From contig MGPE01000002.1 in NCBI GenBank assembly GCA_001797335.1, positions 1 through 48,227 of the forward strand: a stretch of 48,227 nt of DNA, read 5' to 3'. The stretch is from Deltaproteobacteria bacterium GWA2_38_16 (GTDB lineage: Bacteria > Bdellovibrionota > JACOXK01 > 2-02-FULL-40-11). The position numbers were made by a program, and so were the translations under genes. The notes under the pieces are model-generated. The model was not told the DNA's origin and searched no databases. It worked only from the letters and a program-made list of their open reading frames with translations. Numbering within the stretch: the first letter of the stretch is position 1; each line of letters starts with the position of its first letter. Positions 1 through 48,227 of the stretch are shown piece by piece.

Positions 1-249
1 TGCCTCCCCAGCGTTAATTTGAGTTTTCTCAAGTTGAATACCTTGAACAATAACGGGAAGATCTGTATCGGGGCCCGTAAAAACCACATTATTTTGATTT
101 TGTTGACCTGAATCTTGAGTCCCTTGGTTTAACGTTGTTGAACTCTCAGAAGAACTTCCACCGCCGCCTCCCCCGCCACCGCATTGTATCAAGGTTAAAA
201 AGATTAAAAATATTCCCCCGTTACATAGAACCCGCACACACTTTTTCAT
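1..249 (-). CDS. lipoprotein, N-terminal part (gene runs off the left edge)
   Basis: Only the first 83 codons are inside the window. The start is an ATG at 247-249 with AAGGAG about seven bases upstream. The product begins with a charged MKKCVRV segment, a hydrophobic stretch and a lipobox ending LIQC, so it should be lipidated and exported. Cys is followed by eight glycines encoded by mixed GGN codons, then a Ser/Gln/Asn-rich linker, after which a folded domain seems to begin (VVFTGPDTDLPVIVQGIQLE). Glycine tracts after the lipidated Cys are common in lipoproteins of myxobacterial and Bdellovibrio-like bacteria. No function can be assigned from this fragment. Confidence 0.8.
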   Translation of the reverse strand, partial: MKKCVRVLCNGGIFLIFLTLIQCGGGGGGGGSSSESSTTLNQGTQDSGQQNQNNVVFTGPDTDLPVIVQGIQLEKTQINAGEA

Positions 250-412
250 GAGAATTCTCCTTAGAAAAATAAAAGAAAATAATACCCACAAACGTACAAC
301 ATCTTGATTTTAATTATAGCCACTTTCAAAGCTTTGTATAGCTTAAATTAATTTAAAGATTAAAATTTCATGAAAAGGATTAAAGAGACTATTTAGTTAT
401 TTAAACTGCTCC
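250..412. other. AT-rich intergenic region upstream of the first lipoprotein
   Basis: This gap holds the leader of the left-edge lipoprotein gene, with AAGGAG close to its ATG. A TATAAT-like hexamer preceded by GGC lies around 314-322 on the minus strand and could be an extended -10 box. No convincing -35 box, RNA gene or further ORF is seen. Confidence 0.4.
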
Positions 413-1579
413 CTAACGAAAATTTCGATATAGGTCTAACGCTTTTTTCCAAGGAAGAAGAGTCATATCATGGCCAAGATTTCTGGAATGTTCATCCTGG
501 AGAGAAACGATATATAAAGGGACTTCTTTAAAACGAGCACGAAAAGCTTTTAACGATGTTTCATTTTTAATTTGCTTTCCAGATTTAATTTCAAAAGCTA
601 AAAGAGGGCCCTTGCTTCCCTCAATCAACACATCCACTTCCCATCGTTCTTCTCTCCACAATGAAATCTTATGCTCTTTGTTTAAATAATCTTTTATTCG
701 AAATAGTTCATTCATAAACCATGTTTCAAATAATATGCCTGTCTCTTCTGGAGAAGGATCTGAGGTTAATCGGCCTTGAATTGCGCGAACAACACCACAA
801 TCAAAAAAATAAAATTTTGGCCGTGCTTTTTTTCTTTCACTCCTGTTAAAAGGCCAAACAAATCTTCCGACAAGGGTGTCTTCAAGAATTTGATAATATT
901 CTTTGACCGTGCTGGGAGCGACAGAACATTCCCGGGAAATATTCGCATATTCAATCATTTGTCCATTTGCCTGAGCCGCTACTTCGAAAAAACGCTGAAA
1001 CGTATCCAATTGCCTTACCAAAGCCTCAGCCTGAATTTCCTCTTTTAAATAAATCGTATAATAACTTTTTAATAAATGAACGGCTTCTTCCCTTTTTTCT
1101 TTTAGAAACAAAGAAATTCTAGGCAAAGTGCCAAACCGCAAAGCATTGTGAAGATAAAACTCTTTCCCAAGCTCAAAAACAGTCAGAGGATGTAAGTGAA
1201 ATTCCAAAGCTCTCCCCCCTAAAAGATTTGCACTTCCCCGTTTTAATTTTCTAGCGCTGGAACCAGATAAAAAAAACTGATGTTCATACTTTTCAATTCC
1301 CATTTGAATATAATCTAAAAGGACAGGAAGTCGCTGTATCTCATCAACCACAATTTTCGATTTTGGTTGCAAAACGGATACCTCTTCCCAAAATAATTTT
1401 GGATTGGATCTGAATCTAAGCTCCAGATCTGGGTCTAACAGATCAAAGTACCGATTCGATGGAATCTTTTCCAAAAGCTTTGTTTTGCCTGTCATGCGAG
1501 GGCCAAACAAGAAAATAGAGGATAAAACTTGACTAAGATCTAACTCACGGTCATAAATCATATTGTTATTTAATACCAT
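413..1579 (-). CDS. AAA-family ATPase with DUF4143 domain
   Basis: A protein of 388 residues. Near the N-terminus is a P-loop GPRMTGKT (about 26-33), followed by a Walker B KIVVDEIQ (about 75-82). The C-terminal half resembles the DUF4143 nuclease-like domain, including a late segment with an acidic residue and FEIKSGK, as in PD-(D/E)XK folds. Such proteins are widespread stand-alone ATPases of uncertain role, often suspected in genome defence or toxin-like functions. A TTG at 1586-1588 extends the frame, but ATG 1577-1579 or 1559-1561 is more likely; no Shine-Dalgarno sequence distinguishes them. It follows the acyl carrier protein gene by only a few bases, so it may be co-transcribed, though no functional link to lipid chemistry is apparent. 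Confidence 0.85.
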   Translation of the reverse strand: MVLNNNMIYDRELDLSQVLSSIFLFGPRMTGKTKLLEKIPSNRYFDLLDPDLELRFRSNPKLFWEEVSVLQPKSKIVVDEIQRLPVLLDYIQMGIEKYEHQFFLSGSSARKLKRGSANLLGGRALEFHLHPLTVFELGKEFYLHNALRFGTLPRISLFLKEKREEAVHLLKSYYTIYLKEEIQAEALVRQLDTFQRFFEVAAQANGQMIEYANISRECSVAPSTVKEYYQILEDTLVGRFVWPFNRSERKKARPKFYFFDCGVVRAIQGRLTSDPSPEETGILFETWFMNELFRIKDYLNKEHKISLWREERWEVDVLIEGSKGPLLAFEIKSGKQIKNETSLKAFRARFKEVPLYIVSLQDEHSRNLGHDMTLLPWKKALDLYRNFR

Positions 1580-1592
1580 AAATAACAATATA

Positions 1593-1856
1593 TCATTGAT
1601 TTATGTAATTGTAAAGAAAATCAACCAATGACCCCAGGGTCAGTTTTTTATCCCTCTGATTTTCGAGCCATTGTGGAAGGGGCAAAGAACGCCCAAAGCG
1701 TTTTTCAAGCTCCGAAGCCAAGGCCACTAATGCCATGGAATCAAATCCCAAATCTTCTGTAAAAGAAGCCATGTCTTTTAAGTGCTTACGATTCATTTGC
1801 TTTCGAACGGTGAGAATGGATTGAACTAATATTTCTCTAATTTCAACTTCAGTCAT
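1593..1856 (-). CDS. acyl carrier protein
   Basis: An 87-residue four-helix carrier protein. The motif LGFDSMALVAL contains the serine (Ser40) that receives the 4'-phosphopantetheine arm. It overlaps the end of the fatty acyl-AMP ligase gene by eight bases, so the two are translationally coupled and the ligase probably loads its acyl-adenylate onto this carrier. Sequence and context differ from the housekeeping AcpP of fatty acid synthesis, which would sit with fabD/fabG/fabF; none of those are here. The final product (modified lipid, lipopeptide or similar) is unknown because no ketosynthase or peptide synthetase gene is in the window. Confidence 0.88.
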   Translation of the reverse strand: MTEVEIREILVQSILTVRKQMNRKHLKDMASFTEDLGFDSMALVALASELEKRFGRSLPLPQWLENQRDKKLTLGSLVDFLYNYINQ

Positions 1857-3696
1857 GTTTTTTTCTCTTCAAAAGCGAACTCATCATATAAAAGAACATG
1901 CTGATGATCAAATTTGTACGGAATATAAAATATCTGAATCGATCTTTTAAAGAAATAACGGTATTTAATTTTCCTTCTAGATATAAGGCTTTATATTTTG
2001 CCCGTTGTAATTTTCCGCTCGTGGTTTTGGTGAGCGTTCCTCTGGGGAAAATCACCACTTCATCTGGAGCAATTCCAATTCTACTGGACACTTCGCTGAC
2101 TATTCTTGAAGAAAGTTCATCTCGTTTTTTATAAAAATCTGGTTTTACTTCTGCCAGGACCACCAGTTTTTCAGTTCCCATTTTTTCTTCATACACCCCA
2201 AAAGTCACCACACATCCTCGTCTCACACCGGTAATACTTTCCACGACCACTTCAATATCTTGAGGACAAAAATTACGCCCTCCTTTAATGATCATGTCTT
2301 TCTTACGACCCACAATATACAAATGCCCGTCGGCCAAATATCCTAAATCTCCCGTATAAAGCCAGTGGTTTCGGATGGCCTGACGAGTTTCAAGTTCTCT
2401 TTGATAATATCCATCCATCACAGAAGGGCCTCGAACCGCAATTTCTCCCACATGGCGTTCAGCTAACATATTTCCAAGATCATCTATAATAACCACCTCA
2501 TGATCCAAAATAGGTTTTCCCACAGACACAAAACAAAGAGTAGGCACTGCTGTCTGAGTCAAATCAGGAATCGCCACTCGATTAAGCTCAAATTCCTCTC
2601 GTTGAACCGTATCATAAATAAGTCCTTCACCCGGTTGCACAAAAGAAATGGCCAGGCAGTTTTCGGCCATGCCATATCCCGACACAAAGGCTTTGGGATT
2701 AAAACCATAGGGTTCAAATCGTTTAATAAATTTTTCGATGGTGGGCACAGAAATAGGCTCCGCCCCACTAAACGCTACTCTCCAACTCGAAAGATCAATA
2801 TCTTTCATTTCTTCAGGTCGAATGCGGTTTAAACAAAGACTATAAGCAGAGTTTGGCCCCGTAGACATCGTTGCTTTATATTTTGAAATGGCTAGTAACC
2901 ATTGTTTAGGATCAAACAGAAATTTTTCAGGAGACATCAGTACGAGCTGCATGCCTGCATAGAGCGTATGTAAAAAAGCCCCGATAAGCCCCATATCGTG
3001 AAACAAGGGCAGCCAGCTCACGGCACAATCTCTAGCATTGGATTTTAATCCGTGAATCAAAGATTGAATTTGAGCTACCAACTGCTCATGCCGAATCACA
3101 ACCCCTTTGGGCAAAGATGTACTGCCAGAAGTATATTGAATAAACGCCACATCTTCTGGAAATACCGTTAAGGGATTATAGGAAAGCTGAACCCCTTTGG
3201 GCAATCTATCGACGATAGAAATAACGACAGACTGAGATACTTTTTCAGCTGTTTTTTCACACAAGGCTTTATTGGATTCCGTGGTGAGTACATATTTAGC
3301 CGCAGCATCCCGAAAGATATGCCCTAAAACCTCAGCTGCTTTATTTAAACTTTGAAGAATGGTTTCTCGCGTCACCACAGGAACGGCCACTCCACCGGCC
3401 ATTAAAGTTCCTAGAAAACTTGTTAAAAAAGACCTCCCATTGGGAATAGCCAAAATGACCCGATCCCCTCGCTTTAGCCCCAGGCTTTGAAGCTTGGAGG
3501 ACTGAAGAGAAGCTTCTTCATAGAGGTTCTTATAGGTAATTTTTTCTTCCTGCCCATTGAAATGATTTAAATAGCAATAGTTCTCATCGGGGCATGTTTT
3601 ATTCCAATAATCCAAAGCCTCTATAACAGAAGAAAATTTTGGAGCTTGTTCTCTCATATTTAATTGTCTATCCATATCCATCACCTTCTTTGGCAT
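1849..3696 (-). CDS. fatty acyl-AMP ligase-like (AMP-dependent synthetase)
   Basis: A 615-residue ANL-superfamily enzyme that activates a carboxylic acid as its adenylate. Visible motifs are YTSGSTSLPKG (about 188-198), HDMGLIG (233-239), GYGMAEN (340-346), YTGDLGYL, GRKKDMIIKGGRN and a C-terminal TSGKLQR containing the catalytic lysine. HDMGLIG and the PQDIE after the hinge are typical of fatty acyl-AMP ligases (FAAL) that load acyl carrier proteins rather than CoA, which agrees with the overlapping ACP gene. Unusually, the protein continues after the catalytic C-domain with about 40 residues containing a hydrophobic helix (FIFRTNLIISMFFYMMSSLL) and a basic tail, suggesting membrane association. 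A minus-strand TTTAAT lies six bases before the ATG, but its -35 box is weak. Confidence 0.87.
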   Translation of the reverse strand: MPKKVMDMDRQLNMREQAPKFSSVIEALDYWNKTCPDENYCYLNHFNGQEEKITYKNLYEEASLQSSKLQSLGLKRGDRVILAIPNGRSFLTSFLGTLMAGGVAVPVVTRETILQSLNKAAEVLGHIFRDAAAKYVLTTESNKALCEKTAEKVSQSVVISIVDRLPKGVQLSYNPLTVFPEDVAFIQYTSGSTSLPKGVVIRHEQLVAQIQSLIHGLKSNARDCAVSWLPLFHDMGLIGAFLHTLYAGMQLVLMSPEKFLFDPKQWLLAISKYKATMSTGPNSAYSLCLNRIRPEEMKDIDLSSWRVAFSGAEPISVPTIEKFIKRFEPYGFNPKAFVSGYGMAENCLAISFVQPGEGLIYDTVQREEFELNRVAIPDLTQTAVPTLCFVSVGKPILDHEVVIIDDLGNMLAERHVGEIAVRGPSVMDGYYQRELETRQAIRNHWLYTGDLGYLADGHLYIVGRKKDMIIKGGRNFCPQDIEVVVESITGVRRGCVVTFGVYEEKMGTEKLVVLAEVKPDFYKKRDELSSRIVSEVSSRIGIAPDEVVIFPRGTLTKTTSGKLQRAKYKALYLEGKLNTVISLKDRFRYFIFRTNLIISMFFYMMSSLLKRKKHD

Positions 3697-3790
3697 ATTC
3701 TCATTAAAATCTCATGAGAACTCTCTAATTCCAATTTAATTATACCTCTCTCTTTAAAAATAATACAACTTTCTATCTTTAATGCTATCT

Positions 3791-3885
3791 TATGGGTCCT
3801 GTCATCGAAGGACGCTCTCCATCGTTCGTCCTCACTTCGTTCCGGTCGCGTCGATGGAGCCTCTCCTTCGATGCCACCCAACCCT
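3791..3885. repeat. long imperfect palindrome, copy A of a variable-arm family
   Basis: The left arm CATCGAAGGA-N2-CTCTCCATCG pairs with the right arm CGATGGAGCCTCTCCTTCGATG, enclosing a smaller inner stem. The outer borders TATGGGTCCTGTC and GCCACCCAACCC are almost the same as those of the element at 35924-36035, although the arms differ in sequence. It separates the acyl-AMP ligase gene from the small exported protein gene. Confidence 0.7.
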
Positions 3886-3898
3886 CAAAAGTTAGTTG

Positions 3899-3907
3899 TG
3901 GTATAAT
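3899..3907 (+). promoter_or_regulatory. extended -10 promoter for the 90-residue exported protein
   Basis: TGGTATAAT is a consensus extended -10 element. Transcription would begin near 3914, leaving a leader of about 24 bases with GGGGG before the ATG at 3938. No clear -35 box is needed or seen. Confidence 0.6.
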
Positions 3908-3937
3908 AAAAGAAGAAATAAAAACAGGGGGTTTTTT

Positions 3938-4210
3938 ATGGAACGTTTATGGATCACTCTCGTCGCATTCATCTGTATGATCATCGCGTTGTTCACGGGG
4001 AAAGTCTCATATGCCGACGCGGAAGATGCCCGCATTCGAGGATCAGAACTCACAGTCCAACGCATGGAAGAACAAAAAAAGGCTGAGAAGCAAGCCCTGG
4101 AACGTAGCCCAGCCATGCAAAAGCGGATTGAACAGATGAAGCTACCCGCATACAAAATGGATGGCTCCCAATACGAGCCTGAAGAGACAGCTAAAGAAGA
4201 CAAAAAATAA
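3938..4210 (+). CDS. small exported or membrane-anchored protein of unknown function
   Basis: The frame is open from 3896, but ATG 3938 is preferred because it follows a G-rich Shine-Dalgarno and gives a proper signal segment (MERLWITLVAFICMIIALF, then a possible cleavage after VSYA). The remaining 65 residues are highly charged and probably helical, rich in Glu, Lys and Gln. I recognise no family. It is followed by a separate promoter for the next small gene. Confidence 0.6.
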   Translation: MERLWITLVAFICMIIALFTGKVSYADAEDARIRGSELTVQRMEEQKKAEKQALERSPAMQKRIEQMKLPAYKMDGSQYEPEETAKEDKK

Positions 4211-4228
4211 GGAATTTCAGCAATTTAT

Positions 4229-4257
4229 TTGACTTTGCTGAAGCAAATCTATACTCT
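4229..4257 (+). promoter_or_regulatory. sigma-70-type promoter for the 28-residue membrane protein
   Basis: TTGACT (4229-4234), 17 bases, then TACTCT (4252-4257), with an alternative TATACT at 4250-4255. The -35 box sits in the loop of an inverted repeat with 8-base arms (TTCAGCAA 4216-4223, TTGCTGAA 4235-4242), which could be an operator or the 3' hairpin of the preceding transcript. Confidence 0.5.
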
Positions 4258-4295
4258 ATTGGTGTAGCTATTGAAAAGGACGGAGAAAAGAAAAC

Positions 4296-4382
4296 ATGAA
4301 AAAGGTTTTTGATTATCCCTTAATCAACATTATATTTTATGCTTTTTTAGTGATTTCTTCTCTTGTGCTCCTCATGCGATAG
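4296..4382 (+). CDS. 28-residue single-helix membrane protein
   Basis: A short ORF starting at ATG 4296 with GGAG about ten bases upstream and a plausible promoter at 4229. The product begins MKKVFDYPL and is then almost entirely hydrophobic, ending in Arg, as in small bitopic inner-membrane proteins. No homologue is recognised. Promoter, ribosome site and amphipathic layout support it being real, but at this length it could also be chance. Its stop codon touches the following dispersed repeat. Confidence 0.45.
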   Translation: MKKVFDYPLINIIFYAFLVISSLVLLMR

Positions 4383-4408
4383 TCATCCCGGACTAGATCC
4401 GGGATCCA
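4381..4408. repeat. dispersed palindrome of the GTCATCCCGGA type
   Basis: CCCGGA-ctaga-TCCGGG forms a short stem flanked by GTCAT and TCCATT. Units of this kind are scattered through many bacterial genomes. Here it lies between convergent genes and may act as a transcription end. Confidence 0.6.
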
Positions 4409-4409
4409 T

Positions 4410-5354
4410 TTATCGCTCAGCAGCCCTGCGAGCACTTCTTAATAAAATGGGTAGTAGTGCATCTAAAATTCCACCTCGATATTCCCCTTCTTTTAAGTGA
4501 TAGGTTAAATGCCAAAGCAATGCTCTATCCAATTTATCCTGTTCAGCCATTCTTCGAATCATCTCCCAACGAGCAGCGCCAGGAGTCATGGGGATATCAG
4601 GATTACCCGGAATATTTCGCATCCCCTCTTCTGCTCTTTCTGAAACAATCCGCTCAATGACTTCTCGAAGGGAAGGCATATCGTTAGGAAGTACTTCATC
4701 CAATCCTTGTTCCGGCATCTGTCCTAAAATAGCCCTTAAAGATTTCCTCAATCCTTTAGCCACTCCTTGAATTGGGATCCACTGGACATCTTTGGCTTCA
4801 ATAGGAGTTCCTTTGACAAGAGAAGTTCGAACCACTGCTCTGGGGATGATGGCTACATCCGATTCAGTTAACACTAAAATATTTTGTCCATCAATACCCA
4901 GCCCTTTTATTTCAAGTCCTTCTCCCCATTTAATATCAATCCAAGTCGGTTGAATCGTCGGATTATATTGATAGAGCATAGATAGACGCCCTTTTCTTAA
5001 AGCAAAAAGGGCTCGATCGATAACCACAATTTCTTGTACAGAAGGGTCTTGTACTAAAAAAAGCCAAGCACCCCTATCCCACCGAAACACTGAGCCATCT
5101 CGTTGAAGTAGCCACAAGCCTTTTTCAGAAAACGTAATTTGTTGATTTAATTCTTTTTGAACATGAGCAGAAGCACACTCTATAAAATTCACTTCCACCG
5201 TTCCATCAGATCTCAATACAGCTACATCACCCATGCTATTCACTTGATATTGAATTATGGCATTTGATTTTCCAGGTTCGGCCGCATAGATAAAATCGAC
5301 AAAATTAAAATGCAGGAGAAAAAGGATTAGAAAAAAATAAAGTATCTTTTTCAT
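4410..5354 (-). CDS. exported protein of unknown function
   Basis: A 314-residue protein starting at ATG 5352-5354 with a signal peptide (MKKILYFFLILFLLHFNFV... ending near IYAAEP). The first half contains repeated short beta-like units with SDGTV, RDGSVFRW and FALRKGRL, which looks like part of a beta-propeller. The second half is helical and charged, including a PGNPDIPMTPGAARWEM segment. The frame is open upstream to a TTG at 5388-5390, but a TTGACA-17-TAAAAG promoter overlaps that extension and would start transcription at about the ATG, so the shorter form is favoured. No known family. Confidence 0.7.
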   Translation of the reverse strand: MKKILYFFLILFLLHFNFVDFIYAAEPGKSNAIIQYQVNSMGDVAVLRSDGTVEVNFIECASAHVQKELNQQITFSEKGLWLLQRDGSVFRWDRGAWLFLVQDPSVQEIVVIDRALFALRKGRLSMLYQYNPTIQPTWIDIKWGEGLEIKGLGIDGQNILVLTESDVAIIPRAVVRTSLVKGTPIEAKDVQWIPIQGVAKGLRKSLRAILGQMPEQGLDEVLPNDMPSLREVIERIVSERAEEGMRNIPGNPDIPMTPGAARWEMIRRMAEQDKLDRALLWHLTYHLKEGEYRGGILDALLPILLRSARRAAER

Positions 5355-5361
5355 GCCTCCC

Positions 5362-5390
5362 CTTTTACGAGTATTCTTGTTTTTTGTCAA
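5362..5390 (-). promoter_or_regulatory. promoter giving a leaderless mRNA for the exported protein
   Basis: On the minus strand TTGACA (5385-5390), 17 bases, TAAAAG (5362-5367), then seven bases to the ATG at 5354. The predicted +1 falls on or next to the A of the start codon. Confidence 0.6.
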
Positions 5391-5410
5391 TTTTTCAGTT
5401 AAATAAAGTA

Positions 5411-5480
5411 TGTCATCCTGAGCAAAGCGAAGGATCTAGATTCTTCACTACGGGGCAAGCTCCTTCGTTCAGAATGACAC
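5411..5480. repeat. 70-bp inverted-repeat element abutting asnS
   Basis: The left end TGTCATCCTGAGCAAAGCGA and the right end, read in reverse as TGTCATTCTGAACGAAGGAG, are imperfect terminal inverted repeats. The sequence belongs to the common GTCATTCTGAG...GAAGAATCT class of dispersed elements. It ends only ten bases before the asnS start codon and so replaces whatever leader asnS once had. A shorter relative lies inside mutS (37736-37765). Confidence 0.7.
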
Positions 5481-5490
5481 ATTTTCTTAT

Positions 5491-6777
5491 ATGACAAAAA
5501 GAATTTATATTTCAGATATTCATCAGCATGTGGGAAAAACAGTCACCCTTTTTGGCTGGGTCTACAATAAACGCTCCAGTGGAAAAATTAATTTCTTAAT
5601 TCTCCGAGATGGCACCGGAACCATTCAAGGCATCGTTGCCAAAGGAGAATCCGAAGACTCTGCCTTAAAAGCATTCGATGAGCTTACCCAAGAGACTTCT
5701 ATTAAGGTCACCGGTATCGTTCGGGAATTTCGAGGAAATTATGAGCTAGCCATTCAGTCTATAGACATTATCCATCTAACCCAAGATTATCCCATCACCC
5801 CTAAAGAGCATGGAGTGGATTACCTGATGGATAAACGCCATTTATGGCTTCGCTCTTCTAGACAGTATAATATCCTTCGCATTCGAAGCGAGCTCATTCA
5901 TGCATGTCGAGATTATTTTCATGGAAATGGATTTACTCTCATTGATGCTCCCATGTTTACCCCTTCTGCCTGTGAAGGCACCACGACCCTTTTTGAAGTC
6001 AAATATTTTGACGACAAAGTGTATCTCACTCAAAGTGGTCAACTCTATATTGAAGCAGGATGCCAGGCCTTTGGAAAAGTCTATTGTTTTGGCCCTACAT
6101 TTAGAGCAGAAAAATCTAAAACCAGACGACACCTCACTGAATTTTGGATGGTGGAACCTGAAGTTGCCTTTAATGATCTCAATGACAATATGGAGTTAGC
6201 CGAAGATTTCTTAGAATATATCGTTCAACGAACGCTTAAAAATCGAAAAAAAGAATTAGAAAGCCTAGAGCGAGATACAAAAATTCTAGCCAATACCAAA
6301 GCCCCTCTTCCCAGGATTAGCTATGATGAAGCCATTGAAATTCTTAAAAAAGAAAACAATCCCTTTCAATGGGGAGGAGATTTTGGAGCCCCCGATGAAA
6401 CTATTTTAGCCAATAAATTTGATAGGCCTTTTTTCGTTCATCGCTTTCCTTCAGCCATTAAAGCATTTTATATGAAAGAAGATCCAACGAATAAAAAACT
6501 CTCCCTTTCAATGGATGTTTTAGCCCCCGAAGGATATGGAGAAATCATTGGAGGTGGACAGCGGGAAGAAAATATTGATGTCCTTTTAGCCAAATTAGCT
6601 GAGCATAAACTCGATCCAAAATATTTTGAATGGTATCTGGATTTAAGACGATATGGGTCTGTCCCCCATGCAGGATTTGGAATGGGCATTGAGAGATGTT
6701 TGGCATGGATCTGCGGGCTTGAACATGTACGAGAAACTATTCCTTTCCCTCGCATGCTCTACCGAACTACTCCCTAA
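5491..6777 (+). CDS. asnS: asparagine--tRNA ligase
   Basis: A class IIb aminoacyl-tRNA synthetase of 428 residues, normal for AsnRS. The N-terminal OB-fold anticodon-binding domain (about 1-100) contains [26 protein letters not shown]. Motif 2 is [15 protein letters not shown] (204-218), whose [13 protein letters not shown] form is characteristic of AsnRS rather than AspRS. Motif 3 is [12 protein letters not shown], followed by IPFPR. It charges tRNA-Asn directly, so this organism need not rely solely on the transamidation route. There is no Shine-Dalgarno sequence, because a palindromic element ends ten bases before the ATG. rsmI follows after five bases. Confidence 0.95.
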
Positions 6778-6782
6778 CAAAT

Positions 6783-7466
6783 ATGACCTCAGGCACCCTT
6801 TATGTTATTGGACTTCCCATCGGAAATTTAAAAGATATCAGTCATCATGCTCAAGAAGTTTTACAAAAACTCAATATTTTAGCCTGCGAAGATACACGCC
6901 ATGCATTTCAACTTTTAAAAGATCTAAATCTTCCCCACAATAAAAAACTTATTTCACTCTATAAAGACAATGAACAAAGACGCGTCCCAATACTTCTTAA
7001 ATTGCTCAAAGAAGGAAATGACATTGGGCTTATCGTTTCAAGAGGCATGCCTCTTATTTCAGATCCAGGGTACGTGTGCATTCGAGAGATTATCCAACAA
7101 AATATCCCTCTTCACATTCTTCCAGGGCCTTCCGCCTGTACCGCTGCTTTGGCCATCTCTGGCCTACCTCCGGACAAATTTGTTTTCTTAGGTTTTCCTC
7201 CTCGAAAACCTGGAAAACAAAAAAATTTTTTTGAAAAATATGCCAAACTTGAAATCACGCTTATTTTTTACGAATCTCCTAGACGAATAGACAAAACCCT
7301 TCACAATTTAGAACCTTTATTTGGCACCTGGAACATAGCTATTTGCCGAGAACTCACCAAAATTCACGAAGAAGTCATTCGCGGAAATTATTCAGAGACC
7401 TTAAATTCTTTAAAAGAAAAAAAGTGGCTAGGTGAAATGACCATTCTCATCTCTCCAAAAATTTAA
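6783..7466 (+). CDS. rsmI: 16S rRNA (cytidine(1402)-2'-O)-methyltransferase
   Basis: A 227-residue member of the tetrapyrrole-methylase fold that methylates C1402 in the decoding centre of 16S rRNA. Visible family blocks are VIGLPIGNLKDIS at the N-terminus, ACEDTR, PLISDPGY, LPGPSACTAALAISGLP, FLGFPPRKPGK and FYESPRRI. The SAM-binding loop usually reads VSDAGTPLISDPG; here it is VSRGMPLISDPG (about 85-96), one residue shorter and lacking the Asp. All other blocks are intact, so the gene is probably functional but divergent. It sits five bases after asnS and is probably co-transcribed with it. Confidence 0.9.
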   Translation: MTSGTLYVIGLPIGNLKDISHHAQEVLQKLNILACEDTRHAFQLLKDLNLPHNKKLISLYKDNEQRRVPILLKLLKEGNDIGLIVSRGMPLISDPGYVCIREIIQQNIPLHILPGPSACTAALAISGLPPDKFVFLGFPPRKPGKQKNFFEKYAKLEITLIFYESPRRIDKTLHNLEPLFGTWNIAICRELTKIHEEVIRGNYSETLNSLKEKKWLGEMTILISPKI

Positions 7467-7522
7467 AAAATATTTTTGTTTTCTTGAAATGTTTGGTAGA
7501 ATAAAGATGTTTAGTACGTAAC

Positions 7523-7550
7523 TTGGATCGGAGTCTCATTAAATTTTAAT
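7523..7550 (+). promoter_or_regulatory. putative promoter of the propeller lipoprotein
   Basis: TTGGAT (7523-7528), 16 bases, TTTAAT (7545-7550), then seven bases to ATG 7558. The boxes are weaker than elsewhere, but the spacing again places +1 at the start codon and no Shine-Dalgarno sequence is present. Confidence 0.4.
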
Positions 7551-7557
7551 GTAATAT

Positions 7558-9057
7558 ATGAGTCCCTATTTTAAAACATTTTTACTCTACTCTTTCGCTA
7601 TAGGAGCGCTCGTAAGTATTATTTCATGTCAACCCTCTGGAGAACTAGAAAAAAATACAGCACCCATTGGAAACATTCCTGGAGGCTCCGATATTCCTCC
7701 CGGAGATGACCCAGGAAGCGGAGGACCTGGGGGAGATTCAGATGGAGGGGATAATCCACCTCCGGACACTTCAATTGATCAAATCAGACGAATCTCCATA
7801 GGGTATGATGGGAAGGAATCGGGTTTGGGCAATTATTACAAACCTTCCTTTTCGTCTGACGGAAAATATGTAGTATTTACTTCAACGGTTTCCAATTTAG
7901 TCGCCAATGATACCAATAACGCAGAAGATGTTTTTCTTTTTAATACCAAAACCAATCAAACACAAAGGGTTTCAATAGCTAACGATGGAATTCAAGCAAA
8001 TGATAACAGTCGCGGCTCTTCCATTTCTGCAGATGGAAGATATGTGGTATTCACGTCAAAAGCTTCTAATTTAGTCGCCAATGATACCAATGACGTAGGA
8101 GACATTTTTCTTTTTGACACCCAAGCCCAAATCAATCTTCAAATCAATCCGATGAAAAGAATTTCAATTTCAAACAGTGGAACTCAAGCAAATGGTTCAA
8201 GCTATAGTTGCTCTATTTCTTCTAATGGGAAATATGTGGTATTTAACTCATCAGCGTCTAATTTGGTAGCCAATGATACAAATGCAAAAGGAGATATCTT
8301 TCTTTTTGATACCCAAACCAATCAAATTAAAATAATTTCAATGGGGATGAATAGTCAAGGAGCTAATGGCTCAAGTTATAGTCCCTTTATCTCCGGAGAT
8401 GGAACCTATATCGTATTTGAATCAAGTGCCTCCAATTTGGTAACCGATGACACAAATGGAAAAGGTGATATTTTTCTCTTTTATAATACCTTTTTTTCAA
8501 CCAATCCCATCAAAAGAATTTCAGTCTCCCCGGATGAAAAAAACACAAATGACGAAAGCTTTCTACCCTCTATTTCTTCGGATGGAACAAATATCAATAT
8601 CGTATTTTCATCAAATGCTTCAAATTTAATATATTATACGGGTGATACAAATCAAAAAGAGGATATCTTCCTTGTTCATATGGAACCTACCATGACTACC
8701 ACACAAACAAGAATTTCATCAGGCCCTAATATAGCTAATGCCAATAACGCTAGTTCTTGGCCTTTTATTTCTGCAAATGGACAGTATGTAGTATTTGAAT
8801 CGAACGCTTCAAACTTAGTCAGCAGTGATACCAACGCATTAAATGATATTTTTCTTTCTGACACCAATAGGTTTCAAATCAAAAGGGTTTCCATGGGAAT
8901 AGATGGCCATGAAGCGAATGGCAACAGCTCTTTTTCTTCCATTTCTCCAGATGGAAAATACATAGGATTCGTATCCAACGCTTCAAACTTAGTAGCCAAT
9001 GACACGAATAATTCACCTGATCTCTTTCTCATCCCAACTTCTGTTGTTATTAAATAA
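7558..9057 (+). CDS. lipoprotein with a seven-repeat WD40-like (PD40/TolB-type) beta-propeller
   Basis: A 499-residue protein with a signal sequence and lipobox ISC (Cys near 24), then a Gly/Pro/Asp-rich linker (GGSDIPPGDDPGSGGPGGDS). The rest is seven consecutive repeats of about 60 residues with the core (S/A)DGKYVVF-SNASNLVANDTN-DIFLFDT followed by KRIS, matching the PD40 repeat and a seven-bladed propeller. Blade five carries a small insertion. The blades are similar enough at DNA level to suggest recent internal duplication. It would be tethered to a membrane and exposed to the periplasm or surface, probably as a binding protein; the ligand is unknown. Confidence 0.85.
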   Translation: MSPYFKTFLLYSFAIGALVSIISCQPSGELEKNTAPIGNIPGGSDIPPGDDPGSGGPGGDSDGGDNPPPDTSIDQIRRISIGYDGKESGLGNYYKPSFSSDGKYVVFTSTVSNLVANDTNNAEDVFLFNTKTNQTQRVSIANDGIQANDNSRGSSISADGRYVVFTSKASNLVANDTNDVGDIFLFDTQAQINLQINPMKRISISNSGTQANGSSYSCSISSNGKYVVFNSSASNLVANDTNAKGDIFLFDTQTNQIKIISMGMNSQGANGSSYSPFISGDGTYIVFESSASNLVTDDTNGKGDIFLFYNTFFSTNPIKRISVSPDEKNTNDESFLPSISSDGTNINIVFSSNASNLIYYTGDTNQKEDIFLVHMEPTMTTTQTRISSGPNIANANNASSWPFISANGQYVVFESNASNLVSSDTNALNDIFLSDTNRFQIKRVSMGIDGHEANGNSSFSSISPDGKYIGFVSNASNLVANDTNNSPDLFLIPTSVVIK

Positions 9058-9081
9058 CTTCTTTTTTGTTACCCAGAAGTA

Positions 9082-9090
9082 TGTTATACT
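9082..9090 (+). promoter_or_regulatory. extended -10 promoter of the STAS gene
   Basis: TGTTATACT is an extended -10 element. Transcription should begin near 9097, giving a leader of about 53 bases that ends in a strong AGGAGG ribosome site at 9137-9142. Confidence 0.55.
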
Positions 9091-9149
9091 GCTTTTACAG
9101 TATCGTTGTTGATCATTCCCCAGAACGCTAAAAAAAAGGAGGTATTTTT

Positions 9150-9518
9150 GTGAAAGCCTTAGTTCATCACAAACGGGGTGTAACGATTGTTTCTTTTGAA
9201 GGTCATCTTAATTTTTCCCATATCCAAAAACTCAAAGAAAGCTTAACCGATCTTTACACAACTCAAAAAAATAAAAAAGTTATTTTTAATCTCTCAAAAC
9301 TCGCCTTCGTAGGAAGCTCTGGGATTAAGCCTTTTATTAAAGTCTTCAGAGCCTTTAACAAAGATAAAAAAACAAGGCCACACTTCACGGGATTAAGCCC
9401 AGAATATCAACGGCTCTTTAAAGCCTTCCAAGGAAAAGGAAAATTTGAAATTTTTGATGACGAGCCGACGGCTCTTCGCAGTTATTTTCTACGTCCCAGA
9501 AAAAGTGCCAGGGCTTAA
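9150..9518 (+). CDS. STAS-domain protein (anti-sigma factor antagonist type)
   Basis: A 122-residue protein starting at GTG 9150, which lies seven bases after AGGAGGT. It consists of a single STAS domain: an N-terminal strand VTIVSFEGHLNF and the conserved turn LAFVGSSGIK, where the Ser following VGS is the usual phosphorylation site in SpoIIAA/RsbV-type antagonists. No partner anti-sigma kinase or PP2C phosphatase gene is nearby, so its regulatory target is unknown. The last four bases overlap the convergent yraN gene. Confidence 0.82.
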   Translation: MKALVHHKRGVTIVSFEGHLNFSHIQKLKESLTDLYTTQKNKKVIFNLSKLAFVGSSGIKPFIKVFRAFNKDKKTRPHFTGLSPEYQRLFKAFQGKGKFEIFDDEPTALRSYFLRPRKSARA

Positions 9519-9865
9519 ATCCTTTCCTCCAATACATTCTCTAAATGAATAATTTTAGGAGCATCGTGTTTTAGTTCCACTCCAATAAAATCTACCTGAA
9601 AATTTTCAAACGAATGATGATATTTTTTTAAGTAAAATTGAATTGTTCTGAATAAATGTTTTAATTTGTGATGGGACACAGAGTCTAAAACATCAGTTTG
9701 TCTGGTCTTAACCTCAAAAAAATAAAGTCTTTTTTGCTTACTCCCTACAATGTCTAGCTCACCCCAATGACAATGCCAATTTGTGTGTATTATCTTATAC
9801 CCATGGTGCTCCACATACCGACGCGCAATGGTTTCTCCCAAACGCCCAACATCTTTTTGATTCAT
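9515..9865 (-). CDS. yraN: YraN family protein (UPF0102, endonuclease-like fold)
   Basis: A 116-residue protein with the family hallmarks GRLGETIARRYVEHHGY, WHCHWGELDIVG and LYFFEVKTR. The E, D and EVK residues form a restriction-endonuclease-like active site. YraN proteins are widespread and poorly characterised; they commonly follow rnhB, as here, with a four-base overlap. It is the last gene of the ffh-rpsP-trmD-rplS run. Confidence 0.9.
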   Translation of the reverse strand: MNQKDVGRLGETIARRYVEHHGYKIIHTNWHCHWGELDIVGSKQKRLYFFEVKTRQTDVLDSVSHHKLKHLFRTIQFYLKKYHHSFENFQVDFIGVELKHDAPKIIHLENVLEERI

Positions 9866-10479
9866 GAAGAGGGAATACTTTTAACGCCCCGGAAGGTCAA
9901 ACGATGAATTTTAGAAATACCATGCGCTTTTAATGCTTCCAAATGAAAAGCAGTGGGATACCCTTTATGCACAGCAAATCCATAATCAGGATAAGTTTCA
10001 TCATAATTCTTCATCAGATTATCTCGAAATACTTTGGCCACAATTGAAGCAGCAGAAATAGATTCTGACAATTGATCACCCTTGGGAATAGATTTTTGAG
10101 GAATAAAACAAATATTTTTTAAATTTCCATCTACCAGTAAAAAATCCGGCTGGGGTTTTAAAGCTTCCACAGCTTTTTTCATGGCAGCCATAGAAGCCTG
10201 TAAAATATTAATCTCATCAATAATATCAGGCCCCATAGATCCAAGCCCAATCGCTAGGGCTTGTTTATAAATTTCGTTATATAAAAGTTCTCTTTTTTGA
10301 GGAGACAAAAGTTTTGAATCATTCAACCCTTGAATAGTATGGTCTTTGGGTAGAATAACCGCTGCAGCAATAACGGGACCCGCTAAACATCCTCGTCCTA
10401 CTTCATCCACCCCTGCAATAAATCGATACCCTTGGAGGTAAGCCTCTTGCTCAAAATACTTGGAGGGTCCTTTTTTCAC
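9862..10479 (-). CDS. rnhB: ribonuclease HII
   Basis: A 205-residue enzyme that removes ribonucleotides from DNA-RNA hybrids. AGVDEVGRGCLAGPVIAAAVIL near residue 22 carries the Asp-Glu pair of the type II active site. LNDSKLL and SAASIVAKVFRD are further family blocks. It lies downstream of rplS and overlaps yraN by four bases, an arrangement common in many bacteria. A weak hairpin at the end of rplS may lower its expression relative to the ribosomal genes. Confidence 0.95.
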   Translation of the reverse strand: MKKGPSKYFEQEAYLQGYRFIAGVDEVGRGCLAGPVIAAAVILPKDHTIQGLNDSKLLSPQKRELLYNEIYKQALAIGLGSMGPDIIDEINILQASMAAMKKAVEALKPQPDFLLVDGNLKNICFIPQKSIPKGDQLSESISAASIVAKVFRDNLMKNYDETYPDYGFAVHKGYPTAFHLEALKAHGISKIHRLTFRGVKSIPSS

Positions 10480-10492
10480 ACACGATACCTTT

Positions 10493-10518
10493 CAAAAAAT
10501 AACTAACTTAAATTAGTT
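10493..10518 (-). terminator. weak hairpin and T-run between rplS and rnhB
   Basis: Minus strand AACTAA, six-base loop, TTAGTT, followed by ATTTTTT, starting at the rplS stop codon. The stem is A/T-only, so it is probably an attenuating rather than a full terminator. Confidence 0.4.
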
Positions 10519-11007
10519 TTTTTGAAACTCAGCCACATCCATTGATGCCGCTGTTTTTTTCTCAACACCTTCGGGTTGGGGACTAATCACAGGCCCTGTC
10601 GCCACCGTTCCCATTGTCTCAACTACTTCTTCTCCTGATTCTACCCATTGGCTTTCAATACGAGCCGCTTTCCCCCTTCGCTGTCTTAAATAATAGAGTC
10701 TTGCCCTTCGTACTTTTCCTTCACTGATCCTTTCAATTTTTTCAACAGCAGGTGAATAAATGGGGAAAACTCTTTCTACCCCTACCCCAAAAGAAATTTT
10801 TCGAACCGTAATCGACGTTCTCGATTGCCCTTTCGTATAACGACAAATGGTGCCTTCATAAACTTGAACGCGCTCTTTATCTCCTTCTTTAATTTTGGCA
10901 TAGACTTTAACCACGTCCCCCACCTTTAAAGAAGGCATATTTTTACGCATTTGCTTTTGTTCAAATACTTCTAAAAGATTTTGTTTTTTAGTCTTTGGTT
11001 CTGTCAT
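10513..11007 (-). CDS. rplS: 50S ribosomal protein L19 with C-terminal extension
   Basis: Residues 1-125 match L19, including LKVGDVVKVYAKIKEGDKERVQVYEGTIC in separate blocks, SFGVGVERVFPIYSP and the basic ARLYYLRQRRGKAARI. L19 sits at the 30S-50S interface. Canonical proteins have about 115-120 residues; this one has 164, with an extra acidic, Val/Thr/Pro-rich tail of about 40 residues. It overlaps the end of trmD by 20 bases, the usual coupled order. Confidence 0.95.
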   Translation of the reverse strand: MTEPKTKKQNLLEVFEQKQMRKNMPSLKVGDVVKVYAKIKEGDKERVQVYEGTICRYTKGQSRTSITVRKISFGVGVERVFPIYSPAVEKIERISEGKVRRARLYYLRQRRGKAARIESQWVESGEEVVETMGTVATGPVISPQPEGVEKKTAASMDVAEFQKN

Positions 11008-11689
11008 AAGATTTAATTTTTTGTAACAAATCAGGCCTTCTTTGTAAAGTGCTATTTATGCTTTGTTCATGCTTCCAGCAAGAAATCTCCTTATGATGTC
11101 CAGATCTTAGCACCTCTGGCACTTTTTTACCTTCAAATTCAGTGGGTCTTGTATAATGGGGATATTCCAAAAGACCATCTATAAAACTATCCTGATAGGG
11201 CGCTTCTTCTTGACCCACCACCCCTGGAATAAATCGCGATACTGCATCCATTATTACCATTGTAGCAATTTCTCCTCCTGTTAAAATAAAATCCCCAATC
11301 GATAGCTCTTCATCCACATATTCTGTAAATCGTTCATCCACCCCTTCATAACGCCCACAAAAAATGACCACTTGTTCAACTTGCGAAAGCTCTCGCGCAA
11401 CTTCCTGATTAAACACTCTACCCCGGGGAGACATGAGAATGGTTCGGCTTTTTACGGTTGGATCTTTAATATTTCTGAGGGCTTTAACCAGAGGTTCAAT
11501 TTTAAAGATAAGCCCACCGCCTCCACCAAACGGAACATCATCCACAGTTTGATGCTTATCCGTTGTATAATCTCTTAAATTATGAACACGATAATCCAGG
11601 AGTGATTTTTGACGAGCTTTTCCAATAACCCCCTGTTCAAACACATGGTCAAACATGTGGGGGAAAATGGTCACAACATCAAATTTCAT
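10988..11689 (-). CDS. trmD: tRNA (guanine(37)-N1)-methyltransferase
   Basis: A 233-residue SPOUT-fold enzyme that methylates G37 next to the anticodon and prevents frameshifting. Family blocks include VTIFPHMFDHV, TVDDVPFGGGGGLIFKIEP, FCGRYEGVDERF and the SAM-binding trefoil knot region SIGDFILTGGEIA. It starts two bases after khpA, where rimM would normally lie. It overlaps rplS by 20 bases. Confidence 0.96.
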   Translation of the reverse strand: MKFDVVTIFPHMFDHVFEQGVIGKARQKSLLDYRVHNLRDYTTDKHQTVDDVPFGGGGGLIFKIEPLVKALRNIKDPTVKSRTILMSPRGRVFNQEVARELSQVEQVVIFCGRYEGVDERFTEYVDEELSIGDFILTGGEIATMVIMDAVSRFIPGVVGQEEAPYQDSFIDGLLEYPHYTRPTEFEGKKVPEVLRSGHHKEISCWKHEQSINSTLQRRPDLLQKIKSYDRTKD

Positions 11690-11691
11690 TA

Positions 11692-11922
11692 TTACTCAAT
11701 AATTTCTAAAACACTTCTCTTCTTAAGCTTTGTCGAAGCAGCATTCAGAATGGTTCTCATGGCTTGTGCTGTGCGGCCTTGTTTGCCAATTACCTTTCCC
11801 AGGTCTTCTTTGGCAACTTTGAGTTCCACTACCGTTGTTTGCTCTCCAACCACTTCTTGAACTTCTACTTGATCCGGAAGATCCACCAACGCTTTGGCGA
11901 TCATTTCAATGAGTTCCTTCAT
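11692..11922 (-). CDS. khpA: KH-domain RNA-binding protein KhpA
   Basis: A 76-residue single KH domain with the GxxG loop in [19 protein letters not shown]. KhpA proteins bind RNA, often with KhpB/Jag, and affect cell division or translation. The position between rpsP and trmD is the standard location of this gene (formerly ylqC). Confidence 0.93.
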
Positions 11923-11937
11923 CGTTTTCCACCTCCA

Positions 11938-12174
11938 CTATTTTAGATATTTTCTTAGAAGATTCTTAACGCCTAATGTTGGCTGGGCACCTTTTTCAAG
12001 CCAAAATTTTACCCGATCCATTTTTAAGACTACTTGAGCGTCTGTCTTTAAGGGATCATAGGTTCCAACATTTTCAATGGTTCTCCCATTTCTGGGGAAC
12101 GATTTTTCAGCAACAACAATTCTAAAAAAAGCTCTCTTATTTGTACCTTGTCTTGCTAATCTCATGGCAACCAT
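11938..12174 (-). CDS. rpsP: 30S ribosomal protein S16
   Basis: A 78-residue S16 with the family start MVAMRLARQGTNKRAFFRIVVA and the segment IENVGTYDPL. The length is normal for bacterial S16. It lies 16 bases after ffh in the conserved ffh-rpsP-khpA-trmD-rplS order. Confidence 0.96.
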   Translation of the reverse strand: MVAMRLARQGTNKRAFFRIVVAEKSFPRNGRTIENVGTYDPLKTDAQVVLKMDRVKFWLEKGAQPTLGVKNLLRKYLK

Positions 12175-12190
12175 TCTTCATGCTCCTTTC

Positions 12191-13519
12191 TTAAAATAAC
12201 CCGAAAGGATGTTTCATACCAAACTTTGACATTCTTTTCATCATTTTTTTTGCTTCCATAAATTGCTTCAAAAACCGGTTAATTTCAGATACCTCGGTAC
12301 CACTTCCTTTAGCAATCCTCAATTTTCGACTTCCATTTAAAATTTCTATATCATTTCGCTCTCTTGGAGTCATAGAATCAATGATCGCCATCACCTTTTT
12401 GGCTTCTTTTTGTGGATCTATTTGAGCTGGGACTGCCTTTAAGAGTTTATTCCCTCCTGGGATCATTCCTAAAACATCTTGTAGAGAACCCAGCTTTTGA
12501 ATCTGCCCCATCTGTGCTTTAAAATCATCTAAAGTAAAGTCATTCTTTTGAATCTTTTTCTGAAGTTTTGTTGCAGATTCTACATCCACCATCTTTTGAG
12601 TCTTTTCAATCAAGGTCAGCATATCTCCCATTTGTAAAATTCGAGAAGCCATTCGATCGGGATAAAAAAGTTCCAAGTCTTGCAATTTTTCTCCCACCCC
12701 TAAAAATCGAATGGGGCATCCGGTCATCTGTTTCATCGATAGAGCGGCACCCCCTTTGGCATCTCCATCGGCCTTGGTTAATATAATACCGGTAAGATTT
12801 AATTTTTCATGGAATCCTTGGGCAATACGCACTGCTTCTTGCCCTGTCATTGAATCTGCTACTAATAAAATTTCATGAGGATGAATTTCTTGTTTTATTT
12901 TCAAAAGTTCATTCATCAGTTCATGATCCATCTGCAGTCGTCCAGCCGTATCGATAATAACCGTATCTAATCCCATTCTTTGCGCTTCTAAAAAAGATAC
13001 CCTACAAATTTCAAGAGGCAACATTGAAACAGAAGAGTTGAAGCAAGAAATTTTTAATTGTGAGGAAAGAATTTTTAATTGTTCAATAGCAGCGGGCCGA
13101 TATACATCCGCAGGAACTAAATAAGGAGATCTTTTTTTCTCGTGCACTAAATAATGAGCCAATTTTGAAGAGGTCGTGGTCTTGCCACTTCCTTGAAGCC
13201 CTACCATGAGGATAATGAGAGGAGGTTTTACATGAAAATTAATTTCTTGTGTTTTACTTCCTAAAAATTCAACCAACTCCTCATGAACAATTTTCAGATA
13301 GTGTTGAGCCGGAGTAAGGCTTTCATGCACTTTTTGCCCCAGAGATTTTTGGGTTACATCATCAACAAACGCTTTAGCCACTTTAAAATGAACATCTGCT
13401 TCAAGCAGCGTCATTTTAAGCTTTTGGGCAATCTCTTCGATATTTTTTGGGGTAAAATGCCCTTGGCCCTTAATATTTTTAATGAAGGCTTCTAGCTTTG
13501 AAGAAAGAGCATCAAACAT
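12191..13519 (-). CDS. ffh: signal recognition particle protein Ffh
   Basis: A 442-residue SRP GTPase that binds 4.5S RNA and hydrophobic signal sequences. The N-domain is followed by the G-domain with P-loop GLQGSGKTTTSSK, DVYRPAAIEQL, DTAGRLQMD and TKADGDAKGG. The C-terminal M-domain includes the MIPGGNKL segment and the RNA-binding SRKLRIAKGSGT. It is the first gene of the ribosomal/RNA-modification operon. A TAGACA-16-TTAGCT arrangement seven bases before the ATG may be a leaderless promoter, but it is weak. Confidence 0.96.
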   Translation of the reverse strand: MFDALSSKLEAFIKNIKGQGHFTPKNIEEIAQKLKMTLLEADVHFKVAKAFVDDVTQKSLGQKVHESLTPAQHYLKIVHEELVEFLGSKTQEINFHVKPPLIILMVGLQGSGKTTTSSKLAHYLVHEKKRSPYLVPADVYRPAAIEQLKILSSQLKISCFNSSVSMLPLEICRVSFLEAQRMGLDTVIIDTAGRLQMDHELMNELLKIKQEIHPHEILLVADSMTGQEAVRIAQGFHEKLNLTGIILTKADGDAKGGAALSMKQMTGCPIRFLGVGEKLQDLELFYPDRMASRILQMGDMLTLIEKTQKMVDVESATKLQKKIQKNDFTLDDFKAQMGQIQKLGSLQDVLGMIPGGNKLLKAVPAQIDPQKEAKKVMAIIDSMTPRERNDIEILNGSRKLRIAKGSGTEVSEINRFLKQFMEAKKMMKRMSKFGMKHPFGLF

Positions 13520-13557
13520 GCAGGGAAGCTAACAAAAACAAAGCACTGTGTCTAGAT

Positions 13558-14172
13558 TTAGTCTTTTGGACGCGGGCGTGCGGGAATACCATCCCCACGG
13601 TGCCAGCGCTCTGGATATTGGGATCGTGGCTCTGGATCAGGCTTTATTTCTTCCCGTGAAATCCATTTATTTTCATCCCCCACATATATCCCTAAATCCT
13701 CTTCTGGTGAGTCAGGGGTAGTCAATTTTTCAATGAAGCGAACTTTTGTAATCACCTTTGCACTGTGATCGATAATCGTACTGCCATAGGATGTGTAGCT
13801 TCGGGTATCGTAAGGGGTTACAGATCGTGTAATTTCTACCCATAACTCACTGTCTGGAGTGCTCATGATTTTCATTTTTAATCTATCGTCTCCTTCTTTG
13901 GTTTTTTCAATCAGAGAAGGATCAATGGTAAATGAAAATCCATTGCGATCTTGAGATGAGCCAATTCTTAATTCTGCGCGCCCCTGGCCATCTTTCACTT
14001 CCCAGTTAAATTGACTCTTTATGGGAGTATCTTTAGAATCTAAATTCCCTATTTTCCAAAAGGAATCTTGGCGAGATTTAAGCAACATGAACTGCCCATT
14101 GGTGCTTTCTTGCGCATGGCATCCCATCAGAAAAAGTCCTGCTACTATTAATCTAAAATACCTTTTTTTCAT
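13558..14172 (-). CDS. lipoprotein of unknown function, paralogue of its upstream neighbour
   Basis: Starts at ATG 14170-14172, with GGAG six bases upstream, rather than at the track-like longer frame. MKKRYFRLIVAGLFLMGC gives a clean lipobox. The 204-residue product shares layout with the gene just upstream: NGQF near the N-terminus, an SQFNWEV block corresponding to SKFKWEY, the segment GIYVGDENKWISREEI corresponding to GEYVSDDDADKELI, and a Pro/Arg-rich end. The two look like an old tandem duplication. It is probably co-transcribed from the sigma-54 promoter at 14879-14894. Confidence 0.75.
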   Translation of the reverse strand: MKKRYFRLIVAGLFLMGCHAQESTNGQFMLLKSRQDSFWKIGNLDSKDTPIKSQFNWEVKDGQGRAELRIGSSQDRNGFSFTIDPSLIEKTKEGDDRLKMKIMSTPDSELWVEITRSVTPYDTRSYTSYGSTIIDHSAKVITKVRFIEKLTTPDSPEEDLGIYVGDENKWISREEIKPDPEPRSQYPERWHRGDGIPARPRPKD

Positions 14173-14209
14173 TCTTATCTCCGAGTCATTCACGCCAACA
14201 GCGGGAATC

Positions 14210-14845
14210 TTATTCCTTGTAATTTTTTGGATTTGGACGCCCCTGAGAATCCACCGGATTAGAAGGTAATAGCGGAGATGCTCTTAATTCTTGTGGCACA
14301 GGGATAGAATCAATCAGTTCTTTATCCGCATCATCATCCGACACATATTCTCCCATAAATTTTTTACTATCTAATCCACCATTACTTTCTATAGAGACAC
14401 CATATAACGTTATCTTGGAAGCACGCTTTCGATAGGTATTTAAAAACCCATGCTCTTTTTTAGTATAGGTTAATTCTACAACCGTAATGTCTCCCATTAC
14501 TTCAAAATCATTCGTACACCCCACATTTTTTAAACTGTAGACCATTTTTGTTCTTTTGGTTTCTTTGGAATCTTGAAATGGCTGAACATCACTTGTGTTG
14601 GCCTCAAAATGATATGAGCTGGATACTTTTTGTCCAGAGGCATTATAAATATCCAAGGTTATGTTCACTTTTTCAAGTCCATATTCCCATTTAAATTTAC
14701 TTTTTAAAAGACTCGCCCTATCTGAACCTACTTCTAAAAAATTTCCGGTAGGTTTAAACTGGCCATCCATTTCTCCGCTGTTACATCCAGCAAATAAAAT
14801 GAAGAGTGAAAGAACTCCTAAAAGACTGACATAACTTTTTTTCAT
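14210..14845 (-). CDS. lipoprotein of unknown function, first of a tandem pair
   Basis: A 211-residue protein starting at ATG 14843-14845 after a GGGGGG ribosome site. The signal MKKSYVSLLGVLSLFILFAGC ends in a lipobox. The body is beta-rich with a single pair of later features, GEYVSDDDADKELI and a Pro/Asn-rich C-terminus, shared in outline with the downstream gene. A near-consensus sigma-54 promoter lies about 35 bases upstream, so expression should depend on an activator such as the FHA protein encoded at 46246-47538. Confidence 0.78.
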   Translation of the reverse strand: MKKSYVSLLGVLSLFILFAGCNSGEMDGQFKPTGNFLEVGSDRASLLKSKFKWEYGLEKVNITLDIYNASGQKVSSSYHFEANTSDVQPFQDSKETKRTKMVYSLKNVGCTNDFEVMGDITVVELTYTKKEHGFLNTYRKRASKITLYGVSIESNGGLDSKKFMGEYVSDDDADKELIDSIPVPQELRASPLLPSNPVDSQGRPNPKNYKE

Positions 14846-14991
14846 AGTTTCCCCCCTTTGAAAACGCTCGAAAAGAAATGCAAAAGAAGTGCCAGAATAG
14901 GAAATTTTATTTCATAAATAAAATCAATAAGTTAGAATTCTGAAGACTTACAATAAAAGCACAAGGGGTGGAGATTTTTTAAACACGTTGT
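14846..14991. other. intergenic region holding the sigma-54 promoter of the tandem lipoproteins
   Basis: Besides the -24/-12 element at 14879-14894, the remaining 90 bases upstream are AT-rich with no clear palindrome for activator binding. No ORF or RNA gene is seen. Confidence 0.4.
14879..14894 (-). promoter_or_regulatory. sigma-54 (-24/-12) promoter for the tandem lipoproteins
   Basis: Minus strand TGGCACTTCTTTTGCA matches TGGCAC-N5-TTGCW at every conserved position. Transcription should start near 14868, giving a leader of about 23 bases that contains the G-rich ribosome site. Confidence 0.82.
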
Positions 14992-15516
14992 TTAAGGAGT
15001 AGTCACATTTAAATTTTTCCATTTTTTTAAATGCATTTCGGCGCCCTTAAAATAGCCTAAAACAGTTTCTTTTTTGGATAAAGTTAAATCGAAATCTCGG
15101 CGATCAAAGAAGAATACTCGACTGTTTTCTTCCATCTGAACTTCATATTCACTCACTCTAAACTGAAGCAACACTGAAGCATCCTCCAGGGAAATAAAAG
15201 TTCCCTCATAAATAATTTTTTTATTTTCTTCTCTCACCCTCACATTTTTTAAATCCACCCAAAATCGATAGAAAAAGAGGTTAAATACCAAAAGAGAGGC
15301 TGTAGCTGAATGTAAATCCCACTCAAACTCTGCTGGGTGAAAACCTGCGGGAGGAGTTTCGTAATACACTTGAGCAATGAGATATTCTTCATGAGAACGT
15401 TCTTTTTCTCCTACACTAAACACCCCATTGACCTTTGCATAAGGAAAAGGCAAATAGCACCCTGTAAAAATGACACTAAAGAATAAAAAACCAATGACGA
15501 TACCTTGCTTCAACAC
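14992..15516 (-). CDS. lipoprotein of unknown function
   Basis: The frame is open to an ATG at 15579, but that extension is encoded by a dispersed repeat and by a sigma-54 promoter, so the true start is probably GTG 15514-15516 (or TTG 15511-15513). This gives a textbook lipoprotein signal, MLKQGIVIGFLFFSVIFTGC. The mature protein of about 155 residues is beta-rich (FEWDLHSATASLLVFNLFFYRFWVD in two strands) with a charged C-terminus. It belongs to no family I recognise. The sigma-54 promoter implies the same control as the neighbouring lipoproteins. Confidence 0.65.
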   Translation of the reverse strand: MLKQGIVIGFLFFSVIFTGCYLPFPYAKVNGVFSVGEKERSHEEYLIAQVYYETPPAGFHPAEFEWDLHSATASLLVFNLFFYRFWVDLKNVRVREENKKIIYEGTFISLEDASVLLQFRVSEYEVQMEENSRVFFFDRRDFDLTLSKKETVLGYFKGAEMHLKKWKNLNVTTP

Positions 15517-15530
15517 AGGCGTAGAAATAT

Positions 15531-15546
15531 AGCAAAAACAATGCCA
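15531..15546 (-). promoter_or_regulatory. sigma-54 (-24/-12) promoter for the 15.0-15.5 kb lipoprotein
   Basis: Minus strand TGGCATTGTTTTTGCT matches TGGCAY-N5-TTGCW. Predicted +1 is near 15520, only about four bases before GTG 15516, so the mRNA is nearly leaderless. The start at 15579 would lie upstream of the promoter. Confidence 0.75.
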
Positions 15547-15552
15547 CTTTCT

Positions 15553-15578
15553 GTCATTCCCAGAAAAGCAGGAATCCA
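15553..15578. repeat. dispersed palindrome of the GTCATTCCC...GGAATCC type
   Basis: GTCATTCCC, a short AGAAAAGCA core, then GGAATCCA form an imperfect palindrome of a class common in proteobacteria. It lies just upstream of the -24 box at 15546 and creates a false N-terminal extension (MDSCFSGNDRK) of the lipoprotein frame. Confidence 0.65.
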
Positions 15579-15619
15579 ACGAAAAATAAGAAAAATTTCA
15601 GGTATTTTTTACAAACTGT

Positions 15620-16306
15620 TTATAAGTTAGATAAATCTTCGTTAATATTTTTAGCAAAATCGAAGTTCGTGAGATATTGGAGATAAAATTGTTCTAAAGC
15701 ATATTCATCGTTAGGCGTGGGTTTGCGATTGGCGCAAAAAGATGCTGATTCTTGAAAATACATAATGTCATTGGAATTAGGCGAATGGCCTAAGCCCATC
15801 AAATGCCCCACTTCATGCGTCACGATCGCCTCTAAGCAATTTGAAAAATACACTCTCCAACCATCAAAATGCCATTGATCTGTCGTGTGAAAAGATTTAT
15901 CTGAAGCAATTCTAAGGTCTCCTCCAAAAACAGGTTTCTGGCCAAAAGGAGTCAGCAAAAGACACGCTTGGCCAACTGTATTGCCAGAAAGAGGATCTTT
16001 TTTGATCACATGCATCGTATCATCATCGTTAATGGGAGTAAAAGTATATCCCATAAATCTAAAATGAAAAGGAGTGGCTGTTAGTTTTTGTAACGCAGGT
16101 TCCCAGTTTTGATATCCTTGGTGAATGGTATCCACTTCTTCTTGTGTAAAATCCCCAGCATAAATCCAATATTCTGTGGGAAATTTAGGCTTAATAAATC
16201 GGTTAAAAATACTAGATCTATCGCCAGAAGAATAATCTAAGACACGACACCCAAAGAGTAAAAACAGAAAGAAGAAAAAACTAAAGACTCTAGTAAAAAG
16301 CTTCAT
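15620..16306 (-). CDS. matrixin-like zinc metalloprotease, lipoprotein
   Basis: A 228-residue protein with a lipobox FGC at residue 20. The zinc site THEVGHLMGLGH (His164, His168, His174) is the extended HExxHxxGxxH motif of metzincins, and DIMYF (Met about 182) supplies the Met-turn. The segment before it, with a beta-strand and QACLLLTPFG, fits the small catalytic domain of matrixins (M10) or related bacterial families. It would act on the outside of the inner membrane or on the cell surface. No pro-domain cysteine switch is seen. No sigma-54 promoter is found upstream. Confidence 0.85.
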   Translation of the reverse strand: MKLFTRVFSFFFFLFLLFGCRVLDYSSGDRSSIFNRFIKPKFPTEYWIYAGDFTQEEVDTIHQGYQNWEPALQKLTATPFHFRFMGYTFTPINDDDTMHVIKKDPLSGNTVGQACLLLTPFGQKPVFGGDLRIASDKSFHTTDQWHFDGWRVYFSNCLEAIVTHEVGHLMGLGHSPNSNDIMYFQESASFCANRKPTPNDEYALEQFYLQYLTNFDFAKNINEDLSNL

Positions 16307-16357
16307 CTGAAATTTGGCTTATATCACTTTTTAAATATTTTTTCAGATTTTTTTTAT

Positions 16358-17530
16358 TTACCGTTTTACTTCTCTGAGTCCTGTGCGAAGAACTTCTATG
16401 GATAAGCCCTTAAATGTCAAAGCGGCTTCATCCGCATTCATCTCCCTCATGAAATCAAAGAATCGTGTAAAAGCAGCAGAGCTTTCATCAACCTCAAGTT
16501 CCGTAAGACCATGCTCATCTAAAGTGCCCTCAATGCTGCCTTTGATAATCCCTCTTAAGTTTTCATAGTTATTTTTTGTCCAATGTTTATCAGAGAAAAA
16601 AGGTGCTCCGCTTCTGTTTGCCGATGGATATACACTTCGATTAAAAATATCGAATAATTTAGAAGAGATGCTTCTTCCCAATGTTTCTTGCAGCTGTGGA
16701 TCTGAAATGGCCGCTTTTATTTTTTCACATGCAGCTTCCAATCCCCCCACACCAGATGCAGGTAAAAAAGTAGAAGCAGATCGGGCTGGAGAAGCAACTG
16801 ACACCGCGGCGGGCGCTGTGGGCGTACCACCTCCTACTTTTTCTCTTACAAAACTGATTAACTCTACTTCTTTTTTTACAATTTCTTTTCTCAACGCATC
16901 CATCTTAAAAGCTTGCCCCTCTATATCATCTTGAGCTCGAGCCTGATCTCTTAAATTTTTAGATCTTTCGCCATCAATGCGACTTATTTCATCAGAAAGA
17001 AAACGACTTCTATCATTCCCTGCTCCCACATACACATCTCCCATGGCAGTGCCTTCCACAACAGCATCTTCTCTGAACCAACTTCTTGGATTGTACCACC
17101 GTGAAGTCGCTTGCCTTCTTAGATTAGCTAATTCAGCATTAAGCTGATTCGCTGTTTTATTGTACTCATCGATTAAATCGAGTCCTTCATTATGTAAATC
17201 TATCCATCTATTTCTTAAATCAACCAAATTTCCAAATTCTTTTGCCATTTCATTTAAAGGAGAAAGAGGAGGTTCTTTTATTGCCAGCACTTCATTGGCT
17301 CGATCATAGAAACCATTGTACTGATATATTAAAATCGCCATTGGATTTGCGTCCCCTGTTCCTTCTGGAAGACGAGACAAGTCTTTATAGGTAACAGAGG
17401 CCAGTTGATTTAAATATCCTTGTAATGCAGTTACTGTCGGATGATTGCGCACTGGATCTTCTGCCCATGATAGTGGGCACATATATGACAGAATAAAAAC
17501 CAAACTGATTAATTTTAAAACGTGTTTCAT
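16358..17530 (-). CDS. exported coiled-coil protein of unknown function
   Basis: Starts at ATG 17528-17530, ten bases after AAAGGAG; the frame open to 17650 translates a promoter and a 30-bp repeat and is rejected. A signal peptide (MKHVLKLISLVFILSYMC, cleaved near SWAED) precedes about 365 residues. Residues about 110-250 are rich in heptad-like Leu, Glu, Lys and Asn (NQLNAELANLRRQ, RSKNLRDQARAQDD) and probably form coiled coil. A Pro/Ala-rich hinge (GGGTPTAPAAVSVASPARS) separates this from a C-terminal helical domain. Family unknown. It shares an upstream 30-bp sequence with the TIGR02147 locus. Confidence 0.7.
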   Translation of the reverse strand: MKHVLKLISLVFILSYMCPLSWAEDPVRNHPTVTALQGYLNQLASVTYKDLSRLPEGTGDANPMAILIYQYNGFYDRANEVLAIKEPPLSPLNEMAKEFGNLVDLRNRWIDLHNEGLDLIDEYNKTANQLNAELANLRRQATSRWYNPRSWFREDAVVEGTAMGDVYVGAGNDRSRFLSDEISRIDGERSKNLRDQARAQDDIEGQAFKMDALRKEIVKKEVELISFVREKVGGGTPTAPAAVSVASPARSASTFLPASGVGGLEAACEKIKAAISDPQLQETLGRSISSKLFDIFNRSVYPSANRSGAPFFSDKHWTKNNYENLRGIIKGSIEGTLDEHGLTELEVDESSAAFTRFFDFMREMNADEAALTFKGLSIEVLRTGLREVKR

Positions 17531-17561
17531 AATTATTTTTCTCCTTTTTTGGGGCTGTGTT

Positions 17562-17589
17562 CTTGTACCACAAAATTTTCTGAAATCAA
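17562..17589 (-). promoter_or_regulatory. promoter of the coiled-coil exported protein
   Basis: Minus strand TTGATT (17584-17589), 16 bases ending TGG, TACAAG (17562-17567), so an extended -10. The 30-bp repeat ends eight bases upstream of the -35 box, a position typical of activator sites. Confidence 0.5.
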
Positions 17590-17597
17590 TATAGGGG

Positions 17598-17627
17598 GTA
17601 AATAAAGTGATTACCGGTGGTAAATTT
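17598..17627 (+). repeat. 30-bp direct repeat, copy 1
   Basis: Identical over 30 bases, same orientation, to 20324-20353. It contains the dyad TTACC-ggt-GGTAA. It lies immediately upstream of the coiled-coil protein promoter. It could be a regulator binding site or a trace of recombination, since the two copies flank the toxin-antitoxin genes. Confidence 0.8.
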
Positions 17628-17669
17628 TTGAAGCTAAAACAGGACATCAAGCTATGATAATTTGAATAT

Positions 17670-18002
17670 CTACTTCATATTATCATGATAAACTGAAGTT
17701 GAATAAATGACATCTCCTTCTTGCAATATTTTCTCTCTAAAAACTTTTGAAACCCTGGAAAGATCTACAAGATCCACAGAGTATGGAAAGTTGCTTTCTT
17801 CAAAGTATTCTTTCATAAATGCCATTTTAGCAGAATCTAAAGGTTTTAAACTACTGATCGCAATATCAATATCAGATAAACGCGATGTTTTTCCAGAAAC
17901 AAAAGAGCCAAATAGAATAATCTTAAACTGCTTATCTTCTAAGATTTTACAAATACCCTCAATAATAAAGCTAAGACTATCTTTAGGAAGTTTATTTTTC
18001 AC
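17670..18002 (-). CDS. minimal nucleotidyltransferase (MNT) of an MNT/HEPN pair
   Basis: A 110-residue protein with the polymerase-beta-type nucleotidyltransferase motif FGSFVSGKTSRLSDIDIAI, in which the two Asp residues bind metal. It overlaps the upstream HEPN gene by 11 bases. In such pairs the MNT protein usually acts as the antitoxin by adding AMP to the HEPN RNase; substrates differ between systems. The gene order HEPN then MNT is the usual HI0074-HI0073 arrangement. Confidence 0.88.
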   Translation of the reverse strand: MKNKLPKDSLSFIIEGICKILEDKQFKIILFGSFVSGKTSRLSDIDIAISSLKPLDSAKMAFMKEYFEESNFPYSVDLVDLSRVSKVFREKILQEGDVIYSTSVYHDNMK

Positions 18003-18375
18003 TTTCTTGCTTTAAACGGATAAGAGTCTTTTTGGCGACCTCTAAAAAATTTTTAGATGCCTCAAAAACATCTTCTGCTTGATCTTCATTATAGGTATGT
18101 GTCGTTAAATTTCTCTTTTCTAAAAAGCCAAACCAAAGATTTAAATCATCAATGAGCCCAATCTTCAAGGCTGCTCGAAAAACTTGTTTTGGGCTTCCGA
18201 CTTCTATGCCTTGCATTTTTAAAATTCGCTGCATCATCTTCCACATCAGTTCAAAGGTGTACTCAAATCGTTGGATAGCCCCATCTCGCCGATAAACATC
18301 CATTTCTTGCCGATGAATATCTTCCAGACTTTCAACGGCCTTTGTTAAGGCAGAGAAATCTATTTTATAGCTCAT
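17992..18375 (-). CDS. HEPN / nucleotidyltransferase substrate-binding protein (HI0074 family)
   Basis: A roughly 127-residue all-helical protein. The start is taken at ATG 18373-18375 (MSYKIDFSALTKAV), with an adjacent ATG three bases earlier; no Shine-Dalgarno sequence is visible. Family features are the N-terminal LTKAVESLED, FEYTFELMWKMMQRIL, SPKQVFRAALKIGLI and the NLTTHTYNE block near 95, which corresponds to the RNase Rx4-6H region of HEPN domains. The partner MNT gene follows with an 11-base overlap. Confidence 0.85.
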   Translation of the reverse strand: MSYKIDFSALTKAVESLEDIHRQEMDVYRRDGAIQRFEYTFELMWKMMQRILKMQGIEVGSPKQVFRAALKIGLIDDLNLWFGFLEKRNLTTHTYNEDQAEDVFEASKNFLEVAKKTLIRLKQESEK

Positions 18376-18443
18376 CATAAGAATTAGTTTATGACATAAT
18401 CCCAAGAAGTTTCAATCCAAAAATAGAAAATCTAAAAAATAAC

Positions 18444-18471
18444 TTGATTTTATACACGTAACCATTATAAT
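18444..18471 (+). promoter_or_regulatory. promoter of the ParE/Phd operon, leaderless
   Basis: TTGATT (18444-18449), 16 bases, consensus TATAAT (18466-18471), then six bases to GTG 18478. The predicted +1 is the G of the start codon. The -10 box occupies the centre of a 32-bp palindrome. Confidence 0.7.
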
Positions 18472-18483
18472 GGTTACGTGTAT
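18452..18483. promoter_or_regulatory. perfect 32-bp palindromic operator spanning -10 box and start codon
   Basis: Each 16-base half reads ATACACGTAACCATTA and its exact complement. It covers the -10 box and the GTG start of the toxin gene. This is a strong candidate for the autoregulatory operator bound by the Phd/YefM-type antitoxin or its complex with toxin. Confidence 0.8.
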
Positions 18484-18735
18484 CGGCTTCTTTTTACAGA
18501 TAAAGCAAGAAAGCAGTATGAGCCTATTTCTGGGAAACTTAAAGGACAAATAGATAAAGGGCTTGAACGAATTTCTAAAAACCCCTATGGAGGAAAGCCG
18601 CTGATAGGAGATCTCAGAGGAATTTGGTCTGAAAGGGTTTCTACTTTTAGAATCCTTTATAAGATTTATGAAACCAAAATAGAAGTTTTAGTACTTTTAA
18701 TTGAACACCGAAAGAAAGTCTACGGAGGGCATTAG
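18478..18735 (+). CDS. RelE/ParE-superfamily toxin
   Basis: An 85-residue protein beginning at GTG 18478 (YRLLFTDKARKQYEPI). Family features are the alpha-hairpin with LKGQIDKGLERISKNPYGGKPLIGDLRGIW in two helices, and the C-terminal strand FRILYKIYETKIEVLVLLIEHRKKVYGG, in which RILYK and EHRKKVY carry the usual basic and aromatic residues. It could be an mRNA interferase (RelE-like) or a gyrase poison (ParE-like). The toxin gene precedes the antitoxin gene by two bases, the reverse of the commonest order. Confidence 0.88.
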   Translation: MYRLLFTDKARKQYEPISGKLKGQIDKGLERISKNPYGGKPLIGDLRGIWSERVSTFRILYKIYETKIEVLVLLIEHRKKVYGGH

Positions 18736-18737
18736 CC

Positions 18738-19040
18738 ATGATAAAAAGTAAATTTATCTCTGTTAGTAAAGCAAAAACAAAACTCTTGGCATTGGTACGA
18801 ACCATGAATGAAACGGGAGAATCTTATATTTTAACCAAAGACGGAGAGCCAAAAGGCGTTTTGCTCCCCACAGAAGTATATGAATCCTATCTTGAAACAA
18901 TGGAAGTTGAGGAAAATCCAAAACTCATGTCTGAACTCAAGCAAGCTTTAGCGGAAGAAAAAAAAGAACATCTTTGGACCAGAGATAAAAAAGGACGCTG
19001 GATAAAATATTCTTCAAAATCTACCAAAAAAGCAGCTTAA
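18738..19040 (+). CDS. Phd/YefM-type antitoxin
   Basis: A 100-residue protein. The N-terminal DNA-binding fold is recognisable in FISVSKAKTKLLALVRTMNETGESYILTKDGEPKGVLLPTEVYESYLETM (read as separate blocks), matching Phd/YefM antitoxins. The C-terminal half is charged and probably unfolded until it wraps around the toxin. It starts two bases after the toxin stop and probably binds the 32-bp palindrome at 18452-18483. Confidence 0.87.
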   Translation: MIKSKFISVSKAKTKLLALVRTMNETGESYILTKDGEPKGVLLPTEVYESYLETMEVEENPKLMSELKQALAEEKKEHLWTRDKKGRWIKYSSKSTKKAA

Positions 19041-19068
19041 TTTTTTATTTTTAAAGACTTGATTTCGA

Positions 19069-20250
19069 CTAATATTCAGGAACCACCCAGTGATCACGAG
19101 ACCACCAGCCAGTCGAAGAATCCAGAGGATTAAAATTATGTACAACATCAGCTGAAATTTGAGGAGGCAATCCCTCATAGCATCCTCCCAGGGGATTAAA
19201 TTGTTCGTCTTTATAGCTTTGGTGTAAAGCTTGATTTTGAATGACAGCACGATGAACGGGGATATCAAATCCTTTGATCCTAAAATAATGCCAATTTCCT
19301 TGATCGTAAAGAATAGGAATAGAAAGTTGTAATTCTAAAATCTTTGGATCTGGACCAGCCAAAGATTTATAGCGACCTTCAGCATTCCGCGAACCATCAG
19401 CTCTTCTCATTCCATAATCGCGATCTGCTGCATTGCTCCAAACTCTTTGCTCAAATCTATATCCCGTATCAAGATGTGTCATGTCGGATCCAGATTGAAC
19501 TAAATCTCCAGGGCTGATGGATGCCGCGGGAGAACGGTTGTCATCAAACACATAGGTTCTGGCATGACGGTAGTTACTGGTGGGCTGATCGAACACAGAA
19601 AGAATATCTTGGGTTTGAAGAGGTCTATTGGTAAAATTATATCCTGAAATAAAAGGAAAAGGATTAAGCGGTCCTCGGAACCATTGTTCAAGAAGAGACT
19701 CAGATAGCACAAGATCATTCGAATGTTGTATGTTGGCATTGATAATGAAAGGGATAAGATCACTCCACCCCAATTGAGCCCAGCGTTTAAAATAATGAGG
19801 GGGCAAATAATCAAATTTAAGATTAATAAAAAGCCCATCGAGATGGGTCGAAGGAGTATATGTGTCCTCCCAATCTACACGACTAAAATCTCCATATTCT
19901 CTCGTCATGGCACAGATGTTGAGTCGAACAAGAGGAATCGCCGTTTCAGGGTCTACTTTTTGCCCTGCTAAGGGACGACTCCATGGCCAATTGGGGTCAT
20001 CTTCAGGCCAAGGATTCCAAGGATCAGTACCAGTCCATGGGTCATCAGTGCTTCCATCTTTTTTAGGAGGTATAGTCATAGACTCATCATCCAAATCAAA
20101 TGTATTGGAGCCTTTAAGAAGTGAGGTACTGCTGCTGGTAGAAGCACTCGTCCCAGCAGAAGGTGTTCCACTCTGTTCGCCTCCTCCACACGATATAAAA
20201 AGCACGAGAAGTAAAAGCAGTAAAAAATATTTCAAAATTCTTAACTTCAT
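19069..20250 (-). CDS. lipoprotein of unknown function with Trp/Pro-rich linker
   Basis: Starts at ATG 20248-20250; the frame open to 20448 covers a promoter and a 30-bp repeat and is rejected. The signal MKLRILKYFLLLLLLVLFISC ends in a lipobox, followed by GGG and a Ser/Thr-rich linker, then an unusual DPW/NPWPEDDPNWPW segment. The C-terminal 270 residues look like a folded domain with many aromatic residues and a repeated Asp-Arg pattern (ARTYVFDDNRS, DRDYGMRRADGSR). Family not recognised. It is divergent from the TIGR02147 gene and shares its regulatory region. Confidence 0.7.
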   Translation of the reverse strand: MKLRILKYFLLLLLLVLFISCGGGEQSGTPSAGTSASTSSSTSLLKGSNTFDLDDESMTIPPKKDGSTDDPWTGTDPWNPWPEDDPNWPWSRPLAGQKVDPETAIPLVRLNICAMTREYGDFSRVDWEDTYTPSTHLDGLFINLKFDYLPPHYFKRWAQLGWSDLIPFIINANIQHSNDLVLSESLLEQWFRGPLNPFPFISGYNFTNRPLQTQDILSVFDQPTSNYRHARTYVFDDNRSPAASISPGDLVQSGSDMTHLDTGYRFEQRVWSNAADRDYGMRRADGSRNAEGRYKSLAGPDPKILELQLSIPILYDQGNWHYFRIKGFDIPVHRAVIQNQALHQSYKDEQFNPLGGCYEGLPPQISADVVHNFNPLDSSTGWWSRDHWVVPEY

Positions 20251-20270
20251 AAACGTACTATAACACTTAA

Positions 20271-20298
20271 ATTTTACCACGAAACCGGACAGAGACAA
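20271..20298 (-). promoter_or_regulatory. promoter of the Trp-rich lipoprotein
   Basis: Minus strand TTGTCT, 16 bases ending GTGG, TAAAAT (20271-20276). The spacer end TTTCGTGG resembles TTTTGTGG of the 17562-17589 promoter, so the two promoters may be related by duplication. The 30-bp repeat lies about 24 bases upstream. Confidence 0.45.
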
Positions 20299-20323
20299 TG
20301 TTTGGAACATTAAAATTAGATGA

Positions 20324-20353
20324 GTAAATAAAGTGATTACCGGTGGTAAATTT
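20324..20353 (+). repeat. 30-bp direct repeat, copy 2
   Basis: Exact copy of 17598-17627 in the same orientation, including TTACC-ggt-GGTAA. It is five bases upstream of the -35 box of the TIGR02147 gene and in the same region as the divergent lipoprotein promoter. Confidence 0.8.
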
Positions 20354-20358
20354 GGAGA

Positions 20359-20387
20359 TTGACAAAAAGACATTTGCCTAATATATA
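20359..20387 (+). promoter_or_regulatory. leaderless promoter of the TIGR02147 gene
   Basis: Consensus TTGACA (20359-20364), 17 bases, TATATA (20382-20387), then seven bases to ATG 20395. Predicted +1 coincides with the start codon and there is no Shine-Dalgarno sequence. Confidence 0.7.
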
Positions 20388-20394
20388 AGCATCT

Positions 20395-21204
20395 ATGATT
20401 TTTGAGCACACAGATTATAAAAGCTATCTCAAAGAAGCCTATATTCAAAAAAAGAACGCCAATTCAAAGTATTCACAACGAGCATTCGCAAAACACCTTG
20501 GAATTAGTCCAACACTCATCAACCTTGTCTTTAAAGGAACCAAGAACATTTCTTCCGAAACAGCACTCATGATGTCTGATCCCTTAAAACTTAAGGAAAA
20601 TGAACGAGATTATTTTTGTAGCCTTGTCCAGCTTGAGGGAGCCAAAACTCCTCAAGCCAAAGAGTTTATGGCCAAAAAACTTGAAAACCTCCACCCTGCA
20701 CAATCCTTTCAAACCATTGAATTGGACCACTTTAAAATGATTTCAAACTGGTACCACCATGCCATTTTAGAGATGACGGAGCTTGATCATTTTAAATATA
20801 ATCCCAGTTGGATTTCAAAAACATTAAACATTTCAAAAGAGGAAGTGGAGCTTGCCTGGGAGAGGCTAAAACGACTAAAACTCATCACAAAGAAAAAAGG
20901 GAAATGGCATAAAACACATGCCTTTTCCTCCATACAATCTGATAAATATCACGATGTTATCCGAAAATTCCACAAACAAACACTTGAAAAAGCCCTAGAA
21001 AGCTTAAGTTCTCAAACCCCAGAAGAAATGGAGATGGGCACGATGACACTTTCTATTGATCCTTCCAAAATAAAACAAGCCAAAAAGAAAATGAAAGAAT
21101 TTAGAATGGAAATGGCGCAATATTTAACGAAGGGAAAAAGAACTCATACCTATCAACTCTCCACTCACCTTTTTAAACTAACCAAAGGAGATTCACGCGA
21201 ATGA
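20395..21204 (+). CDS. TIGR02147 family protein, probable DNA-binding regulator
   Basis: A 269-residue protein. The N-terminal 90 residues carry a helix-turn-helix of the XRE-like type (YSQRAFAKHLGISPTLINLVFKGTKNIS) typical of the TIGR02147 family, known mainly from Fibrobacter and Bdellovibrio-like bacteria where it occurs in many copies. The middle has WYHHAILEMTELDHF followed by a winged-helix-like segment (ELAWERLKRLKLITKKKGKWH), also typical. The last four bases overlap the next gene for a small exported protein, so the two act as a unit. It is the best candidate to bind the 30-bp repeats at 17598 and 20324. Confidence 0.85.
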   Translation: MIFEHTDYKSYLKEAYIQKKNANSKYSQRAFAKHLGISPTLINLVFKGTKNISSETALMMSDPLKLKENERDYFCSLVQLEGAKTPQAKEFMAKKLENLHPAQSFQTIELDHFKMISNWYHHAILEMTELDHFKYNPSWISKTLNISKEEVELAWERLKRLKLITKKKGKWHKTHAFSSIQSDKYHDVIRKFHKQTLEKALESLSSQTPEEMEMGTMTLSIDPSKIKQAKKKMKEFRMEMAQYLTKGKRTHTYQLSTHLFKLTKGDSRE

Positions 21205-21470
21205 TTAAAAAAATATTTTTTCTGCTTATTCTAAACTTTCTCACTACGCCTGCCTTCTCTGGAGGAGGAGGCATTGATGTTTCTGGTGGTGAATTAGAAA
21301 TATTTTTAAGAAACCATTTAAATTTAAGTGCATGTTTAACTCAAGATCATCTTTTATTGATTGAAGATATCGAAACCCAAGAAAGAGCCATTTTTCCGAT
21401 AGAATCTTTTGAAGTAGAGTCTCTGGGGGAAGACTGGGTACTACAACTCCCCACCTGTGGTTCTTTCTAG
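21201..21470 (+). CDS. small exported protein encoded with the TIGR02147 regulator
   Basis: An 89-residue protein with signal peptide MIKKIFFLLILNFLTTPAFS, then GGGGIDVSGGELE and two cysteines near the middle and the C-terminus (SACLTQ, PTCGSF) that could form a disulfide. ATG 21201 overlaps the regulator's stop, implying coupled translation. TIGR02147 genes are often followed by genes for small exported proteins; function unknown. Its 3' end overlaps the convergent sdhB stop by four bases. Confidence 0.7.
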   Translation: MIKKIFFLLILNFLTTPAFSGGGGIDVSGGELEIFLRNHLNLSACLTQDHLLLIEDIETQERAIFPIESFEVESLGEDWVLQLPTCGSF

Positions 21471-22210
21471 CTTCTAAATATTTTTTTAATGCCGTAGAGA
21501 ACCGTCTGCCGGTTCATGTCGGCAATAGAGGTGGTCAGAGGAATACTTTTAGGACAAGCGTTCACGCAGTTTTGAGAATTGCCACAGTCTTCAATGCCAC
21601 CCTCACCCATCAACGCCTCTAAGCGTTCTTCTCGTTGCATGTGTCCTGTGGGGTGAAGATTAAAAAGACGGGCTTGAGAAATAGCCGCTGCTCCAATGAA
21701 ATTAGATCGATCATTAAATTGCGGGCACACTTCCACACAACAGCCACACGTCATACATTCTGAAAGTTTATACCCAATTTGCTGGTCTTGATCTGACATC
21801 TTTGGACCAGGACCTAAATCATAAGTTCCATCGATGGGGATCCATGCTTTTACCCGTTTTAAGGCATCAAACATAAATTGACGACCCACTTTTAAATCTC
21901 GAATCACTGGAAACTTACTCATCGGTTCTAATCGAAGAGGTTGTTCCAGATTATCTATTAAAGCACTACACGATTGCCGTACTTTTCCATTAATCACCAT
22001 GGTACAAGCACCACAGACTTCTTCTAAACAATTACAATCCCATGCAACTGTAGTCGTGGGTTTTCCATCCTTGGTCACAGGGTTTTTGGCAATTGCCATC
22101 AGTACCGAAATCACATTCATTCCAGCTTGATACGGCACTTGAAACTCTTCCCAAAAAGAAGGAGACTCCTGATCCAGCTTTCGTTTAATTTTTACATGAA
22201 CTGTTTTCAT
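21467..22210 (-). CDS. sdhB: succinate dehydrogenase/fumarate reductase iron-sulfur subunit
   Basis: A 247-residue subunit of respiratory complex II that carries electrons from FAD to quinone. The N-terminal ferredoxin-like domain has the [2Fe-2S] ligands in CNCLEEVCGAC and the later Cys in VRQSC. The C-terminal domain has CMTCGCCVEVCP and NCVNACPKSIP for the [4Fe-4S] and [3Fe-4S] clusters. The start overlaps the sdhA stop by one base (TAATG), so translation is coupled. Confidence 0.95.
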   Translation of the reverse strand: MKTVHVKIKRKLDQESPSFWEEFQVPYQAGMNVISVLMAIAKNPVTKDGKPTTTVAWDCNCLEEVCGACTMVINGKVRQSCSALIDNLEQPLRLEPMSKFPVIRDLKVGRQFMFDALKRVKAWIPIDGTYDLGPGPKMSDQDQQIGYKLSECMTCGCCVEVCPQFNDRSNFIGAAAISQARLFNLHPTGHMQREERLEALMGEGGIEDCGNSQNCVNACPKSIPLTTSIADMNRQTVLYGIKKIFRS

Positions 22211-23946
22211 TAGCTGTATTTTCTGGGCCGTGGCTTAATCCAGCGAATATCCACGTCTTCATACTCTAACTTTGGATCTCCCGAAACAAACGAAACCTTC
22301 GTTGTTTTTAAAAAGTTTTGATCATCTCGCTCAGGAAAATCGGGTTTATAATGAGACCCTCGGCTTTCATTTCGTTTTAAAGCTCCCAGTGTAATCACTC
22401 GGGCTAATTGTAGCATATTATAAAGTTGCCTTGCAAAGGGAAGTACTGGATTTGCCCAACGGGTTTTATCCGTAAGGGTTACTTTTTTGTACCGCTCTAA
22501 GAGTTTTTGAAGTTCTACCTCTGTTTGTTCCAGGTTTTTATTTTTTCGAATAACCGTAACGTTGTCTGTCATCAATTTGCCTAATTCCTCATGAAGTTTA
22601 AATACATTTTCAGAGCCATTTTGAGTTAACAAACGATCATTGTGAGAAGCTTGTTTTTTGACTTCCCCTTCAAATAAAGAAGACGGCAGAGCATCAGAAA
22701 AAGTTTTAAGCCCTTTGGCATATTTTAAGGCTTCAGGGCCCGCAATCATTCCACTAAACACACAAGACACCAAAGAATTGGCTCCCAACCTATTTCCACC
22801 ATGGTATTGATAATCAGCTTCTCCAGCTGCAAAAAGACCTGGAATATTGGTCATGTGATTATTATCAATCCAAAGCCCTCCCATAGAATAATGAACAGCA
22901 GGAAAAATTTTCATGGGAACTTTGTGAGGATCATCTCCAATAAATTTTTTGTAAATCTCTAAAATTCCACCTAATTTAATATCGAGCTTTTTGCTGTCGA
23001 TATGAGACAGATCCAAATAAACAATATCTTTTCCATCGATTCCGAGCCCTAATTCTTTCACCACTTTAAAAATGGCCCTGGAAGCTACATCACGAGGCAC
23101 AAGATTCCCATATTTTGGATACCACTCTTCTAAAAAGTACCAGGGTTTGCCCTCTTTATACGTCCACACTCGCCCACCTTCTCCCCTGGCAGATTCTGAC
23201 ATCAGTCTTAATTTATCTTCTCCGGGGATAGCGGTTGGGTGAACTTGAATAAACTCCCCATTGGCATAATAAGCCCCTTGTTGATAGGCAGCCGACGTGG
23301 CTGAACCGGTACAGGCTGTAGAATTGGTGCTTTTACCAAAAATCATCCCACATCCACCGGTGGCCAACACCACTGCATCTGCCAAAAATCCTTTCACTTC
23401 CATCGTTGATAAATTCATGGCAACAATGCCTCGGCAGGTTTTGCTATCATCTAGAACGAGAGATAAAAATTCCCACCCTTCATATTTTGTAACATTGCTT
23501 TGGGTTTCTGCCCGACGCACTTGCTCATCTAGGGCATAGAGCATTTGTTGACCTGTCGTAGCACCTGCAAAAGCGGTGCGATGATATAAAGTTCCTCCAA
23601 ACCGACGTAAATCAATATTCCCCTCGGGAGTTCGATTAAACATCACTCCCATGCGATCTAAAAGATCAATAATCCCCGGAGCTGCTTCGCACATGCGTTT
23701 GGGAAGTTCTTGGTTGGCTAAAAAATCTCCCCCATAAATCGTGTCATCGAAATGTTTTTCAACGGAATCCCCTTCGCCTTTGGTATTTTTGGCCGCATTA
23801 ATCCCGCCTTGCGCACACACCGAGTGAGAACGTTTTACGGGAACCACAGAGAAAAGAAGAGCTTCTCCGCCATGTTCGGCCACTTGAATAGTGGTCATTA
23901 AACCCGACAGCCCACCTCCCACTACAATGATTTTTGGTTTAGCCAT
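22210..23946 (-). CDS. sdhA: succinate dehydrogenase flavoprotein subunit
   Basis: A 578-residue catalytic subunit. GGGLSGLMTTIQVAEHG is the FAD dinucleotide site; KRSHSVCAQGGINAA contains the His that binds FAD covalently; HPTAIPGEDKLRLMSESARGEGG (in blocks) carries substrate-binding residues. The length and the GINAAKN form are those of the cytochrome b558-type enzymes of Bacteroidetes, Bacillus and many former deltaproteobacteria. Starts four bases after sdhC. Confidence 0.96.
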   Translation of the reverse strand: MAKPKIIVVGGGLSGLMTTIQVAEHGGEALLFSVVPVKRSHSVCAQGGINAAKNTKGEGDSVEKHFDDTIYGGDFLANQELPKRMCEAAPGIIDLLDRMGVMFNRTPEGNIDLRRFGGTLYHRTAFAGATTGQQMLYALDEQVRRAETQSNVTKYEGWEFLSLVLDDSKTCRGIVAMNLSTMEVKGFLADAVVLATGGCGMIFGKSTNSTACTGSATSAAYQQGAYYANGEFIQVHPTAIPGEDKLRLMSESARGEGGRVWTYKEGKPWYFLEEWYPKYGNLVPRDVASRAIFKVVKELGLGIDGKDIVYLDLSHIDSKKLDIKLGGILEIYKKFIGDDPHKVPMKIFPAVHYSMGGLWIDNNHMTNIPGLFAAGEADYQYHGGNRLGANSLVSCVFSGMIAGPEALKYAKGLKTFSDALPSSLFEGEVKKQASHNDRLLTQNGSENVFKLHEELGKLMTDNVTVIRKNKNLEQTEVELQKLLERYKKVTLTDKTRWANPVLPFARQLYNMLQLARVITLGALKRNESRGSHYKPDFPERDDQNFLKTTKVSFVSGDPKLEYEDVDIRWIKPRPRKYS

Positions 23947-23949
23947 ATA

Positions 23950-24567
23950 TTATATGAATGCCCATAGAGCATTTAGCCCTACATAAAGAAAAACCACACC
24001 AATCCCTGCGCACACACATCCAGAAAGTTTTTGTGCCCGAGGACCTACCGTAATCCCCCAATGAACTAAAAAATTCCAAACACCATTGGCAAAATGAAAA
24101 ATAGCTGAGGTAATTCCTAAAATATAAAAGCCAAATATCCAGGAATTATCTAAATGACCTGCCACCAAATCAAAATTTACTTCTTCACCGTTTAGAACAC
24201 TTTCAATTCTAAATTCCCACACATGATAAGCAATAAATGCAAAAGCAATTATTCCTGTCACTCTTTGGAGAGTATAAAGCCAGTTTCTGGCATAGGGATA
24301 TTGGATAGAATTATCTTTCCAAGCCCATAAAAATACTACTCCCAAAACAGCGTGAAACAAAATAGGGGCAAAAATAGTTCCGATTTCCAAACCCAAAAGA
24401 TAGGGAAGACTTTGAAAAAACTCAATTTTTTCATTGTACACTTCTGGGCCAAACGTTGCAAAGGAGTTGGTAATCAAATGCTCCATCAAAAAAAGCCCAA
24501 TGGGGACAATTCCTAAGAGAGAATGAACTTTTCTAATGAGGAAATTATTTTTTACTAACCAAGACAC
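23950..24567 (-). CDS. sdhC: succinate dehydrogenase cytochrome b558 subunit
   Basis: A 205-residue inner-membrane subunit with five hydrophobic helices and His residues in RKVHSLLGIVPIG, EHLI, FHAVLG, YHVW and FHFANGVWNFLVHWG that can ligate two hemes, as in the b558 family (TIGR02046). It anchors SdhAB and passes electrons to quinone. The start is GTG 24565-24567, exactly at the predicted transcription start of the promoter at 24574-24602, so the mRNA is leaderless. Confidence 0.93.
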   Translation of the reverse strand: MSWLVKNNFLIRKVHSLLGIVPIGLFLMEHLITNSFATFGPEVYNEKIEFFQSLPYLLGLEIGTIFAPILFHAVLGVVFLWAWKDNSIQYPYARNWLYTLQRVTGIIAFAFIAYHVWEFRIESVLNGEEVNFDLVAGHLDNSWIFGFYILGITSAIFHFANGVWNFLVHWGITVGPRAQKLSGCVCAGIGVVFLYVGLNALWAFI

Positions 24568-24573
24568 AAAATT

Positions 24574-24602
24574 TTTCTAAACCCTTTAAAAATAATATGC
24601 AA
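24574..24602 (-). promoter_or_regulatory. leaderless promoter of sdhCAB
   Basis: Minus strand TTGCAT (24597-24602), 17 bases, TAGAAA (24574-24579), then six bases to the GTG start of sdhC. A terminator hairpin lies directly upstream. Confidence 0.6.
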
Positions 24603-24618
24603 GTAAAAACACTATTCT

Positions 24619-24661
24619 AAAAAATCGGACGGAAAACCGACCACGGCAAAAAATCCGTCCG
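24619..24661 (-). terminator. intrinsic terminator upstream of the sdhC promoter
   Basis: Minus strand CGGACGG (24655-24661), 22-base loop, CCGTCCG (24626-24632), followed by ATTTTTT. It would stop transcription arriving from leuS and protects the sdhCAB promoter. Its 3' half, GGTCGGTTTTCCGTCCG, resembles the hairpin at 43620-43637. Confidence 0.6.
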
Positions 24662-24672
24662 GTAAATTTTAA

Positions 24673-24822
24673 AATTCCTCAATAAAATCAAGGAGAACGT
24701 TTTGGCACATTGGATTCACATATGATGGAATTTTAATTTACACTAAAGGAACTATAAAAACATTCGATGGAAAAGTAATTTCATATCGCTTGATCTCGGC
24801 CAAGAGAGAGGGTATATTTTAG
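24673..24822 (+). pseudogene. possible remnant ORF before the zinc-ribbon gene
   Basis: The frame is open from 24673 to the TAG at 24820-24822 and its last 37 codons read like a folded protein end (GFTYDGILIYTKGTIKTF, then DGKVISYRLISAKREGIF). AGGAG is present at 24691-24695, but no ATG, GTG or TTG lies in frame after it; a TTG at 24702 is in a different frame that stops after seven codons. It may be a frameshifted remnant of a partner of the following YgiT-type gene, or chance. Confidence 0.25.
24790..24818 (+). promoter_or_regulatory. leaderless promoter of the zinc-ribbon gene
   Basis: TTGATC (24790-24795), 17 bases, TATATT (24813-24818), then six bases to ATG 24825, placing +1 at the start codon. 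Confidence 0.6.
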
Positions 24823-24824
24823 CT

Positions 24825-25067
24825 ATGGGTATTAATATAAAACTTTTAGGAAGATGCCCTGACTGTGACAGTCCAAATATCAAAGATGTCATTGAAGACC
24901 GCCCTTCTTTTCCAGGTGGAAAAAAAATTATCATTCCTAATGTTCCTCACGAAAAATGTTTTGACTGTGGAGAAAGATCTTATGACCACAATTCAATGGT
25001 ATACATGGAAGCTTTTTTAGCTAAAAAAAATCTTTTGCCAAGAGTCAAAAAAAGAAAAACCGGATAA
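24825..25067 (+). CDS. YgiT-type zinc-ribbon protein
   Basis: An 80-residue protein with two CxxC knuckles (GRCPDCDS at 10-17 and EKCFDCGERSY about 44-54) and the intervening VPHEKCFDCGE pattern typical of YgiT/MqsA zinc-finger domains. MqsA-type antitoxins normally continue with a helix-turn-helix domain, which is absent here; the protein ends with a short basic tail. It could be a stand-alone zinc-ribbon member or an antitoxin whose toxin has been lost. The gene is convergent with leuS, five bases apart. Confidence 0.75.
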   Translation: MGINIKLLGRCPDCDSPNIKDVIEDRPSFPGGKKIIIPNVPHEKCFDCGERSYDHNSMVYMEAFLAKKNLLPRVKKRKTG

Positions 25068-25072
25068 TTTGC

Positions 25073-27490
25073 TTATCTCACCACTAAATTCACTAATTTT
25101 TTTGGGACGTAGATTTCTTTAACAACGTGTTTACCTTCTAGATGTTTAATCACATTGGGATGGGTCTTGGCGAGTTCTTTAATTTCAGCTTCAGAAATAT
25201 TCTTATCCACTTCTAGATTGGCTCTTAATTTCCCATTTACTTGAACCACTAGGGTCATCGTGGTTGTTTCAATCCATTTGGAATCAACCGTTGGCCACTG
25301 AGCTTTAAAGATAGACGTTTTATGCCCAAGCTCCTCCCACAGCTCTTCTGCCATGTGCGGGGCTAAGGGTGAGAGTAAAATTAAAAAATCTTCCAAGGTT
25401 TTCTGATCGACAGCATAAGATTCCGCCTCTAGGCGAGAAACCGCATTCATAAATTCCATAAAAGCACTCACAATAACATTAAATTTAAAAGACTCTATGC
25501 GCTCCGTTACTTTTTTAATAAGAAGATGTTTTTCGCGCTCTATCGCATCGTGCGCTCTAGGAGATAAATTTTCTTTCTTTTGAAAAAACCACTGCCATGA
25601 CCGTCGTAAAAACTTATATACTCCCTCAATTCCATTGTCATTCCATTCGGCTTCTTGTTCTGGAGGGCCAATAAAAAGTTCAAAGAGCCGAACAGTATCT
25701 GCCCCATATTTTTGAACCAGATCATCGGGATTTACCACATTCAATTTTGATTTAGACATTTTTTCGATTTTACCCGTTTTTTCAGATTTCCGACACACCA
25801 TGCCTTGATTAAAAAGCCTCAAAAAGGGCTCTTCAAATTTCACATATCCTAAATCATAAAGCACTTTTGTAAAAAACCGGGCATACAAAAGATGAAGAAT
25901 GGCATGCTCTACCCCACCGACGTAAAGATCGACCGGCATCCAATGCTGAACAGCCTTTTGATCAAAAACGCCTTCTTGATAATGCGCCGAAGGATAGCGT
26001 AAAAAATACCAAGAACTCCCGGCCCACTGGGGCATCGTATCGGTTTCTCGTCTGGCGGGGCCGTGGCAATGATAACAAGAGGTCTCCACCCACTCTTTGA
26101 TCGTTGCTAAAGGAGACTCCCCTGTACCTGAAGGCTCATAACTTTTCACATCTGGCAAAAGAAGGGGTAGATCTTTTTCTTGAAGAGGAAGCTCTCCACA
26201 CTTTTTACAATAAATAATGGGGATGGGCTCTCCCCAATATCGCTGACGGGAGAACACCCAATCTCTGAGTTTGTAATTCACTTTTGGAGTAGCAATTTTC
26301 TTTCTTTGTAAAGATTCTGTAATTTTCTTTTTGGCTATTTCAAAATTTAGACCATTAAATTCCCCAGAATCTATTAAAATGCCATCTTCACCAACCACTT
26401 GTACAATCGGTAAATTAAATTTCTTCGCAAAGCGAAAATCTCGCTCGTCATGCGCAGGAACCGCCATGATGGCCCCAGTACCATAATCCATCAGCACATA
26501 ATCTGAAATCCATACGGAAATTTTTTGCTGATTCACTGGATTTATGGCAAAAATCCCTAAATTTTCTCCCGAAATAGGCAGCTCACTGCTGGTTCGATCA
26601 ATTTCTTTTTCTTGGCTTGATTTTTTAATATAGGCTTCTACGGCTTTTTTCTGTTTTTCCGAACACAATTTTAAAACCAAGGGATGTTCGGGAGCAAGCA
26701 CCATATACGTAGCTCCAAATAAGGTATCTGGCCGAGTTGTAAAAATGGTCACCGGATGGGCTTTCCCTTTTTCATCGATAATATCAAAAATAACTTGGGC
26801 CCCTTCGCTTCTCCCAATCCAATTTGCTTGCATGAGTTTTACTTTTTGAGGCCAGTCGAGTTTTTCTAAATCATTGAGCAAGCGATCGGCATACTGTGTA
26901 ATCCGAAGCATCCATTGATTAAGTTCTTTTTTTGTCACTTCGGAATCACACCGTTCACACCGTCCTCCCACCACTTCTTCGTTGGCGAGGCCTGCTTTAC
27001 AACTGGGGCACCAGTTAATGGGCATCAATTTCCGATATGCCAATCCTTTTTTATAAAACTGAAGAAAAATCCACTGTGTCCAACGATAAAAAGAAGGATC
27101 CGTGGTATTCACTTCCCTCTCCCAATCGTACATCGCCCCAATTTCTTTAAGCTGGCGTTTAATATTGGCTACATTTTTTGCAGTATTTTCTTTAGGATGA
27201 ATTTTTTTCTTAATGGCATCATTTTCAGCGGGGAGTCCAAAGGCATCCCACCCCATAGGATGAAGCACTTTATGGCCTAAGAGGGTTTGGTACCGAGCCC
27301 ATACATCACTTAAAACATACCCTCTCCAATGCCCCACATGAAGCCCTGAACCCGAGGGATAGGGAAACATGTCTAAACAATAATATTTTGGGCGAGGATC
27401 AACTTCTGTCATATGATGAAGATTCCCCTTTTCCCAAAATTTTCGCCATTTAGGCTCTAGTTCTAAAAAAGTATATTCTCGAATCGGCAT
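25073..27490 (-). CDS. leuS: leucine--tRNA ligase
   Basis: An 805-residue class Ia synthetase. FPYPSGSGLHVGHWRGY contains the HIGH-type motif; the zinc/insert region WCPSCKAGLANEEV follows, then a CP1 editing domain (TTRPDTLFGATYMVLAPEHP and DYGTGAIMAVPAHDERDF), KMSKSKLN, and the anticodon domain. The frame is open for another 98 codons upstream, but those translate promoters and a non-homologous segment, so ATG 27488-27490 (MPIREYTFLELEPKW) is the start. It lacks a Shine-Dalgarno sequence; the promoter places +1 next to the ATG. Confidence 0.96.
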   Translation of the reverse strand: MPIREYTFLELEPKWRKFWEKGNLHHMTEVDPRPKYYCLDMFPYPSGSGLHVGHWRGYVLSDVWARYQTLLGHKVLHPMGWDAFGLPAENDAIKKKIHPKENTAKNVANIKRQLKEIGAMYDWEREVNTTDPSFYRWTQWIFLQFYKKGLAYRKLMPINWCPSCKAGLANEEVVGGRCERCDSEVTKKELNQWMLRITQYADRLLNDLEKLDWPQKVKLMQANWIGRSEGAQVIFDIIDEKGKAHPVTIFTTRPDTLFGATYMVLAPEHPLVLKLCSEKQKKAVEAYIKKSSQEKEIDRTSSELPISGENLGIFAINPVNQQKISVWISDYVLMDYGTGAIMAVPAHDERDFRFAKKFNLPIVQVVGEDGILIDSGEFNGLNFEIAKKKITESLQRKKIATPKVNYKLRDWVFSRQRYWGEPIPIIYCKKCGELPLQEKDLPLLLPDVKSYEPSGTGESPLATIKEWVETSCYHCHGPARRETDTMPQWAGSSWYFLRYPSAHYQEGVFDQKAVQHWMPVDLYVGGVEHAILHLLYARFFTKVLYDLGYVKFEEPFLRLFNQGMVCRKSEKTGKIEKMSKSKLNVVNPDDLVQKYGADTVRLFELFIGPPEQEAEWNDNGIEGVYKFLRRSWQWFFQKKENLSPRAHDAIEREKHLLIKKVTERIESFKFNVIVSAFMEFMNAVSRLEAESYAVDQKTLEDFLILLSPLAPHMAEELWEELGHKTSIFKAQWPTVDSKWIETTTMTLVVQVNGKLRANLEVDKNISEAEIKELAKTHPNVIKHLEGKHVVKEIYVPKKLVNLVVR

Positions 27491-27497
27491 AGAGGTC

Positions 27498-27526
27498 AGT
27501 GTATCGAAATTGACTAGTCTTTGCAA
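27498..27526 (-). promoter_or_regulatory. leaderless promoter of leuS, sharing its -35 box with a divergent promoter
   Basis: Minus strand TTGCAA (27521-27526), 17 bases, TACACT (27498-27503), then seven bases to the leuS ATG. TTGCAA is its own reverse complement and also serves as -35 box of the divergent lipoprotein promoter. Confidence 0.6.
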
Positions 27527-27548
27527 ATTGATGGAACGTGGGTATAAT
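27521..27548 (+). promoter_or_regulatory. promoter of the PVNNQ-repeat lipoprotein
   Basis: TTGCAA (27521-27526), 16 bases, consensus TATAAT (27543-27548). Predicted +1 is near 27555, giving a leader of about 24 bases to ATG 27579. Confidence 0.6.
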
Positions 27549-27578
27549 AAAAGTATTGGCGTAGAACGTGAGCGGGAA

Positions 27579-28640
27579 ATGATTAAAATTACATTAAAAT
27601 TAAGTCTTATTCTTATATTTGTAGGATTTTGTTTTATCCAGTGTGCCCCATCATCTGATTCCATTGAAACTGAAGAAACACAGATTACAGATACTTCAGG
27701 AGGACAAACTATCGAACCTCCTCCTTCTAATACCAATCCACCCTCAAATACGAATACCCCTTTGCCACCGGCACCCGTCAACAATCAACCTGTCAATAAT
27801 CAACCTGTTGATAATCAACCCGTAAACCCTCAACCGGATAACAGCACAACCACCCCTTCTTCGGGTGGAAATACAGCTTCTTCTTTTTCCGCACCACTTT
27901 TAGAGAGTATAACGCTTCCTGCTACGATCGAAGATTTTGGCACTGTTACTGCTCAAGTTTCTCTGAAAGCGACGGTTAATGACGATACAACAATTCAGTA
28001 TACTATTAAAGATAGTGCTGGATATCCCGTAGCCACAGGATCGGTTGTTCAAAAACCGATTCCCAATCAAAGTATGACGTTTAGCATCCCTGTGATGACA
28101 CTAGCAGAAGACAATACGGATTTTTATGCCAAGGGACCTTATACGATTGAAGCCATGGCCACTCAACGCAACACACAGTCAAATCTCATCTCTTCTCAAG
28201 CAGTAAATGTTTCAAAACTAAACTGCAAAACAACGGAGAATACACCATTTCAATTAAATATAGAGGGCCATGCTTCTAATGCTGGCAAATCAAAATATAA
28301 GGAGTTTAAATTAAAAGCACATGTCCAAAATAATAATTCCACCCTTTTAGACAAAGAACAGGAGTTTTCAATGACATGGGATAGTGCCGCTAGACATCAT
28401 AAAGGAGATTTTACTTTAAATTCACCCCCCATAAAAAATATTGCCATACAAAATAATAATTTTTCTGTTAATAAATCTAATTCTAAAGGCCATTGGAATA
28501 TTACCCGGTTAACGGTTAAATTAAAATGGAAATGTCGCGATACGGCTACTTCTCAAGAAGAAACCATTTTTCATCATAAAAAATCATCTTCTGCATTTAA
28601 CAAGGACCTTACTATTTCTTTCGAAAGACCTAATAGATAG
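27579..28640 (+). CDS. lipoprotein with Pro/Asn-rich repeat linker
   Basis: The frame opens at 27510, but ATG 27579 lies downstream of the promoter and gives the signal MIKITLKLSLILIFVGFCFIQC with a lipobox. The next 90 residues are a low-complexity linker rich in Pro, Asn, Thr and Gln with a PVNNQ repeat. Residues about 110-350 contain two beta-rich segments (SITLPATIEDFGTVTAQVSLKA..., and SKYKEFKLKAHVQNNNSTLLDKEQEFSMTWD as separate strands), possibly Ig-like. No family recognised. The layout suggests a surface protein held away from the membrane by a flexible stalk. Confidence 0.72.
   Translation: MIKITLKLSLILIFVGFCFIQCAPSSDSIETEETQITDTSGGQTIEPPPSNTNPPSNTNTPLPPAPVNNQPVNNQPVDNQPVNPQPDNSTTTPSSGGNTASSFSAPLLESITLPATIEDFGTVTAQVSLKATVNDDTTIQYTIKDSAGYPVATGSVVQKPIPNQSMTFSIPVMTLAEDNTDFYAKGPYTIEAMATQRNTQSNLISSQAVNVSKLNCKTTENTPFQLNIEGHASNAGKSKYKEFKLKAHVQNNNSTLLDKEQEFSMTWDSAARHHKGDFTLNSPPIKNIAIQNNNFSVNKSNSKGHWNITRLTVKLKWKCRDTATSQEETIFHHKKSSSAFNKDLTISFERPNR
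27774..27833 (+). repeat. four 15-bp in-frame tandem repeats
   Basis: Units of the type CCTGTCAATAATCAA encode PVNNQ, PVNNQ, PVDNQ and PVNPQ in the lipoprotein linker. Copy number could vary between strains without breaking the frame. Confidence 0.8.
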
Positions 28641-28683
28641 ATTCCCATATCAAGTCGAGAATGACATTTTTTCAAGTTTATTA

Positions 28684-28712
28684 TTGACAAAGCGTATTGA
28701 TGTCGTTAAATC
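28684..28712 (+). promoter_or_regulatory. promoter of the pdaD-speB operon
   Basis: Consensus TTGACA (28684-28689), 17 bases, TAAATC (28707-28712). Predicted +1 is at 28718-28719, about three bases before ATG 28722, which has no Shine-Dalgarno sequence. Confidence 0.6.
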
Positions 28713-28721
28713 TTTTTCTTC

Positions 28722-29267
28722 ATGATTGTTGCAAAAGAAATTTTCTTAGTTAATGGTGTTGGCGTTCACAAAGCCAAACTCAGCTCTTTTGAAATGGCCC
28801 TTCGGGATGCCGGCATTGCCTGCTATAATTTAGTACGAGTGTCTTCCATTTTTCCTCCACACTGCAAAATTATTCCTTCAAAACGAGGGGTCGCTAAACT
28901 TCACCCCGGACAAGTTGTATTTGCGGTCATCGCAGAAAATTCTACCAATGAACCTAACCGCCTGATTGCTTCTGCGATTGGAGTAGCCATTCCGTCGGAT
29001 AGATCTAAATATGGATATTTAAGTGAACATCATCCCTTTGGCGAAACTGAAAAAATGGCAGGCGATTTTGCCGAAGATCTAGCCGCAGAAATGCTCGCTA
29101 CAACGCTTGGAATAGACTTTGATGCTAATAAAAACTACGATGAACGAAAAGACCTGTGGAAATTAAAAGATGAAATTGTCGCCACCAAAAATATTACCCA
29201 ATCGGCTATCGGTAATAAAAATGGTCTTTGGACAACGACCATTGCAGCCGCTATTTTACTCCCCTAA
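28722..29267 (+). CDS. pdaD: pyruvoyl-dependent arginine decarboxylase
   Basis: A 181-residue proenzyme that decarboxylates arginine to agmatine. The motif LVRVSSIFPPHCKII (Ser41-Ser42) is the self-cleavage site at which the second Ser becomes the pyruvoyl cofactor; the upstream NGVGVHKAKLSSFEMAL and downstream LHPGQVVFAVIAENSTNEP blocks are family features known from Archaea, Chlamydia and some bacteria. The stop overlaps the speB start by one base (TAATG), so agmatine is probably processed to putrescine at once. Confidence 0.93.
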   Translation: MIVAKEIFLVNGVGVHKAKLSSFEMALRDAGIACYNLVRVSSIFPPHCKIIPSKRGVAKLHPGQVVFAVIAENSTNEPNRLIASAIGVAIPSDRSKYGYLSEHHPFGETEKMAGDFAEDLAAEMLATTLGIDFDANKNYDERKDLWKLKDEIVATKNITQSAIGNKNGLWTTTIAAAILLP

Positions 29268-30130
29268 TGACTCCAAATAACTTCCTTGGCTTAGAACCAG
29301 AGCATTCTCATTATGACACATCAAAAGTAGTCATCATCCCCGCCGGTTTTGAAGCATCTACGAGCTACCAACAAGGCACAGCTCATGGCCCCAGTGCCAT
29401 CATCAAAGCCTCTCAGCAAGTGGAACTTTATGATATTGAACTCAATACCCACTTTCATACGGTAGGGGTACATACTTTAGAAGCCCTTCATTTTACAAAA
29501 ACTCCGGCTTCTAAAGCCTGTGAAATGCTCCATGAAAAAACAAAAACAATACTCAAAGATCATAAATGGCCTATCATGCTCGGAGGAGAACATACGATTT
29601 CTTATGGACTCTTTTTAGCGCTCTTTGAAAAATATCCTAATCTTTCAATTTTCCACATAGATGCCCACACAGACATGCGAGAAGCGTATGAAGGAAATCC
29701 CTATAGCCATGCTTCTATCCTTTATCTCATGCGAAAAAAATGTTCTAAAACAGTTTCCATTGGCATTCGAAGCATGTGCGAAGAAGAAGCCCTCTATGTA
29801 AAGAGAAATAAAGTTCCGGTATATTATGATTATCAGACTCGCAATAAAAGTTTTTCTCCTAAAGAACTTTTTAGTCACTTAACTGACCAAGTTTATTTAA
29901 CAATCGATGTGGATGGCTTTTCTCCTGCTCTCGTCCCTTCCACAGGAACCCCAGAGCCCGGAGGATTAGAATTTTATCAAAGCCTTGATATCTTAAAAGA
30001 ACTCTTTCATGAAAAGGAAGTGGTGGGAATGGATGTGGTAGAACACATGCCCATCCCCCATGTCGTTTATGGTGATTTTTCCGTTGCAAAGATTATTTAT
30101 AAATGTATAGGCTATAAGTATTTTCAATGA
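29267..30130 (+). CDS. speB: agmatinase
   Basis: A 287-residue ureohydrolase that converts agmatine to putrescine and urea. Manganese ligands lie in LGGEHTIS, HIDAHTDMRE and TIDVDGFSPALVPSTGTPEPGG, with SIGIRS in between. A longer frame exists from ATG 29228, but 29267 overlaps the pdaD stop as TAATG and matches the N-terminus of the family (FLGLEPEHSHYDTSKVVIIPAGFE). With pdaD it forms a complete two-step arginine-to-putrescine route. Urease genes are not in the window. Confidence 0.92.
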   Translation: MTPNNFLGLEPEHSHYDTSKVVIIPAGFEASTSYQQGTAHGPSAIIKASQQVELYDIELNTHFHTVGVHTLEALHFTKTPASKACEMLHEKTKTILKDHKWPIMLGGEHTISYGLFLALFEKYPNLSIFHIDAHTDMREAYEGNPYSHASILYLMRKKCSKTVSIGIRSMCEEEALYVKRNKVPVYYDYQTRNKSFSPKELFSHLTDQVYLTIDVDGFSPALVPSTGTPEPGGLEFYQSLDILKELFHEKEVVGMDVVEHMPIPHVVYGDFSVAKIIYKCIGYKYFQ

Positions 30131-30483
30131 AGACAATGGGAAGCTATAAAGATAAAACGAATGAACCCGTAGAGCAAATTACGGTTGAAGAAGACATACT
30201 GGTCATCAGCGTGAGCGGGAAAATTTTTGATGTCGTTGGAGACATTGAAAATATAGATCTTCCTGAAGAAGGCAGTGAAATTGAAGCGGGAGACATCCTA
30301 GCAACGGTTGTGGGAAGCGAAGAAGAACTAGAACTCAAAGCCCCCGTTTCAGGCACTATCCTTGAAGTGAATGATCTTTTTTCAGAAGAAATTACAAAAA
30401 CCAAAAATAATCCCCAATCTTATGAATGGCTAGTTAGGATGGAACCTCAGGATCCTGAAGATTTGGTTAAGTTTGAGGACTGA
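30127..30483 (+). CDS. GcvH-like lipoyl-fold protein without the lipoylation lysine
   Basis: A 118-residue protein that aligns to glycine cleavage H protein over most of its length: VVGDIENIDLPEEGSEIEAGDILATV, KAPVSGTILEVND, NNPQSYEWLVRMEPQDPEDL. In GcvH the lipoylated Lys lies in ESVKAAS before the APVSG block; here the segment is VVGSEEELELKAPVSG, with Glu at the equivalent place and the only nearby Lys next to the AP. It therefore probably cannot carry lipoate in the usual way. The ATG overlaps speB by four bases, so it is part of the agmatine operon. It could be a scaffold or regulator; role unknown. The 3' end overlaps scpB by 37 bases on the other strand. Confidence 0.75.
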   Translation: MKTMGSYKDKTNEPVEQITVEEDILVISVSGKIFDVVGDIENIDLPEEGSEIEAGDILATVVGSEEELELKAPVSGTILEVNDLFSEEITKTKNNPQSYEWLVRMEPQDPEDLVKFED

Positions 30484-31073
30484 TCGGCTATCAATTCTGC
30501 CTCTTCAACGGTATCTTTTGCAAAAAGCGGCATATCACTTTTTTCTCGCCCTTTAAGTTCTCGAAGCTGTTCTAATGAAGGCAGCTGAGAAAGATCTTTT
30601 AAGTTAAAAAATTCTAAAAATTCAATGGTAGTTCCATACAGTAACGGTCTTCCAGGAACTTCTTTCATACCCACAATTCGAATAAGTTTTTTATCCACAA
30701 GGATTTTTAAAATAGACGAGCTATCGACCCCTCGAATGGCATCAATTTCAATACGTGTCACCGGTTGTTTATATGCAATCATGGAAAGAGTCTCAAGCTG
30801 TGCTCGCGTCATCCGCATCGGGCCAGCTTCAATCAGTTTTTTTACCCAAGAGGCTTTGTCTAGTTTTGTGCGAAATTGATATCCTTCGGCAATTTCTTCT
30901 AAGCAAATCCCTCGCTGACTCATTTCGTAATTTTTCTGAATATCTGCGATAGCAGTTCTTAATTCCTGAAGCGAGGCCTCTGGAATAACGGCTTGAAGTT
31001 TTTTTAACGTCACCGGCTGATCTGAACTAAACAGCAATGCTTCTACAACGGATTCTAAATGTTCAAGCTGCAT
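30447..31073 (-). CDS. scpB: segregation and condensation protein B
   Basis: A 208-residue winged-helix protein that, with ScpA, binds SMC and compacts chromosomes. Family blocks include VVEALLFSSDQPVTLKKL, RTKLDKASWVKKL, LSMIAYKQPVTRIEIDAIRGVDSSSILKILVDKKLI (in blocks) and GRPLLYGTT. It overlaps scpA by 11 bases. The 3' end overlaps the convergent GcvH-like gene by 37 bases, which may give some antisense interaction. Confidence 0.93.
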   Translation of the reverse strand: MQLEHLESVVEALLFSSDQPVTLKKLQAVIPEASLQELRTAIADIQKNYEMSQRGICLEEIAEGYQFRTKLDKASWVKKLIEAGPMRMTRAQLETLSMIAYKQPVTRIEIDAIRGVDSSSILKILVDKKLIRIVGMKEVPGRPLLYGTTIEFLEFFNLKDLSQLPSLEQLRELKGREKSDMPLFAKDTVEEAELIADQSSNLTKSSGS

Positions 31074-31827
31074 GGATGCTGTCCCCCCCTATTTCTTGAA
31101 ATTCTTTAATTGCTTTTAAATGAATTTCAGACGACTCATACCCCGCCTGAAAAAGCTTAATATATCCCATTTTTGCCAATTCTAAAATAGCTAAAAAAGA
31201 AACAACAACCTCAAGTTTTGAGATATTTTCTCGGAAAAGTGTTTTAAGCTCCACCATTTGATTGAGCGCTTGATTTAAGGTTGAAACAATTTCTAAAATT
31301 TTATCTTCAATTCGATACTCTTCTCCCTCTACATGTCCCACCACCGTTCGAGATCGCGCGACCATATCCTGAAATGCCAGGGCCAATTCATAAAGCCCTA
31401 CTTCTACCAGCCCTTCTTTAGGATCAAAGTCAGAAGAGTACTCTTTGGGCAAAAGATGAATCTTAAACACATCTTCATTTAAAAAAGGTTTTTTCTCTAA
31501 CTCTTCTGCGGCCCATTTATACTGTTGGTACTCCATAAGCCGCCGCATGAGTTCTTCTCGAGGATCTTGCCCTTCTTCTTGAGCTTCTTCTTCGGGAGGC
31601 TTAGGAAGAAGGATTTTAGATTTAATATAAATAAGGGTAGCCGCCATCACAATAAACTCAGAGGCCAAATCAATATCCAGCGCTTTCATGACATTAATAA
31701 AGGAAAGATACTGCTCTGTGATCTTTGAAATTTCTATATTCCGAATATCCATTTCTTCTTTTCGAATTAAATAGAGTAAAAGATCCAGTGGGCCTTCAAA
31801 GGTTTCTAATTTAACTTGGTAGCTCAT
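31063..31827 (-). CDS. scpA: segregation and condensation protein A
   Basis: A 254-residue kleisin that bridges the two heads of SMC. The N-terminus has the family signature FEGPLDLLLYLIRKEEMDIRNI followed by ITEQYLSFI, and the AATLIYIKSKILLPKP block. The C-terminal winged helix is at FLAILELAKMGYIKLFQ. It overlaps trpS by four bases and scpB by 11, so scpA, scpB and trpS are translated as one operon. Confidence 0.94.
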   Translation of the reverse strand: MSYQVKLETFEGPLDLLLYLIRKEEMDIRNIEISKITEQYLSFINVMKALDIDLASEFIVMAATLIYIKSKILLPKPPEEEAQEEGQDPREELMRRLMEYQQYKWAAEELEKKPFLNEDVFKIHLLPKEYSSDFDPKEGLVEVGLYELALAFQDMVARSRTVVGHVEGEEYRIEDKILEIVSTLNQALNQMVELKTLFRENISKLEVVVSFLAILELAKMGYIKLFQAGYESSEIHLKAIKEFQEIGGDSIHAA

Positions 31828-32810
31828 AATTTTAATTTTTCTCTCACTTCCCCCATTGTTTTTTGAGCTTCGGAAGTGGCTTTTTTAGTACCTTCTTCTA
31901 AGATATCACGAATGAGCTTAGGTTTTGTAATATATTTTTGCCTTTTTTCATATATAGACGCATGCCAGGGCAAAAGTCTCTCTAAGAGTGTTTTTTTGCA
32001 ATCAATACACCCAATTTTAGCCGTCTGGCAGCCTTGCTCAACGTCTTTAATCACCGAACTTTCCGTATATACTTCATGCAAATCAAAGAGGGGACATTTT
32101 TGAGGATCTCCTGGATCTTGCCGTCGTTTTCGGGCTGGATCTGTCATCATCGTCATGATTTTTTGAGTAACCACTTCTTTAGGATCAGACAAATAAATAC
32201 AGTTGTTATAGCTATTGCTCATTTTGCGACCATCGGTACCCGGAATTTTGGGGGTAGGACTTAAAAGTGATTCGGGTTCTGGAAAGATATCCCCATACAG
32301 ATAATTAAATCGCCGGGTAATTTCCCGACAGAGTTCCAAATGGGCTATCTGATCTTCTCCAACAGGAACCAAATTTCCTTTATACATGAGAATATCAGCT
32401 GCTTGAAGCACAGGATATCCTAAGAATCCCAGGTTTGAGAGATCCTTATTTTGAAGTTGCTTCATTTGATCTTTATACGTCGGATTTCTTTCTAACCATC
32501 CCAAAGGCGTCATCATTGAGAGTAAAAGATAAAGCTCTGCATGTTCTTTGACATGCGATTGAATAAAAATCACCGATTTCTTGGGATCAATTTCCAGAGC
32601 CAACCAATCGGCAACATTACTCAAGACATATTTTTCAATAGAAGATGGATCTTGGTAATCAGTAGTAAGGGCATGCCAATCGGCCACAAAGAAAAAACAT
32701 TGGTTTTGATCTTGAAGCGAGACCCAGGTTTTAAGCGCTCCAAAATAATGACCCAGATGGAGCTCTCCTGTTGATCTTTTACCACTCACCACTCGTTTTT
32801 TGGTTACCAC
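31824..32810 (-). CDS. trpS: tryptophan--tRNA ligase
   Basis: A 328-residue class Ic synthetase. STGELHLGHYFGAL carries the HIGH-type motif and DGRKMSNSYNN the KMSKS loop; DLSNLGFLGYPVLQAADILMY is the Trp-binding region. The length is normal. It starts seven bases before the end of the upstream site-2 protease gene and overlaps scpA by four bases. The clustering of trpS with scpAB is common in Bacteria of several phyla. Confidence 0.95.
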   Translation of the reverse strand: MVTKKRVVSGKRSTGELHLGHYFGALKTWVSLQDQNQCFFFVADWHALTTDYQDPSSIEKYVLSNVADWLALEIDPKKSVIFIQSHVKEHAELYLLLSMMTPLGWLERNPTYKDQMKQLQNKDLSNLGFLGYPVLQAADILMYKGNLVPVGEDQIAHLELCREITRRFNYLYGDIFPEPESLLSPTPKIPGTDGRKMSNSYNNCIYLSDPKEVVTQKIMTMMTDPARKRRQDPGDPQKCPLFDLHEVYTESSVIKDVEQGCQTAKIGCIDCKKTLLERLLPWHASIYEKRQKYITKPKLIRDILEEGTKKATSEAQKTMGEVREKLKL

Positions 32811-33457
32811 ATGAATAACCTTTCTAAAAAGTGAGCTGCAATATAAATGGGAATCGCAATATATCTTAAAATTCCTGACACAAAAAGCGCCAATAAAATC
32901 ATGCTCCCCACCATCGGATTAATCTGCTCAATCGAACTTCTCAGGGAATCTGGTAAAAGCCGCCCAATAATTTTTGAACCATCTAAAGGCGCTAACGGAA
33001 TTAAATTAAAAAAACAAAGAGCTAAATTTAAATATAAAGACATTCTTGAAAGATCGATAACAATTTGAACCATCGTGGCATCCATCCAACGATGACCGTA
33101 TTGTACGGTCATGCCATAAATCCAGGCTGAAAAAAAAGCCAAAGCAAAATTGGAGGCTGGTCCTGCCAGGGCTACCCAAAACATATCTGATACGCGATGT
33201 TTAAAATGAGCAGGATTGACGGGAACAGGTTTTGCCCAGGCAAAATAAATACCTCCAAATAAAATAGAAAAAATGGGAAATACGACCGTTCCAATGGGAT
33301 CAATATGAGGAAGAGGATTTAGCGTCAATCGCCCCATAAATTTTGCAGTGGGATCTCCTTTTTTATAGGCCACAAAACCATGACAAAACTCATGAATGGT
33401 TAGGGAGAGCAAAAAAATGGGAAAATACATGAATAAAAACTGGATTCGATCAGCCAT
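32804..33457 (-). CDS. site-2 protease family membrane metalloprotease
   Basis: A 217-residue M50-type protein. HEFCHGF supplies the zinc-binding HExxH inside the first hydrophobic segment and NLIPLAPLDGSKI supplies the third metal ligand Asp. About five membrane segments are visible. It lacks a PDZ domain, so it is the short YwhC/Rip-like form, not classical RseP. Such proteins often lie near scpA/scpB and trpS. Substrates are unknown. It overlaps trpS by seven bases. Confidence 0.88.
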   Translation of the reverse strand: MADRIQFLFMYFPIFLLSLTIHEFCHGFVAYKKGDPTAKFMGRLTLNPLPHIDPIGTVVFPIFSILFGGIYFAWAKPVPVNPAHFKHRVSDMFWVALAGPASNFALAFFSAWIYGMTVQYGHRWMDATMVQIVIDLSRMSLYLNLALCFFNLIPLAPLDGSKIIGRLLPDSLRSSIEQINPMVGSMILLALFVSGILRYIAIPIYIAAHFLERLFMW

Positions 33458-33497
33458 TGCCTTCTACCGTATCAAAATATAAGGGATTATTCAAATG

Positions 33498-34379
33498 TTA
33501 CGAACGGGGATGGTATTTCTTATACACTTCTTGAAGGCGCTCTCTACTCACATGAGTATAGATCTGAGTGGTAGAGATATCCGAGTGCCCGAGCATGAGC
33601 TGCACAGCCCGAATATCTGCCCCACGTTCCAAGAGATGCGTCGCAAAGGAATGACGTAAGATATGCGGATAAATATTTTTGGAAAGTCCTGCCGACAAGG
33701 CATATTTTTTAAGCAGTAACCACACATTTTGACGGCTCAATTTTTTCCTCTGTTGAGAAAGGAAAAAAGGCGAAATCTGACGATGAGGATCCCACAGTTT
33801 TCTCACTTCATTTAAATATCGCTCCAAAAAACCACGCGCTGATCCCCCAAAAGGAACAATGCGTTCCTTAGCTCCCTTCCCCTTGGCCTTTAAATACCCC
33901 ACATCAAAGTGAACATCGGTCAGCTCTAACCCGGTAAGCTCTGAAATCCTAAGTCCAGAAGCATATAAGAGTTCTAAAATAGCTCGGTCTCTCATCCCTA
34001 AAGAGGTTTTAAGATCGGGCTCAGAAATCAATTTTTCAACTTCTGAAAGAGTTAGCACTTCTGGCAACGTACGCCAGGTTTTGGGAGCTTCGATATCTCT
34101 CGTCGGATTTTCATCAATGTACTTTTGAAGAAGCAAAAACTTAAAAAATACCCGAAGAGCTACCAGGTTTCTCGCAATGGACTTGGAAGACAACTTTTGT
34201 TTATGAAGATGCACTAAAAAAGCCAGGACAGATGCTTTTTGGGACATACTCTTTTTTCCCAAAAAATTAAAATATTTAAATAAGTCTCTCTGATAAGATT
34301 CCAGAGTATTGAGAGAGAGCCCCTTTTCGACTTTTAAAAAATTTAAAAATTCATCCAGGTATTGGTCTTGAAGGAGCAT
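33498..34379 (-). CDS. xerD: tyrosine recombinase, XerC/XerD type
   Basis: A 293-residue site-specific recombinase that resolves chromosome dimers at dif. The N-terminal SAM-like core-binding domain (FLKVEKGLSLNTLESYQRDL) is followed by the catalytic domain with Arg in SGLRISE, Lys in KGKGAKERI, HILRHSF, GHSDIS and the nucleophile Tyr in TQIYTHV. Length and tandem-less context fit a chromosomal XerD, as opposed to an integron or phage integrase. The promoter gives a start at the ATG, nearly leaderless. Confidence 0.9.
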   Translation of the reverse strand: MLLQDQYLDEFLNFLKVEKGLSLNTLESYQRDLFKYFNFLGKKSMSQKASVLAFLVHLHKQKLSSKSIARNLVALRVFFKFLLLQKYIDENPTRDIEAPKTWRTLPEVLTLSEVEKLISEPDLKTSLGMRDRAILELLYASGLRISELTGLELTDVHFDVGYLKAKGKGAKERIVPFGGSARGFLERYLNEVRKLWDPHRQISPFFLSQQRKKLSRQNVWLLLKKYALSAGLSKNIYPHILRHSFATHLLERGADIRAVQLMLGHSDISTTQIYTHVSRERLQEVYKKYHPRS

Positions 34380-34387
34380 GAAACTTT

Positions 34388-34416
34388 ATTGTACATAAAA
34401 CAAATCCCCCGGGCAA
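34388..34416 (-). promoter_or_regulatory. near-leaderless promoter of xerD
   Basis: Minus strand TTGCCC (34411-34416), 17 bases, TACAAT (34388-34393), eight bases to ATG 34379. The -35 box lies inside the terminator hairpin of the upstream lipoprotein operon. Confidence 0.55.
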
Positions 34417-34430
34417 GTACCCGAGGGATT
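34394..34430 (-). terminator. intrinsic terminator of the lipoprotein operon
   Basis: Minus strand AATCCCTCGGGTACTTGCCC then GGGGGATT forms a GC-rich hairpin followed by TTGTTTTA. It ends the transcript of the two lipoproteins and overlaps the -35 box of xerD. Confidence 0.75.
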
Positions 34431-34452
34431 GTTAAGAAAGTGGATATAACTT

Positions 34453-35055
34453 TTAGTATTTAATAACGTGTTGTCCTGCCGGTTCGGTCAGAACAATAGT
34501 TCCGCTTCCTTCCATCAGTCTTCCATCATTGGCCCAAAGACCGAGGATAGGACCTAAACCGTACCCAGAACCAAATTCAATATCAAATGCGACGTTACCG
34601 GTATTATAACTTCTTAGGCTCCCGACTAAAGCATAGTTGGGATTAACCCATACGTCACCTTCAACCACATACCTAATAGCTGTATTCACATCGCTTACCA
34701 AAGTTAATCGAATTTTGGCGTAATTTCGGGGAGGATTAAAAGAAAAAGCATCTACATTACTTCCATCTTCCTTTAAAAACTCAACCCGAGTAAACCACTG
34801 ACGAAACGAAGGAAAAGCAGGTACTGGCGTATATACTTGTTGTTGAATAAATTCTTTTCCAAGCCCATCATACATCCCATTCATTCTTTGAGAGAATACG
34901 GGAGTCGTATTATTGATAGGAGCCTGGTTTGTATTATTGCCCATCACAGCGCCAGGTTGGCTCTCATCTTTTTTTGTTTTTGTTGGATCACCACACGCAG
35001 TTAAAAAAACTGCTGTTGCAACCACCATCACAGTTATGATTTTTGTTAGTTTCAT
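34453..35055 (-). CDS. lipoprotein of unknown function, second in a sigma-54 operon
   Basis: A 200-residue protein with signal MKLTKIITVMVVATAVFLTAC and a lipobox. ATG 35053-35055 follows an AAGGAGGTGG site. The mature part is beta-rich with a late SLRSYNTGNVAFDIEFGSG segment and a C-terminal GTIVLTEPAGQHV. It lies 11 bases after the upstream lipoprotein gene and ends before a clear terminator, so the two form a two-gene operon controlled by the sigma-54 promoter at 35689. Confidence 0.75.
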   Translation of the reverse strand: MKLTKIITVMVVATAVFLTACGDPTKTKKDESQPGAVMGNNTNQAPINNTTPVFSQRMNGMYDGLGKEFIQQQVYTPVPAFPSFRQWFTRVEFLKEDGSNVDAFSFNPPRNYAKIRLTLVSDVNTAIRYVVEGDVWVNPNYALVGSLRSYNTGNVAFDIEFGSGYGLGPILGLWANDGRLMEGSGTIVLTEPAGQHVIKY

Positions 35056-35066
35056 TCTCCACCTCC

Positions 35067-35663
35067 TTAAGGTTTCACTTGAACATCTGTTAAAGTTAAT
35101 TGAAAATTTCCAAACTTTGCTAAGCCATCCATCACCACATCACCCGTCAATTCACTTTGATTTGAACCGGTTGATGTAAACTCTATATATCCACTATTTT
35201 CGGGTTTTGGATTATTAATAGGATCAAAAAGCGTAATTTCTAATTTTCCATTTTTAAATTGACCACAATTTTTGGCACCTGTGTAACAAGCGGCCTGATA
35301 GGAATAAACACCTTTGGCATCCTCGCCCTCTACTTTGACATAGCCCATGTCAATCCATTTCGTCTCAGGATTCACTTTTAAAACCATTTTGACTTTCACG
35401 GCAGATCCTTCCTTTCGACTTCCGGAATAATCAGATGGGGTAATAACACGATAAATATTTTCATCGACCACAGCGATAGTTCCAGAAAGTTCATGTGTAG
35501 CGCCGGCAATGAGTTGTTGAGCAGAGGAGTCATTGGCAGAAGGACCGGTGACAAAAGGGCTAAATACCTTTTTTTGAACTTTTTCGTCTTCACCGCATCC
35601 CACAAGCATTAAGGCAAAAGCCATAATTCCCATGAGCATCAATATAAAATTTATTCTCTTCAT
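35067..35663 (-). CDS. lipoprotein of unknown function, first in a sigma-54 operon
   Basis: Starts at ATG 35661-35663, with AGGAG eight bases upstream; a longer frame to 35693 would run into the promoter. MKRINFILMLMGIMAFALMLVGC gives a lipobox. The mature protein of about 175 residues contains short beta strands with the pattern VKMVLKVNPETKWIDMGYVKVEG and a C-terminal FGNFQLTLTDVQVKP. No family recognised. It is transcribed from the -24/-12 promoter at 35689-35704 together with the following lipoprotein. Confidence 0.75.
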   Translation of the reverse strand: MKRINFILMLMGIMAFALMLVGCGEDEKVQKKVFSPFVTGPSANDSSAQQLIAGATHELSGTIAVVDENIYRVITPSDYSGSRKEGSAVKVKMVLKVNPETKWIDMGYVKVEGEDAKGVYSYQAACYTGAKNCGQFKNGKLEITLFDPINNPKPENSGYIEFTSTGSNQSELTGDVVMDGLAKFGNFQLTLTDVQVKP

Positions 35664-35688
35664 AATATAGTCTCCTGCCCTTAATAAT

Positions 35689-35704
35689 TGCAACGGGTAT
35701 GCCA
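35689..35704 (-). promoter_or_regulatory. sigma-54 (-24/-12) promoter of the lipoprotein operon
   Basis: Minus strand TGGCATACCCGTTGCA matches TGGCAY-N5-TTGCW. Predicted +1 is near 35678, leaving a short leader with the AGGAG site. Upstream bases (about 35705-35723) resemble those upstream of the promoter at 40283. Confidence 0.82.
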
Positions 35705-35923
35705 GTTTTTTAAAAAATTAAAAAGATTAATAATATCAGCTGGTTATGATTTTATGGCTAAAATACTTCGACGGAAGATTTTGGGAAAGGGACGTAGAGC
35801 GTCACTGACTTTTAGAGTAGTAGTTTTAAAAATACAATAATTTCAAGTATTTATGCCTATTTTTAATGAAATCCTAACAGATGCGAAGAGATTTGACAGA
35901 GAGCAAAAAAAGGCAACTTAATC
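35705..35923. other. intergenic region between the sigma-54 lipoprotein operon and palindrome B
   Basis: AT-rich sequence likely to hold activator sites for the -24/-12 promoter at 35689. No ORF or RNA gene is seen. Palindrome B follows at 35924. Confidence 0.35.
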
Positions 35924-36035
35924 TATGGGGTCCTGTCGCTAGGCAGCCCATTTGTCTTGAAGCGTCACCCATCCCCCCGTGGGACCCCTGACGCTTCATC
36001 CAAATGGGCGCCCCGCCTAGCGCCACCCCACCCAC
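35924..36035. repeat. long imperfect palindrome, copy B, encoding the MutS C-terminus
   Basis: The left arm GTCGCTAGGCAGCCCATTTG pairs with the right arm CAAATGGGCGCCCCGCCTAG and continues into an inner stem TGAAGCGTCA/TGACGCTTCA. The borders TATGGGGTCCTGTC and GCCACCCCACCC resemble those of copy A at 3791-3885. The mutS frame runs into it and stops inside. Confidence 0.75.
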
Positions 36036-38397
36036 CAACTAATTCACCCTTTTCAAGATTTTTTAAAATCTCTTTGGCCTTGTCAATAACAGAGTCTGGC
36101 AGGCCGGCCAGTCTGGCCACCTCCACCCCATAGCTTCGTCTTATGCTCCCCGGCAGAAGCTTTCGAATAAAGACAATCTCCCCCTCTGCTTCTCGAATAG
36201 CGATATGGAAATTTCTAGCCTGGGCCTTTTCATGCACCAGGGCTGTGAGCTCGTGATAATGGGTGGCAAAAAGGGTTTTAGCCCGAATTTCATCATGGAT
36301 TTGGCTTGCCACTGCCCACGCAATACTTAACCCATCAAAGGTAGAGGTCCCCCGCCCTATTTCATCGAGGAGAATTAAACTTTTAGAAGTGGCCGATTTT
36401 AAAATTTCTGCTGTCTCTTTCATTTCAACCATAAAGGTAGACTCACCAAAAGCCACATTGTCATGCGCCCCCACACGGGTAAAAATGCGATCCACAACCC
36501 CAATCTGAGCAGATTCAGCCGGAACAAAACTTCCCATCTGAGCCATGAGCGTAATCAAAGCCACTTGCCGCATTACCGTCGATTTCCCCGCCATATTAGG
36601 CCCTGTAATAATTAAAAGCCGTTGCTCCAAATCAAGCCGAATAGAATTAGGCACAAAGCGTGTATTTCCCATTTTTTCAATCACGGGGTGGCGTCCTTCT
36701 TGAATATCAATCGTAAAATCTTGTGAAATATTGGGTTTCTCATAATGATTTTGAGAAGCTACCTCGGCCAATGAACATAAAACATCTAGCGTACTAAGCC
36801 TATGACACATTTCTAAAATCAATGATAATTCTTTTAAAACCTGAACTCTTAACCCTTCAAAAATTTCATATTCTAATTTTTTCCGTCGCTCTTCTGCGGT
36901 TAAGATCTTATGCTCATAGTCTTTCAGTTCTGGTGTAATATATCGTTCGGAATTAACCAGTGTCTGTTTTCGAATGTAATCACTGGGAATAGAATCAAGA
37001 TGCGTTTTGGTAATATCAATATAATAACCAAAGACTTGGTTAAAGCGGATTTTTAAAGAAGAAATCCCGGTACGTTTTTTTTCTTTGGCTTCAAGTTCGG
37101 CAATCGTACTTTTCCCATCTCGACAGAGTCGAATAAGTTCATCTAATTCGGAATGATAACCCTCGGCAATCATGCCTCCTTCTTTAATGGCAAGCGGAGG
37201 CGCATCTACTAATGCTCTTTTTAAAAGGTTTGTCAGTACTGAAAATTCCGGGAGGGGTTCACTGAGCAATTCATTAAATCTTGGAAGAAGTGAAAGTGCA
37301 TTTCGAAGCGCCGCTAAATCCCGAGCATTCCCACTCGCCAGAGTAAGTCGCCCAATCACTCGTTCCAAATCCAAAATTTCCGAAAGAAGCTTTCTGAGTT
37401 CGTCTCGAAGAGACGCTTTTTCTACCAATTCTTCTACTCTTTCTTGACGATCTTTAATTTTAGAAACTTCAAGCAACGGATACAAAAGCCATTGCTTTAA
37501 AAGTCTTTTCCCCATGGCCGTTTTGGTGTGATCCAAAAGCCAAAGGAGTGAGCCTTCATAAGACTGGGTGTAACTGGTCGTTAAAAGTTCAAGATTTCGA
37601 ATGGTAGAGAGATCAAGTTGAAGCGTTTTTCCTGTTTCATAAGTTTCTACTTTTTGGATATGCGCACAATTTTCATAATGATATTTTTTAAGATACCAAA
37701 ATAAAGCCTCTACAGATTTTTGACTATTGTCTGGAGATTCTTCGGGCCTTCGGCCCTCAGAATGACTGGGGATAAAATTAACCAAAAGATTTGGAAAAAG
37801 TTTTTGAAGGATTTTTAAAAGGGTATTGTCTTTAAGTTCTAACGGCCACAAGAGTTCTTTGGGACGAACCCGATAAAGCTCATCTCGAAGCGCTTGACGA
37901 GAAGTTAAAACCGTAGCCCGACATTCTCCCGTTGCTAAATTTAAATAAGATAGGGCATAGGTTTTAAAAAGTGTTTCTTCCTGGGGCACAATAGATGCCA
38001 AATAATTTTGAGCTTCTCCCTGAAGGGTTAAAGAAGGCGTAACCACGCGAATCACTTTACGCTCAACAAGTCCTTTAGAATCTTGCGGATCACTCACCTG
38101 CTCACAAATAGCCACTTTTTTCCCATGATCCAAAAGTTTTTGAATATAACTTTCAGAGCTATGAAAAGGAATCCCACACATGGGGATTTTATCTTCTTCC
38201 GTGCGGCTGCGAGAAGTTAAGGTAATTTTTAAAATAGAAGAAGCCTCTAGGGCATCTTCAAAAAACATTTCATAAAAATCCCCGAGCCTAAAAAATAAAA
38301 TACAATCTTCGTACGAGCGTTTAATCTCGACGTATTGTTTCATCATAGGAGTTAATTGGGGAGTCAGTTCCGATACCATAAAGGGAATGTCTACCAT
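35965..38397 (-). CDS. mutS: DNA mismatch repair protein MutS
   Basis: An 810-residue ATPase that recognises mismatches. The N-terminal KQYVEIKRSYEDCILFFRLGDFYEMFFEDA (in blocks) carries the Phe-x-Glu mismatch-reading motif; TGPNMAGKST is the P-loop and DEIGRGTSTFDG the signature. Two stretches are unusual: residues about 211-221 (SHSEGRRPEES) are encoded by a dispersed palindrome at 37736-37765, and the last 23 residues (from VGGWGGARRG onward) are encoded by palindrome B. Both stay in frame and lie outside conserved blocks. The start ATG 38395-38397 has only a weak AAAGG. Confidence 0.95.
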   Translation of the reverse strand: MVDIPFMVSELTPQLTPMMKQYVEIKRSYEDCILFFRLGDFYEMFFEDALEASSILKITLTSRSRTEEDKIPMCGIPFHSSESYIQKLLDHGKKVAICEQVSDPQDSKGLVERKVIRVVTPSLTLQGEAQNYLASIVPQEETLFKTYALSYLNLATGECRATVLTSRQALRDELYRVRPKELLWPLELKDNTLLKILQKLFPNLLVNFIPSHSEGRRPEESPDNSQKSVEALFWYLKKYHYENCAHIQKVETYETGKTLQLDLSTIRNLELLTTSYTQSYEGSLLWLLDHTKTAMGKRLLKQWLLYPLLEVSKIKDRQERVEELVEKASLRDELRKLLSEILDLERVIGRLTLASGNARDLAALRNALSLLPRFNELLSEPLPEFSVLTNLLKRALVDAPPLAIKEGGMIAEGYHSELDELIRLCRDGKSTIAELEAKEKKRTGISSLKIRFNQVFGYYIDITKTHLDSIPSDYIRKQTLVNSERYITPELKDYEHKILTAEERRKKLEYEIFEGLRVQVLKELSLILEMCHRLSTLDVLCSLAEVASQNHYEKPNISQDFTIDIQEGRHPVIEKMGNTRFVPNSIRLDLEQRLLIITGPNMAGKSTVMRQVALITLMAQMGSFVPAESAQIGVVDRIFTRVGAHDNVAFGESTFMVEMKETAEILKSATSKSLILLDEIGRGTSTFDGLSIAWAVASQIHDEIRAKTLFATHYHELTALVHEKAQARNFHIAIREAEGEIVFIRKLLPGSIRRSYGVEVARLAGLPDSVIDKAKEILKNLEKGELVGGWGGARRGAHLDEASGVPRGDG
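37736..37765. repeat. 30-bp palindromic element inside mutS
   Basis: GATTCTTCGGGCC, TTC, GGCCCTCAGAATGAC: a GGGCC/GGCCC stem flanked by the ends of the GTCATTCTGAG...GAAGAATC family. It is read in frame as SHSEGRRPEES in MutS, much like coding palindromic elements described in Rickettsia. Confidence 0.75.
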
Positions 38398-38411
38398 AGC
38401 CTTTAGGAAGA

Positions 38412-38451
38412 GGCAAAAAAAAAGCGCTGGTTTTTTACCAGCGCTTTTTTA
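38412..38451. terminator. bidirectional intrinsic terminator
   Basis: AAAAAGCGCTGGT, TTTTT, ACCAGCGCTTTTTT. On the minus strand it ends the transcript of the 560-residue exported protein before mutS. Confidence 0.9.
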
Positions 38452-38516
38452 TAAGAGGTTCAATGAACGATCTTTTTTAATTTGAACTTGGTATTTCTAC
38501 TTCCACCTAGCCACAG

Positions 38517-40199
38517 CTATCTTAATCCGTTTGAAACTCCGCCTGAGAATTGAAATCCATTATTTCCACCACCCGCATTCACAGAGAATCTTTGACCACC
38601 ATTTCCACCACCAAATACCGCCTGTCCTGCTTGCCAAGGCTGTCCACCCATATTTCCAACAACATTACCATTGCCACTGCGATTGGAGTTATCATTCACC
38701 GTTCGGGTAATTTGGGTTGTAATGTTACCATTACCTTTGATAAAGCTATCTTGATTTTGAGTCATTTGTCCTGCTTGTCCCCAGAGCGTATCAATTTGGT
38801 CTAACACTTGGTTCATCCCTCTATAATACTGCTCTTGAGCTTGCATAGCAGTAGCCAAATTCGACACTGCATTGTACATATCTTGACGATCGCGCGTAGA
38901 CAAACCACCACTTAATTCCTGACGCATGGCTTGAAGTTGTTTTCTGGCATTGTCAGTTAAAGATCCAGGATTCCAGGTACTGGCCATGTCATTTAAAGAT
39001 TTAACGGCTTGTTGAATATAGAGCTTTTGAGTCGTCGATGTGTTTGAAGACACATTGGTTGACTTTGAAGCTTTGATCATTTGAAGAATTTGTGCCATTC
39101 GCTGAGATCTGGCTCTTTGGTCATAATATCTGGCAAATTCATCGGCAGAACCCTTCTTACCTTTGCCATATCCACTGTCTGTTGCATAGAGCTGAGTAAT
39201 GGCCATCATGGCAGGCGTTAAAGAATCTCCCATGAATCTAAAAGGATCGTAGTTCATAGCGCCTTGCATAAGGCCCATATAGGTATAAGGAGATTCTCCT
39301 CGAGCAGCAGCTTGCCCCATCATCCGCTCACCCGTTCGAAGCATATCGCGTTTGTGTTTATTATTTTCGTAAGCGCCCCAAAAAGTTCCCACAACACCTA
39401 ATGTAGGCAACAGATAAGACATGGCTGTCGCAAAACCACTGGGGCTCTTTTTGTTACACTCTTCGCAATCTTCATCACGATCAGAATCTTTATCTTTCCC
39501 ATCCAAATCCCATCCACTACCCGCTTTTTTACCCTTTGTAGGTTCTTTGGCAGGACCATGGCCAGGATGAGAAGGAGCATCAATATCTTCAGCTGCAAGT
39601 TTAAAGGGAATAAAACGCGTTCTCCCATGAAGCTCAACTGGAATTCGAACCACACCATCGGCATCAATATTTAAACCAAACCGTCTAAATATTTCTGCAG
39701 TATCGTCTGTCATTGTTCTTTCAGGATAATCAATATTATAAGCAGCCACTTTAAGTTTGGTAGCTTCAGACAAACTATAAATTTCATTTAACGCATTATG
39801 AATGCTCTGCATTCTTTCTTGTAATAATTCTTTTTGAGAATCATCCAACCGATAGGTAGCAGCATTAATCACTTCTTGAAGATCTTGTGGGCTATTCCAA
39901 TGCTCTGCTGCAAACACAGGATGAGAAAAAATAGCTCTAAGTCTTGAACTTTCTACACCATTAAAAATTTTCACTTTTCTTCGAAGTTCATCTTGAAGAG
40001 CCCGAATAGCTTTTTCATCAGCTTTACGTTGAACTTCTTTATCTTTACTGAGTTGCCCTTGAGTCAGCGCATCCATAATATCAATATCTCTATCACTCGG
40101 GGTGGCTTTAGCGGTAATAGGTGGGAGAAAAGATAAAACTCCTACCATCAATATCCACATTCCATATTTAAAACAGTTCGTTTTTTTCATAAGGTTCAT
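38517..40199 (-). CDS. large exported protein, sigma-54-controlled, unknown function
   Basis: A 560-residue protein starting at ATG 40197-40199, seven bases after AAAGGAG; a second ATG nine bases on is possible. Signal peptide cleavage near ITAKA. Residues 30-220 are helical with Gln/Glu/Arg-rich segments. A short acidic, Cys-containing segment (DSDRDEDCEECNKKS) precedes a hydrophobic stretch (ATAMSYLLPTLGVVGTFWGA) that may be a membrane helix. The C-terminal 170 residues are Gln/Asn/Gly-rich, ending with repeated GGGN and FSGG motifs. It is the only gene on its transcript, between a -24/-12 promoter and a terminator. A role in an envelope structure or as substrate of the secretin system is possible but unproved. 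Confidence 0.75.
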   Translation of the reverse strand: MNLMKKTNCFKYGMWILMVGVLSFLPPITAKATPSDRDIDIMDALTQGQLSKDKEVQRKADEKAIRALQDELRRKVKIFNGVESSRLRAIFSHPVFAAEHWNSPQDLQEVINAATYRLDDSQKELLQERMQSIHNALNEIYSLSEATKLKVAAYNIDYPERTMTDDTAEIFRRFGLNIDADGVVRIPVELHGRTRFIPFKLAAEDIDAPSHPGHGPAKEPTKGKKAGSGWDLDGKDKDSDRDEDCEECNKKSPSGFATAMSYLLPTLGVVGTFWGAYENNKHKRDMLRTGERMMGQAAARGESPYTYMGLMQGAMNYDPFRFMGDSLTPAMMAITQLYATDSGYGKGKKGSADEFARYYDQRARSQRMAQILQMIKASKSTNVSSNTSTTQKLYIQQAVKSLNDMASTWNPGSLTDNARKQLQAMRQELSGGLSTRDRQDMYNAVSNLATAMQAQEQYYRGMNQVLDQIDTLWGQAGQMTQNQDSFIKGNGNITTQITRTVNDNSNRSGNGNVVGNMGGQPWQAGQAVFGGGNGGQRFSVNAGGGNNGFQFSGGVSNGLR

Positions 40200-40530
40200 A
40201 AGGGTGCTCCTTTTAAAATAAACTTTTAACTTGAGTTTAACGATACCTCTTACAATTCGTCCAACTCTTACTCATATATATAAGCAACGGGCGTGCCAGC
40301 TTTCTAAATAGTTAAAAACCATAAGATATATCCATGGGTTAGCGGCAAAGATTAAAAAGGCATGAGAGGTTTTAAATTGTCTCACCCCTGAACAAGCCCT
40401 CTCAGAGGCAGAGAAGACACCTATAATTATACTGTCATTTCAAGAGGTTATATAATTTGGCTGAAAGTTTAGAGTTTTGTCTACTTCTTAGACGCTTTAG
40501 AAAACATCTGTAATTTCCGATAGGTAGATT
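40200..40530. other. divergent regulatory region between the exported protein and the receiver-kinase gene
   Basis: Contains the -24/-12 promoter at 40283-40298, about 73 bases of leader for the minus-strand gene, and a small inverted repeat CCTCTcAGAGG near 40403 that could bind an activator. A weak TTTAGA-17-GATAGG precedes the plus-strand gene. No ORF or RNA gene is seen. Confidence 0.4.
40283..40298 (-). promoter_or_regulatory. sigma-54 (-24/-12) promoter of the 560-residue exported protein
   Basis: Minus strand TGGCACGCCCGTTGCT is a perfect match to TGGCACG-N4-TTGCW. Predicted +1 is near 40272, giving a leader of about 73 bases. The spacer CCCG is the same as at 35689-35704. Confidence 0.88.
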
Positions 40531-41598
40531 ATGAATCTCCCTAAAATTTTAATCATAGATGATGAGCCCAATATCCTAGATGCTCTCAAACGCACCCTTC
40601 AAAAAGATTATGAGATACTGCTAGCTGAAAGTGGGCAAAAAGGCTTAGAGATCCTTAAAGAAACTCCCCATATTCAAATTATTTTATGCGACCAACGAAT
40701 GCCAGAAATGATGGGGGTCGAAATGCTTGAAAAATCCATTTCCATTCAGCCCCATGCCGTGCGGCTTCTTCTGACCGGTTACTCCGATATTGAAGCCGTG
40801 ATTGAAGCTATTAATAGAGGACATGTCTATCGATACCTCACCAAACCCTGGGAAAATGATCAGTTAAAAATAGAAATTAAAAAAGCCTGTGAATATTTTT
40901 ATTTCGACCGTGCCAAAGATAATTTTTTAATGTTGATTTCCCATGAACTAAAAACCCCGCTCACCACGATTCTTTCTTTTACCGAAAGTTATTTAAGAGG
41001 CATTCCCCAGACTGACGAAGAAAAAAAACATTTTGTGGGACGTATTCAAGAAGGAGCCAAGCGATTGGAAGTGTTAGTCAATGACACCTTAGATCTTGTC
41101 ACCGCCCAAACGGGGAAACTCGCTCTAGCTAAAACCCCGTGTCACCTAAAAGCCCTTATAGAAGAAACGCTGTTGTCAATTCACGATATGCTCACCCAAA
41201 AGAAAATTCTTTTAGAAAATAACCCCTATGAGGATTGCATCCTTTCCGTGGATGAAGCCCTTTTTAAAAAAGCACTCACAAAAATTTTAGAATATGCCAT
41301 CGCGGCTTCAGATGAAGGCGGGAAGATTGAAATAATCATTCAACTTCAAGGGCAACGAAAAAGAGATCTCACGGTTTCTATTACACACGGAGGGGAAATT
41401 TTAAGTAAAGCTCAACAAGAAAAACTTTTTGAACCTTTTTTAGTCGTAGGAGATATTTTGACTCACCAAATGGGAGCAGGATTGGCACTCCCTATTTCAA
41501 AATCTATTATCAATGCTCATGGGGGAAAGCTTTCTGTCGAAAGTTCTAAACACTCCGGCACCCTTTTTCAGCTGATCTTGCCTTTTTCAAAAACTTAA
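40531..41598 (+). CDS. receiver-histidine kinase hybrid with degenerate ATPase domain
   Basis: A 355-residue protein. The N-terminal receiver domain has the acidic pair DDEP, the phosphoacceptor Asp54 in ILCDQRMPE, LTGYSD and LTKPW. It is followed by a HisKA dimerisation helix with SHELKTPL (His138) and an HATPase_c-like domain. In the latter the N-box reads KILEYAIAAS where NLLxNAxKY is expected, so the Asn is missing, and the usual DxGxG is THGGEI. GAGLALPISKSIINAHGG keeps the G2 box. The kinase may be inactive and act as a phosphate sensor or scaffold. It starts near the sigma-54-dependent exported protein gene; its own promoter is weak. Confidence 0.83.
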   Translation: MNLPKILIIDDEPNILDALKRTLQKDYEILLAESGQKGLEILKETPHIQIILCDQRMPEMMGVEMLEKSISIQPHAVRLLLTGYSDIEAVIEAINRGHVYRYLTKPWENDQLKIEIKKACEYFYFDRAKDNFLMLISHELKTPLTTILSFTESYLRGIPQTDEEKKHFVGRIQEGAKRLEVLVNDTLDLVTAQTGKLALAKTPCHLKALIEETLLSIHDMLTQKKILLENNPYEDCILSVDEALFKKALTKILEYAIAASDEGGKIEIIIQLQGQRKRDLTVSITHGGEILSKAQQEKLFEPFLVVGDILTHQMGAGLALPISKSIINAHGGKLSVESSKHSGTLFQLILPFSKT

Positions 41599-41599
41599 T

Positions 41600-43504
41600 C
41601 TAATAACCCCAAATTTTTAAATCATAGACTGTCGGAACACGATAGGATGTGGACGTATATCCCCACGTCGTATTAGCATAAGGATGACCACTGCCCAGTT
41701 GATTCCCCCAGATGTATGGACCAATAGAACTTCCTTGATTATCTGCGCCCGGCTCATTGTAACATGACCTACGAGATGTATCTTGAACGTTGGAATCAAA
41801 ATTAGTTTTTCCTTTAATCACAAGTTTATTTAAAGCATAAGAAGGATGTTTTTTAATATAAAAGGGAATCTTTGAAGATTGAATAAGATTAAACCATGTA
41901 CCATTTTGAAACCACAAAATACTTTTATACGGTGCTTTTTCTCTACTCGTTGGATAATACAAAGGAGGAGACAGAGGATAATAAACAGTATCATAATAAT
42001 CTGTATCTCTTCTAAAAATAGGGATTGTCCGTTCTTCCATCTGGTTTGATGGATTATAATAATCGATGGTAAGATTTGGGAAAGCCCACCACTCATTGCT
42101 GTTCGTATCACAAGATATACAATAGCTCGAAGGACATCCCGGTCCCGCTAAATATCTGTGTTCTTGAAACATTTTACCCATAAAAATATCTATATATTTT
42201 ACAGTGACAGGAGTATTAAATTGAAGCTCAAATTTCCCTTCCCCATTAGGGGCATTTCGATCAAAGCTCGTATATTTCCCAAGATTGAGCTTTCCCTTCC
42301 CTGCAATACTGTCAATATCAACAGTTTTCCCAATTTGTCCCATCATCCGGCCACTAATAGTCGCCATAACCAAAGATGTATTATTATTTTCGTCATGTTT
42401 ATATTCCCACAACAGTTTTGGAGTGATCACAGAAATAGTACGGTCTTTTGAATCAACCACCGAGCCATTCTCATCATGAAGACTAATGCGAATATAGATC
42501 GTGTGGACACCTCCTCCCACCAATCGCCACCAATTTAAATAATCCCATTGTTCTTCATTAAGATCTAACTCAACAATCCCGCCTTGAATATTTATATCTT
42601 CTGAGTAATCTGACCCAATCTCATTTGAAAAATCAGCTTTATCTGAAATGGTAATATTATAATAGGATAGTTCTAGACCACCTATATTCCCCGCACAAAG
42701 GTGCCATTTTAAAAGAGGCAATTCTTCTGAAGACATCGCAGTGTTATTGGCGGGTGAATCAATATCAAAAAAACAAGGAGTGGTAAGAGAAATAGCTATG
42801 GAACTCGTACGGGTTTGTCCTCTGTCTGTGTGCTGTGCCGTAATTTGAATAGAAGACGTTTTATCTTTAGCCGTCACTAATCCCTTATTGACAGCGGCTC
42901 TAAGCCCATCAGAACTCGTCCATATGGCTTGATCTGTAATTTTAACTTCTGTCCCATCTGAATATTTAGCATAGGCATCAATTTGTCTTGTCCCTCCCTG
43001 AGGAAGAGCGGAGGTATCCTCATTAGGAATTCTTAAAATAACACTATCAAAGCTTACGGAAGCAGGGGGAGGAGTCGTTCCTCCTCCACTCCCTAAAGAA
43101 ATAGTAATGGGTAAACTTGCACGTGTTTTCCCCCGATCTGTATATTGTGCCGTAATTTGGACAGAAGACGCGTTAGCCTTGGCCGTCACTAATCCTTTAT
43201 CAACGGTTGCCTTACTCCCATCAGAACTCATCCAGGCAACTTGATTTGTAACAATAACGTATGCTCCATCAGAATACCGGGCATAGGCTTCGATTTGCCT
43301 GGTACCTCCTTGAAGAAGCGCAGAAGTATCATTATTTGGAATTCTTAAAATAAGATCATCAAAATTTGCTGCCGCGCTGGGAGGATTTTCACCACCACCG
43401 ATAGGTAGGTCACCGACAGGAGGTTCTCCGGGCGGAGGGCAGCCTATAATCGAAAAAGATCCTAGGATCACAAGACTTAAAAGCAATAAAGATTCTTTTT
43501 TCAT
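41600..43504 (-). CDS. lipoprotein with two Ig-like (Big_2) domains
   Basis: A 634-residue protein from ATG 43502-43504, eight bases after AAGGGG (a GTG three bases earlier is less likely). MKKESLLLLSLVILGSFSIIGC gives a lipobox, followed by a Pro/Gly linker. Two tandem domains of about 90 residues share LRIPN(N/E)DTSAL-QGGTRQI-AYA(R/K)YSDG and KGLVTAK, the pattern of bacterial Ig-like group 2 domains found in intimins and other adhesins. A middle domain contains a fibronectin-like segment, and the C-terminal 200 residues are aromatic and Pro-rich with four Cys pairs (GPGCPSSYCISC, RRSCYNEPG). It is probably a cell-surface adhesin or binding protein. It has no sigma-54 promoter of good quality. 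Confidence 0.8.
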   Translation of the reverse strand: MKKESLLLLSLVILGSFSIIGCPPPGEPPVGDLPIGGGENPPSAAANFDDLILRIPNNDTSALLQGGTRQIEAYARYSDGAYVIVTNQVAWMSSDGSKATVDKGLVTAKANASSVQITAQYTDRGKTRASLPITISLGSGGGTTPPPASVSFDSVILRIPNEDTSALPQGGTRQIDAYAKYSDGTEVKITDQAIWTSSDGLRAAVNKGLVTAKDKTSSIQITAQHTDRGQTRTSSIAISLTTPCFFDIDSPANNTAMSSEELPLLKWHLCAGNIGGLELSYYNITISDKADFSNEIGSDYSEDINIQGGIVELDLNEEQWDYLNWWRLVGGGVHTIYIRISLHDENGSVVDSKDRTISVITPKLLWEYKHDENNNTSLVMATISGRMMGQIGKTVDIDSIAGKGKLNLGKYTSFDRNAPNGEGKFELQFNTPVTVKYIDIFMGKMFQEHRYLAGPGCPSSYCISCDTNSNEWWAFPNLTIDYYNPSNQMEERTIPIFRRDTDYYDTVYYPLSPPLYYPTSREKAPYKSILWFQNGTWFNLIQSSKIPFYIKKHPSYALNKLVIKGKTNFDSNVQDTSRRSCYNEPGADNQGSSIGPYIWGNQLGSGHPYANTTWGYTSTSYRVPTVYDLKIWGY

Positions 43505-43619
43505 CACATATTCCCCTTATGATTAAAATTGGATTAAAATAACAGCAATCCACATACGAACAGATACTTTAATTGTACCCAAATTTTTATAGAATGCAAA
43601 AAAAACAATTCCATCGGAA

Positions 43620-43645
43620 CGGACGGTTTTCCGTCCGCATTTTTC
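43620..43645 (+). terminator. hairpin with T-run upstream of the secretin promoter
   Basis: CGGACGG, TTTT loop, CCGTCCG, CATTTTT. It can act as an intrinsic terminator for plus-strand transcripts running in from the receiver-kinase gene. It could instead be an activator binding site, because it lies about 40 bases upstream of a sigma-54 promoter. Confidence 0.5.
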
Positions 43646-43649
43646 GCCA

Positions 43650-43661
43650 TTTGAGCTCAAA
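43650..43661. promoter_or_regulatory. 12-bp palindrome next to the secretin promoter
   Basis: TTTGAGCTCAAA is a perfect palindrome six bases upstream of the -24 box. It is close to the promoter for an enhancer site, but could be bound by a repressor or second activator. Confidence 0.35.
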
Positions 43662-43666
43662 ACCCC

Positions 43667-43682
43667 TGGCACACCGTTTGCA
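43667..43682 (+). promoter_or_regulatory. sigma-54 (-24/-12) promoter of the secretin-ATPase-activator operon
   Basis: TGGCACACCGTTTGCA matches TGGCAC-N5-TTGCW. Predicted +1 near 43693 is about four bases before ATG 43697, so this mRNA is nearly leaderless. Because the operon encodes a sigma-54 activator, autoregulation is likely. Confidence 0.85.
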
Positions 43683-43696
43683 AGTAACACCAGGGC

Positions 43697-44827
43697 ATGA
43701 AAAAGTTTATCACCCTTATTATCCTTATTTTCCTATTTCAAGTCTCCTCATTATGGGCTGCGGAGATCAGGCTATCTATAGGAGAGAAGCGCACCCTTCA
43801 CTTCCCGGGGTTGAAAAAATTTCACAATACCAATTCAAAACTCGTTCGTGCCAAAATTTTACCCGATCAAGAAGAGGTCATTCTTACGGCTCTTTCTAAA
43901 GGCAATGGAGAACTTTTTGTTCAAGACCAAGAAGGATCCCGCACGGTACCGCTCATTATATTTTCAAAACTTGCTTTAGATCTAGAACGAGAAATCAAAG
44001 AACTCACTTCGGATATAGAAGGCATTTTGGTTCGAAGCGTTGGGCATAAAGTTTTAATTTCAGGAAAAATTTTAACCCCCCAAGATGTAAAAACCATCGA
44101 ACGCATTTCAAAAATGTATGAAAATGTCATGAACATGACCCAATCGGCCGCTTCTGCACAAATCTTAACACTGGAAAAAATGATCCATATTGATGTTAAA
44201 ATGATGGAACTTAATAAACAAAAACTTCAACATTTAGGAATAGAATTTCCTGAAAGCTTAACAAATCACTTTTCTCTTTTAAGCCATTTTCAAAAGGGCG
44301 CCATCACTTCTACCCTTCAAATGACTACAGAATTTAATCTTATTTTTAGAGCGCTTGAAAAAAATGGCTATTCCAAAATACTGGCCAACCCAAAACTCGT
44401 CTGTAAAAATGGAGGCGAAGCAGATTTTTTAGCGGGAGGAGAAGTTCCCTTAAAACTTTCCCGAGGGCGGGATCTGTCGATTCAATGGAAACCCTACGGT
44501 ATTCTTCTTCATATTAATCCCCAGGCCGATAACCAAAATAATATTGCCACAACTCTTAAAGTAGAAGTATCCACTTTAAACCCTGCTACCGCCGTGGAGG
44601 GAATCCCAGGTCTCCTCACCCGAAAGTTACAAACCTCTGCCAATGTTCCCAGTGGGAAAACCATTGTTTTATCTGGGCTCATCCACCATGAAAATAGTGA
44701 AGATATTCAAGCTCTTCCACCGCTTTCTCATCTCCCTGTGCTAGGAGAGCTTTTTTCTTCCAAACAATTTCAACACAAAGAAACAGAACTCATTATTTTT
44801 ATTACCCCTTCTATTTATGAAAATTAA
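43697..44827 (+). CDS. CpaC/RcpA-like secretin
   Basis: A 376-residue outer-membrane channel subunit. It starts with signal peptide MKKFITLIILIFLFQVSSLW. Residues about 23-95 match the pilus secretin N-terminal domain (IRLSIGEKRTLHFPGLK...VILTALSKGNGELFVQD), then a BON-like segment with VLISGKILTPQDVKTIERI, then the secretin core from about 200 with KILANPKLVCKNGGEADFLAGGEVPL and VPSGKTIVLSGLI. At 376 residues it is short compared with typical CpaC proteins. It overlaps the FHA-ATPase gene by 11 bases. Confidence 0.9.
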   Translation: MKKFITLIILIFLFQVSSLWAAEIRLSIGEKRTLHFPGLKKFHNTNSKLVRAKILPDQEEVILTALSKGNGELFVQDQEGSRTVPLIIFSKLALDLEREIKELTSDIEGILVRSVGHKVLISGKILTPQDVKTIERISKMYENVMNMTQSAASAQILTLEKMIHIDVKMMELNKQKLQHLGIEFPESLTNHFSLLSHFQKGAITSTLQMTTEFNLIFRALEKNGYSKILANPKLVCKNGGEADFLAGGEVPLKLSRGRDLSIQWKPYGILLHINPQADNQNNIATTLKVEVSTLNPATAVEGIPGLLTRKLQTSANVPSGKTIVLSGLIHHENSEDIQALPPLSHLPVLGELFSSKQFQHKETELIIFITPSIYEN

Positions 44828-46256
44828 AATTTTAACAACTTACCAAGAAAGTACCCAAACATTTGAGTTTGATAAAAACATCATTTCTATTGGAAAAAAC
44901 ATGGCGGCTGATCTTTTCTTAAACGATAAAAAGATTTCCAGAAAACATGCAGAGATCGTTTTTACCAATAAACAATGGTTTCTCAAAGATCTGGATAGTA
45001 CCAATGGAACGATGGTTAATGGAAAAAAAATTAAAGAAATTCCTCTTCATATCCATGATCAAATTCAAATGGGAGATACGTTTTTGTCTTTGCATCCCCT
45101 TTTTAAAAATAGTCAGGATAAAATAACCGACGAGCTAAAACAATGCTTAGAAGATACTCCTGCCCTTTTTGTTCCTAAAGAAATGTTAAAAGAAAGACTG
45201 TCTCATCATATGGAAAATCTCTTAGAAAAAAATAATATTTCCTTTTCGGATTCTCATGAAAAAAAATCGTATATCGCTCAAAAACTCCAAGAAATTTTAG
45301 GACTAGGTTTTTTAGAAGATTATCTTAAAGACCCTCGTATTTCAGAGATTATGATCAATGGCTCTAAAGATATTTATATTGAAAAAAAGGGAATCATCGA
45401 AAAAACATCGAAAGTATTTGAATCAGAACAGGTTTTAGAAACATTGATTCATAAAATTCTAACTCCTTTGGGAAGACATGTCGATGAAGCCTCGCCGATG
45501 GTCGATGCCAGGCTTCCCGACGGTTCCCGCATCAATGTCATTTTACCTCCCCTTTCACTTAAAGGCCCTATTTTAACCATTCGAAAATTTTTACATTCTT
45601 TTCAAACGTTGAAAGATTTAGTTCACGTTGGAAGTATTTCACAAGAAACTGCTTCTTTCTTAGAAACATTGATTCATGAAAGAAAAAACATCTTAATTTC
45701 AGGAGGCACAAGTTCAGGTAAAACTACACTTCTCAATGCACTTTCAAACTGCATTAATCCCAAAGAGCGTGTCATTACGATTGAAGATTCTGCAGAACTT
45801 AAACTCCATCATCATCCCCACACGTTGTCTTTAGAAGCACGGCCTTCCAATATTGAAGGCCAGGGTGAAATCACTATCCGACGTTTGGTTCAAAATGCCC
45901 TCCGAATGCGCCCGGATAGAATTATTATTGGAGAGTGCCGGGGAGCTGAAACCTTTGACATGCTTCAAGCCATGAATACCGGGCATGAAGGATGTCTGAC
46001 GACCTGCCATGCCAATTCTCCCAGAGATGCACTCAAAAGATTAGAAACCATGGTGCTGATGACCGGCTTTGAACTACCCATAAAAGCCATCCGAGAACAC
46101 ATTGCTTCTGCCATCCACATCATTATTCAAACCAAACGCCTTACGGATGGAAAAAGAACGGTGACTCACATTACAAAACTTTCTGGATTTGAAGGAGATA
46201 CAATATTAACTCAAGATTTATTTAACTCGACGAAAGGAGACCCCCATGCTATCTGA
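44817..46256 (+). CDS. FHA-TadA/CpaF-type secretion ATPase
   Basis: A 479-residue fusion. Residues about 15-95 form an FHA domain (ISRKHAEI, LDSTNGTMVNG) that binds phosphothreonine peptides. Residues 140-470 are a CpaF/TadA secretion ATPase with ISGGTSSGKTT (Walker A, 295-304), the Asp box IEDSAELKLHHH, Walker B RMRPDRIIIGECRGAE and the His box CHANSPRDAL. The ATPase drives pilus assembly or secretion in Tad systems. No TadB, TadC, pilin or prepilin peptidase genes are in this window. It overlaps both neighbours by 11 bases. Confidence 0.9.
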   Translation: MKIKILTTYQESTQTFEFDKNIISIGKNMAADLFLNDKKISRKHAEIVFTNKQWFLKDLDSTNGTMVNGKKIKEIPLHIHDQIQMGDTFLSLHPLFKNSQDKITDELKQCLEDTPALFVPKEMLKERLSHHMENLLEKNNISFSDSHEKKSYIAQKLQEILGLGFLEDYLKDPRISEIMINGSKDIYIEKKGIIEKTSKVFESEQVLETLIHKILTPLGRHVDEASPMVDARLPDGSRINVILPPLSLKGPILTIRKFLHSFQTLKDLVHVGSISQETASFLETLIHERKNILISGGTSSGKTTLLNALSNCINPKERVITIEDSAELKLHHHPHTLSLEARPSNIEGQGEITIRRLVQNALRMRPDRIIIGECRGAETFDMLQAMNTGHEGCLTTCHANSPRDALKRLETMVLMTGFELPIKAIREHIASAIHIIIQTKRLTDGKRTVTHITKLSGFEGDTILTQDLFNSTKGDPHAI

Positions 46257-47538
46257 CGCAAGATATATGAACGCACAAAAAACAAAAACACTGGTTATCC
46301 CGCTTTCTTCTCCCCTGCCTAAGGAAGCTTTTTTGATTCTCTATCACGAAGGCTATCCAACGAAACACTATCCTTTACTGAAACAAAAAATATCCATCGG
46401 AACTGCCAACACCCATGACATTGTTCTTAAAGATCCATATGTTTCTTCTCACCACGCAACCATAGAAAAAAAAGAAGGTTTGTATTTTCTTATGGATCAC
46501 AAAAGTAGAAACGGAACTTTTTTAAATAATACGCTTATTCGAGAAACAGCGCTGGCCCATCAAAGTTATATTCAGCTTGGAAAAACCCTACTTCAATTTG
46601 AATATAAAACTCCGAAATTAAAAACATCATCTCCTCTGGGTGACGATATTATTTCTCAGCATCCTCTGATGCAGCAGCTTTTTGGTACACTTGAAAAAGT
46701 AGCTCCGCTTAAAACGACCGTCATGATTTATGGGGAAACAGGCACGGGAAAAGAACTCATCGCTCAGGCACTTCATCGCCAGAGTGGCCGAAACAAAAAT
46801 CCCCTGGTAACCATTAATTGTGGAGCCATTCCCAAAGAACTCTTAGAAAGTGAACTCTTTGGCCATGTCAAAGGAGCCTTCACCGGTGCTCATACTCATC
46901 GGCAGGGATTATTTTTAGCGGCCGATAAAGGAACTCTTTTTTTAGATGAAATTGGAGAGCTCCCCCTAGATCTTCAGCCAAAGCTACTTCGTGTTTTAGA
47001 ACAACGAGAAATTAAACCCGTGGGATCAGAAAGATATCAAAAAATAGATGTTCGCATCATCGCAGCCACACATCGAAATTTACCCAAAATGGTTCAAGAA
47101 GAAACTTTTCGAGAAGATCTTTTTTATCGATTACATCTCATCCCCTTATATTTGCCACCCCTTCGGGATCGAAAAGAAGATATTCCCCTTCTTATTCACC
47201 ATTTTACTAAAAATATGTCGATCACCCCAAAGGCTCTAAAACTTTTGCATCAACACTCGTGGCCAGGAAATATTCGAGAGCTTAAAAACGTTTTGGAACG
47301 AGCCAAAGTCTTAAGTCACTCTCCCATCATCACAGAAAAAGAAATTCAAGAAACCCTCTCTCATTCTCCTTTAAAATCTTTTTCTCAAACTCTAGAGGTC
47401 ATGGAAAAAAGCATGCTTTATGATTTTTTAGATAAAAATCAGTGGAACAAAACAGCCACAGCCAGAGCACTTTCCATTCCAAAATCAACTCTCTTGGATA
47501 AAATAAAAAGGTATAAAATTGCAGCGCCTAGGGCTTAG
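46246..47538 (+). CDS. FHA-domain sigma-54-dependent transcriptional activator
   Basis: A 430-residue enhancer-binding protein. Residues about 30-115 are an FHA domain (SIGTANTHDIVL, SSHHATIEKK, SRNGTFLNN) in place of the usual receiver. The AAA+ domain has GETGTGKE (163-170), GAFTGA (210-215) for contacting sigma-54, LFLDEIGEL and the later FREDLFYRL. The C-terminal Fis-type helix-turn-helix reads KTATARALSIPKSTLLDKIKRYKI. Control through phosphothreonine recognition is expected, as for related myxobacterial activators. The GGAGA site lies five bases before ATG 46246. It is the natural candidate to drive all five -24/-12 promoters in the window. Confidence 0.94.
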   Translation: MLSDARYMNAQKTKTLVIPLSSPLPKEAFLILYHEGYPTKHYPLLKQKISIGTANTHDIVLKDPYVSSHHATIEKKEGLYFLMDHKSRNGTFLNNTLIRETALAHQSYIQLGKTLLQFEYKTPKLKTSSPLGDDIISQHPLMQQLFGTLEKVAPLKTTVMIYGETGTGKELIAQALHRQSGRNKNPLVTINCGAIPKELLESELFGHVKGAFTGAHTHRQGLFLAADKGTLFLDEIGELPLDLQPKLLRVLEQREIKPVGSERYQKIDVRIIAATHRNLPKMVQEETFREDLFYRLHLIPLYLPPLRDRKEDIPLLIHHFTKNMSITPKALKLLHQHSWPGNIRELKNVLERAKVLSHSPIITEKEIQETLSHSPLKSFSQTLEVMEKSMLYDFLDKNQWNKTATARALSIPKSTLLDKIKRYKIAAPRA

Positions 47539-47842
47539 CGTTTAAATACTGAAACAAATATTTAATTTCTTCATCTGAAAGAGATTGTTTGGGCATCGCA
47601 TGCGTGTTGCGTTTCGGCGTATATCCTAAGGGATACGCACCCTCTTGAATTTTTACTTTTAAAACCTCTAAAGAAGCTCCAAAAATTTCTGGCCCTACGG
47701 AACCTGCTATTTTGGGATTAGCATTGTGACAACTGATACATCTGGCCTGATACAAAAGACGCCCTTTTTGTATCAGAGGATCTTGAGACTTCTGAGTACA
47801 GCTTATAAAAATAAGAAGAATAAAAGAAAATAAAAAGTAGAT
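47528..47842 (-). CDS. lipoprotein cytochrome c
   Basis: The heme-binding CISCH and the distal Met in HAMPK mark a small class I cytochrome c of about 75 residues. A TTG start at 47753-47755 would give only the heme domain, but the frame continues upstream with a hydrophobic segment and a lipobox (YFLFSFILLIFISC, then TQKSQDPLIQKGR). No ATG, GTG or TTG lies in frame before it; a consensus AGGAGGT at 47848-47854 stands six bases before ATC 47840-47842, which may be a rare start codon. The protein is probably a membrane-anchored periplasmic electron carrier. It overlaps the end of the FHA activator gene by 11 bases on the opposite strand and follows a membrane-protein gene by 30 bases. Confidence 0.75.
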   Translation of the reverse strand: MYFLFSFILLIFISCTQKSQDPLIQKGRLLYQARCISCHNANPKIAGSVGPEIFGASLEVLKVKIQEGAYPLGYTPKRNTHAMPKQSLSDEEIKYLFQYLNAKP

Positions 47843-47872
47843 AAGATACCTCCTATTTCAGTTTTTCTTAAA

Positions 47873-48227
47873 TTACTTTGTTAACAGTTCCAAAAGTATA
47901 TAAAGAAGTACCGTTAGAGCCACCCCACTGTGAATAACTCCTGGAATAGAAGTCAAAATTCCCAATTTCCCCTTCAGTGCATTCAACTCCAACAGCACTA
48001 AAACCAAAATAAATACCAGCGCTAATAATCCCAAATGGGCCGTCGCAGAAATTTCAACCGGCAAATGGGAAGCCGCACCCATGAAAAAAAGCATGGGAAT
48101 GGAAAAAAGCACATTGTGTCTGGAAGCCACTCCTGCCCGTGCTCCAATAGCTGCGGCTTCTGGGATGGGTTTTCCCCCGCTAGCGGCTTGTACAGCGGAT
48201 TGAATGACCACTTTTTGAGCGGGCCAA
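47873..48227 (-). CDS. PuuD/DUF989-like membrane protein, C-terminal part
   Basis: The frame remains open to the right edge (WPAQK preceding VVIQS), so the first part of the gene is missing. About 118 residues are visible, with three to four hydrophobic segments. The block ARAGVASRHNVLFSIPMLFFMGAASH resembles the SRHNxxLxxPVLFxM region of PuuD-type urate hydroxylase membrane domains. In other bacteria such proteins are associated with a cytochrome c domain, and here a cytochrome c lipoprotein gene follows after 30 bases. The assignment is tentative; the substrate need not be urate. Confidence 0.45.
   Translation of the reverse strand, partial: WPAQKVVIQSAVQAASGGKPIPEAAAIGARAGVASRHNVLFSIPMLFFMGAASHLPVEISATAHLGLLALVFILVLVLLELNALKGKLGILTSIPGVIHSGVALTVLLYILLELLTK

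What the first reader, a model, noticed from the sequence alone, without database searches (positions are those of the whole stretch)
17598..20353. Exact 30-bp direct repeats linked to a TIGR02147 regulator and flanking toxin-antitoxin genes
Copies at 17598-17627 and 20324-20353 are identical and contain TTACC-ggt-GGTAA. Each lies a few bases upstream of a -35 box (the coiled-coil exported protein; the TIGR02147 gene and its divergent lipoprotein). Two readings exist: an operator for TIGR02147, whose binding sites are little studied, or direct repeats left by insertion or duplication of the 2.7-kb block that holds MNT/HEPN and ParE/Phd.
Basis: partly seen in the sequence, partly recalled or inferred. 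Interest (0 to 1): 0.65.

Follow-up and report, generated by a model that had tools for sequence, protein, structure and literature searches.

The report
Regulator operator duplicated by inserted block
The two identical 30-base repeats are most likely copies of one two-way control switch for an unstudied family of bacterial gene regulators, duplicated when a 2.7-kb block of toxin-antitoxin and lipoprotein genes landed in it; the same switch layout recurs in front of related regulator genes across the phylum, which gives this family a predicted binding site that can be tested.

Summary
The repeat is real: 30/30 identical at 17598-17627 and 20324-20353, and the only two copies in the 2.0-Mb genome even with 3 mismatches. 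Genes for TIGR02147 regulators close to this one carry a dyad (consensus AACActTTgTT) centred 16-17 bp upstream of their -35 box; in a held-out set 10 of 27 promoters show it there, against 2% at other distances. The 30-mer is two overlapping dyads 11 bp apart. One lies 16 bp from the TIGR02147 -35 at copy 2, the other 17 bp from the coiled-coil gene's -35 at copy 1. So the two OUTER promoters have the canonical spacing and the inner sides do not. The outer flanks match intergenic regions of the closest homologs, where an exported gene and a TIGR02147 gene diverge from one shared intergenic region. The inner flank of copy 2 instead matches a lipoprotein paralog's promoter. I infer an ancestral bidirectional operator duplicated by insertion of the toxin-antitoxin plus lipoprotein block. 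Binding, sign of regulation and insertion mechanism are untested; no relative with an empty site was found. No paper on TIGR02147 was found in the searched library.

The parts
17598..17627 (+). Repeat copy 1 (30 bp)
   Evidence: 30/30 identical to copy 2; only two copies in genome
20324..20353 (+). Repeat copy 2 (30 bp)
17597..17615 (-). Dyad B at copy 1, GGTAA-N9-TTACC with CACTTT centre on minus strand, centre 17606; 17 bp from coiled-coil -35
   Evidence: same CACTTT-centred dyad at 17 bp from the divergent -35 at paralog locus L060
20337..20349 (+). Dyad A at copy 2, TTACCggtGGTAA, centre 20343; 16 bp from TIGR02147 -35
   Evidence: family-wide peak at 16 bp
17562..17589 (-). Predicted promoter of coiled-coil gene: TTGATT-16-TACAAG with extended TGG
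   Evidence: sequence
20359..20387 (+). Predicted promoter of TIGR02147 gene: TTGACA-17-TATATA, start codon 7 nt after -10 (near leaderless)
   Evidence: sequence
20271..20298 (-). Predicted promoter of lipoprotein gene: TTGTCT-16-TAAAAT with extended TGG
   Evidence: sequence
20305..20324 (-). Element E, CTCATCTAATTTTAATGTTC (minus), dyad CAT-N9-ATG centred 17 bp from lipoprotein -35; 7 genome copies at up to 3 mismatches on the search strand against 1 control
16361..17530 (-). Exported coiled-coil protein, 390 aa
   Evidence: no homolog in the other genomes of a 39-genome search
17670..18002 (-). MNT nucleotidyltransferase (MntA-type antitoxin, 60.8 bits vs cutoff 60)
17992..18381 (-). HEPN-type partner (HI0074 / PF08780)
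18478..18735 (+). ParE/YoeB-like toxin
18738..19040 (+). Phd/YefM antitoxin
19069..20250 (-). Lipoprotein, 393 aa; distant paralog at G000:C5:28444-29541
20395..21204 (+). TIGR02147 / DUF4423 regulator, 269 aa; modelled lambda-repressor-like HTH plus helical C-terminal part with a beta hairpin
21201..21470 (+). Exported partner (89 aa, Gly-rich after signal peptide), 4-bp ATGA overlap with regulator, probably co-transcribed
17628..20323 (.). Block between the copies, inferred to be inserted: MNT/HEPN, ParE/Phd, lipoprotein; no transposase or integrase

Best explanation
The 30-mer is the operator of the TIGR02147 regulator encoded at 20395-21204. It holds two overlapping dyads that share the half-site TTACC, with centres 11 bp (one helical turn) apart. 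In the ancestral locus one copy lay between a divergent exported-protein gene (now the coiled-coil gene, minus strand) and the TIGR02147 gene (plus strand), dyad B serving the first promoter and dyad A the second. A 2.7-kb block (MNT/HEPN, ParE/Phd, lipoprotein) was later inserted at the operator in a way that left a full operator on each side, so both outer promoters kept it. The regulator binds just upstream of the -35 (about -52 from the inferred start), a position that fits activation and autoregulation. Shown: the repeat, the fixed dyad-to-promoter distance across the family, the flank homologies. Inferred: binding, sign of regulation, insertion and its mechanism.
For: Dyad symmetry upstream of 80 TIGR02147 promoters peaks at exactly 16 and 17 bp from the -35 (0.360, 0.338 against mean 0.271; 351 control promoters 0.282, 0.261). 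Unsupervised motif search without the window gene finds nnnAACActTTgTTn (log-likelihood 112 against 66-68 in shuffles). Held-out genes near the window protein: 10 of 27 promoters have at least 5/6 paired positions at 16/17, against 2.2% at other distances, binomial p 1.8e-10; PWM above 12 in 11 of 62 forward, 0 reverse. Window: dyad A 16 bp from the TIGR02147 -35, dyad B 17 bp from the coiled-coil -35; closest own paralog L060 has a CACTTT-centred dyad at 17 bp from its divergent -35. Outer flanks: CCCCAAAAAAGGAG occurs exactly twice in the genome, at the coiled-coil leader and the L060 divergent leader; the copy-1 outer side matches L060 (p 0.001-0.003) and the copy-2 outer flank matches L066 (p 0.001-0.003); the construct of inner flanks alone matches neither (p 0.6-1.0). 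Inner flank of copy 2 matches the lipoprotein paralog's promoter (p 0.001) up to the repeat edge.
Against: No binding data. The window repeat is a weak match to the family PWM (6.1 on the minus strand; chance hits in the window reach 11.5), so the case rests on geometry and flanks. The TIGR02147 signal is not universal: absent in the NYLK-type subfamily and weak in the first held-out set as a whole. Dyad B scores only 4/6 by the k=2-7 criterion. No genome with an empty site was found; coiled-coil and lipoprotein genes are absent from the relatives searched, and the coiled-coil protein is not homologous to the L060 divergent protein. L066 shows no clear dyad at 16/17. No enzyme explains a 30-bp duplication.
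Confidence: 0.62

Rival explanations
1. Operator only: the site is used twice by selection (regulon of TIGR02147 plus coiled-coil gene), and the block between is ordinary gene order with toxin-antitoxin genes dropped into the gap; no event joins the copies.
For: Each copy sits at the canonical distance from a promoter; TIGR02147 genes often neighbour exported-protein genes.
Against: Identity runs over the whole 30 bp, including the dyad with no canonically spaced promoter at each copy; no other own paralog shares a comparable repeat with another site in its neighbourhood; outer and inner flanks differ in homology exactly at the repeat.
Confidence: 0.22
2. Insertion scar only: a direct repeat from target duplication or recombination, with no regulatory role.
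For: Abrupt ends, exact identity, only two copies, flanks chimeric.
Against: Both copies contain dyads at the distance from -35 that the regulator family shows in held-out genomes; no transposase or integrase gene in the block; 30 bp is long for a transposon target duplication.
Confidence: 0.08
3. Old tandem duplication of a longer divergent-promoter segment, with all but the selected operator since diverged or deleted.
For: Would also give two operators and explain retained function; the outer-flank homologies do not exclude it.
Against: No similarity of the flanks beyond the 30 bp; spacer bases with no known role are identical too.
Confidence: 0.08

Closest known systems
TIGR02147 (Fsuc_second) / DUF4423 regulator family
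   Same: Regulator scores 172 bits (cutoff 50) and 150 bits for DUF4423; 103 of 114 genomes of the phylum have members
   Different: No binding site found described: 0 papers with TIGR02147, 1 with DUF4423 (a proteome table entry) in the searched library
XRE/lambda-repressor-type activators binding just upstream of -35 (own knowledge, e.g. lambda cI at PRM, Rgg/ComR)
   Same: N-terminal HTH resembles lambda repressor in the model; dyad next to -35; regulator gene with an exported partner gene
   Different: Centre about -52, not -42 as for lambda cI; partner is a full exported protein, not a short peptide; fold matches weak (best E 0.1)
Direct repeats from insertion (transposon target duplication, Campbell-type integration)
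   Same: Direct repeats flank a block with chimeric flanks
   Different: 30 bp, no transposase or integrase, repeat is a functional-looking operator

Membership tests
TIGR02147 regulator | Score above the curated cutoff over the whole model | tested here: met
   172.2 bits vs 50, residues 2-264
TIGR02147 operator (as proposed here) | Dyad centred 16-17 bp upstream of the -35 | tested here: met
   16 (TIGR02147), 17 (coiled coil); family peak
TIGR02147 operator (as proposed here) | AACActTTgTT core | tested here: inconclusive
   GTAATCACTTTATTT scores 6.1, inside the chance range for the window
TIGR02147 operator (as proposed here) | Bound by the cognate protein | not testable with these tools
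   needs a binding assay
Transposon insertion with target duplication | Transposase gene or terminal inverted repeats on the block | tested here: not met
   block ORFs are MNT, HEPN, ParE, Phd, lipoprotein; no inverted repeat pairing the two block ends among the 25 longest listed
Insertion at the operator | Uninterrupted site in a relative | tested here: inconclusive
   no orthologous locus in the relatives searched; paralog L060 and homolog L066 show the divergent layout and match the outer flanks
MntA/HepT-type (type VII) toxin-antitoxin | MntA model and HepT partner | tested here: inconclusive
   MNT 60.8 vs cutoff 60; partner is HI0074/PF08780 type

The most novel reading that the evidence does not exclude
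TIGR02147 regulators and the exported Gly-rich (GNGG) protein encoded directly after most of them form a phylum-wide one-component system: each paralog binds its own dyad upstream of -35, controls surface or exported proteins, and the exported GNGG protein reports on export or surface state. In this window one such bidirectional switch was split and duplicated by a toxin-antitoxin block that then protects itself from loss by recombination between the repeats.
Probability: 0.2. Interest if true: 0.78.

Novelty: new variant of a known kind. Interest (0 to 1): 0.56.

Why it matters
TIGR02147 regulators occur in most genomes sampled from this phylum, up to 26 copies in one genome, with almost nothing published on them in the searched library. 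A predicted operator with a fixed position makes their targets computable and their function testable, and this locus shows how such a switch can be captured and doubled by an insertion without breaking either promoter.

Tried and rejected
Further genome copies of the 30-mer or its core: none beyond chance. Exact repeats of 13 bp or more between other paralogs' upstream regions and their neighbourhoods: nothing comparable. Family PWM alone to find the repeat in the window: fails. First held-out set, chosen by best family score: signal only in the HTH type shared with the window, 3 of 7 promoters; 0 of 8 in the NYLK type; pooled signal weak. The HTH types were defined after seeing the first results; one search is the cleaner test. 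Divergent neighbours in general: weak excess at 16/17 (9% vs 2.6%, but equalled at another distance). Homology of the coiled-coil protein to the L060 divergent protein: none. Source of the toxin-antitoxin part of the block elsewhere in the genome by DNA: only itself and short matches. Repeat as coding sequence (NLPPVITLF in frame upstream of both minus-strand genes): rejected, because start codons followed by signal peptides lie downstream. Named close relatives in genome contigs: one, 46% identical. GC content gives no sharp boundary for the block. Fold search gave no significant match.

Full report
Observation. The two 30-mers GTAAATAAAGTGATTACCGGTGGTAAATTT are exact and in the same orientation. 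They are the only copies in the 2.0-Mb genome at up to 3 mismatches. The TTACCggtGGTAA core alone is not significant; the 30-bp identity is.

Genes. Minus strand: exported coiled-coil protein (16361-17530), MNT (17670-18002), HEPN partner (17992-18381), lipoprotein (19069-20250). Plus strand: ParE-like (18478-18735), Phd/YefM (18738-19040), TIGR02147 regulator (20395-21204), 89-aa exported partner (21201-21470). The genome has 14 TIGR02147 genes.

Family-level operator. I collected 82 TIGR02147 genes from this genome and relatives. Their upstream regions are rich in inverted repeats: in 38% the best one was reached by fewer than 5% of 40 shuffles. A motif search that left out the window gene found nnnAACActTTgTTn. 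Measured against predicted promoters, dyad symmetry peaks at exactly 16 and 17 bp upstream of the -35, and 351 control promoters do not show this peak. Among motif hits above 8 bits, 10 genes have a promoter-like TTG at 16/17, and at most 2 at any other adjacent pair. A first held-out set, picked by best family score, showed the pattern only in the HTH type to which the window protein belongs. A second held-out set of 62 genes close to the window protein replicated it clearly: 10 of 27 promoters against 2.2%, p 1.8e-10. Genes in these sets are related to each other, so that p value is optimistic.

The window sites. Read with this rule, the 30-mer is two overlapping dyads. Dyad A (TTACCggtGGTAA, centre 20343 at copy 2) lies 16 bp from the TIGR02147 -35. 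Dyad B (minus strand GGTAATCACTTTATTTACC, centre 17606 at copy 1) lies 17 bp from the coiled-coil -35. At the closest own paralog locus, L060 (TIGR02147 protein 56% identical), a CACTTT-centred dyad also lies 17 bp from the divergent gene's -35. At copy 1 dyad A has no promoter at the canonical distance, and at copy 2 dyad B is 34 bp from the lipoprotein -35. The lipoprotein promoter has its own element E (CTCATCTAATTTTAATGTTC) 17 bp from its -35; E occurs 7 times in the genome on the search strand at up to 3 mismatches, several near exported or lipoprotein genes.

Insertion. The sides of the repeat that keep canonical geometry are the two outer ones. They also match the single intergenic regions of close homologs: the coiled-coil leader shares the 14-mer CCCCAAAAAAGGAG with the L060 divergent leader, the only two exact copies in the genome; TCAATATAGG..AAAGTG.TT aligns to L060 (22 of 27); and the TIGR02147 promoter aligns to L066. 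A construct of copy-1 left flank, repeat and copy-2 right flank scores p 0.001-0.002 against L060 and L066 with shuffled controls, while the construct of inner flanks does not (p 0.6-1.0). The inner flank of copy 2 matches the promoter of the lipoprotein paralog, ending at the repeat edge. The simplest history is an exported gene - operator - TIGR02147 arrangement into which the toxin-antitoxin plus lipoprotein block entered, with the 30-bp operator on both sides afterwards. How is not known: the block has no transposase or integrase. Recombination of a circle carrying the same operator, or a repair event at the site, would both fit (inference).

Mechanism. The regulator is modelled at mean pLDDT 89.7 with an N-terminal helix bundle resembling lambda repressor and a C-terminal part with a beta hairpin; fold matches to lambda repressor and to CzrA/MarR-type winged helices are suggestive only (E about 0.1). 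Binding just upstream of -35 fits activation and autoregulation (inference from position). Most TIGR02147 genes are followed directly by an exported protein with a Gly-rich motif after the signal peptide: 68 of 79 and 53 of 61 have an exported ORF within 60 nt, 57 and 45 with the motif (rough rule-based calls).

Limits. No binding or expression data; no relative with the empty site; the coiled-coil and lipoprotein genes were found in no relative; the repeat itself scores poorly with the family PWM.

Noticed in passing
window 21201-21470 and TIGR02147 loci across the phylum (e.g. L056, L058, L063, L031): TIGR02147 genes are followed, often with an ATGA overlap (45 of 79 in the first set), by an exported protein with a Gly-rich GNGGD-like motif just after the signal peptide.
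   Followed up: partly
window 20305-20324; L079, L080, L081, L082, L083, L084: Dispersed element CATTAAAATTRGATGAG, 7 copies at up to 3 mismatches on the search strand (control 1), several upstream of lipoprotein genes and in three promoters 17 bp from a TTGNNN-16-TANAAT promoter.
   Followed up: partly
window 18452-18483: Perfect 32-bp palindrome ATACACGTAACCATTATAATGGTTACGTGTAT overlapping the GTG start of the ParE-like gene; likely the toxin-antitoxin operator.
   Followed up: no
G000:C15:2347-3630 (L080, L081): Two copies of the dispersed element flank an ATPase-like gene at 1264-bp spacing.
   Followed up: no
window 7834-9029: Tandem-like family of 104-127-nt repeats, mostly at 174-192-nt spacing.
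   Followed up: no
TIGR02147 promoters, e.g. window 20382-20395, L060, L066: Several TIGR02147 genes look near leaderless: the start codon lies about 7-12 nt after the -10 box.
   Followed up: partly
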